This document shows, piece after piece, positions 1 to 32,951 of a stretch of 32,951 nt of DNA (positions within the stretch are counted from its first letter, which is position 1; every line of letters starts with the position of its first letter). The stretch covers positions 1-32,951 of the forward strand of contig JAGSHC010000047.1 in the NCBI GenBank assembly GCA_023954745.1, given 5' to 3'. The translations under genes and the position numbers were made by a program. Below the pieces are notes generated by a model. That model saw only the letters and a program-made list of their open reading frames with translations, was not told the origin of the DNA and made no database searches. Origin of the DNA: Deltaproteobacteria bacterium. Lineage in GTDB: Bacteria > Myxococcota_A > UBA796 > UBA9615.

Positions 1-1973
1 AGCGGCATCCCGGGCGCCGCGGGCACCGGACGCAGCCCCGCGTCGCGGGCGAGGTCCATCGCGTCGTCGAACCCCCACACCAGCCAGTAGTCCGCGCCCA
101 TCACCCGCAGCAGCTCCCGGGAGTAGGGAAGCTCCAGGTCTTCGAGCACCGCGCTGTAGATGGACTGACGCTCCATGCGCAAGGCGCGCATGCCGTCGAC
201 GTACCCCACGCCGTACTCGGTGGCGATGTTGGGCGCGAGGATGGCCCGCTGCATGTCCGGCACCGACTGGCCCTCGCGAGGCGCCGGGAGCCGGTTGTTC
301 AGGTGGAGCGACAGGTCCCAGAGACGAACCGGGCCATCGGTGGTGGGAGGCGTGCGCGCCTGGTCCGCCCGGATGGCCGCGATGACCGACGGCCGGTCCG
401 CCCGGTCCTCCGCAAAGGGCACCGAGCGAATGGACGCGGTGGTGAGGTCCGCGAACACAGCGAGGACGAGGATGCCCGCGAAGCCGACCCCTCCCCTGCT
501 CCAGCGCACGAGCACGGCGAGGCTCACTGCGAGGTACAGCGTGGCATCCGACAGCCGCACCACCGCCCGCTGGAGAGGTCCCCCGCCGTAGTCCAGGGTG
601 AGTCCCCCGAGGGCCAGCGCCAGGAGGACCCCCGTCCCGATGGCCGCCAGCCGCGCCGCGCGGATGTCGGTGCGAATGGCGCGCAACGCCGAAGCGGCCA
701 GCCATGCCTGCATGGGCACGGTGCCGAGCCACCACTTGTCGGGATAGCGAATGGACCCCAGCCCCGGCACTGCGTGGAGGATCGAGCGCAGGGGATTGAG
801 GTCCCCCAAGGCCAGCATCGCAAAGGCGAAGAAGCCCACGACCGAGAGCGTCACCCCCACGATGGGCTCGATGCGCTGCTTGCGCATGGGGATCAACTTG
901 CCGCCGGGCACGGCCAGGATGCGGAAGTCGGTGAAGACGAACTGCCGGGTCCCGCCTGCGCCCGCGTGCTGTCCCTTTCCAGGGGCCGAGCGCCGCGCCG
1001 CGAGCAGCGCGGGAAGCAGGGCGATGCACGCTGCGCTGCCGTAGAGCGAGCGCAGCCAGCGCGACCGCCCCACGCCATCGGAGGTCACGTAGCGCAGTTC
1101 CTCGCCCTGCCAGAACGGGTTGGGGGCGAGCCAGCCGAGCCAGTCAATGGGGTGCGTCGCCCGCTCGAGCGCCTCAGCCATGGGCAGCGCGCCGGCGCGC
1201 GCCGTCTCGGGCAGGAGGACGAAGAACGGGACCAGCAGGCACCCCGCCACGGCGGTCCCGAGGGCCAGAACGCCCACGGCCCCCGCCCCGCGCTGGAGCC
1301 GAGCTGTGTTCTCCGCTCCCGGGAGGAACGCCGCCCAGAGCGGTGCAGCCATGCCCGCCATGAGCACCGCCTCCACCGACCCCCCGAACCACATCCCCGT
1401 CACCGCGAGGGTGGACAGGAGGAAGCCCTGCCGACGCCGCGCCCGGCGGTCGTCGCCCATCCACCAGTGCAGCCCGAGGAAGAGCACGGGAAGCAAGACG
1501 TGGCCTGGCAGCTTGTCCGGGGTGATGGCGAGGCTGAAGGTCGGTCCCGAGAGCGCAAACACCAGGCCGGCGAGGAGGGCCTCCACACCGTCGCCGAAGC
1601 GGGTGCGAACCCATGCCCACGTGGCGATGGCTCCCACCGCGAAGTGTGCGAAGAGGAAGATGGGAAGCCCGCCCTGGAGGTCTCCGCGAAGCAGCCAGGC
1701 CGGCGGGTAGAAGAAGCCCGCCTGAGGGTTTGGCAGGAGGGGCGTGCCGCCCTGGACCATGGGATCCCACATGGACGGCAGAGAGGCGTAGAGCGACGGG
1801 AAGTAGCCCACGAGATCGCCGATGAGGAGCCCGACGTCTCCATCCCACAGAGATCCCACGGCGGCGACACAGGCCAGCAAGAGCAACAACACCGCGGCTC
1901 TCGGTCCCGGAACAACCGGTCGAGGCGCAGACTTGGACGGGGGAGAGGAAGCTCCGCTGGGTGCATGCGGCAT
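1..1973 (-). CDS. YfhO-like polytopic membrane protein, C-terminus cut by the window edge
   Basis: The minus strand is open from an ATG at 1973 to the left edge (about 657 codons, no stop), so the C-terminus is missing. The product starts with a Pro/Ser-rich cytosolic stretch, then a hydrophobic helix (VLLLLLACVAAVGSLW), then a loop with GDLVGYFPSLY and GGTPLLPNPQAGFFYPPAWLL-type residues, followed by many hydrophobic helices and a soluble segment. The acidic first loop and the Asn-Pro-Gln/Tyr-Pro-Pro signature resemble YfhO/GT-C-fold membrane proteins, which are thought to use polyprenyl-linked sugars to modify envelope polymers or proteins. The substrate here is unknown. It is divergent from a second GT-C-like gene. 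The start is uncertain: no Shine-Dalgarno precedes 1973, and a GTG at 1892, just before the first helix, is an alternative that would remove the overlap with the divergent gene. The reading frame is certain; the family is a moderate-confidence call from motifs. Confidence 0.75.
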   Translation of the reverse strand, partial: MPHAPSGASSPPSKSAPRPVVPGPRAAVLLLLLACVAAVGSLWDGDVGLLIGDLVGYFPSLYASLPSMWDPMVQGGTPLLPNPQAGFFYPPAWLLRGDLQGGLPIFLFAHFAVGAIATWAWVRTRFGDGVEALLAGLVFALSGPTFSLAITPDKLPGHVLLPVLFLGLHWWMGDDRRARRRQGFLLSTLAVTGMWFGGSVEAVLMAGMAAPLWAAFLPGAENTARLQRGAGAVGVLALGTAVAGCLLVPFFVLLPETARAGALPMAEALERATHPIDWLGWLAPNPFWQGEELRYVTSDGVGRSRWLRSLYGSAACIALLPALLAARRSAPGKGQHAGAGGTRQFVFTDFRILAVPGGKLIPMRKQRIEPIVGVTLSVVGFFAFAMLALGDLNPLRSILHAVPGLGSIRYPDKWWLGTVPMQAWLAASALRAIRTDIRAARLAAIGTGVLLALALGGLTLDYGGGPLQRAVVRLSDATLYLAVSLAVLVRWSRGGVGFAGILVLAVFADLTTASIRSVPFAEDRADRPSVIAAIRADQARTPPTTDGPVRLWDLSLHLNNRLPAPREGQSVPDMQRAILAPNIATEYGVGYVDGMRALRMERQSIYSAVLEDLELPYSRELLRVMGADYWLVWGFDDAMDLARDAGLRPVPAAPGMP

Positions 1974-3805
1974 GGGCGTGTGGGATCGTACCCGTCGTGA
2001 CGGGTCCAGCGGATGCACCACCAGGTTTGCGGCAGTCCTTCCTGCTCGCCGCGGGCTTCGCGGCCCTGTACCTGGCGACCGCCACGCACACCGTTCAGGG
2101 CGGGGACACCGCTGAGTTCGTGACCGTCGCCGCCCAGGGCGGGGTCGCCCATCCTCCGGGCTACCCGCTCTTCATTTTGCTCGCGTCGCTGTTCGCGAAG
2201 GTGGCGCCCGGCCCCCTCCCCTTCCGCGTGACGGCCGCGACGGTGTTCTGTGCGGTGGGCTCCCTATGGGTGCTTCACCGCGTCGTCGCCCGATGGACCG
2301 GCGATGCTGCGGCCGCCGCCATCGGCGCCAGCGCCCTTGGAGCCTCGTTTCTGTTTTGGCACTGGAGCACCGTGGCCGAAGTGCTCCCCGGGGGCGCGCT
2401 CACCACCGCGCTGGTGGTGGCGGCAGCCCTCGGCTCGGCGCGGGGGGCGCGCGGCGCAAAGCAGGGTCTGCTCGTCGGGCTCGCCGCGGCGACGGGGATC
2501 GCGAACCACCACACGGTCGTGCTGTTGCTTCCCCTGTGTGTGTTCGGCTGGGTCGCCGCCATTCCCCGCCCCCTCTCGGGCCGCGGAGTCCTCCTGACCA
2601 CGGGGGCGGCGACTGCGGGCGTCGCCGTGGGCTTCCTCCCCTACCTGGCCCTGATGAGCGCCGACGGCCCTTGGATGTGGGGCGACACGACGTCCTTCGG
2701 CGGACTCGTGCATCACTTCCTTCGGTCCGACTACGGATCCTTCTCGATCCCCAACGCCGGCGCCACCCCCTGGTGGACGCACCCATGGCTGTACCTGCGC
2801 ACACTGACCAGCGAGTTCTTCGGGGTGCTCTGGTTGCTGATCCCCATCGGGGCGGCGGTGGGCCTCGGTGCGGGCAGAAGGACCGGTTCCGGCCCCGCGG
2901 ACCGGCGGGACCTCCGAGAGCCTGGCCTGACGCTGGCGCTGCTCGGATCATGGTTGCTGGCCGCTCCGTGGCTTCTGTCGCAGTTCACCTATCCCACTGA
3001 AGGGTTCTTCGTGGCGGTCGTGGAGCGCTTCCACCTGCAGCCGAATGTGCTGCTGGCGGTCTTGTTGGGTGTGGGCGCTGCCTGGGTGAGGCGCCTGCCG
3101 CTGTGGTCTCGGCCCACGTTGCCGGCGGTGATTCTGGCAGTGAACGTGGCCGCGGTGGGGCTGATGAACGCCCCCCGAGCGGGGTGGTCGAGCAACACAG
3201 TGCTGGAGGACTTCCTGCACAACGCCTTGGACGAGGCCGAGGAGCGCGCGGTGCTCATCACGTCGGGGGACGCCCAGACCTTCGGCTTCGTCTACGCCCA
3301 GGAAGTGCTGGGCCTGCGTCCCGACGTCGCGGCGGTGGCCCCGGGGCTGCTGCCCCACGCCTGGTATCGGGAGCGCTTGACTCGTCGACACCCCGACCTC
3401 GTCCTCGTGGACGCAGAAGGTCGTGGCCTGCCGTGGATGGGCGTCGTGGCCCTGAATCCGGGCCGACCCATCCACGTCTCGCCCCGCCTGGCTGCTCGCG
3501 ACGCCGAGATCGCGCCGCCGATGGTGCCCTGGGGACCCTTCATGCGGGTGGTCCGGGACGGGGAGTCCCTGCCGCCGCCCCACGTCGTCGAAGCGCAGCT
3601 CGGCGCGCGCATGGCGACCTTCCGCATGGGGAGCCGCATCGTCGACGCGGAAGAGTGCCGCCACACCCTCGAGTGCACGACATGGGACCACTACGCCCTG
3701 GTGCTGGATGCGGTCGCGACGGGGTACCGCGCGGCGGGGCAGGAGGCCGATGCGCAGCGGGTGCACGCCGCGGCGGTGGAGTTGTCCCCGTGGTTGTGGG
3801 AGTAG
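1961..3805 (+). CDS. DUF2723 (TMEM260-like) membrane protein, putative GT-C glycosyltransferase
   Basis: A 614-residue polytopic protein. The first helix (about 25-42) is followed by GGDTAEF (47-53) and HPPGYPLF (64-71). These are the hallmark motifs of DUF2723, the family that includes human TMEM260, a protein O-mannosyltransferase. Several hydrophobic helices follow to about residue 400, then a soluble periplasmic-type C-terminal domain. The likely role is transfer of a lipid-linked sugar to an exported acceptor; the acidic GGD-E loop would be the catalytic part by analogy with GT-C enzymes. It is divergent from the YfhO-like gene and convergent with the CapA-like gene. The GTG start at 1961 has AGAGGA 11 bases upstream; a second in-frame GTG at 1997 is an alternative and would separate it from the divergent gene. 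Function in this organism is inferred. Confidence 0.85.
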   Translation: MHAAWACGIVPVVTGPADAPPGLRQSFLLAAGFAALYLATATHTVQGGDTAEFVTVAAQGGVAHPPGYPLFILLASLFAKVAPGPLPFRVTAATVFCAVGSLWVLHRVVARWTGDAAAAAIGASALGASFLFWHWSTVAEVLPGGALTTALVVAAALGSARGARGAKQGLLVGLAAATGIANHHTVVLLLPLCVFGWVAAIPRPLSGRGVLLTTGAATAGVAVGFLPYLALMSADGPWMWGDTTSFGGLVHHFLRSDYGSFSIPNAGATPWWTHPWLYLRTLTSEFFGVLWLLIPIGAAVGLGAGRRTGSGPADRRDLREPGLTLALLGSWLLAAPWLLSQFTYPTEGFFVAVVERFHLQPNVLLAVLLGVGAAWVRRLPLWSRPTLPAVILAVNVAAVGLMNAPRAGWSSNTVLEDFLHNALDEAEERAVLITSGDAQTFGFVYAQEVLGLRPDVAAVAPGLLPHAWYRERLTRRHPDLVLVDAEGRGLPWMGVVALNPGRPIHVSPRLAARDAEIAPPMVPWGPFMRVVRDGESLPPPHVVEAQLGARMATFRMGSRIVDAEECRHTLECTTWDHYALVLDAVATGYRAAGQEADAQRVHAAAVELSPWLWE

Positions 3806-3830
3806 GGGCGCTCCAGGCTCCGCACCTCCC

Positions 3831-4946
3831 CTACCTCCACACCCCCACGCCGCCCTCGACCTGCACATCCCCGAGCGCCTCCAGGACGGACACGGCCTCG
3901 GCTTCCTCGCAGGGAATGGGCTGGAAGGCCACCACGTCATTGTCCGTCACGATGCAGTGCAGCTCGACCCTCTCGAGCCCGCCGCCCTCGAACACCGTGG
4001 TGGCCACGAGTCCGTAGCCCGGAAACGCCTCGTCCCACCGTCCGGGAGTACCGAAGGCGAAGTTGCCCAGGCTCCAGAGCACCGGCACGCCATCGACATA
4101 CTCCACGCCCTGCTGGTTGTGCGGTCCGTGGCCCACGATGAGGTCGAAGCCTGCGTCGATGAGCAGCTCCGCGTGGCCGCGCTGCTGCCCGCTCACGTTG
4201 CTGTAGTTGCTGCCCCAGTGGGGGAACGCGACCACGTAGTCGGCGCCCAACTCGTCGGCCACGGCCCTCGCCGCGCTGGCGTTCGTGGAGTTGAGGACCA
4301 ACATGCCTGCCTGGGCGTCGCCCGCTGCGGGCACCCAGTTGCTGCTCTTCCCAAAGCCAAAGACCGCCACGAGCCCCACCGGCGCGTCGAAGACGAACGG
4401 GACCAGGGCGTCGTCTCGCGACAAGCCGCCCCCGAAGGCCACGACCTCGACGGCGTCGAGGTGAAAGAGGGTGTCCTCAATCCCCTGAGGCCCTCGATCA
4501 TGCAGGTGGTTGTTGGCGATGCTCAGGGCGTCGAAGCCCACAGCGGCCAGGGCGTCCGCGGCCGCGGGGAGCGCGTTGTAGTGCCACTGCTGCCCCTCGT
4601 TGGCCTGCTCGGTGCGCTCCGTAATGGGCCCCTCGGCGTTGCCAATGACCACGTCGCCGGACAGCAGCTCGCCCACGTGCTCGAACGGGTGGCCGTAGCC
4701 GTTCGTCTGCAGGGTGTTGAAGGCGGCGTCGGCCAGGAGGATGTCCCCCGCCCAGGTGGCAGTGACGCAGCCCGGGCCTGACTCGTCGGGGGAGGGCAGG
4801 TCCGTTCCCGGCGCGGTGGGCTGGAGGGGCGACTCCGTCTGGCCGGGGTCGCACGCGATGGTCGACGGCTCCACATCCGTAACCGCACAGCCCCCCAGGG
4901 GGCCGGCGCAGACGAGCAGGAGGGTGGAACACGAACGAACGAGCAC
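3831..4946 (-). CDS. CapA/PGA_cap family lipoprotein (metallophosphatase-like fold)
   Basis: A 371-residue lipoprotein: n-region with Arg4, hydrophobic core, lipobox PLGGC with Cys20. A low-complexity linker leads to a CapA-type domain: AGD (66-68), NAEGPI (103-108), SIANNHLHDRG (142-152), HWG (243-245), GHGPH (272-276) and SLGNF (292-296). These are the signature metal-ligand blocks of the PGA_cap family, named for the capsule poly-gamma-glutamate protein CapA and related to calcineurin-like phosphoesterases. Many members occur outside capsule loci, and no capB/capC gene is seen here, so a capsule role is not supported. The protein should sit on a membrane facing the periplasm or outside. 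A longer reading frame starts at GTG 4982, but that gives an odd N-terminus with two early Cys. GTG 4946 gives a textbook signal and has a TATCAA hexamer 7 nt upstream. It is divergent from the dioxygenase. Confidence 0.85.
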   Translation of the reverse strand: MLVRSCSTLLLVCAGPLGGCAVTDVEPSTIACDPGQTESPLQPTAPGTDLPSPDESGPGCVTATWAGDILLADAAFNTLQTNGYGHPFEHVGELLSGDVVIGNAEGPITERTEQANEGQQWHYNALPAAADALAAVGFDALSIANNHLHDRGPQGIEDTLFHLDAVEVVAFGGGLSRDDALVPFVFDAPVGLVAVFGFGKSSNWVPAAGDAQAGMLVLNSTNASAARAVADELGADYVVAFPHWGSNYSNVSGQQRGHAELLIDAGFDLIVGHGPHNQQGVEYVDGVPVLWSLGNFAFGTPGRWDEAFPGYGLVATTVFEGGGLERVELHCIVTDNDVVAFQPIPCEEAEAVSVLEALGDVQVEGGVGVWR

Positions 4947-5025
4947 GACAAAGTTGATAGCGGAGCAACAGTGTGTTCGCACTTCTGCGCCTTGTTGGCC
5001 GCCCCCTCACGCCCGAGACTTGGTC

Positions 5026-5823
5026 ATGCGACAGCCCACTCTCTACCTGCCCCACGGCGGCGGCCCGTGCTTCTTCATGGACTGGACCATGGGCCCGCCG
5101 GATACCTGGGACGCCACGGCGGCCTGGCTCCGCTCGATTCCCGCCTCGCTGCCGGAGCCCCCGAAGGCCCTGCTGGTCATCTCCGCCCACTGGGAGGAGG
5201 CCTCCCCCACCTTGCTCTCCGGGGACAACCCGGACCTGCTCTTCGACTACTCGGGCTTTCCGCCCCACACGTACAAGCTCACCTGGGGCGCACCTGGCGC
5301 GCCCCACCTCGCCTCCCGGGTAGCCGAACTCCTCGGTGCGGCCGGCATCGCCCACGGAACGAACCCAACCCGCGGCTACGACCACGGCGTGTTCGTCCCC
5401 CTGAAGGTCGCCTGGCCGGAGCCCACGATCCCCACGCTCCAACTCTCTCTGGTGCGCGGCCTCGATCCCTCCGGCCACATCGCCCTGGGGCGGGCGCTCG
5501 CCCCGCTCCGCGACGACGGCGTCCTCATCGTCGGGAGTGGCATGAGCTTTCACAACATGCGCCTCTTCGGGCATCCAGTGGCGTTGTCCGTGAGCGAGGA
5601 GTTCGACCGCTGGATGAGGAGCGTGTGCGCCGAGCCCGCCGCCGTCCGTGAGGACCACCTCCTCGCCTGGGAAGCCGCCCCCGAAGGCCGAACCTCCCAT
5701 CCCCGAGAGGAGCACCTGCTGCCACTGCACGTGTGCGCGGGCGCGGCGGGCGACGACCCCGGCAAGGTCGTGTTCTCCGACGTCGTCATGGGCAGCCGAG
5801 TCAGCGCAGTCCGCTTCGGCTGA
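5026..5823 (+). CDS. LigB/DODA-type class III extradiol dioxygenase (YgiD-like)
   Basis: A 265-residue protein, close to the E. coli YgiD length. It has the four His blocks of the LigB/DODA family in order: LPHGGGP (His10), ISAHWE (His55), DHGVFVPL (His120) and GSGMSFHNM (His176). These enzymes bind Fe(II) or Zn and open catechol rings; characterised relatives include 4,5-DOPA dioxygenase. The substrate here is unknown, and no aromatic degradation pathway surrounds it. It should be cytosolic, with no signal peptide. The frame is open well upstream (to 4714), but that part is antisense to the CapA-like gene. The first Met that fits the family start, just before the first strand (TLYLPHGGG), is at 5026. 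No good Shine-Dalgarno is seen. It is convergent with the pentapeptide lipoprotein, 24 bp away. Confidence 0.9.
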   Translation: MRQPTLYLPHGGGPCFFMDWTMGPPDTWDATAAWLRSIPASLPEPPKALLVISAHWEEASPTLLSGDNPDLLFDYSGFPPHTYKLTWGAPGAPHLASRVAELLGAAGIAHGTNPTRGYDHGVFVPLKVAWPEPTIPTLQLSLVRGLDPSGHIALGRALAPLRDDGVLIVGSGMSFHNMRLFGHPVALSVSEEFDRWMRSVCAEPAAVREDHLLAWEAAPEGRTSHPREEHLLPLHVCAGAAGDDPGKVVFSDVVMGSRVSAVRFG

Positions 5824-5847
5824 GGCGCCGACGGAGCGAGACGGCCC

Positions 5848-6675
5848 CTACTGCATGCAGTCGAGGGCGTCCCCTTGCACGGCGCAGGGCCCTTCGGGCC
5901 ACACCGTGTATGCGTCGGTCGTACCGCTGAGGGTCGCGTAACCGAACTGGAAGCCCTCCAGGTTGGCGCCGCGGAAGTCCCCATCCTCGATGTGGGCAAA
6001 GAACAAGGTGGCTTCGGACAAGTCGGCGCCCCGCAAGTCCGTGCCTCGCAGGATCGGGTAGCCCAAGAAGTCCTCGTTCAGGCTGAGGCCCGGGAAGGTC
6101 CCGCACTGGCCGTCTTTGCTGGCGCGTACGTACGCCACCGGCAACTCGTCCAACCCGCTCGCCCCATCGGCATCCACGCAGTCACCGGTGTCTGCGTCGT
6201 AGCGATGAGGACCTGCGAACGTGTCTTCCCAGCAGACCGCGTCGCGCACCCCAAACTCCTCGGACTCGAGGCTGCCCGTCCAGAGGCCGGTGCCGAGGGC
6301 GGCTCGCTCGGTCGCGCTCAGGGTGATCCCCTCGAGCGACACGGTCAGCTCACCGTCGGCCGCCGCGAGCTCGGCCAGCGCCGTCCACTCGCGCGAGGCG
6401 AACTCGAAGGGGTCCTCCTGGTCGTAGGCGTGGGCTCGGTCGTAGACCACCGCTGCGGTGCCCGTCAGGCGGTCGATGGAGAGGTCGAGCGCGACGGGTC
6501 GCGTGTCACCGACATCCCAGGCCTGGGTGGTGCAATGGAGCAGGTCCTGGTCGCCCTGGGGAGCTGGGGTCTCGGGGTCTCCGTCAGAGCCGGGGCCCGC
6601 AGTGGGGACACAGCCAGAGAGCAAGGCAAGGGCGCCAAGGAGCGCGGACGAACGAGTACGAAAGACAAGGGTCAT
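5848..6675 (-). CDS. Lipoprotein with C-terminal pentapeptide repeats
   Basis: A 275-residue lipoprotein: Arg6/Arg8, hydrophobic core, lipobox LLSGC with Cys22, then a Pro/Gly/Asp linker. The middle has no recognised domain. Residues about 209-251 hold a short run of pentapeptide-like units (DLRGADLSEA, DFRGANLEGF) in the A(D/N)LXX pattern, which normally folds as a right-handed beta-helix for protein contacts. Three or four coils is short for the family. Cys residues in the flanking parts suggest an exported, oxidised protein. The start is supported by GGAGG about 6 nt upstream of the ATG. Function is unknown; it is most likely a surface-exposed lipoprotein. Confidence 0.8.
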   Translation of the reverse strand: MTLVFRTRSSALLGALALLSGCVPTAGPGSDGDPETPAPQGDQDLLHCTTQAWDVGDTRPVALDLSIDRLTGTAAVVYDRAHAYDQEDPFEFASREWTALAELAAADGELTVSLEGITLSATERAALGTGLWTGSLESEEFGVRDAVCWEDTFAGPHRYDADTGDCVDADGASGLDELPVAYVRASKDGQCGTFPGLSLNEDFLGYPILRGTDLRGADLSEATLFFAHIEDGDFRGANLEGFQFGYATLSGTTDAYTVWPEGPCAVQGDALDCMQ

Positions 6676-6724
6676 GGGTCACCTCCAGTGCATCGAGAGT
6701 CGCGCCCCGCGACAACAAAGACAA

Positions 6725-6775
6725 TCCCTATGTTTTGTCCTTAATTGTATGTCAAGTGCGCACAATCCATCCCCA
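6725..6775 (-). promoter_or_regulatory. AT-rich promoter island upstream of the pentapeptide lipoprotein
   Basis: A conspicuously AT-rich patch in GC-rich DNA. Read on the minus strand it contains a perfect TTGACA followed 17 nt later by CATAGG, and directly after TTGACA a TACAAT hexamer. Just upstream is the palindrome GTGCGCAC. It probably drives the lipoprotein gene starting at 6675. Which hexamer is the -10 is not certain. The remaining part of the 289-bp gap up to 6964 holds a 7-bp inverted repeat (GGCGGGC 6910-6916 with GCCCGCC 6928-6934) and the FHA promoter. Confidence 0.5.
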
Positions 6776-6952
6776 GCAAGGTCCAGAGCCTCTACCTCGA
6801 AGGGGGTGGAGAGACCGGGCGGGCCACGATGACCGGAGGCGGATACTTCAGCGGACAGCACTGGACCCTGCGCCACGCTGGCGGGCGGGCGAACACCACC
6901 ACGAACGAAGGCGGGCTCCACTGCGGGGCCCGCCCTCGTCCTTGGCCCTGGC

Positions 6953-6958
6953 TAGAAT
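6953..6958 (+). promoter_or_regulatory. -10 hexamer TAGAAT, leaderless spacing to the FHA gene
   Basis: TAGAAT ends 6 nt before the ATG at 6965, so the transcript should begin at or next to the start codon. No Shine-Dalgarno is present upstream of this ATG. Confidence 0.6.
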
Positions 6959-6964
6959 CGAACC

Positions 6965-7894
6965 ATGGCGTACCTCAAGAACATCACCTCGGGCCAGCGA
7001 GTGGTCCTGCGGTCTCGAAACACCGTGGGGCGCTCTCCTGGCGCCGACACCACACTTCAAACCAGCCGCGTCTCCGGCGAGCACGCGGTCTTCACCTGGA
7101 CCGGCGACCAGTGGGAGCTGCGGGATCTGGGCAGCACCAATGGGACCTGGCTGGGGGCTCGGCAGGTGGAGGCAGGGGAGCGCGCGCCCCTGAAGGTCGG
7201 CAACCGGGTGGGGTTTGGAGACCCAGGAGACCCCTGGCTCGTGCAGAGCATCGCACCCCCGTCCGTGATCGCGTGGTGTGGTGACGAGCTCGTGGAGGGA
7301 GACGGACCCTTCCTCGCCCTCCCGAGTCTCGAGGACCCGCAGGTCGTCATCGAGGACGAAGAGGCCGCCTGGGTCATCGTGCAGAACGAGGAGCGACGCC
7401 CCATCACAGACCGAGAGCGCATCGTCGTCGCCGGTCGCTCCTGGGAGATCGGTCTGCCCGCCTCCCTCGCGCCCACCGCTCCACTGGGCACCCTCGAGCG
7501 CATTCAGACCCTGCGCGAGCGCAGCCTGAACACCGCCCGCATCGAGTTCGCGGTGAGCGGCGACGAGGAGTACGTGGAGGTCACGGCTCACATCGCAGGC
7601 GAGGCGCACTCCATTCCACCGAAGGCACACCACTACCTGCTTCTGCTGCTGGCGCGAGCACGGGTGGAGGACGCCGAGTCGGGGCAGACGCCCAGCGAGC
7701 ATGGCTGGCTCTACACCAGCGACCTCCGAAAGATGCTTCGCTGCGAGTCCAACCAGTTCTATGTGATGTGTCACCGGAACCGGAAGGAGTTCGCGAAGCT
7801 CGAAGTCACGAACGCGGCGAACATCATCGAGCGACGCACCACCTCGCGGCAGATTCGCATCGGAGTGGCTGCGCTGTCCGAGCGGGCCCTCTAG
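6965..7894 (+). CDS. FHA-domain protein with a C-terminal winged-helix-like region
   Basis: A 309-residue cytosolic protein. Residues 1-85 form an FHA domain with all key phosphothreonine-binding residues: GRS (22-24), SGEH (37-40) and LGSTNGT (55-61). FHA domains read Ser/Thr kinase signalling, which is abundant in Myxococcota. A middle part of unknown fold follows. The C-terminal third (about 210-305) is helical with a basic segment (MCHRNRKEF) and a final beta-hairpin-like stretch (RRTTSRQIRIGV), compatible with a winged-helix DNA-binding or effector domain; this is an inference from pattern only. No kinase gene is adjacent. It is convergent with the transporter gene, with only 15 bp between stops, which include the palindrome CCTGATCAGG (7905-7914). 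Confidence 0.88.
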   Translation: MAYLKNITSGQRVVLRSRNTVGRSPGADTTLQTSRVSGEHAVFTWTGDQWELRDLGSTNGTWLGARQVEAGERAPLKVGNRVGFGDPGDPWLVQSIAPPSVIAWCGDELVEGDGPFLALPSLEDPQVVIEDEEAAWVIVQNEERRPITDRERIVVAGRSWEIGLPASLAPTAPLGTLERIQTLRERSLNTARIEFAVSGDEEYVEVTAHIAGEAHSIPPKAHHYLLLLLARARVEDAESGQTPSEHGWLYTSDLRKMLRCESNQFYVMCHRNRKEFAKLEVTNAANIIERRTTSRQIRIGVAALSERAL

Positions 7895-7909
7895 ACGGCT
7901 GACTCCTGA

Positions 7910-8935
7910 TCAGGGGGCCGCGGCGCGCCGACGCGTGTCGATCACCGCGCCGAAGCTCAGCACCACGATGGCCCCGATGACGAGGCCCGCCGCGCCGAGT
8001 TGCCAGGCCGACGGCAGCTTCGTGCCGAAGATCGCGGCCAGCCCAAAGGACGCGACGACTCCCGCAAGGATGGAGCTCGACCGGTTGACCGGCACCGAGA
8101 AGGTGTTCTCGCGCTTGTCGAGGTAGATGAGGGTGCCGAAGATGCCAGTGCCCTGAGACAGCACGCCGATGGCGATGGTCGCGAGCACTGCGCCGCTGGC
8201 GAGGTGTGTGGTGAACCCTGCCCGGATCTGGCCGAGGAACTCGCCCGAGCCGATGAGCGCCGCCACACCCAACAAGACCAGGGTCAGCGGCACGCTCAGG
8301 AGCTGCTCCTCGACGAAGTAGCGGCGCATGACGTCGGGGTCGTGAGACTTCGCCAGCTTGCTCATGAAGCGCAAACGGATGAGGTAGGCGAGCAGGTAGA
8401 TGGCGATGTCGATGGCGCATGCGACGCTGATCGCGTAGCCGCCGTCCTCCGCAAAGGCGACGATGAGCGCTGCGAAGGCGCAGAGCAGTCCAATCCAAGT
8501 GAACCACCGGGACTTCCTACCAGTCATGGCGTCCACCACCGGCGCCAAGATGAGGACGCCGCCGCGCATCAGCAGCATCACAAACAGGATGGAGACCCCC
8601 TCGAACGTGTACGCCAGGGTCGTCGTCGTGAGAATCGCCGCCGTGCAGACCCCCGAGAGTGCGGTCCACTTCGTGGGCACGGGCAGGGAGAGGGAACCCA
8701 CCTGGGCCTGGGTCGCGTATCCCCACCACTTCACGGCGGTGAGGAAGACGAGCATCACCACGAGCGACGAGGCGGTCGCGACAGGCAGCAAGGTGGGGCC
8801 GGCCACCGGGGCGACGCCGTCCAGCATGCCGCCGCTGACGACCTTCGTGAGTCCCGAGTAGGGCGCGTAGCAGGCGAAGTATCCGAAGGCGAAGAACCAG
8901 ATGGCGTTGTCGCCGACGGGGTTGCGCAGGCTCAA
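7910..8935 (-). CDS. EamA/DMT-like integral membrane transporter
   Basis: A 341-residue polytopic protein with about ten hydrophobic helices in two halves, no signal peptide and a cytosolic basic tail (DTRRRAAAP). The fold pattern matches the drug/metabolite transporter superfamily (EamA and relatives), which exports or exchanges small metabolites. One conserved-looking loop is MLLMRGGVLILAP. A cytosolic loop follows helix 6 (SKLAKSHDPDVMRRYF). Substrate cannot be assigned. The start is a TTG at 8935, supported by AGGAGG 5 to 6 nt upstream; the next candidate would cut the first helix. It is divergent from the HEAT-repeat gene across a 190-bp gap containing a small hairpin (GTCTC 9057-9061, GAGAC 9065-9069). 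Confidence 0.8.
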   Translation of the reverse strand: MSLRNPVGDNAIWFFAFGYFACYAPYSGLTKVVSGGMLDGVAPVAGPTLLPVATASSLVVMLVFLTAVKWWGYATQAQVGSLSLPVPTKWTALSGVCTAAILTTTTLAYTFEGVSILFVMLLMRGGVLILAPVVDAMTGRKSRWFTWIGLLCAFAALIVAFAEDGGYAISVACAIDIAIYLLAYLIRLRFMSKLAKSHDPDVMRRYFVEEQLLSVPLTLVLLGVAALIGSGEFLGQIRAGFTTHLASGAVLATIAIGVLSQGTGIFGTLIYLDKRENTFSVPVNRSSSILAGVVASFGLAAIFGTKLPSAWQLGAAGLVIGAIVVLSFGAVIDTRRRAAAP

Positions 8936-9125
8936 GAGACCTCCTCCGCGAGACGGGGCACCACCTCGCTTGTCCTGGGTAGCAGGGGCAGGGAGGGGCC
9001 GAGGTGGGGGTGATCACATGAATCGTCGAGAAAAGTGCACCCCGCTGTGACGGACCGTCTCGCCGAGACACAGACCTCATGAACGGGGCAAGAACGCCAA
9101 TCCCGGCGGCCCCCCGGAGAGTCCA

Positions 9126-9704
9126 ATGCACCGCACCGCCTTCGCCCTTCGCGTCCTCGTCCTGACCCTCGGCCTGATGGCCATTTCCCAGCCTGCCTTC
9201 GCGGGGAAGGCCTTCGACCCGGATGTCGTCAGCGGCCGCCAGCTGCTCGACTACCTGGACCACCCCGACTGGCGCTTCCGCCTCGACGCCACCGACGAGG
9301 TCGCCCGGCGACGCATCATCCAGGCGAAGCCGCAGCTCGAAGAGCTCGCATCCTCCGACCCCTCTGACCGCGTGCGGATCGAAGCTCTCGACGCCCTCAT
9401 GGACGTGTTCGGTGGCCCGAGCGACCGCGGAGTCCTGCACGCCATCATCCTGACCGCCGGAGACGAGGGCTTGCGGGTGCACGTCGTGAAGATGGTGGAG
9501 GGCGCTCCCCACAAGGAAGACCGGGACACGCTCCTCAGCGCTCTGGACGACGTCGACCCAAACGTTGCGCGCCACGCGGCACGCGCCCTCGTCCGCCTTG
9601 GAGACCGCGAGGCCGGCCTCATCCTTCGGGACAAGGTCCTCGACCAGACCGACCGCAAAGTGGCGCAGGAGTTCAGCGAGGCAGCGTCGCGACTGGGCGC
9701 CTGA
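9126..9704 (+). CDS. Exported HEAT-repeat protein
   Basis: A 192-residue protein with a cleavable signal peptide (basic Arg3/Arg9, hydrophobic core, SQPAFA cleavage near residue 26). The mature part is entirely alpha-helical with repeated paired-helix units containing D-V/R-A-L patterns, for example SDRVRIEALDALMDVF and DPNVARHAARALVRLGD, typical of HEAT/PBS-lyase-like repeats. Such proteins are usually scaffolds for protein contacts; a periplasmic location is implied by the signal. GGAG about 7 nt before the ATG serves as ribosome binding site. It is followed by a strong hairpin shared with the convergent kinase gene. The partner is unknown. Confidence 0.82.
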   Translation: MHRTAFALRVLVLTLGLMAISQPAFAGKAFDPDVVSGRQLLDYLDHPDWRFRLDATDEVARRRIIQAKPQLEELASSDPSDRVRIEALDALMDVFGGPSDRGVLHAIILTAGDEGLRVHVVKMVEGAPHKEDRDTLLSALDDVDPNVARHAARALVRLGDREAGLILRDKVLDQTDRKVAQEFSEAASRLGA

Positions 9705-9769
9705 GAGCCGGGGGGTGGCACACGGCGGATGCAGACGCCCCCGGCAACGCGAACCAGGCGTCACAACGA

Positions 9770-9792
9770 CCCCCGCATTGTCTATGCGGGGG
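9770..9792. terminator. Bidirectional hairpin between convergent genes
   Basis: Perfect 9-bp stem CCCCCGCAT / ATGCGGGGG with a 5-nt loop (TGTCT), placed between the stop codons of the HEAT-repeat gene (9704) and the convergent kinase gene (9810). No long T tract on either side, so termination strength is uncertain. Confidence 0.65.
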
Positions 9793-9809
9793 CCTTCATG
9801 ACGCGGGCA

Positions 9810-10475
9810 CTACCTTGCGGGGTCGAAGGCCGTGGCCTTCCGCAAGAAGTTGTGGTTGAGGTACTCGCGCTCGATGACCGACGCCATCTCCTCGGCGGTG
9901 TGGAACCGGTCGTAGTCGACCTCGATGACGGGGATGTAGCGCGAGATGTCGGTGATGAACTCGCGATAGCCCTCGTACAGCGCGTCGAGGTACTCGCGAG
10001 TGATGCCGCTCTCGGCGCCCCGGGCTCGCGCTTCGATGCGCTCCATGCTGCGCTCGGGCTTCACATCGAGATAGACGATGACGTTGGGGCGGCACATGAA
10101 GTTGCTCATGTGGGTGAACAGCTGCTGGTAGGTGGAGTAGTCGCGCGAGTCCATCAGGCCGAGCTTCACGAGCATCTTTGCGAAGATGCTGTCCTCGTAG
10201 ATCGTGCGGTCCTGCACCGCCGAGCGCCCGGTCCAGATGATCTCCTGGTGCTGCTGGAAGCGGCGGTTCAGCAGGTAGATCTGGGTCGCAAAAGCGTACT
10301 TCGCCGTGTCCCGGTAGAAGTCCTCGAGGTACTCGTTGTCGGCCACGGGCTCGTAGTAGACGTCGATGCCGAGGTGCTCCCCCAGGGCCTTGGCGAGGGT
10401 GCTCTTTCCTGCGCCGATCATGCCGGCGATACCAATGAACAGGTTGGTGTAGGTGGGGTTCGGGGCTTGCGTCAC
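9810..10475 (-). CDS. Deoxynucleoside kinase (dNK/dGK family)
   Basis: A 221-residue cytosolic enzyme that phosphorylates deoxynucleosides in nucleotide salvage. It has the P-loop GMIGAGKST (18-26), the substrate-binding QDRTIYEDSIFAKM block (88-101, Asp89-Arg90), PNVIVYLDVKPE (130-141) and the LID arginines RARGAESGI (150-158). The family includes bacterial dAK/dGK and eukaryotic dCK/dGK/TK2; base preference cannot be read from the sequence alone. The length is normal for bacterial members. Start is GTG at 10475 with GGAGGA just upstream. The divergent alpha/beta hydrolase starts 65 bp away. No other nucleotide metabolism genes are adjacent. Confidence 0.93.
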   Translation of the reverse strand: MTQAPNPTYTNLFIGIAGMIGAGKSTLAKALGEHLGIDVYYEPVADNEYLEDFYRDTAKYAFATQIYLLNRRFQQHQEIIWTGRSAVQDRTIYEDSIFAKMLVKLGLMDSRDYSTYQQLFTHMSNFMCRPNVIVYLDVKPERSMERIEARARGAESGITREYLDALYEGYREFITDISRYIPVIEVDYDRFHTAEEMASVIEREYLNHNFLRKATAFDPAR

Positions 10476-10528
10476 GGATCCTCCGGCGGAGCGCGCGTCA
10501 GCGGCTCCGGGATGTCAGGCGCTGGGAC

Positions 10529-10534
10529 TATACT
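10529..10534 (+). promoter_or_regulatory. -10 hexamer TATACT, leaderless spacing to the hydrolase gene
   Basis: TATACT ends 6 nt before the GTG at 10541. No Shine-Dalgarno is present, so the mRNA probably starts at the GTG. Confidence 0.6.
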
Positions 10535-10540
10535 TCTGGC

Positions 10541-11548
10541 GTGAGCGACGGGGAGCCCGACATCATCGCCGGCTACCTCGCCGAGACCCTGCCCCTCCCC
10601 CCAGACGAGGCGGGGCCGGTGGTCGCGACGCTGGTGCATCACCCCGAGGACCGGCCCGATGCCCCCGCCGTCCTCTATCTGCACGGCTACAACGAGTACT
10701 GGTTCCAAGAAGAGCTGGCGGAGCGGTGGCGGGGTGCCGGCTTCGCCTGGTTTGCCCTCGATCTGCGGCGGCATGGTCGCTCGCTACGCCAGGGGCAGCA
10801 CGGCTCGTACATCAGCGACATGCGGCTCTACTTCGAAGAGCTCGACCTCGCCGTGGCCCGAATTCGGGAGAACGCGCCCGAGCGCCCCATCATCCTCCTC
10901 GGACACTCCACCGGCGGGCTGACCAGCGCGCTCTATGCGGATGCCCGCCCTGGTCTCCTCCAGGCCCTCGTCCTCAACGCCCCGTTCTTCGGCTTCGCCG
11001 GCCCCCGCTACGAACGCTGGGTCCTGAACCACGTCGTGTCGCGCGTGGGCCTCATCGAGCCGCGCTTCGTGGTGCAGAAGGACGGCGGCCCGGTCTATGC
11101 ATCCTCGCTGCATCGTGACTTCGGACGAGGCGGCGAGTGGACCTATGACCTGTGCTGGAAGCGGGCAGGCGGATTGCCACTCCTCGCGGGCTGGATCCGC
11201 GCCGTCCACCAGGGCCACGAAGCCGTCCGCAGGGGGCTGGAGATCGGCTGTCCGGTGCTCGTGCTGTCGTCGGCTCGGTCCGGCGGCGGGAAGCAGTGGA
11301 ACGACAGCTACCTGAACACGGACGCCGTCCTCGACGTGGTGGAGATGCGCCGTCGAGCGCGTCGGCTCGGACCGCTCGTGGAGCAGGTGGTGCTCGAGGG
11401 GGCGCTTCACGACGTCGTCCTGTCGGCTGCCCCCGTGCGCGAGCGCGCATACCTGGAGATGACGGAGTGGGCGGGGCGCGCACTCCGAGCGGACGGGCGG
11501 ACGGTCCACACGTCTGCGCCGGCCGCGGGCGCTCCCCCAGGCAACTGA
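10541..11548 (+). CDS. Alpha/beta hydrolase, serine aminopeptidase S33 / monoacylglycerol lipase type
   Basis: A 335-residue cytosolic alpha/beta hydrolase. It has the oxyanion region YLHGYNEYWF (46-55), the nucleophile elbow GHSTGG (121-126, Ser123) and a C-terminal His in ALHD (His290); the acid is probably in the NDSYLNTDAVLD region. The arrangement, including DLRRHGRS after strand 4, resembles the Hydrolase_4 / lysophospholipase group acting on monoacylglycerols or related esters. Substrate is not determined. GTG start at 10541 is supported by the TATACT hexamer 6 nt upstream. The C-terminus is Ala/Pro/Gly-rich and probably disordered. A GC hairpin follows the stop. Confidence 0.88.
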   Translation: MSDGEPDIIAGYLAETLPLPPDEAGPVVATLVHHPEDRPDAPAVLYLHGYNEYWFQEELAERWRGAGFAWFALDLRRHGRSLRQGQHGSYISDMRLYFEELDLAVARIRENAPERPIILLGHSTGGLTSALYADARPGLLQALVLNAPFFGFAGPRYERWVLNHVVSRVGLIEPRFVVQKDGGPVYASSLHRDFGRGGEWTYDLCWKRAGGLPLLAGWIRAVHQGHEAVRRGLEIGCPVLVLSSARSGGGKQWNDSYLNTDAVLDVVEMRRRARRLGPLVEQVVLEGALHDVVLSAAPVRERAYLEMTEWAGRALRADGRTVHTSAPAAGAPPGN

Positions 11549-11563
11549 CCGGCGGTCATCATG

Positions 11564-11581
11564 CGGGCAACTTGATGCCCG
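11564..11581 (+). terminator. Hairpin downstream of the hydrolase gene
   Basis: Perfect 6-bp stem CGGGCA / TGCCCG with a 6-nt loop, starting 16 nt after the stop. No T tract follows; weak evidence for termination. Confidence 0.4.
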
Positions 11582-11615
11582 ATCAGTAAGCGTTCATGCA
11601 ATTGCTACCGGGCTA

Positions 11616-11630
11616 CTTACGGTGCGTAAG
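11616..11630. promoter_or_regulatory. CTTACG-GTG-CGTAAG dyad, possible operator
   Basis: A perfect 6-bp inverted repeat with 3-nt spacer inside a locally AT-richer stretch (about 11580-11770), upstream of the SRPBCC gene. A related half-site GTAAGCG lies at 11586-11592 and TTCGTT repeats follow at 11640-11660. The size fits a dimeric regulator site. No cognate regulator gene is adjacent. Confidence 0.4.
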
Positions 11631-11690
11631 GAATTACTCGTTCGTTATTCGTTCGTGTCTGGGTGTTCGCTTTTTGTGCGGTGTGCGTCA

Positions 11691-12416
11691 ATGACGACGG
11701 GGATCGTGTGGGCGCGCACTCACGAGATCGCTCAGGTGCCCACGCATTTGGCAAGCCTGCTGCTAGAAAAAGAGTCCGTTGGATCCCTCGGGACTGACAG
11801 GGAACAACTCTGGGCCGCGGACCCTATCCGCCAAAAGGACGATGACGCACGCACGACCCCGCTTCGCCGCATCCTGCGCGCGACTCTGACTCTCTCCCTC
11901 GGTGCAGCCCTGCTGGCGCCGGTCTCCGCTCGCGCGGGAGACGACGGCCCCGCGGTGATCGTCGCTGGGGACGGGACGGTCGACGGTCGCGTGGTGGTCG
12001 GTGCGCCGCCCGATGTGGTCGACGCATACCTGGCGGACGTGGGCTCGCTCCGTCGTCACAACAAGAACGTCACGTCGGTGGACGTCACGGCTCAAGGCGA
12101 CTGTCAGCTGGTGGACACCACTGCGAAGAGCATCGTCGAGATGAGCTACGTCGCCCGACGATGCCCGACGAATTCGGGGTGGGTCGAGACCCTCCTCGAC
12201 TCCGAAATGATGACCGACTACTACGCGGAGTGGTTCGTCACTCCGGTACCGAACGGCATCGAGATTCGGTTCCGACTCCGCACGGAGATGGACCTGCCGG
12301 TGCCCTCCCGCATGGTCCGCGGCGCCATCAAGAAGAGCGTCTTCGCGTCCTTGGACCGCATGCAGGGCACCCTCGGTGGCCCGGACGCTCCCCCCCGCCA
12401 GGTGGCCGAAGAGTAA
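11691..12416 (+). CDS. Exported SRPBCC (START-like) protein; 5' end probably frameshifted
   Basis: The mature part (from AGDDGPAVIV) is a single SRPBCC-type lipid/ligand-binding domain: strand VDGRVVVGAPPDVVDAYLAD, HNKNVTSVDV, then the long curved sheet ending in a C-terminal helix (SRMVRGAIKKSVFASLDRM). A signal peptide (LRRILRATLTLSLGAALLAPVSARA) precedes it. The 5' end is odd. No start codon lies in frame just before the signal; the nearest in-frame ATG (11691) would add about 50 residues with poor codon bias. An ATG at 11842 directly after AAGGA is one nucleotide out of frame and hits a stop after 15 codons. A single-base deletion (error or mutation) between 11842 and 11880 would explain this. 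Ligand unknown. A convergent terminator follows. Confidence 0.7.
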   Translation: MTTGIVWARTHEIAQVPTHLASLLLEKESVGSLGTDREQLWAADPIRQKDDDARTTPLRRILRATLTLSLGAALLAPVSARAGDDGPAVIVAGDGTVDGRVVVGAPPDVVDAYLADVGSLRRHNKNVTSVDVTAQGDCQLVDTTAKSIVEMSYVARRCPTNSGWVETLLDSEMMTDYYAEWFVTPVPNGIEIRFRLRTEMDLPVPSRMVRGAIKKSVFASLDRMQGTLGGPDAPPRQVAEE

Positions 12417-12418
12417 GC

Positions 12419-12444
12419 GCGGAGGGAGGTCGGCTGGCCTCCGC
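12419..12444. terminator. Hairpin between convergent genes
   Basis: Perfect 7-bp stem GCGGAGG / CCTCCGC with a 12-nt loop, filling the 30-bp gap between the stops of the SRPBCC gene and the convergent exported-protein gene. Confidence 0.55.
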
Positions 12445-12446
12445 AG

Positions 12447-13829
12447 CTAGAAGCCGGGGAACGCCTCGACCCGCACATCGAACATCATCGCGCTCTCGTC
12501 GTTCGTCGCGAGCCGCCACCGCGTGCTGCCGTCGGGGGCAAAGCGGGTCACTGCGACCGGGCCGACGACTTCGCCGTTCGCCGACACCTTGAGCTGCCTC
12601 CCATCGAACCAGACATCCACGCGGTTCGGGCGGGCACCCAGGTGCCACTTGGCCAGCGACTGGCGGACCCGCGCCCTCCCGGCGTCGTTGGTCCCCTGAA
12701 TCAAGAGTTCCCCGCCCTTCTCGATGCGCACCAGGACCCCGAGATCCGGCAGCTCGAGACTCCACTTCGTGGACTTGCTGGGGAAGACGACGGCGTAGCG
12801 GAGGTGCCAGGCCGGGTCCGTCCACACCTCCCCGAGCTCCCTCGAGACGTCCCCCATGGTGTCGGGGCTGACCTCGTTCCAGGTGAGCAGTGTCTGTCCA
12901 CCCCTGCCTCCGAAGCCGAGCCCGAGCTCGTCGGCCTCGGTTCGCTTCCCGGCCTCGACGAGGGCTTGTTGGCGGGCTCGCAGGGCCTCGAGCTGAGGGC
13001 GTCGCCGGGCGTACTCCTTGGCCAGGGCCTCCGCCCGTCGCCGGCGGAGCTCGGCCTGGACCATGCCCGCGGGTGCCCGACGCGCGATCATCAGCTTCCC
13101 GATGAGCTCGCGACCGAGGCTTCCGCCAACTGCCATCTCGGCCTTGCGCTTGATGTCTTGCTGCTCGTCGCGCCCAGTCCGCGCCGCGAGCTCCCAGCCC
13201 TCGGCCGCCTGCGTCGGCTCCATCGCCCCACCCTCGTGCCACTCCAACCGATCCCCCACCCACCAGCTCCCGTTGGGGAGGAGCAGGAACACGAGCCGGC
13301 CCTCGTCCTGAAGGGCCACCTCCAGGAGCTCCGGGATGGTCGCGGCGAACTCAGCCAGCACGGGGTCGCTGGGAGGAGGGTCGGCCAGGGGCGGAATCGC
13401 CTCGCCGCGCTCCGGCGGACGAAGCAACTTCAGGGTGAAGTTGGTCTCGATGAACCGCAGTCGATCCTCGATGCGCCGCTGCCACCGATTGTTGATGCCG
13501 GGGTTCCACCCGCTTCCCCACTCGCGCTCGCCCCGCCGGGCTGCGATGAGCCACTGATAGGCGTCCCGTGCGCTGCGTCGCTCCCACCCGATGAGCGAGA
13601 GTCCGTAGTAGACCTCGGCGTGGTCTCGGCCTTCGGGGCCGCCGAGGAGCTCGAGGTAGATCTCCGTGGCTCGGACGAGGTTTCCCGCCTCGATCATCGT
13701 CCAGGCTGCACCCAACTGCCGCCGAAGCGCCGGAGACGCCTCGCGCCCTTCGCCGGCCTGGGCAGTCCCAAACGGGACCGACGAGGCAAAGACGAGAACC
13801 AACAGGAGAGCAGCGGTCCGGAACAACAC
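12447..13829 (-). CDS. Exported protein of unknown function with TPR-like and coiled-coil regions
   Basis: About 460 residues; I do not recognise a named family. A signal peptide is clear (VLFRTAALLLVLVFASS, cleavage near GTAQA, residue 25). Residues about 30-110 are helical with a TPR-like pattern (AAWTMIEAGNLVRATEIYLELL). The middle has a charged helix rich in Arg/Glu (AELRRRRAEALAKEYARRR) that may be a coiled coil. The C-terminal 130 residues look like a beta-sandwich of the concanavalin/LamG kind (VDVWFDGRQLKVSANGEVV), which would fit carbohydrate or protein binding; this is an inference. The frame is open to TTG 13874, but GTG 13829 is a better start: GAGGA lies 4 nt upstream and a TAGACT hexamer (13854-13859, minus) sits about 25 nt upstream. 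Confidence 0.75.
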   Translation of the reverse strand: MLFRTAALLLVLVFASSVPFGTAQAGEGREASPALRRQLGAAWTMIEAGNLVRATEIYLELLGGPEGRDHAEVYYGLSLIGWERRSARDAYQWLIAARRGEREWGSGWNPGINNRWQRRIEDRLRFIETNFTLKLLRPPERGEAIPPLADPPPSDPVLAEFAATIPELLEVALQDEGRLVFLLLPNGSWWVGDRLEWHEGGAMEPTQAAEGWELAARTGRDEQQDIKRKAEMAVGGSLGRELIGKLMIARRAPAGMVQAELRRRRAEALAKEYARRRPQLEALRARQQALVEAGKRTEADELGLGFGGRGGQTLLTWNEVSPDTMGDVSRELGEVWTDPAWHLRYAVVFPSKSTKWSLELPDLGVLVRIEKGGELLIQGTNDAGRARVRQSLAKWHLGARPNRVDVWFDGRQLKVSANGEVVGPVAVTRFAPDGSTRWRLATNDESAMMFDVRVEAFPGF

Positions 13830-13853
13830 GAGGTCCTCAAAAAGGGGGCAAGA

Positions 13854-13859
13854 GTCTAA
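13854..13859 (-). promoter_or_regulatory. -10 hexamer TAGACT for the exported protein gene
   Basis: TAGACT on the minus strand, 24 nt upstream of the GTG at 13829, leaving a short leader that contains GAGGA. It is identical to the murB hexamer at 14062-14067. Confidence 0.45.
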
Positions 13860-13898
13860 CAAGGCCAGTCCCAATGGCCAGACTCATGGGATGCGCCC

Positions 13899-13904
13899 TA
13901 GCGT
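13899..13904 (+). promoter_or_regulatory. TAGCGT hexamer, leaderless spacing to the small exported ORF
   Basis: TAGCGT ends 6 nt before the ATG at 13911. It has the same geometry as the murB and hydrolase promoters. Confidence 0.4.
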
Positions 13905-13910
13905 CACCAC

Positions 13911-14052
13911 ATGCAAGGCCCAACTGCACTTCTCGCCATCAGCCTCCTGGCTCTCTTCGGAGGCGCCGCCTTCGCCCAGGTGCCCGAACATCGTCGAGGG
14001 CAACCACTGGCAGCAACTGGTCAGCGCGCGGCCCGGGGCCTCACGTCCATGA
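13911..14052 (+). pseudogene. Small exported-protein ORF with an apparent frameshift
   Basis: From ATG 13911 a signal peptide is encoded: MQGPTALLAISLLALFGGAA, ending FAQ near residue 23. In the same frame the ORF continues to TGA 14085-14087 (58 residues) but loses GC-rich third positions after the signal. In the next frame, codons from about 13979 (CPNIVEGNHWQQLVS, stop 14050-14052) have almost only G or C in third position. The simplest reading is a small exported protein broken by a one-base shift around 13977-13983, either a true mutation or an assembly error. If intact, the mature peptide would be about 23 residues with one Cys. It lies directly upstream of the murB promoter. Function unknown. 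Confidence 0.35.
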
Positions 14053-14061
14053 GAAGCCGTT

Positions 14062-14067
14062 TAGACT
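14062..14067 (+). promoter_or_regulatory. -10 hexamer TAGACT, leaderless spacing to murB
   Basis: TAGACT ends 6 nt before the GTG at 14074; no Shine-Dalgarno is present. Confidence 0.6.
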
Positions 14068-14073
14068 TCGCCG

Positions 14074-15183
14074 GTGAACGCCCCTGAGATCCTCTCCGAT
14101 GTACCGCTCGCGCCCCGCACCACCCTGGGGGTCGGGGGCCGGGCGCGCCGCCTCACGCGGGCAGCGCTCGATGGTCTCCCGGCGCTGGTCCTGGACGCAG
14201 CGCGCCGAGGCGAGCCACTCCTGGTCCTCGGTGGTGGCAGCAACCTGCTCATCGCCGATGCAGGGCATTGCGGCCTCGCCATCGAGCTGACTGCGCGGGG
14301 CCGGACCACGCAGGACGAAGGGGAGCACGTCCTCGTGCGGGCGGAAGCAGGCCACGACTGGGACGACCTGGTGGCGTGGGCGTGCCGCGAGGACCTCGCT
14401 GGGATCGAGTGCCTCAGCGGGATCCCCGGGCGGGTCGGCGCAGCACCGATGCAGAACATCGGCGCCTATGGCCAGGAGGTGGGCGAGAGCCTGGTGTCCG
14501 TCGAAGCGCTGCACACTGAGACGGGCGAGCGCCGGCTGTTCAGCGTCGCCGACTGCGAGCTCGGCTACCGCACGTCGCGATTCAAACATCGGGAGGCCGG
14601 ACGATGGCTGGTGACGGCAGTCACTCTCCGGCTGCTGCGGCACGGGGCACCAGCCCTTCGCTACGCGGAACTGACCCGGCGCGCTCACGATGAGCTCGGC
14701 GGGTCTCCCAGCCTCGGGCAAGTACGGGCTCTGGTCCTCGCCATCCGACGGGCGAAGTCCATGGTGCTCGACCCCGAGGACGCCGACGCGCGCTCTGCCG
14801 GCTCGTTCTTCACCAACCCGGTGGTCGACGAAGCGGCGGTCGACGCGGTCCGGGCAGCCGCCCGCGCGCGCGGTATCGACGGCCCCGTTCCGGCCTGGCC
14901 TACTGCGAAAGGGATCAAGCTGGCCGCCGGGTGGCTCATCGACCGCGCGGGCTACCCCCCGGGGTGGGGAGACGGACCCGCCGGTCTCTCGAGCAAGCAC
15001 GCCCTCGCCATCGTCAACCGGGGGGGCGCGACGGCCCGGGACGTCGTGGGTGTCGCCACCCGCGTCCGGCGTGGTGTGCGCGACGCCTTCGGAGTGCACC
15101 TCATCCCCGAACCAGTGTTCGTGGGCTTTGAGGCGGGGCCGGATCCCTCTGCAGTTCTGGATGCGGCGGAGCAAGACCTGTAG
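14074..15183 (+). CDS. murB: UDP-N-acetylenolpyruvoylglucosamine reductase (MurB)
   Basis: A 369-residue cytosolic flavoenzyme that reduces UDP-GlcNAc-enolpyruvate to UDP-MurNAc with NADPH in peptidoglycan synthesis. Motifs in order: LGGGSNLL (FAD binding, 52-59), IPGRVGAAPMQNIGAYGQE (117-135), YRTSRFK (165-171) and SAGSFFTNP (241-249). Ser244 matches the catalytic Ser229 of E. coli MurB. The YRTSRFK block and the length match type I MurB. Other cell-wall genes such as murC or ddl are not adjacent, so this is a stand-alone copy outside a dcw cluster. The start is GTG with a TAGACT hexamer 6 nt upstream. It overlaps the 3' end of the small exported ORF if that is read without a frameshift. The nth gene follows 41 bp later and may be co-transcribed. 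Confidence 0.96.
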   Translation: MNAPEILSDVPLAPRTTLGVGGRARRLTRAALDGLPALVLDAARRGEPLLVLGGGSNLLIADAGHCGLAIELTARGRTTQDEGEHVLVRAEAGHDWDDLVAWACREDLAGIECLSGIPGRVGAAPMQNIGAYGQEVGESLVSVEALHTETGERRLFSVADCELGYRTSRFKHREAGRWLVTAVTLRLLRHGAPALRYAELTRRAHDELGGSPSLGQVRALVLAIRRAKSMVLDPEDADARSAGSFFTNPVVDEAAVDAVRAAARARGIDGPVPAWPTAKGIKLAAGWLIDRAGYPPGWGDGPAGLSSKHALAIVNRGGATARDVVGVATRVRRGVRDAFGVHLIPEPVFVGFEAGPDPSAVLDAAEQDL

Positions 15184-15224
15184 AGAGCATCCGGCGCCGG
15201 TCTGCGAGCGCCCGAGGAGCGACG

Positions 15225-15905
15225 ATGAAGCGCAAGGACAAGGCCGCCCGGATCCAGGATCAGCTCGACGAGCTCTACCCGACGGTCCCCATCCCCCTCG
15301 ACCACACCGACGCGTTCACCCTGCTCGTGGCGGTCGTGCTGTCAGCCCAGACGACCGACAAGAAGGTCAACGAGGTCACCCCCGAGCTGTTCGCCGTGGC
15401 GGACACCCCCGAGAAGATGGCCGAGATGCACCCCGAGGACGTGCGGCAGATCATCCGTCAGATCGGCCTCTCCCCCTCCAAGAGCAAGGCCCTCGTCGGT
15501 CTGTCGACGATGATCCGCGACCTCCACGGCGGGCAGGTCCCCCGTACCTTTGCCGAGCTGGAGGCGATGCCGGGGGTCGGACACAAGACCGCCTCCGTGG
15601 TGATGGCCCAGGCGTTCGGGGTGCCCGCCTTCCCGGTCGACACTCACATCCACCGGCTGGCGGCCCGCTGGGGGCTCAGCAGCGGCAAGAACGTCAAGCA
15701 GACCGAGAAGGACCTGAAGGCGGTCTTCGCCAAGGACCGCTGGAACGACGCCCACCTCCAGATCATCTACTTCGGCCGCGAATACTGCCCGGCGCTCTAT
15801 CACGAGCTCGAGGACTGTCCCATTTGCGGCTGGGCGGCGACCAAGAAGCGCATCGCCGATGAGCGCAAGGAGACGGCGCGCAAGAAGATGAAGCGCCGCA
15901 AGTAG
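15225..15905 (+). CDS. nth: Endonuclease III-like DNA glycosylase/AP lyase with an atypical Cys loop
   Basis: A 226-residue base-excision-repair enzyme of the HhH-GPD family that removes oxidised pyrimidines. It has the LLVAVVLSAQTTDKKVN helix pair, the helix-hairpin-helix MPGVGHKTASVV with the catalytic lysine (Lys121) and VDTHIHR with the catalytic aspartate (Asp139). The C-terminal Fe-S loop is unusual. The family norm is C-x6-C-x2-C-x5-C. Here Cys188-x9-Cys198-x2-Cys201 is seen and no fourth Cys follows, so a normal 4Fe-4S cluster cannot form with four Cys ligands. The tail is Lys/Arg-rich. The start at 15225 has GAGGAG 6 nt upstream. The Rieske gene is convergent, with one base between stops. 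Confidence 0.93.
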   Translation: MKRKDKAARIQDQLDELYPTVPIPLDHTDAFTLLVAVVLSAQTTDKKVNEVTPELFAVADTPEKMAEMHPEDVRQIIRQIGLSPSKSKALVGLSTMIRDLHGGQVPRTFAELEAMPGVGHKTASVVMAQAFGVPAFPVDTHIHRLAARWGLSSGKNVKQTEKDLKAVFAKDRWNDAHLQIIYFGREYCPALYHELEDCPICGWAATKKRIADERKETARKKMKRRK

Positions 15906-15906
15906 C

Positions 15907-17031
15907 CTAGGCGCGCTCGACCCACTTGCTCAACACGCCGTGGAAGTGCGCGGCGGCCTCTTCCTCTTCGTGCAGGCGCTGCATCCGCACCGCATCGGTG
16001 GCCACCCCCTCCTGGAACCACTTCAGGATGTGCAGGTCCTCCCGGAGGATGTACCGAGATGCCCCCCAGGTGGCATAGGCCCTCGCGAGCTCGATGCCCC
16101 GAGCCCCCTTGCGACGACAGAAGGCGTAGTGCAGCTCGCACTTGTCGGCCTCCACCGGCCAGACCTGCATCACCGTCAGGTGATAGGGCAGCACGTTGAT
16201 GAGGAAGTTGGGGAAGATCAGGTACTTGTGCAGCGAGCTCTTCTGCTTGCGGGTGTAGGGGCCCCCGCGGCTGCACTTGTCGTCGAGCCACCCGCGCCAT
16301 CCGTAGGGAGCGATGTGCAGCGTCTGCCGGGTGTTGTCCCCGTAGGAACGCATGTCCGGCCCGGTGGCGACGTGCGGGGTCACGGTGCTGCTGTGCACGA
16401 AGGGCACGTGATAGAAGTCCGTGGCGTTCTCGAGCACCGCCTTCCAGTTGGTCGGCAGGGGGAACACCTTCTCCTGGATGGGCCGCATCTGGGACAGCTC
16501 GTAGGGAGCCAGCTCCTCGGCGATGCCCCCCAGGCTCTGCTCCAGCTCCGGCGCATCCTTGCTCAGGGTGATCCACACGAAGCCCAGGAGGACCCGAAGC
16601 CGCACCCGGTGGAGGTGCATCTTCTCGCAAGCGAGCTCCTCGAACCCGTCGGGTCGAGGCACGTGCTCCAGGTGTCCGTCGAGTCCGTAGCGCCAGCCGT
16701 GGTAGCGGCAGCGGATCTCGGGGGTGTTGCCCGCTCCCTCCAGAAGCCGGGAGCCGCGATGGAGGCAGGTGTTCTGGAACGCCCGCAGCTCGCCTTGAGC
16801 ATCCCGCACAATGATGACCGAGGCCCCGAACTGCTCGAAGCAGAAGAAGTCACCCGCCTTTGCCACCTGCCAGAGCGGACAGGCGACAACCCAGGCCTTG
16901 CGGAAGACGCGGGTCTTCTCGACGTCGAGGAACTCCGGGTCGGTGTACCGCGTACCGGGGACCGAACGCATCAAGCCCGGCTCCCGCAGGCGCGTGACTT
17001 TGGGGTGCTCGGATCGTCTGGGGTTGGCCAC
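15907..17031 (-). CDS. Rieske non-heme iron oxygenase, alpha-subunit type
   Basis: A 374-residue protein. The N-terminal Rieske domain has CLH (Cys89, His91) and CRYH (Cys108, His111) ligands for the 2Fe-2S cluster. The catalytic domain has ENATDFYHVPFVH (201-213), giving Asp205 for electron transfer and His208/His213 for mononuclear iron. Such enzymes hydroxylate, demethylate or desaturate aromatic, amine or sterol substrates and need a separate reductase, which is not seen nearby. Similarity in the first 60 residues (TRYTDPEFLDVEKTRVFRKAW) resembles the choline/carnitine/phenylpropionate alpha-subunit group. The substrate is open. The GTG at 17031 is chosen because a TATCAT hexamer ends 7 nt upstream; ATG 16971 is an alternative. 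It is divergent from a sigma-54-driven small peptide gene. Confidence 0.92.
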   Translation of the reverse strand: MANPRRSEHPKVTRLREPGLMRSVPGTRYTDPEFLDVEKTRVFRKAWVVACPLWQVAKAGDFFCFEQFGASVIIVRDAQGELRAFQNTCLHRGSRLLEGAGNTPEIRCRYHGWRYGLDGHLEHVPRPDGFEELACEKMHLHRVRLRVLLGFVWITLSKDAPELEQSLGGIAEELAPYELSQMRPIQEKVFPLPTNWKAVLENATDFYHVPFVHSSTVTPHVATGPDMRSYGDNTRQTLHIAPYGWRGWLDDKCSRGGPYTRKQKSSLHKYLIFPNFLINVLPYHLTVMQVWPVEADKCELHYAFCRRKGARGIELARAYATWGASRYILREDLHILKWFQEGVATDAVRMQRLHEEEEAAAHFHGVLSKWVERA

Positions 17032-17038
17032 TTGCCCG

Positions 17039-17044
17039 ATGATA
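17039..17044 (-). promoter_or_regulatory. -10 hexamer TATCAT, leaderless spacing to the Rieske gene
   Basis: TATCAT on the minus strand ends 7 nt before the GTG at 17031; no Shine-Dalgarno precedes that codon. Confidence 0.5.
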
Positions 17045-17092
17045 ACCGGCGCAGCGCGACCCTCGCCGAACCCCCGCCCATGGCTACTACGC

Positions 17093-17120
17093 AAGAAGTA
17101 GTGGGCAGGCCCTACTTCTT
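17093..17120. promoter_or_regulatory. Long dyad AAGAAGTAG-...-CTACTTCTT, possible enhancer-binding-protein site
   Basis: Left arm AAGAAGTAGTGGG (17093-17105), loop CAGG, right arm CCCTACTTCTT (17110-17120): 12 pairs with one bulged T. A further CTACTAC half-site lies at 17084-17090. It sits about 120-150 bp upstream of the sigma-54 promoter at 17238, the normal position for an activator enhancer, and inside the Rieske 5' region. It is followed by TTCC on the plus strand, so a hairpin terminator or attenuator is an alternative reading. Confidence 0.45.
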
Positions 17121-17237
17121 TTCCGGTTTGGGGCGTGGCCGGCTCCAGTCCTGGAGACGAGGTGCCGAGCGGTCGATCGACGAGGATCCCTTTGAGCCCT
17201 TGCTCACCCGCCTCCTTTGGCCCCGTCGCTGAGCTGG

Positions 17238-17252
17238 TGGCACGGCGCTTGC
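17238..17252 (+). promoter_or_regulatory. Sigma-54 promoter TGGCAC-N5-TTGC
   Basis: TGGCAC (17238-17243), 5-nt spacer, TTGC (17249-17252): an exact match to the -24/-12 consensus of RpoN promoters. The expected transcript start is about 17263, 27 nt before the ATG at 17290. This is the only such match I noticed in the window. It implies ATP-dependent activation by an enhancer-binding protein. Confidence 0.7.
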
Positions 17253-17289
17253 GACGGAAGGAGGCACGCAGCCAACCAAGGCCGCGAGG

Positions 17290-17481
17290 ATGGGCAAGAC
17301 CATGGAAGCCACTCGCACGCTCGAGCAGCCGACGTCCTGGAACCCCCTCGACCTCACGGACGAGAGCGTCCCCTCCATCACTGGAGCCGCCAACGACGGC
17401 GGCCCCGGCTTCCTCCCCGACCGCGACACCCGGCCGGAGCTGGCGCCCGTGGACGTGCCCTCCACGCCCCGGAGCGAGTAG
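17290..17481 (+). CDS. Small peptide (63 aa) with a double-glycine-like leader, sigma-54 driven
   Basis: A 63-residue product, acidic and Pro-rich, no Cys, no signal peptide or helix. Third codon positions are almost all G or C, better than the opposite-strand frame, so the plus frame looks genuinely coding. Residues 22-33 read LTDESVPSITGA. Counted back from Ala33 this gives Leu -12, Thr -11, Val -7, Ile -4, Gly -2 and Ala -1, close to the LS-x-x-EL-x-x-I-x-GG leader rule of peptides exported by C39-peptidase transporters; the Glu is at -9 instead of -8 and there is a Pro at -6. The predicted core would be residues 34-63. No C39 transporter or modification enzyme is seen in this window apart from the divergent Rieske oxygenase. 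ATG 17302 is an alternative start. Function unknown. Confidence 0.55.
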   Translation: MGKTMEATRTLEQPTSWNPLDLTDESVPSITGAANDGGPGFLPDRDTRPELAPVDVPSTPRSE

Positions 17482-17495
17482 CACCGGGAGCTCGG

Positions 17496-17509
17496 GCCGC
17501 CGGGGCGGC
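17496..17509 (+). terminator. GC hairpin after the small peptide gene
   Basis: GCCGC-CGGG-GCGGC, a 5-bp stem with a 4-nt loop, 14 nt after the stop at 17481. No T tract. Confidence 0.35.
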
Positions 17510-17590
17510 ACCTGAACGACGAACGAGGGCCTGGCCGAGCTGCTCGGCGCTCTTCATTGCGATGTGCGCCTCAACTCGGTGAGAAGCCGT

Positions 17591-18433
17591 TCAGCGCTCG
17601 TTGCAGACCGTGTCGAAGAAGGCCTTCATCGGGGGAAACAGACCCTCGGGGACCCACGCGTGTTCGTAGGCGTACTCGAAGTCGGTCTCCGTCACCTGAT
17701 CTGCGTCAATCCACATGTCGATGACGTCCTGCACTGCCGCGCGGGGGACGATCGGGTCCTCGTCGTCGTGGATGAAGAGGCCCGCGCACTCGCTGTCCCA
17801 GGGGGTCTCGGGCCACGGGCTGAAGGGGTTGGACCCTGCGTGGTTGACGATGCTTGCCAGGCGCTCGCCGTGGGCCCAGCCCAGGTAGGTGGCGGCGCGT
17901 CCACCCGCTGACGAGCCCAGCGCGTGCACCCGGTCCAGATCGATGTCGTATTGCTCACCCAGGAGATCGAGGGAGGCGTTGAAGAAGTCCGCGTCCTCCT
18001 GGGAGTCCGTCCAGTTGATCTGGCTGTTGCCGGTATCTCCGGGGTTGGCGAGATAGACCACCCAGCCGTGCTCCTCGGCCCAGTCGATCATCCCCAGCTG
18101 CGCGAAGAGCGCCTCGTTGTCCGCGCGGGCCAAGGGCATGCGGCGCCCCACCAGCAGGAGCACGGGCATGGGTGTCACGGCGGCGCTGCTCGGCGCGTAG
18201 GCCAGCATCTCGTACTGGGAGCTTCCGTCGCCGGGTCCAAAACCAGGGACCGAGTACCAGGTGGCGACATCCATCGCCCCACCGCTCCCTCCCGAGGAGA
18301 GCCCGCACGCCGCGTCGTCGTCGTCCCCCAGGTCGTCGTCGTTCGCGGCGTCGTCGTCATCACCCGCCCCCGGCTCGGCGCAACCGGCAGAGACGAGGAG
18401 GCAGGAGAGCAAGAAGAAGAGAGATGAGCGCAT
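17591..18433 (-). CDS. Lipoprotein alpha/beta hydrolase (esterase/depolymerase-like) with poly-Asp linker
   Basis: A 280-residue lipoprotein: lipobox VSAGC (Cys18), then an acidic tether GDDDDAANDDDLGDDDD (24-40). The catalytic domain has the nucleophile elbow ALGSSAGGRAA with Ser175, an acid in DDEDPIVP (Asp226) and a His in YEHAWVPEG (His258). This is the layout of LpqC/poly-hydroxybutyrate-depolymerase-like and feruloyl-esterase-like enzymes, which cut esters outside the cytosol. Substrate unknown. It should be membrane-tethered and secreted. ATG 18433 has no Shine-Dalgarno; a TACCTT hexamer ends 6 nt upstream. Both neighbours on the right run in the same direction but the gap of 148 bp holds its own promoter. 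Confidence 0.85.
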   Translation of the reverse strand: MRSSLFFLLSCLLVSAGCAEPGAGDDDDAANDDDLGDDDDAACGLSSGGSGGAMDVATWYSVPGFGPGDGSSQYEMLAYAPSSAAVTPMPVLLLVGRRMPLARADNEALFAQLGMIDWAEEHGWVVYLANPGDTGNSQINWTDSQEDADFFNASLDLLGEQYDIDLDRVHALGSSAGGRAATYLGWAHGERLASIVNHAGSNPFSPWPETPWDSECAGLFIHDDEDPIVPRAAVQDVIDMWIDADQVTETDFEYAYEHAWVPEGLFPPMKAFFDTVCNER

Positions 18434-18439
18434 GCCGAG

Positions 18440-18445
18440 AAGGTA
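18440..18445 (-). promoter_or_regulatory. -10 hexamer TACCTT, leaderless spacing to the lipoprotein esterase
   Basis: TACCTT on the minus strand ends 6 nt before ATG 18433. The same hexamer precedes trkA and the PlsC gene. Confidence 0.6.
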
Positions 18446-18526
18446 GCCAACCAGCCACCACCATCAAACGCCACCGAGGCAGGAACTGAGGGTCAGGGGC
18501 GTCGAGGGCAAGGAGCCACGAGGGAC

Positions 18527-18543
18527 GCGTATTGACAATACGC
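18527..18543. terminator. Inverted repeat GCGTATT-GAC-AATACGC
   Basis: Perfect 7-bp arms with a 3-nt spacer, about 40 nt downstream of the stop of the Cys-rich protein gene (minus strand). It could be its terminator stem or an operator for the downstream esterase gene. No T run on the minus strand. Confidence 0.4.
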
Positions 18544-18581
18544 AACCGAGTGAGCGACGCCGCCATCGGCGCCCCTGGACC

Positions 18582-19793
18582 TCAGTTCGCGACGCAGCCG
18601 CATCCGCAGGCGTTGCTGAAGAAGTCCTCGTTCGGCGGGCAGACGTAGCGAAGGACCGAGCACTGAGCCACCGATGTCGCCACGTACGTGTAGCGCGGGT
18701 CGGTGGGGTTGGCGCACGCCTGCCAGCTGCAGCTGAACTCGAAGCAGCTGAAGAAGCCCGGCACCATCGGGTGAATGACGTTGCCGCAGTCGTTCTGGGC
18801 CGTCGAGTCGCTCATGCACCACATCTCGGTGTGACAGGCCCCGGCGGGATCCGCGGGCACGTTCGTCTGCCACTCCTTGCAGAACAGCCCGTCGTCGCAC
18901 TGCAACGCCGCGATACCACCGCAGGTGGCGCCAACTCCGTCGCCCCACTCGTAGTCCACCTCAGCGTCGCCCGACTGGAAGCCGAAGGCCCGCATCGTCA
19001 GCGGCCGAGTGACGGCTCCTGCGATCTCGATGCTCTCGTGGCCCCAGTTCCCGTTGATGCCGTTGTAGCCGGACCAGGTGATGGTCATGCCGTGATAGGT
19101 CGTCTGCTGCTGGCCGGCCCCGCTGAGGATTCCGCTCGGCCAGGCCACGATCTCCGTCCCATCGATGGCGTCGATGAGCTGCACGTCGAGGTCATTGCCC
19201 CCGCCCGCGTTGAGCTCGATCTCCACGTTCACCTTGCCCAGGGGGATGTCGCCGATGGTCTCGACGCCGTTCTGGGGGATGAACTGCTGGAAGTTCCCCT
19301 CCCCGATCTCGTAGCAGGTGGGGTCTCCCGAGAACGCGTAACTGACGTCCGAGTCGCCGGCCTGGTAGCCAAACGCCTTCATCACCAGCGGCCGGTTGGT
19401 CGTGCCGTTGATCTCGATGGACTCGTTGCCCTTGCCGTCGGACGTCTGGTCGCCGTTGTAGCCAGACCAGCAGTACTCGACCGCGTCAAAGGTCGTGCAG
19501 CCATAGGAGGGACCGTTCAGCAGGCCGTTGGGCCACGCGATGATCTCCGTGCCCGTCCACACGTCGATGAGCTGAATGTCGACGTCGCGCGGTGACTCGA
19601 GGTCGATGGACACGCCCACCTTGCCCTCGGGGATCTCGCCCACCTCGGAGAAGGTGCCCTGGGGCACGAACTCGACAAAGCTGCCGCTGCCCGAGGAACA
19701 ATCGCCACCCCAGTCAAAGCCGGCGACGGCGGGAGTGGGGGCGAGGCTGGCGCACGCAAGGGCGGCGACAGAGGCGATGAGAATGCGCGACAT
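18582..19793 (-). CDS. Secreted protein: two tandem copies of a beta-type domain plus a Cys-rich tail
   Basis: A 403-residue protein with signal peptide (cleavage near AVA, residue 24). Residues about 38-153 and 167-282 are two copies of one domain. Each copy has (F/Q)FVPQ-like start, G(E/D)IP-GKV-V-I-L, D(I/L)DVQLID-TGTEI-AWP-G, WSGYNG, ESIEI-G and RPL-M-AFG-Q-GD--V-Y. I do not recognise the family; it looks like an all-beta lectin-like or PPC-like fold. Residues 291-403 form a Cys-rich region with 14 Cys, starting CGGIAALQCDDGLFC, a motif familiar from Myxococcota surface proteins, and ending CGCGC. It is probably disulfide-rich and outside the cell. The start at 19793 is preceded by GGAGAG. 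Binding partner unknown. Confidence 0.82.
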   Translation of the reverse strand: MSRILIASVAALACASLAPTPAVAGFDWGGDCSSGSGSFVEFVPQGTFSEVGEIPEGKVGVSIDLESPRDVDIQLIDVWTGTEIIAWPNGLLNGPSYGCTTFDAVEYCWSGYNGDQTSDGKGNESIEINGTTNRPLVMKAFGYQAGDSDVSYAFSGDPTCYEIGEGNFQQFIPQNGVETIGDIPLGKVNVEIELNAGGGNDLDVQLIDAIDGTEIVAWPSGILSGAGQQQTTYHGMTITWSGYNGINGNWGHESIEIAGAVTRPLTMRAFGFQSGDAEVDYEWGDGVGATCGGIAALQCDDGLFCKEWQTNVPADPAGACHTEMWCMSDSTAQNDCGNVIHPMVPGFFSCFEFSCSWQACANPTDPRYTYVATSVAQCSVLRYVCPPNEDFFSNACGCGCVAN

Positions 19794-19917
19794 GGGAGCT
19801 CTCCAGGACCTCGAAGATCGGCGGTTTAGGGCCCTTTCCGACCGTGAGGCCGAGGCTTCTAGATCAGGGCGTAGGGGTGGGTCAAGCCCCATCGCCCACC
19901 AATCCGGATCGCTCCGG

Positions 19918-19923
19918 TACCAT
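19918..19923 (+). promoter_or_regulatory. -10 hexamer TACCAT for the cyclophilin gene
   Basis: TACCAT about 38 nt upstream of ATG 19962, leaving a roughly 32-nt leader that contains GAGGAGG. A leadered counterpart to the leaderless promoters. Confidence 0.35.
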
Positions 19924-19961
19924 CCGCGCTTCGCGCCGCCCGGAGCGCGAGGAGGAATCCC

Positions 19962-20753
19962 ATGAAGAGCCTGCACGTCCTGATTCTCGCCGCCGCCCTC
20001 GCCCTGCCCATCTCCGCCTGCGGAGGAGGCGATGAAGCCGCGGAGAGCACTCCCGCCGCCACCAAGCCGGCCGAGAGCAAGCCCGCGAAGCCCGCCGAGA
20101 TGAAGGCCCCCGGCGCCGAGGCCAAGCCCGCCGTCGCCGACGCGACCCCGGACCCCCTCATCGAGGCCCGCAAGAGCTACCACCCCGCGCTGCTCGATCC
20201 GAGCAAGGCCACCGAGCAGGCGCCCGCGAAGTACACGGTGAAGTTCGAGACGACGAAGGGCGACATCCTCATCGACGTCACCCGCGAGTGGTCGCCCAAC
20301 GGCGCCGACCGCTTCTACAACCTCGTCAAGATCGGCTACTACGACAACGACATCGCGATGTTCCGCGTCATCTCAGGCTTCATGGCGCAGTTCGGCATCC
20401 ACGGTGACCCCGCAGTCAACACGGTGTGGCGCGCGGCGAAGATCGACGACGACCCCGTCAAGGGAAGCAACACGGCCGGCATGGTCACCTTCGCCATGGC
20501 GGGCCCCAACACCCGTACCACCCAGATCTTCATGAACCTCGTGGACAACAAGAACCTCGACGCCATGAAGTTCTCGCCCTTCGGCAAGGTCCAGAACATG
20601 GACGTGCTCGGCACCATCCACTCCGGCTACGGCGAGGGCGCCCCCCGCGGCCGCGGTCCGCACCAGGGCATGGTCCAGAGCAAGGGCAACCAGTACCTGC
20701 AGGCCAACTTCCCCGACCTCGACTACATCAAGAAGGCGTCCATCGTCGAGTAG
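19962..20753 (+). CDS. Lipoprotein peptidyl-prolyl isomerase, cyclophilin type
   Basis: A 263-residue lipoprotein: signal with lipobox ISAC (Cys20), then an Ala/Lys/Pro/Glu-rich flexible tether to about residue 60. The cyclophilin domain spans about 90-260: VKFETTKGDILIDV, GADRFYNLVKIGYYDN, FRVISGFMAQFG (the catalytic Arg-Phe block), TFAMAGPNTRTTQIFMNL and FSPFGKVQNMDVL. It should catalyse proline cis-trans isomerisation of exported proteins in the periplasm or on the surface. The Trp that binds cyclosporin in other members is not evident, as in many bacterial forms. Start has GAGGAGG about 7 nt upstream. Confidence 0.93.
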   Translation: MKSLHVLILAAALALPISACGGGDEAAESTPAATKPAESKPAKPAEMKAPGAEAKPAVADATPDPLIEARKSYHPALLDPSKATEQAPAKYTVKFETTKGDILIDVTREWSPNGADRFYNLVKIGYYDNDIAMFRVISGFMAQFGIHGDPAVNTVWRAAKIDDDPVKGSNTAGMVTFAMAGPNTRTTQIFMNLVDNKNLDAMKFSPFGKVQNMDVLGTIHSGYGEGAPRGRGPHQGMVQSKGNQYLQANFPDLDYIKKASIVE

Positions 20754-20805
20754 TCGTCGGGCCGGGCCGGAACTCCCCCGGACCCTAACGCGACGCTCCG
20801 TGGCA

Positions 20806-20834
20806 GGATCCCCTTCAATCCTTGGAGGGGATCC
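20806..20834 (+). promoter_or_regulatory. RBS-sequestering hairpin upstream of the MopE-like gene
   Basis: Perfect 9-bp inverted repeat GGATCCCCT (20806-20814) and AGGGGATCC (20826-20834) with an 11-nt loop. The right arm includes most of the Shine-Dalgarno (GGAGGGG, 20824-20830) and ends directly before ATG 20835. When folded it would hide the ribosome binding site. Confidence 0.6.
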
Positions 20835-23132
20835 ATGAACCGTCTCTCGCCGGCCTCTCTCGCGGGCCTGCTCGCAGTCAGCCTGACCGCGCTCGCCACG
20901 CCCGCCCTGGCCCAGACCGGTGGCCCCGACACCTTCGGCTACCGCTACTTCCCGGCGACCTACGATTGGGTCGATCTCAGCACACTTGGGGGCTCCGTCC
21001 CCACCACCATCGCCGGCAGCGGGGCCGAGACCGTCGCCCTCCCCTTCGGGTTCGACTTCTACGGAGTGACCTACAACTCCGTGCGCGTCGGCGCCGAAGG
21101 TGGGCTGAGCTTCGACGTCTCCGCCGGGATCCCAAGCGGCAACGGCTGCCTCCCGTCCACCTCCTCGGGCGCTCCGGACATCGCGGTGTTCTGGGATGAC
21201 CTGAACCCGCAGGTGGGCGAGATCCGCACCTTCCACGACTCGGCGAACAGCCGCTTCATCATCAGCTGGGAAGACGTCGCCCACGCCCCGAACAACGGGT
21301 CCGCCAGCTTCCAGGTGCACCTGTACGAGAGCAGCGACATCCAGTTCCACTACGAGGACGTGAACTTCGGGAACACGGTCAGCAACTTCGGCATCAGTGC
21401 CACGGTGGGTATCCAGGACAACACCGGCGGCACCATCCTCGCCGGCGACTTCCTCGAGTGGTTCTGCAACAGCCCCGTTCTGAGCGACGGCATCGCGGTC
21501 ACGTTCTCCTCGTGCGCGGACGACGATGGAGACGGCTTCACCGCGGACACCTGCGGCGGACCGGACTGCGACGACACCGACGCGGACATCAACCCCGACG
21601 CGGCCGAGGCCTGCGACGGGGTCGACAACGACTGCGACGGCGTCACGACGGACGAGAACGCGGACGAGGACGGCGACGGCGAGACCCCCTGCCAGGGCGA
21701 CTGCGACGATGGCGAAGCGCTGGTGCTCAGCACCGGCACCGAGGTGTGCGATGGCCTCGACAACGACTGTCTCAACGGGATTGACGACCCCTTCGACGGG
21801 GACGGAGACCAGTGGGCGACGTGCGTGGGCGACTGCGACGACGCCGACGCGAGCATCTATCCAGGCGCCCCGGAGATCTGCGACGGCGAGGACAGCGACT
21901 GCGACGGCACCACCCTCGCCAGCTACGAGAGCCCCGACGGCAGCCTCTTCACCACCGCGAACTCCTTCTACCGCGGCGGCATGTTCTCGCCGTCGGCCCC
22001 GACCTTCCTCGAGAACATCGAGATGTGGATCGACCCGGACGGCACCTTCAACAGCCCGCGCAGCGTGGTCTGGCTCGTGTACGAGGGACCGGACCCCACC
22101 GGCGACATGAACAAGATCGTGGAGCTGCCCCAGCAGATCCCGTCGTCCGGCGCTGGCTGGTACGCCTCGCCGCAGATGGCCGTCGCCATGCAGCCCGGCA
22201 TGTACTACTCCCTCGGCATCTGGTGGGACGGCGTCATGGGCTACGGCTACGAGACCAGCCCCATCTTCCCCGCCCCCACTGGCTGGGGCGAGCAGGTGGC
22301 CGGCTCCTCCCTCGGTCCCTGGACGTCCCCCCCCCCCATGGCCGGCAACCTCGACTCGAGCACGTCCTATGACATCCAGGTCATTACCGGCGGCGAGGGC
22401 GACTACGACGGCGACGGCGACCTCACCTGTGAGGACTGCAACGACACCGACGCCGCAGCGAGCAGTGGGGCCACCGAGATCTGCGACGGAGTCGACAACA
22501 ACTGCGACGGCATGCTCGCCCCGGCCGAAGGCGACGCCGACGGCGACGGCTACATCCCCTGCATCGACGACTGCGACGATGGCGACGACACCATCTACCC
22601 CGGCGCCCCCGAAGCGTGCGACGGCCTCGACAACGACTGCGATGGCACCGTGCCCGCTGACGAGCTCGACGGTGACGTCGACGGCTCCCCTGGCTGCGAG
22701 GACTGCGACGACAACGACAGCACCAACTTTCCCGGCAACACAGAAGTGTGCGACGGGCAGGACAACGACTGCATCGGCGGCGTGCCCACCAACGAGGCCG
22801 ATGTCGATCAGGACGGCGTGCGCCCCTGCGAGGGGGACTGCGACGACTTCTCGCCCCTCGCCACGCCCGACAATGAGACGGAGACGGACTGCGACGACAA
22901 CGTCGACAACGACTGCGATGGCGTCACGGACCTCACGGACCCGGACTGCTTCGGCGGCGGTGACGACGACGACGCGGCGGACGACGACGACCTCGGAGAC
23001 GACGACGACACCGGGATCCCGGATCCCGAGGGAGCGTGCAGCTGCAACAGCGACGTCTCGGACGGAGGGGGGAGCGCATGGTTTGCCACCCTCTTCGTTC
23101 TTCCCCTCCTGAGGCGGCGCCGCCGCAGGTAA
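20835..23132 (+). CDS. MopE-like multi-repeat surface protein with MYXO-CTERM sorting tail
   Basis: A 765-residue secreted protein. Signal peptide 1-26 (cleavage near ALA). An N-terminal beta-rich domain (about 30-225) resembles nidogen-like domains (VALPFGFDFYGVTYNSVRVG, FWDDLNP). Then MopE-type metal-binding repeats (CDGVDNDCDG, CDDTDADINP, CDGLDNDC) fill about 227-361 and again 523-704. A separate all-beta domain is inserted at about 361-522. The tail has a poly-Asp linker (GDDDDAADDDDLGDDDD) then CSC, a hydrophobic segment and an Arg run, a MYXO-CTERM signal cut by myxosortase. MopE of Methylococcus binds copper; the Asp loops here more likely bind Ca2+ or metals in general. The start has GGAGGGG buried in a 9-bp hairpin. 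Confidence 0.92.
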   Translation: MNRLSPASLAGLLAVSLTALATPALAQTGGPDTFGYRYFPATYDWVDLSTLGGSVPTTIAGSGAETVALPFGFDFYGVTYNSVRVGAEGGLSFDVSAGIPSGNGCLPSTSSGAPDIAVFWDDLNPQVGEIRTFHDSANSRFIISWEDVAHAPNNGSASFQVHLYESSDIQFHYEDVNFGNTVSNFGISATVGIQDNTGGTILAGDFLEWFCNSPVLSDGIAVTFSSCADDDGDGFTADTCGGPDCDDTDADINPDAAEACDGVDNDCDGVTTDENADEDGDGETPCQGDCDDGEALVLSTGTEVCDGLDNDCLNGIDDPFDGDGDQWATCVGDCDDADASIYPGAPEICDGEDSDCDGTTLASYESPDGSLFTTANSFYRGGMFSPSAPTFLENIEMWIDPDGTFNSPRSVVWLVYEGPDPTGDMNKIVELPQQIPSSGAGWYASPQMAVAMQPGMYYSLGIWWDGVMGYGYETSPIFPAPTGWGEQVAGSSLGPWTSPPPMAGNLDSSTSYDIQVITGGEGDYDGDGDLTCEDCNDTDAAASSGATEICDGVDNNCDGMLAPAEGDADGDGYIPCIDDCDDGDDTIYPGAPEACDGLDNDCDGTVPADELDGDVDGSPGCEDCDDNDSTNFPGNTEVCDGQDNDCIGGVPTNEADVDQDGVRPCEGDCDDFSPLATPDNETETDCDDNVDNDCDGVTDLTDPDCFGGGDDDDAADDDDLGDDDDTGIPDPEGACSCNSDVSDGGGSAWFATLFVLPLLRRRRRR

Positions 23133-23135
23133 CGT
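23130..23135 (+). promoter_or_regulatory. TAACGT hexamer, leaderless spacing to the subunit-3 gene
   Basis: TAACGT ends 6 nt before ATG 23142 and overlaps the stop codon (TAA, 23130-23132) of the MopE-like gene. It may give the downstream pair its own promoter. Confidence 0.45.
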
Positions 23136-23141
23136 CGGAGC

Positions 23142-23768
23142 ATGCAGACGACCCGACGACGCTTCCTCAAATACGGCCTGGGAGGAGTGCTGCTCCTCGC
23201 AGTGCCAGCCGTGGGGCTCAGCTTGCGTCGCTCCGTGCTCGTGGAACCGAAGAGCGCGCTGCTCACCTTCAGCCCGCGCCAATACTCGACCCTCACAGCC
23301 ATGGCAGACACTCTCTGCCCAGGTGGGGGCAAGCTGCCGAGCGCCAGCGACCTCGACATCGCGGGCACCCTCGACATGCTCTTCTCCCGCATGCACCCCG
23401 GCGTCGGCGCGGACCTCGCGGCCGCTCTGGATCTGTTGGAGAACGCCCTGGCCGGAGCCGTCCTCGACCAGCGGTTCCAGACGTTCACCGCCTGCGACGC
23501 GGACGTACGCGACGAGGTCCTGCGGGACTGGTCCACCAGCGCCATCACCCTGCGTCGCGCCGTCTACAAGGCGCTCCGCGGCTTCATCATGGCCGCCTAC
23601 TGGGGCAACGCAGCCACCTGGGGCGCCATCGGATATCCGGGCATCGCCGACTACTCCGCGGTCCCCTCCCCGCCACCCTTCGACGAGTACATCGCGGCTC
23701 TGACCCCCGAGCCGGAGCGTGGCGCCGACGACGAACCCGACAGCGAGCCTCAGGAGGCGAGCCCATGA
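23142..23768 (+). CDS. Gluconate 2-dehydrogenase subunit 3 family protein (Tat-exported)
   Basis: A 208-residue protein with a twin-arginine signal: MQTTRRRFLKYGLGG followed by a hydrophobic core. The mature part has the subunit-3 pattern: FSPRQYSTLTAMADTLCPGG, then DLDIAGTLDMLFSRMHP, and a helical domain ending in AAYWGNAATWGAIGYPG. In known complexes the small subunit escorts the flavin-bearing large subunit through the Tat system. The partner is the next gene, overlapping by 4 bp (ATGA), so translation is coupled. The C-terminus (EPERGADDEPDSEPQEASP) is acidic and probably flexible. The cytochrome c subunit of typical gluconate dehydrogenases is not present in the window. Confidence 0.88.
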   Translation: MQTTRRRFLKYGLGGVLLLAVPAVGLSLRRSVLVEPKSALLTFSPRQYSTLTAMADTLCPGGGKLPSASDLDIAGTLDMLFSRMHPGVGADLAAALDLLENALAGAVLDQRFQTFTACDADVRDEVLRDWSTSAITLRRAVYKALRGFIMAAYWGNAATWGAIGYPGIADYSAVPSPPPFDEYIAALTPEPERGADDEPDSEPQEASP

Positions 23769-25306
23769 CCGGAAGCATCGTCAGCGCAGCCACGTTCACC
23801 TCCCCCACGGAGCTCGACTGCGATGTGTGCATCGTCGGGAGCGGCGCCGGGGGCTCCGTGCTCGCCGCCGGTCTGGTGGAGCAGGGCCTCGACGTCGTCA
23901 TGCTCGAGGCGGGCTCGCACTACACCCGCAAGGACTTCAAGGGCAACCAGCCCTGGGCCTTCGACAACATGTACCAGGAGCGTGGGGCCCGGGCGACGGA
24001 GGACCTCGCCATCACCGTGCTGCAAGGCCGCTCGGTGGGTGGCAGCACCACCATCAACTGGAGCACCTGCTACCGCACGCCGGACCGCATCTTCGCCCAC
24101 TGGGCTGACGTGCACGGCGTCAAAGACGTCTCCCCGTCCATGATGGCGCCGCACTTCGACGCCGTGGAGCGCCGCCTCAACATCAAGGAGTGGCCCGTCG
24201 ACCGCGCCAACGGCAACAACCGGGTGCTGCTCCGGGGCGGCGAGAAGCTCGGGTGGCATCCCCATGCCCTCAAGCGCAACGTGCGCGGCTGCATGAACAG
24301 CGGCTACTGCGGTGAGGGCTGCCCTGTCGACGCAAAGCAGGGAATGGCCGTCAGCTACCTGGACGACGCCGTGCGCGGAGGGCTGCGCATCGTCTGCAAC
24401 TGCGAGGTGGAGCGCTTCGAGTGGAGCGAGCGAAAGGCCCAGGCGGTCCATGGCGTCGCCGTGGACCCGGACTCCGACCACTCCCTCGGCATCCCGGTGA
24501 CCGTCCGCGCGAAGGTCTTCGTGAACTCGGGCGGTGCCATCAACGGACCTGCCCTCTTCCTGCGCAGCGGCATCGAAGGAAACGGCCTCATCGGCAAGCG
24601 CACCTTCGTCCATCCCGTCTCTGGCGTGTCGGGCCTCTACGACGAACACATCGGGCCCTGGGCCGGAGCCCCCCAGTCCATCGGCTGCCATCACTTCAAC
24701 GACCGCGGGCCCGAGAAGATGGGCTTCTTCCTCGAGGCCGCGCCCCTGCAGCCGATGCTGGCCTCGACGGTGGGCTTCCTCTTCGGCGGGGCGCACAGCG
24801 AGTTCATGCGCAAGCTGGGCAACGTGGGTGTCACCATCGCCCTGGGCATCGACGGCATTCTTCCCCAGGACGTCGGCGGCACCGTGCTGCTCAAGAGCGA
24901 CGGACGCGTCTGGCTTCGGTACCCCATCGAAGCCCATCTCACCGAGTGCCTGGCGGCGGCCCACAAGGAGATGGCCCGGTGCCACTTCGCAGCGGGCGCC
25001 AAGCAGGTGGCGACCCTGCACGCCGAAGCCATCGTCATGAACAGCGAGGCCGAGCTGAGCAAGCTGGACTCCGCGCCCTACGGCGCCCATGAGCAGAGCC
25101 TCTTCACGGCCCACGTGATGGGCGGCTGCGCCATGGGGGGCGAAGCCGGCACCAGCGTGGTGAACAGCGACTTGCAGATGTGGGACTTCGACAACCTCTT
25201 CGTGGTGGACGGCTCCGTCCTACCCACATCCTTGGGGGTCAACCCCAGCGAGACCATCTACGCCCTGGCCCATCGAGCGAGGGAGCGGGTGGCAGCCGCC
25301 GTCTAG
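23765..25306 (+). CDS. GMC-family FAD oxidoreductase
   Basis: A 513-residue flavoenzyme. Residues 21-50 form the FAD Rossmann motif (VCIVGSGAGGSVLA, then VVMLEAGS). GRSVGGSTTINW (88-99) is the GMC block 1 region. C-terminal HVMGGCAMG and VVDGSVLPTSLGVNPSETIYALA are the substrate and FAD-closing motifs. The catalytic His is likely in HVMGGCAMG or the NPSET region. CMNSGYCGEGC (Cys176, 182, 186) resembles the Cys motif of long-chain alcohol oxidase-like GMC proteins. Likely oxidises an alcohol or sugar. It has no signal of its own, so export may be by hitch-hiking with the Tat-bearing subunit encoded upstream, with which it overlaps by 4 bp. AGGAGG lies 5 nt before the ATG. Confidence 0.92.
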   Translation: MTGSIVSAATFTSPTELDCDVCIVGSGAGGSVLAAGLVEQGLDVVMLEAGSHYTRKDFKGNQPWAFDNMYQERGARATEDLAITVLQGRSVGGSTTINWSTCYRTPDRIFAHWADVHGVKDVSPSMMAPHFDAVERRLNIKEWPVDRANGNNRVLLRGGEKLGWHPHALKRNVRGCMNSGYCGEGCPVDAKQGMAVSYLDDAVRGGLRIVCNCEVERFEWSERKAQAVHGVAVDPDSDHSLGIPVTVRAKVFVNSGGAINGPALFLRSGIEGNGLIGKRTFVHPVSGVSGLYDEHIGPWAGAPQSIGCHHFNDRGPEKMGFFLEAAPLQPMLASTVGFLFGGAHSEFMRKLGNVGVTIALGIDGILPQDVGGTVLLKSDGRVWLRYPIEAHLTECLAAAHKEMARCHFAAGAKQVATLHAEAIVMNSEAELSKLDSAPYGAHEQSLFTAHVMGGCAMGGEAGTSVVNSDLQMWDFDNLFVVDGSVLPTSLGVNPSETIYALAHRARERVAAAV

Positions 25307-25343
25307 CGAGTCCACGCGCGCTCTCTACACGCAGGTCGTTGGG

Positions 25344-26096
25344 TCACGCCCCGAGGGCACCCTTGAAGTAGCCGATGACCTCGTCCAGCGCTGCCCGCGT
25401 GGGGTGGCCCGCCTCGTCGACGAAGTCGAGGGTCAGCACCGAGTGGCCCTTGCCCGGCAAGGTGCGCAGCCGCACCCGCTCCGCGTCGTCGTTGAGAGTC
25501 TGAGCGATGGCCTTGAACTTCTTCCCCTGACAGAGCGTGTCGCCTTCGAACCGCAGAGCCATCATCGGTCCGTGCTCGTCGAGCCGGCGGCGCAGGGTCA
25601 CCACCTCGTCGGCAGAGATGTGCAGCGCGGTCTGGTCCTGCAAGGGCAACGAGGGCTGCGACGCCACCGCCGCGAGCACGCTGTCGTCCACCATGAGGGA
25701 GAGGGCGAAGTTGCCGGTGAGGCACATGCCGATGACCGCCACCCCGTCCACATTGCGCTCCGCCTTCAGGCTCTGACACAAGGCGCGAAGCCAGGTGACG
25801 ACCGGGCTCGCCCCTCCCTTCTCGAAGACGCGGAACTCCTTGCGCATGCAGAACACCCGGACGAGGTTCCCCACCATCGCGGTGCGCCCCAGGGGCCCGA
25901 AGAGGTGGGGGAGCACCACGGAGAAGCCCGAGTGCGTGAACTGATCCGCGAGTCGCAGGGTCTCCTGGCCAATGCCCGGCAGCTCCTGGATGAGGACCAC
26001 CACGGGGCCCTCCCCGCGCGCGTACACGTCGTGCCGGAGCACCTGCCCGTGGGCGTTTGGTGCCTCGAACACCGTCTTCTCGTACCCCTGCAGCAT
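25344..26096 (-). CDS. Dienelactone hydrolase family protein
   Basis: A 250-residue cytosolic alpha/beta hydrolase. IQELPGI gives Glu38, IGMCLTGN gives a Cys nucleophile (Cys125) in the GxCxG-type elbow, and GKGHS supplies His218; an Asp lies in FEGDTLC. Cys-Asp-His with the nearby Glu is the dienelactone hydrolase arrangement (clcD/tcbE-type). The family opens lactones or hydrolyses esters, and many members have unknown substrates. The long open frame upstream to 26510 is not plausible coding sequence. ATG 26096 has GAGGAG 7 nt upstream. It is convergent with the GMC gene, 37 bp between stops, with no hairpin seen there. Confidence 0.88.
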   Translation of the reverse strand: MLQGYEKTVFEAPNAHGQVLRHDVYARGEGPVVVLIQELPGIGQETLRLADQFTHSGFSVVLPHLFGPLGRTAMVGNLVRVFCMRKEFRVFEKGGASPVVTWLRALCQSLKAERNVDGVAVIGMCLTGNFALSLMVDDSVLAAVASQPSLPLQDQTALHISADEVVTLRRRLDEHGPMMALRFEGDTLCQGKKFKAIAQTLNDDAERVRLRTLPGKGHSVLTLDFVDEAGHPTRAALDEVIGYFKGALGA

Positions 26097-26190
26097 CCCA
26101 GTCTCCTCACGGCTCCACGATGCCAGGGACCGGGCCTGAGCGCTGAAGGGCCGAGGAGGACACGAGCAAGAAACAGTCGCCCCGCCTCCA

Positions 26191-26196
26191 TATCTA
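26191..26196 (+). promoter_or_regulatory. -10-like hexamer TATCTA for the TSP3/VWA lipoprotein
   Basis: TATCTA would place the transcript start near 26202, giving a roughly 52-nt leader. The leader holds the inverted repeat GTGGAC (26212-26217) / GTCCAC (26226-26231) and GGAGG about 6 nt before ATG 26254. Confidence 0.4.
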
Positions 26197-26253
26197 CACA
26201 ACATGGAAGGGGTGGACTCCAAGCTGTCCACTCCACCCGCACTGGAGGTCGTC

Positions 26254-28071
26254 ATGACCTGTCTGCCCGCTCTGCTCCGCGCGCTGCTCCTCGCAATCGC
26301 GATGGCTGCGAGCGGCGCGCTCGTGGGCTGCGACCAGACCCTGGACACGGGACCAGGTGGGGTCGAGTTGCCTGGCCCAGGGACCGCTGGAGACGACGAC
26401 GACTCCACGGACAACGGGCTCGACCCCAACGCCGACGCCGATGGAAACGGCATCCCCGATGCCCAGGAGGGCGACCCGAACGCGGACACCGACGGAGACG
26501 GGACCCCCAACTACCTCGACGACGACGACGACGGCGACGGCATGAGCGACGCCGACGAGATCGACGGCAACCCCGGAACGCCCCCCGACACGGACGGCGA
26601 CGGCACGCCGGACTACCTGGACCCCGACTCCGACAACGACGGCATCGGCGACGCCATCGAGGGGGACCGCGACCCCGACGGCGACGGCGTCCCCAACTAC
26701 CAGGACCTGGACTCAGACGACGACGGAATGTCCGACTCGGAAGAGGGCCAGCTGGGACCCGGCGACGCCGATGGCGACGGCTTCCTGGACTTCGAAGACC
26801 CCGACTCCGACAACGACAGCTTCCCCGACGGCGTCGAGGTGACCATGGGGCTCGACCCCTTCTCGCGGGACACCGATGGCGACGGCTTCAGCGACCTCGC
26901 CGAGCTCGAAGTGGGCACCGACCCCACCGACCCCGGCTCGGTCATCGAGGGCTTCTACGCCGAGCTCACCGCCCGAGACCAGGCGACGATCACGGTGCCG
27001 TTCACCCCCGAGATCCTCCAGGCCGACGTGCTGTTCCTGCTGGACTCCACCTGCTCCATGACGGGCGTGCTCAACACCATGGCGGGCAACTTCTCCCAGG
27101 TGGCCTCGGGCATGACCATTCCGGACGTGTCCATGGGCGTCGCCGAGTTCAACGACTACGTGTACAGCGACTGGTTCACGGTGATGGGGCTCGCATCGGC
27201 CGGCGACAAGCCGTTCCGCCTCAAGCAGCAGGTGACCTCCAACTACGGCTCGGTCCAGCAGGCGCTGGGGCAGCTGTACGTGCGCGACGGCGCCGACGAG
27301 CCCGAGTCCTCCATGGAGGCGCTGTGGCAGGCGGCGACCGGCGCGGGCTACGACCAGGACTGCGACAACAACTACGACGCCCAGACGGACGTGCCGTCCT
27401 TCCTCACCGGTGGCTCCGCCCAGTTCCCTGGTGCCTTCGGCGGCGGGCTCGGCGGCGTCTACAGCCCGGGGGTGCCGGGCACCGGGCCCCTCGGGGGTGC
27501 GGGCTTCCGCTCCGGCTCGGTCCCCATCATCGTCTACACGACCGACAACCTCATGCGAGACCCTCACGCGGGCTTCGGCACCCCCAGCGGCTGCAGCAAC
27601 CCAGCGGGGAGCGGCGATGTAGCCAGCGCCGTGAACGCCATTGGCGGCAAGCTCATCGGCATCGGGACCAGCATCCTGCCCATCGCCCAGATGACCTCCC
27701 TCGCAAACGCCACGGGCTCGCTGGCCGACATCAACGGGGACGGGGCCGAGGAGCCGCTGGTGTTCCAGGGCTCCTCGGGGGCCACGGTGGACTTCGTCAT
27801 CGACGGGGTCGAGGCCATCGCGGGTGGCTCGCTGTGGGACCTCACCCTCGAGGTGGACGACGCCCCCTACGACTTCGTGCTCTCCACGACCCCCGAGGTG
27901 CATAGCAACGTGCAGATAAACACCGAGATCACCTTCGACGTGACGCTGTTCCCCGGAGTTCCCCAGGGGAGCGGAGAGCAGGTGTTCGTGTTCCCGATGC
28001 AGCTGCTGGGCGACGGCGTCTCCGTGCTCGCCGAGTGGGAGCTCGTCCTGGTGGTGCTGCCGGGGTCCTGA
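26254..28071 (+). CDS. Lipoprotein with TSP3-like Ca-binding repeats and a VWA domain
   Basis: A 605-residue lipoprotein: lipobox ALVGC (Cys26), short GDDDDS linker, then about 180 residues of thrombospondin type-3-like Asp repeats ([41 protein letters not shown]). These usually bind calcium and form a stiff stalk. A von Willebrand A domain follows with the MIDAS motif DSTCS (Asp264-Ser268), then a C-terminal beta domain. The VWA insertion region is Gly-rich ([14 protein letters not shown]). The protein should be surface-exposed and may mediate adhesion or matrix contacts; function is inferred from domain type. The frame opens at 26203, but ATG 26254 is the start of the lipoprotein signal and has GGAGG upstream. 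No T-rich terminator is seen before trkA. Confidence 0.88.
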
Positions 28072-28103
28072 GGCCTCTCATACGTCGAAACGCCGCGGTC
28101 CTG

Positions 28104-28109
28104 TACCTT
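28104..28109 (+). promoter_or_regulatory. -10 hexamer TACCTT, leaderless spacing to trkA
   Basis: TACCTT ends 6 nt before ATG 28116; no Shine-Dalgarno is present. Confidence 0.6.
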
Positions 28110-28115
28110 CGGCCC

Positions 28116-29519
28116 ATGGCGCGGAAGAAGCGCGGGCAGCGCAGCGAGAACATCCTCATCCTCGGCCTCGGTGGCGTCGGGTACTACCTGGCCAAGAGGC
28201 TGTCGCACGAGGGCTACGCGATCACGGTCATCGAGGCCGACGCAGAGAAGCTGCGTCGCGCGGACAGTGAGATCGACGCGCGCCTGATCCGCGGAGACGC
28301 GTTGTCCTACGCCTCGTACCGCGAGGCGGCCATCGAGGACATGGACTACCTCATCGCGGTGACGGACAACGACGCCGTCAACGTGTTCGCGAGTCAGGTG
28401 GCCGAGAAGGTAGGCGTTCGTTGCAAGATCGCCCGGGTGCGCACCGTCGAGGTCATGTCCGACGACGCGATCCTCGGCCCCGACGACTTCCACATCGACA
28501 TGGTGATTCGGCCCGGAGAGCTCACCGCCCGCGAGATCGCGCGGCTGCTCCAGATGCGGTCCGGCAACGTCGTCATCGAGGTCGGAGAGGGCCAGCTTCA
28601 GGTGATGGCCGTCCGCGTGGAGGAGAACTCACCCCTCTCTCACCGGACGCTCAAGCAGCTGTCCAAGGAGTACGAGAGCTTCAACTTCCGTGTCGTCGCC
28701 ATCGCCCGGGGCATCAACACGCTGATCCCCGGCGGCGACATCGAGATCCTGCCTTTCGACCACGTCTACATTCTCGCCCCGTCGGACCGCATGGACGAGC
28801 TCATGAAGATGGCAAACGTCACCGATGAGGGCCCGCACCGAGTGATGATCGTGGGCGGAGGCCTGGTGGGGCGCCGCGTCGCGCAGCTCCTCGAGGGCAC
28901 CTGGCCAGTCACCCTCGTCGAACGCGACGAGCACCGCGCCGAAGAGCTGACCTGGTGTCTCAAGCGCACCACGGTGCTGCACGGGGACGGCTCCCACGCC
29001 GACACCCTGATCCAGGCTGGCTTGCTGAAGATGGACACCATCATCTGCGCAACCAGCGACAACGAGACCAACATCATGACCAGCGTCATGGCGAAGCACC
29101 TCTTCCACGACCGGAAGGGGAACAGCGGCGTCGGACGCACCATCGCCCTCGTGAACCGCGAGGAGTACCAGGTGCTCGCGTCGACCATCGGCGCCGACAT
29201 CGTGCTCAACCACAAGGTGCTCGCTGGGAACCGCATCCTCAAGTACGTGCGCCGAGGCCATCTGCTCAACGTGTCCCACCTGCACGGCTGCGACGCCGAG
29301 GTGGTCGAGCTGGTCGCCGAGCCCCACAGCAGCATCACCCGGCGCCCCCTGGCGGAGGTCGGCACCATGAAGGACCGCATCATCCTCGCCGGCGTCATGC
29401 GAGAGAGCGGGTGGAAGGTGGCTATCGGGTCGACGCACATCCGCGCTGGAGACACCGTCGTCGCGATCTGCGCATCGGACCGTTTGCCGGACCTCCAGCG
29501 CCTCTTCCGCCACACCTGA
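28116..29519 (+). CDS. trkA: TrkA potassium uptake regulator, two RCK repeats
   Basis: A 467-residue cytosolic protein, close to the 458 residues of E. coli TrkA. Two RCK halves: TrkA_N Rossmann motif GLGGVGYYLAKRL (17-29) then TrkA_C, and a second GGGLVGRRVAQLL near residue 245 then a second TrkA_C. It binds NAD(H)/ATP and gates the TrkH channel. It forms an operon with trkH, starting 12 bp later. The start is the ATG directly after the TACCTT hexamer; the open frame extends upstream to 28035 inside the end of the VWA gene and is not used. Confidence 0.96.
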   Translation: MARKKRGQRSENILILGLGGVGYYLAKRLSHEGYAITVIEADAEKLRRADSEIDARLIRGDALSYASYREAAIEDMDYLIAVTDNDAVNVFASQVAEKVGVRCKIARVRTVEVMSDDAILGPDDFHIDMVIRPGELTAREIARLLQMRSGNVVIEVGEGQLQVMAVRVEENSPLSHRTLKQLSKEYESFNFRVVAIARGINTLIPGGDIEILPFDHVYILAPSDRMDELMKMANVTDEGPHRVMIVGGGLVGRRVAQLLEGTWPVTLVERDEHRAEELTWCLKRTTVLHGDGSHADTLIQAGLLKMDTIICATSDNETNIMTSVMAKHLFHDRKGNSGVGRTIALVNREEYQVLASTIGADIVLNHKVLAGNRILKYVRRGHLLNVSHLHGCDAEVVELVAEPHSSITRRPLAEVGTMKDRIILAGVMRESGWKVAIGSTHIRAGDTVVAICASDRLPDLQRLFRHT

Positions 29520-29531
29520 GCCCCTGACCCC

Positions 29532-30989
29532 GTGAACTACCGCGCCATCGCCCACGTCTTCGGGACCCTGCTCCTCGTGACCGCAGCCGCGATGCTGTTC
29601 CCGGCCATCTGCGCGCTCTTCTATCCCAGCGACGACGACCTGCCGGCGCTCATCCAGGCGGCGCTCCTCACCGGCGCCGCCGGCTTCCCGCTCTGGTACC
29701 TCTTCCGCGACCCCGGCGAGCTGGGGACCCGCGACGCCATCTTCATCGCGGCCTTCGGCTGGATCGTCATCTCCGCGGTCTCGGCGCTCCCCTTCGTACT
29801 GCACGGCGCCATCCCGTCGTTCACCGACGCCTTCTTCGAGATGATGTCGGGCTACACCACCACCGGCGCGACCATCCTGACGGACATCGAGGCGGTCCCC
29901 CATGGACTGCTGTTCTGGCGCAGCGAGACCCACCTCCTCGGAGGCATGGGGTTCATCACCCTCGCGGTGCTCGTCATGCCCCACGGTATGGGGGGGGTGC
30001 GGATGTTCCGCGCCGAGTCGAGCCCCGGTCAGGTGATCACGGGGGAGAAGTTCCTGCCGCGCAACCGCGACGCGATGGTCTACCTGTGGGGGATCTATCT
30101 CGCCCTGAATGCGGTGCAGGTGGTCCTCCAGTGCCTGGGAGGCATGAACCTCTTCGAGTCGCTGTGCCACGCATTCGGCACCATCTCGACGTCCGGCTAC
30201 TCGCCTCTGGGCGGCAGCATCGGCCAGTACGAGAGCGCCTACTTCGACTGGATCATCATCGTGTTCATGTGGCTGGGCGGCGTGACCTTCATGCTGTTCT
30301 ACGCGCTACTGCACGGGGACTGGCGCACGGTGCTGCGGAACACGGAGCTGCGCTGGTACGTGGGCTTCACGCTGTTCTTCTGCCTCGGCGTCGCCGCGGC
30401 GCTGTTCGCCGCTGGTACCTATGGCCCCCTCGACTCCCTTCGCTTCGCGTCGTTCCAGGTCATCTCATTGCTCACGACCACGGGCTTCTCCACCGCCGAC
30501 TACGAGCTGTGGTCTCCACCGGCCCAGATGCTCCTCTATGCGGTGTGTTTCGTCGGCGCGTGCGCGGGGTCCACCACGAGCGGGATCAAGGTCATCCACT
30601 ACGTCATCCTGTGGAGATTCATGACCGCGGCGCTCAAGAAGATCTTCTTCCAGCCCCTGGCCATCATCTCGGTGCGCGTCGACGAGCGCCCCGTGGACAA
30701 CCTCATCGTGTACCTGGCCGTCTGCTACTTCATCGTGAACATCGTGATGGTGCTGATGGGGGGCATGGTGATGGCCGTGTCCGACGGCATGGACCTCACT
30801 ACGGCCATGAGCAGTGTCATCGCCTGCCTGATGAACATCGGACCGGGCTTCGGCGATGTCGGCCCAACGGAGAACTTCGCCTTCATCTCCCCCTTCGGGA
30901 AGTGGTTCCTGTCCTGGACCATGCTGGTGGGCCGGTTGGAGATGTTCACCGCCCTCGTCGTGTTCTACCCGAGCTTCTGGAGAGACTGA
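29532..30989 (+). CDS. trkH: TrkH potassium channel/transporter subunit
   Basis: A 485-residue integral membrane protein of the Trk/Ktr/HKT superfamily. The four pore loops are visible: SGYTTTGATIL, HAFGTISTSGYSPLG, SLLTTTGFSTADYE and LMNIGPGFGDVGP, each with the filter glycine. FWRSETHLLGGMGFITL is the conserved loop after pore 1. It takes up K+ under control of TrkA. GTG start 12 bp after the trkA stop with no separate promoter suggests translational coupling. The next gene overlaps its stop by one base. Confidence 0.96.
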   Translation: MNYRAIAHVFGTLLLVTAAAMLFPAICALFYPSDDDLPALIQAALLTGAAGFPLWYLFRDPGELGTRDAIFIAAFGWIVISAVSALPFVLHGAIPSFTDAFFEMMSGYTTTGATILTDIEAVPHGLLFWRSETHLLGGMGFITLAVLVMPHGMGGVRMFRAESSPGQVITGEKFLPRNRDAMVYLWGIYLALNAVQVVLQCLGGMNLFESLCHAFGTISTSGYSPLGGSIGQYESAYFDWIIIVFMWLGGVTFMLFYALLHGDWRTVLRNTELRWYVGFTLFFCLGVAAALFAAGTYGPLDSLRFASFQVISLLTTTGFSTADYELWSPPAQMLLYAVCFVGACAGSTTSGIKVIHYVILWRFMTAALKKIFFQPLAIISVRVDERPVDNLIVYLAVCYFIVNIVMVLMGGMVMAVSDGMDLTTAMSSVIACLMNIGPGFGDVGPTENFAFISPFGKWFLSWTMLVGRLEMFTALVVFYPSFWRD

Positions 30990-31552
30990 TGAGGGATTCG
31001 CTGCGCAGGCTTCTGCAGGACCACCCGCCGTCGGACGCCACCGAAGCGGAGCATCAGCGGCGCATGCTGGAGCTGGTGGACATCGACGCCAGCCCCTTCG
31101 CTCGACATCACTTCGATCCCGGGCACTTCACCGCCTCGGCGTTCGTGCTCAGCCCGGACTCGACGAAGCTCCTCCTCATCCTGCACGGCAAGCTCGGGCT
31201 CTGGCTCCAACCTGGAGGCCACATCGACCCCGACGACGACGACGTGCACGCCGCGGCGCGCCGCGAGGTGGCCGAGGAGACGGGAATCTCCAAGCTCGCC
31301 GCGGTGTCCCTGGGCGGCAGCCTGCTCCTCGACCTGGACATCCACCCCATCCCGCCGAACCCGAAGAAGGGGGAACCGAAGCATGAGCACTTCGACGTGC
31401 GCATCCTCCTCCGCGCCCACGACTGGGAGTTCGCGGCTGGGTCCGACGCAGCCGACGCGCGATGGGTCGCCCTCGAGGAGGTCGAGGACAGCGGGACGGA
31501 CGACTCGGTGCTTCGCGCGGTGCGTCGCATCCGTCGGGAACTCACCCCCTGA
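30989..31552 (+). CDS. NUDIX hydrolase
   Basis: A 187-residue cytosolic enzyme. The Nudix box lies at 76-100: GGHIDPDDDDVHAAARREVAEETGI, split here as GGHIDPDDDDVH and AAARREVAEETGI. The REVAEE core is intact. The spacing from GGH to RE is one residue longer than the textbook box, and the first Glu position is Asp; similar longer boxes occur in other NUDIX subgroups. It would cleave nucleoside diphosphates linked to X; the substrate is unknown. Its ATG shares one base with the trkH stop (TGATG), so it belongs to the trk operon. Whether it degrades NAD- or nucleotide-type ligands that gate TrkA is speculation. Confidence 0.9.
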   Translation: MRDSLRRLLQDHPPSDATEAEHQRRMLELVDIDASPFARHHFDPGHFTASAFVLSPDSTKLLLILHGKLGLWLQPGGHIDPDDDDVHAAARREVAEETGISKLAAVSLGGSLLLDLDIHPIPPNPKKGEPKHEHFDVRILLRAHDWEFAAGSDAADARWVALEEVEDSGTDDSVLRAVRRIRRELTP

Positions 31553-31590
31553 GCTGGCGGACTGCCCGCCCCTCCTCCCGGTCAGGCGTG

Positions 31591-31596
31591 TACCTT
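31591..31596 (+). promoter_or_regulatory. -10 hexamer TACCTT, leaderless spacing to the PlsC gene
   Basis: TACCTT ends 7 nt before ATG 31604. The Pro-rich gap before it has no Shine-Dalgarno. Confidence 0.55.
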
Positions 31597-31603
31597 CTCG
31601 TCG

Positions 31604-32527
31604 ATGAGTGACGTCCCGGAGCCCCAGCCGACCGAGTCCACCGCGCTGTATCTGCGCTCGACTCCGCCGAAGCTGCCAAAGGAACACCTGCGCGGCTTCG
31701 AGCGGCTGTCCATTCCCGTGTTCGACGCTCTGAACAGTGTCGAGTGGATGAAGCGCTCGGGCCAGCTGATCACGCGGCACGTCAGCAAGAACTGGATGTG
31801 CTTCGTCACACGGAACCGCTGGGAGCTTCACGGCATCGACAAGCTCAGAGGGCTCAACCCGAAGGCTGGCGTGATGTTGGTCGCCAACCACCGGACCTTC
31901 TGGGACATGTTCGTAGCGAGCGCCGTGCTCTACGACCACGTGTCCTGGATGCAGAAGATTGTGTTCCCGGTGCGGGCCAAGTTCTTCTACACCAACCCCA
32001 TCGGCGCCATGCTCAACACCGCGCTCGCTGGAAACGGGATGTGGCCGCCCGTCTTCCGCGACGACCGCAAGCCGCTCCTCAACCCCACGGCCGTCACCCA
32101 GATGAGTTGGATCCTGGCCCGCCAGGGCACCGTGCTGGGCATGCATCCCGAGGGGACGAGGAACAAGGGGGACGACCCCTACACGTTCCTCGCCGCGCGG
32201 CCAGGCGTGGGCTACCTCATCCGCGACGCCCACCCCGACACCCTCATCGTTCCGTACTTCCTCAACGGCATCACTGGCGACTTGCTGGGCGAGATCCGGC
32301 GGAACTTCCGGCCCGAGGGCCAGCGCGGACAGAACTTCCGGTTCTGGTGGGGTGACCCGATCCGCGTGGGGGATCTCGACCGGAGCAGGCCGGCGCGGGA
32401 GTTGAGCCAGGAGATGCTCGACGTGGTGCATGGACTGGGACTCAGGGACCGGGCCTCCCAGATGGACAAGGGCCTTCTGCCGGCGCCCCCGGCGCCCCCG
32501 GAGCCCGACGAGGCCATCACCGCCTGA
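31604..32527 (+). CDS. PlsC-like 1-acyl-glycerol-3-phosphate acyltransferase
   Basis: A 307-residue membrane-associated acyltransferase of the PlsC/LPLAT family. VANHRTFWD supplies the catalytic HX4D (His96, Asp101). MHPEGTRNKGD (180-190) is the glycerol-phosphate binding motif. FPVRAKFFYTNPIG and the C-terminal GDPIRVGD are family-like. It transfers an acyl chain to lysophosphatidate or a related acceptor in membrane lipid synthesis. No strong transmembrane helix is seen. The C-terminus (PAPPAPPEPDEAITA) is Pro-rich and probably disordered. Given as PlsC-like because the exact acceptor cannot be read. No terminator seen downstream. Confidence 0.92.
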   Translation: MSDVPEPQPTESTALYLRSTPPKLPKEHLRGFERLSIPVFDALNSVEWMKRSGQLITRHVSKNWMCFVTRNRWELHGIDKLRGLNPKAGVMLVANHRTFWDMFVASAVLYDHVSWMQKIVFPVRAKFFYTNPIGAMLNTALAGNGMWPPVFRDDRKPLLNPTAVTQMSWILARQGTVLGMHPEGTRNKGDDPYTFLAARPGVGYLIRDAHPDTLIVPYFLNGITGDLLGEIRRNFRPEGQRGQNFRFWWGDPIRVGDLDRSRPARELSQEMLDVVHGLGLRDRASQMDKGLLPAPPAPPEPDEAITA

Positions 32528-32665
32528 CTCCGCAGCGCGCTCGAACCCGGGCGGATCAACGCCCGAAACCCGCCCGAGCCGACCATGGTAAATTGTGCCA
32601 ATACGGCTGCGCCACGATGCGTTGCCCCTGGCGAATTCATCGCCTGCTGTTCCGGAGACCCGACA

Positions 32666-32951
<286 letters not shown>

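Follow-up and report, generated by a model that had tools for sequence, protein, structure and literature searches.

Two described systems bear on the locus analysed here. Promoters recognised by sigma-54 (RpoN) share the consensus TGGCAC-N5-TTGC[T/A], and the genes for P-II and glutamine synthetase are a textbook target of this factor. Double-glycine leaders, as found in class II microcins and bacteriocins, are recognised and cut by C39-peptidase transporters, with GA being an accepted cleavage site and the hydrophobic residues at -4, -7 and -12 being known recognition positions (PMC9746304; PMC10885120). A first-pass annotation of the window (the whole stretch of DNA analysed, 32,951 nt, which is one complete contig out of the 481 that make up a draft genome of 7.1 Mb) had placed both systems at a single small ORF, proposed to be transcribed from a sigma-54 promoter and to encode the precursor of an exported signalling or antimicrobial peptide. 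Our analysis supports the promoter half of this interpretation, and not the leader/RiPP half. A -24/-12 element is followed at approximately 50–64 nt by a coding ORF, which has a syntenic homologue in one other genome of the genus, and we consider it somewhat more probable than not that this is a genus-restricted orphan small-protein gene under sigma-54 control, with a disordered, non-exported and motif-binding product. Overall, we regard the locus as an orphan small gene of an ordinary kind, whose promoter is unusually clear.

Table 1. Features at and around the small ORF; positions are those of the window
Feature	Position	Strand	Remark
Inverted repeat AAGAAGTAG-N10-CTACTTCTT	17093–17120	.	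divergent intergenic region
Sigma-54 (-24/-12) promoter TGGCAC-GGCGC-TTGC, TGGCACGGCGCTTGC	17238–17252	+	exact match, top matrix score
Small ORF, 63 aa (start ATG 17290) or 59 aa (start ATG 17302)	17290–17481	+	soluble, disorder-like, without known domain
Conserved block 1, W-[ND]-P-L-D-L, residues 17–22	17338–17355	+	alignment with sister-genome (G001) homologue
Proposed double-glycine-like segment LTDESVPSITGA	17353–17388	+	not conserved, probably fortuitous
Conserved block 2, GFLPDRDTRPELAPV, residues 40–54	17407–17451	+	alignment with sister-genome (G001) homologue
Terminator-like hairpin GCCGAGCTGCTCGGC then GCTCTTCATT	17534–17548	+	pattern scan
Alpha/beta-hydrolase-like lipoprotein gene	17591–18433	-	right of small ORF
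Secreted protein of ~400 aa, without family	18582 to ~19780	-	right of small ORF

The exact TGGCAC-N5-TTGC match claimed in the first-pass annotation is indeed present on the plus strand and is the only one in the window, with the GG and GC ten bases apart, which meets the spacing of sigma-54 promoters. In 100 dinucleotide shuffles of the window such a match occurred on average 0.05 times, with 5/100 shuffles containing at least one, and the sigma-54 matrix score of the element (19.7 bits) was well above that of the next-best place in the window (14.1 bits). The predicted transcription start is near 17263, and the distance of 52 or 64 nt from the element to the start codon is typical of the sites in this genome.

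The promoter is located inside a 270-nt divergent intergenic region, with a Rieske ring-hydroxylating oxygenase gene (PF00355, PF00848) as left neighbour on the minus strand. A longer, 534-aa frame of the Rieske gene seems to overlap the promoter, but was rejected as an artefact since DNA similarity with the sister species stops at 17010, which places the true start of the Rieske gene, as judged from this comparison, near 17031. The same intergenic region contains an inverted repeat with perfect 9-bp arms, A-T-rich in DNA of 68% GC and approximately 120–145 nt upstream of the -24 element, which may bind an activator or a repressor, or may belong to the control region of the Rieske gene. As a shared regulator site it was set aside as little informative, since AAGTAG-N8-12-CTACTT has no other occurrence in the genome and none in the sister genome. 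Beyond the two genes to the right of the small ORF (Table 1) lie a gene for a cyclophilin-type lipoprotein and one for a protein with MopE metal-binding motifs. The secreted protein of approximately 400 aa has two internal repeats (GDCSSGxGxFxE..VPQ...DVDVQLIDxxxGTEIIAWPxGLxNG), lacks a Pfam family, and is 58–64% identical to its counterparts in two relatives (G001 and G004).

The genome encodes RpoN (PF04552, one match) and 26 sigma-54 activator domains (PF00158), none of the latter in the window. Nineteen exact -24/-12 sites are present genome-wide, versus eight for the same pattern read backwards as a control, and at 14 of the 18 sites other than the one studied here an ORF of coding composition opens 28–69 nt downstream, at an ATG that has a Shine-Dalgarno-like match, versus 0/8 of the control sites (one-sided hypergeometric chance ~3e-4). 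Among the genes behind these sites are those for P-II, with glutamine synthetase (glnA) following it, for a sigma-70 family factor, and for numerous small or envelope proteins. In the sister genome, exact sites are likewise found at gene starts, and three target genes are common to both genomes by sequence (L058/L084, L007/L098 and L069/L090). This enrichment at gene starts, the rpoN gene, the activators and the syntenic homologue together support the claim that a real small gene lies behind a sigma-54 promoter.

Further exact sigma-54 sites precede ORFs of 39–73 aa, with five in the genome of the window (L056, L058, L062, L064 and L068), none of which has a Pfam match, and two in the sister genome (L084 and L099). 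The L058 ORF encodes a 42-aa small lipoprotein with a poly-Asp tail, and both its sequence and its sigma-54 site are kept in the sister species (L084). The ORFs at L056 (G000:C161 near 11680, 73 aa) and L099 (G001:C512 near 22007, 64 aa) are weakly similar, and each is oriented divergently to a gene whose product contains a sigma-54 activator domain. On contig G000:C286, an activator domain is encoded approximately 0.8 kb from the 39-aa ORF at L064.

A single homologue of the small ORF was detected; it is encoded in G001, the sole further genome of the genus (L010, 1504–1710, GTDB contig CALAGR010000064.1; 47% protein identity, E 9.4e-6). It is syntenic, being flanked by the Rieske gene on one side and the genes for the 400-aa secreted protein, the cyclophilin-type lipoprotein and the MopE-motif protein on the other, while between these shared neighbours each species carries its own inserted gene or genes. 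Searches of four more family members, 71 genomes of the class, a 284-genome sample of the phylum, GTDB contigs and plasmids gave no credible match besides this homologue; a match in G132 (E 6.6e-4) was dismissed as chance, as it falls within a 586-aa ORF in another frame. In G004 the neighbouring 400-aa gene is kept and the peptide is absent, with a different gene (143-aa ORF, 2359–2790) adjacent. Neither Pfam nor NCBIfam gave a match to the small ORF. Having a syntenic counterpart in one close relative but neither more distant homologues nor a family match, the gene shows the features by which orphan small proteins are recognised.

The alternative which survives best is that the gene is real but that its -24/-12 match is fortuitous or newly acquired, with main expression from another promoter; we regard this as unlikely, yet as deserving more weight than the other rivals of the favoured reading. 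No site above chance is present upstream of the homologue, where the best candidate is TGGCTC-N5-ATGC, and the homologue sits behind an 84-aa ORF with overlapping start and stop, with which it may be co-transcribed. Furthermore, the reversed pattern still gives its eight exact matches against 19, and the base after TTGC in the window is G where T or A is expected. Against this, the position, strand and spacing of the site are exactly those of the other sites of the genome, it is placed between divergent genes, and a TTGCG is likewise found ahead of the sigma-70-family gene at L063. The missing site in the sister genome weakens the case for sigma-54 control without excluding it, because promoter turnover is common. 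In that genome (L029:9628–9980) a possible 31-aa hydrophobic ORF lies ahead of the homologue in addition to the 84-aa ORF, which has a coding-like GC3. The arrangement of these two ORFs and the homologue suggests a small operon that is absent from the window, where the 84-aa ORF has no counterpart.

The claim of near-saturated GC third positions in a 63-aa ORF was borne out, with GC1/2/3 of 0.66/0.56/0.94. Two in-frame ATG codons are available and the choice of start codon is uncertain, as the one at 17290 has AAGG 8 nt upstream, while the one at 17302 aligns with the start of the homologue. We consider that the ORF probably represents a genuine gene and most likely encodes a protein. It is considerably less probable, and also less so than expression from another promoter, that the ORF is spurious and yields no protein, with the conserved DNA representing a small RNA, an antisense ORF or the 5′ region of a divergent gene. 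Long open frames arise by default in high-GC DNA, and positions 16000–19000 are overlapped by 32 ORFs of 40 aa or more. In addition, differences between the two sequences are nearly even over the codon positions (22/19/24 in 55 codons), and one antisense frame aligns almost as well between the species (score 82 versus 94 for the sense frame). However, the GC1>GC2<GC3 pattern of coding DNA is seen in the sense frame only, with an antisense composition that is not coding-like, the sense-frame score is far above that of shuffled sequences (mean 27, maximum 54), ATG starts with Shine-Dalgarno spacing are present in both species, and Rfam gave no match. The coding signal is thus good in base composition and weak in substitution pattern, and the near-even codon-position differences together with an NG86 dN/dS of ~0.66 between the two ORFs mean that purifying selection is only weakly indicated by the comparison.

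Conservation between the two proteins is concentrated in the two blocks of Table 1, the second of which has the consensus G-[FI]-L-x-D-x-D-T-R-P-E-[LI]-x-P-V. Outside these blocks a finely conserved interaction surface is argued against by the difference in charge (pI 4.1 versus 8.5). Neither a signal peptide nor a lipobox was found in the small protein. Hydrophobic segments are lacking too, the most hydrophobic 15-residue stretches of the two homologues having mean hydropathies of 0.29 and -0.61. An AlphaFold2 model from the two-sequence input, which makes this a weak test, has a mean pLDDT of 63.7 and no secondary structure, and fits a disordered protein. The lack of a signal, hydrophobic segment or transporter points to a cytosolic location.

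For the favoured reading, an orphan small gene under sigma-54 control, we propose that RNA polymerase with RpoN would wait at the -24/-12 element until an enhancer-binding activator opens the promoter. This would yield a short mRNA ending near 17550, which would be monocistronic given the terminator-like hairpin downstream of the ORF; the pattern scan that detected this hairpin is weak, with two hits in the region versus a shuffle mean of 0.4. The product would be an acidic, unstructured protein of 59–63 residues which is neither cleaved nor exported. The combination of disorder and short conserved motifs leads us to guess that it might bind and adjust a partner protein inside the cell via WxPLDL and GxLxDxDTRPE, in a condition-dependent manner. 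The protein could also be one of a set of unannotated 39–73 aa proteins under sigma-54, forming a small-protein arm of the RpoN regulon and acting perhaps as a cytosolic regulator of a sigma-54-linked process, although we put this forward only tentatively and regard it as rather unlikely; in both species, at least one further member of the proposed set has an activator gene as its divergent neighbour.

Maturation or export by an unrecognised route other than C39, for example as a modified peptide with GxLxDxDTRPE as conserved C-terminal core, is improbable. Conservation is indeed highest in the C-terminal block, and the sequence is short and rich in Gly, Asp and Pro, but among the window genes scanned Pfam recognised no enzyme of peptide modification, no leader protease and no peptide transporter beside the small ORF, the neighbours differ between the two species, and the export signals mentioned above are lacking. 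A lasso-type layout, judged by eye, was rejected as well, as a Gly core preceded by Thr at -2 is lacking and lasso genes were not recognised.

The proposed double-glycine leader comprises residues 22–33, leaving a 30-residue remainder, and its Leu-12, Val-7, Ile-4, Gly-2 and Ala-1 are all present as described. In six-frame translations of the window, the pattern L-x4-[hydrophobic]-x2-[hydrophobic]-x-G-[GAS] turns up approximately 0.01 times per 60 aa, rising to 0.023 times if the first position is relaxed, and is therefore uncommon by chance but easily found by a searching eye. At this segment the homologue reads WDPLDLGG---PRATRRRDLDSGSGILRDTDTRPE, with a 3-residue gap and neither GG nor GA at that place. 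A conserved leader with a variable core had been expected, and the opposite is seen in this one homologue: WxPLDL and GxLxDxDTRPE lie on either side of the proposed cleavage site, the cleavage region is the variable part, and the best-conserved block sits inside the proposed core. The first-pass annotation had itself named the lack of any homologue conserving the GA site as counting against its reading, and this is what was found, on one homologue. A C39-peptidase ABC transporter, which it had advised looking for elsewhere in the genome, did not come to light either, as Peptidase_C39 (PF03412, E <= 1e-5) was found in 0/6 family genomes, including that of the window, which is rated 100% complete, while the same search gave matches in 8/14 control genomes. 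Among the window genes scanned, Pfam recognised no transporter apart from a Trk potassium-uptake pair (28035–30989), and no lanthionine or lasso gene, and NCBIfam gave no precursor match. Thus, although GA and the hydrophobic residues at -4, -7 and -12 agree with described leaders, a bacteriocin, RiPP or signalling precursor cut after residue 33 by a C39-peptidase transporter and exported is very improbable, and the resemblance is probably due to chance.

If the favoured reading is correct, one well-delimited and conditionally expressed orphan protein joins the sigma-54 regulon of an uncultured lineage, and several other unannotated small genes may be expected behind the same promoters, while the evidence is against a new antimicrobial or signalling peptide. 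Compared with class II microcins and bacteriocins, the protein shares the length class, the hydrophobic -12/-7/-4 positions and the GA at -2/-1, but differs in the absence of a C39 transporter from the genome searched, in its unconserved leader site, and in a core that is conserved rather than variable. The likeness to known sigma-54 promoters is closer, as both elements and their spacing are exact, RpoN and activators are encoded in the genome, and the distance to the start codon equals that of the other sites; the differences are the G after TTGC, the lack of an activator gene in the window and the lack of conservation in the sister species. With lineage-restricted small proteins it shares a length of <70 aa, the absence of a database family, restriction to one genus, rapid divergence and disorder, and the clear sigma-54 promoter is the sole feature that sets the present gene apart from them.

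Follow-up and report, generated by a model that had tools for sequence, protein, structure and literature searches.

The start codon of a MopE-like gene in the window (the whole stretch of 32,951 nt analysed here) is directly preceded by a long and very stable hairpin that carries the Shine-Dalgarno (SD) sequence in one of its arms. This hairpin over the ribosome-binding site is confirmed as genuine, and it is longer than first noted. The reading that we tentatively prefer, with somewhat less than even confidence, is that only transcripts reading through from the upstream isomerase gene have their ribosome-binding site closed by the hairpin. In this proposal the gene would have its own promoter, whose -10 element (20804-20809) would sit at the base of the 5' arm and from which transcription would begin near 20816. 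The resulting mRNA would begin past most of the 5' arm, would be unable to form the helix and would be translated freely, while read-through RNA from the isomerase gene would form the helix and stay silent. Three points here are inferred: read-through takes place, silencing it is of consequence, and the helix arose under selection. A read-through silencer, or else a coincidence, is likelier than a metal or temperature switch.

The hairpin and its genomic setting

The hairpin, the MopE-like gene and the isomerase gene upstream of it all lie on the forward strand. The MopE-like gene (20835-23132) encodes a 765-aa secreted protein with a signal-peptide-like N-terminus, which matches Cu-binding_MopE (PF11617) with 194.5 bits against a cut-off of 27, the putative metal-binding motif being spread over six stretches. 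Its C-terminus (window 23040-23132) is made up of a linker rich in Asp, a Cys-x-Cys pair, a hydrophobic segment and a run of Arg residues, an arrangement that we take to resemble a MYXO-CTERM sorting signal. The MopE-type repeat is greatly expanded in the window's genome (G000), where 278 stretches match this one protein. The upstream gene, a possible source of read-through, encodes a cyclophilin-type peptidyl-prolyl isomerase (19962-20753, PF00160), and 81 nt separate its stop codon from the ATG at 20835. On the other side, within 10 nt of the 3' end of the MopE-like gene (window 23132-23142), follows a gluconate 2-dehydrogenase subunit 3-like gene and then a GMC oxidoreductase gene; in the sister genome (L230:17674-18697) a reverse-strand gene intervenes between the MopE-like gene and these two.

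The perfect 9-bp arms first reported, GGATCCCCT (20806-20814) and AGGGGATCC (20826-20834), were correctly described, the right arm abutting the ATG. Both the inverted repeat and the folds indicate that the helix runs further inward, to 13 pairs joining 20806-20818 with 20822-20834, of which 12 are Watson-Crick and one is U-G (T20815-G20825). The loop is the 3-nt TCC (20819-20821), and the whole hairpin, GGATCCCCTTCAA-TCC-TTGGAGGGGATCC (20806-20834), is flush with the ATG. The claim that it buries the SD also holds: GGAGGGG (20824-20830), within the 3' arm, is computed to be 99.96% paired at 37 °C in an RNA holding both arms. The isolated hairpin folds with -21.1 kcal/mol, and the segment 20800-20845 has a z-score of -3.5, with none of 200 shuffles equally stable. 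Between the isomerase stop codon and the hairpin (20754-20800), structure is weaker and irregular, the fold reaching -20.2 kcal/mol over 47 nt. The helix, its stability, the burial of the SD and the absence of the hairpin from an ortholog (see below) are thus results of sequence inspection and computation.

Some RNA thermometers and riboswitches mask the SD, and the window SD is likewise hidden in a hairpin next to the ATG. Unlike those elements, the window hairpin is far too stable for melting by heat, its leader carries no ligand domain or Rfam match, and the gene's own mRNA probably does not contain the full hairpin. Since the SD is computed to be 97% paired even at 80 °C, we rejected an RNA thermometer; the temperature switch proposed earlier is not supported. 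A known RNA family was rejected as well: over 19900-21900, the best Rfam matches scored 14-22 bits against gathering cut-offs of 40-70.

The hairpin also stands out within its genome. The opening cost at the start of the window gene, 21.6 kcal/mol (positions -18 to +3, context -45 to +25), ranks 11th among 1270 sampled G000 genes, the median being 10.6 kcal/mol for the 1238 genes without MopE motifs. The sample covers about 1.75 Mb of 7.13 Mb, and genes near stretch ends were dropped before counting; because genes and starts were called by a simple caller using codon usage and SD, per-gene counts are approximate. Flush hairpins of at least 12 bp and -20 kcal/mol or lower occurred in five of 1259 G000 leaders and in none of 20 dinucleotide-shuffled sets, and those ending at most 30 nt before the start were also enriched (16 vs 1.7 in shuffles). 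The window hairpin is therefore more than chance. This excess is uneven between two gene samples: hairpins of -18 kcal/mol or lower ending at most 4 nt from the start were found at seven genes, the window gene among them, out of 976 in the first sample, and at none of 319 genes in the later G000 sample. The flush-hairpin group is moreover mixed, comprising TetR-type and MarR-like genes, a doubtful start (L170) and a probable fragment (L149).

The predicted promoter and the proposed read-through transcripts

The -10 element and the transcription start of the MopE-like gene are predicted. We used a -10 model learnt from 368 G000 leaders whose genes have a neighbour in divergent orientation, the window gene not being one of them. 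Because TA...T served as the seed of its hexamer, the model is not wholly assumption-free. The model reads roughly GG-TA(G/C)(C/A)(C/A)T-C, and no -35 element was visible or learnable in the same 368 leaders. For -10 scoring, as for the palindrome and opening-relief counts given below, only genes that have an upstream neighbour at a sufficient distance were counted. The top site of the window leader is CAGGAT (20804-20809, forward strand), which overlaps the base of the 5' arm and scores 7.02, the next site reaching 4.61. Among genes lacking an SD (n=141), 14 of 23 strong sites from -25 on place the hexamer at -12; we therefore put the predicted start 12 nt downstream of the hexamer's first base, as in leaderless genes, at 20816 (forward strand, about ±2 nt), near the top of the 5' arm. 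In G000 genes that have no SD, the motif GG-TA(G/C)xxT-C is most frequent 12 nt ahead of the start codon, a pattern that suggests many leaderless mRNAs in this genome.

A start inside the hairpin would leave the gene's own mRNA without most of the 5' arm. Opening the region from -14 to +3 costs 21.5-21.9 kcal/mol in RNAs starting at 20790-20805, 15.8 kcal/mol from 20808, 10.7 kcal/mol from 20811 and 6.4-6.6 kcal/mol from 20814 or later. With 60 nt of upstream context, the opening cost of the window start is 18.3 kcal/mol and falls to 6.5 kcal/mol when the RNA is shortened to its own predicted start, the median for 77 other genes treated alike being 7.5 kcal/mol. The burial of the SD noted in the preliminary description is thus upheld by computation for RNAs with both arms, whose starts cost about 18-22 kcal/mol to open, but not for the gene's own mRNA, which is predicted to lack most of the 5' arm.

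Two observations count against the promoter reading. CAGGAT lacks the consensus T at position 1 (strong sites have T in 83% and C in 9% of cases), and in a global alignment of the window leader with that of its ortholog the two predicted hexamers fall in different columns. In its favour, the best site of the ortholog, CACCAT at -33, has almost the same position as that of the window leader; it scores 6.51, with the next at 2.13. Such scores are reached by 5.6% (window) and 6.5% (ortholog) of shuffled leaders, so that neither site alone is rare; both sites came within 3 nt of each other in one of 4000 shuffle trials, a figure to be read with the caveat that homologous leaders are not independent.

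A precedent for read-through silencing comes from phage T4. For gene e (lysozyme), PMC3014915 describes longer early transcripts that form an inhibitory structure and late transcripts that start within it and do not; it presents the I-TevI and soc leaders as comparable T4 cases, and relatives of T4 as also varying in this structure. On that account, the likeness to the window is twofold: longer transcripts have their SD locked in a helix, as computed here for the window SD, and helix-free transcripts come from a promoter that overlaps the 5' strand of this helix, a promoter whose window counterpart is a prediction. Unlike gene e as described there, the window gene is cellular and its promoter is predicted, and its hairpin is not kept in the one syntenic ortholog. 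If transcription does start inside the hairpin, the window would hold a chromosomal, non-phage, promoter-coupled read-through silencer. A hairpin over a ribosome-binding site seen in raw sequence then need not be a switch, because short-leader genomes may never transcribe the 5' arm from the gene's own promoter.

Related leaders and the question of recurrence

We found a single ortholog that also follows the isomerase gene; it lies in the same-genus genome G001 (L052, 62% identity). The preliminary description had looked to relatives for conserved arms, and in this sole syntenic ortholog they are absent (two leaders compared): the leader has an SD, GGGAGGGG, and lacks a matching arm. Opening the ortholog's start costs 12.1 kcal/mol, rank 74 of 213 in the G001 sample. 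Because the hairpin is absent there, we count this ortholog against a conserved silencer role. None of 18 other isomerase relatives, followed for about 1.5 kb downstream each, is directly followed by a MopE-like gene; one (L068) has a single short MopE motif at nt 1478, non-adjacent. The search drew on loci from 20 places, 19 of them outside G000, with 18 candidates scored per genome, and could have missed further orthologs.

A structured leader is no general feature of MopE-like genes either. The 17 MopE-like leaders of G000 have a median opening cost of 10.8 kcal/mol, next to the 10.6 kcal/mol of genes without the motif, and the 12 found in G001 are unremarkable too, so that a MopE leader element was rejected. 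The nearest ATG leaders at L018, L023, L024 and L033 (reverse strand) yielded no twin by eye. A repeated element was rejected as well, the exact outer palindrome being single-copy in G000; a relaxed search of this genome gave no second site within two mismatches, and sites with three mismatches were near the control count.

These results bear on a translational switch acting in the gene's own mRNA, in which the transcript would start upstream of 20806 and a protein, antisense RNA or translation coupling would open the hairpin. The burial of the SD and the high rank of the opening cost speak for such a switch; its stability towards heat, its absence from the ortholog, the ordinary leaders of other MopE-like genes and the best predicted start, which falls inside the helix, speak against it. 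We consider it improbable, and the ion or protein switch of the preliminary description finds no support in the own mRNA. A switch operated by a bound protein may nevertheless act in a longer transcript.

The geometry that underlies the read-through proposal has one clear twin. At L196 (reverse strand), TAGCGT at -32 scores 8.3, a 12-bp helix spans from the third base of this hexamer to the ATG, and the opening cost falls from 32.1 to 5.3 kcal/mol in RNA from the predicted start. The gene (L196:13030-13635, reverse strand) encodes a 201-aa protein without a Pfam match and has the costliest start to open among the 1270 sampled genes.

Palindromes that take up the interval from -10 to ATG and measure at least 9 bp were found at three of 117 genes with a -10 score of at least 6.5, compared with 0.25 in shuffles. 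The window gene is one of the three, the other two being independent of it, and in each case the gene upstream is co-directional, as it is for 42 of the 117 overall. With at least seven pairs, the same 117 genes gave five interval palindromes, where shuffles gave 1.49 and randomly placed left boundaries 1.29; in G001 and other relatives, at least seven outer pairs occurred at one of 65 sites vs 0.75 in shuffles.

We also tested how far genes with costly starts are relieved by their own predicted starts. An upstream gap of 25 nt or more is present at 485 SD genes; opening costs at least 18 kcal/mol for 38 of them, and eight of these 38 have a -10 score of at least 6.5. In these eight genes the mean relief from the own start (10.8) is hardly above that from a borrowed start (9.5). 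An architecture shared by the window, L196, L191 and L190 and relieved by their own starts was withdrawn for L191 and L190, which stay closed, as does L250 from its own predicted start; moaA (L154) is a weaker case, its 3' arm differing in the G001 ortholog. The relief test accordingly leaves L196 as the one clear twin and does not support a general class. We regard it as unlikely that this myxococcote, whose mRNAs seem to include many that are leaderless or have a very short leader, insulates some short-leader genes by palindromes between -10 and start codon, with the window gene and L196 as two members. Under such insulation, the promoter DNA itself would encode the anti-SD arm, and transcripts derived from upstream would be silenced while promoter-started ones would not.

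The same data bear on an accidental or neutral, lineage-specific inverted repeat, arising for example through template-switch copying of the SD arm and having no selected role. Such a palindrome could be tolerated if the mRNA starts inside it or if low expression is harmless. Because the only ortholog does without the hairpin, an accident is quite possible, though well short of probable. It is in keeping with the lack of a second copy in G000, with the absence of flush hairpins from the later sample and with the unsupported general class. The rarity of such hairpins in shuffled leaders argues against it, as does a helix that fills the interval from -10 to ATG, here as in L196.

A possible DNA operator or 3'-end hairpin

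The palindrome may alternatively act as DNA. A repressor dimer would then bind the 13-3-13 inverted repeat over the -10 element and the start, and the RNA fold would be a by-product; on sequence alone, such an operator would be indistinguishable from the present arrangement. Its position over the predicted -10 and start fits this idea, as do two genes of the same genome, one TetR-type (L216:9881-10588, reverse strand) and one MarR-like (L214:10878-11414, reverse strand; Pfam scores just below curated cut-offs), which have near-perfect palindromes of 15 and 16 bp, respectively, at or just before their start codons. These two palindromes are probable autoregulatory operators, and the window palindrome is similarly long, near a promoter and close to an ATG. 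It differs from them in that a scan of 15 out of the 28 genes called in the window turned up no regulator family, in that it lacks a second site in the searches described above, and in that it holds an SD inside one arm. An operator function is in our view unlikely.

Finally, the hairpin may belong to the 3' end of the isomerase transcript, as a terminator without U-tract or as an RNA stabiliser that overlaps the next ribosome-binding site by chance. Hairpins are indeed enriched after G000 stop codons (31 of 410 tails vs 1.45 in shuffles), starting 7-50 nt past the stop; the window hairpin starts 52 nt past that of the isomerase gene and lies outside the 80-nt tails counted. A canonical intrinsic terminator, with GC-rich stem and T run, was absent in the terminator scan, the tail being ATGAACCG, and a 13-genome study reports that a poly-U trail can be dispensed with (PMC8355165). 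Termination at this hairpin would, however, also cut off the transcript of the MopE-like gene, though only one coming from upstream. A terminator is less likely because the window hairpin, with its tail ATGAACCGTC, lacks the CTTG that is frequent after 3'-end hairpins in this genome. Taken together, we hold a 3'-end role to be quite improbable.

The CTTG tail deserves mention in its own right. Across the G000 stretches (the window, L149-L228 and L249-L288), TTTT followed none of the 43 strong hairpins that lie up to 70 nt past a stop codon. CTTG, mostly as CTTGG, followed 13 of these 43, as compared with 12 of 503 hairpins within genes and 12 of 103 at other places; in G001 it followed one of seven 3'-end hairpins vs two of 102. 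CTTG may perhaps be a terminator signature of this lineage.
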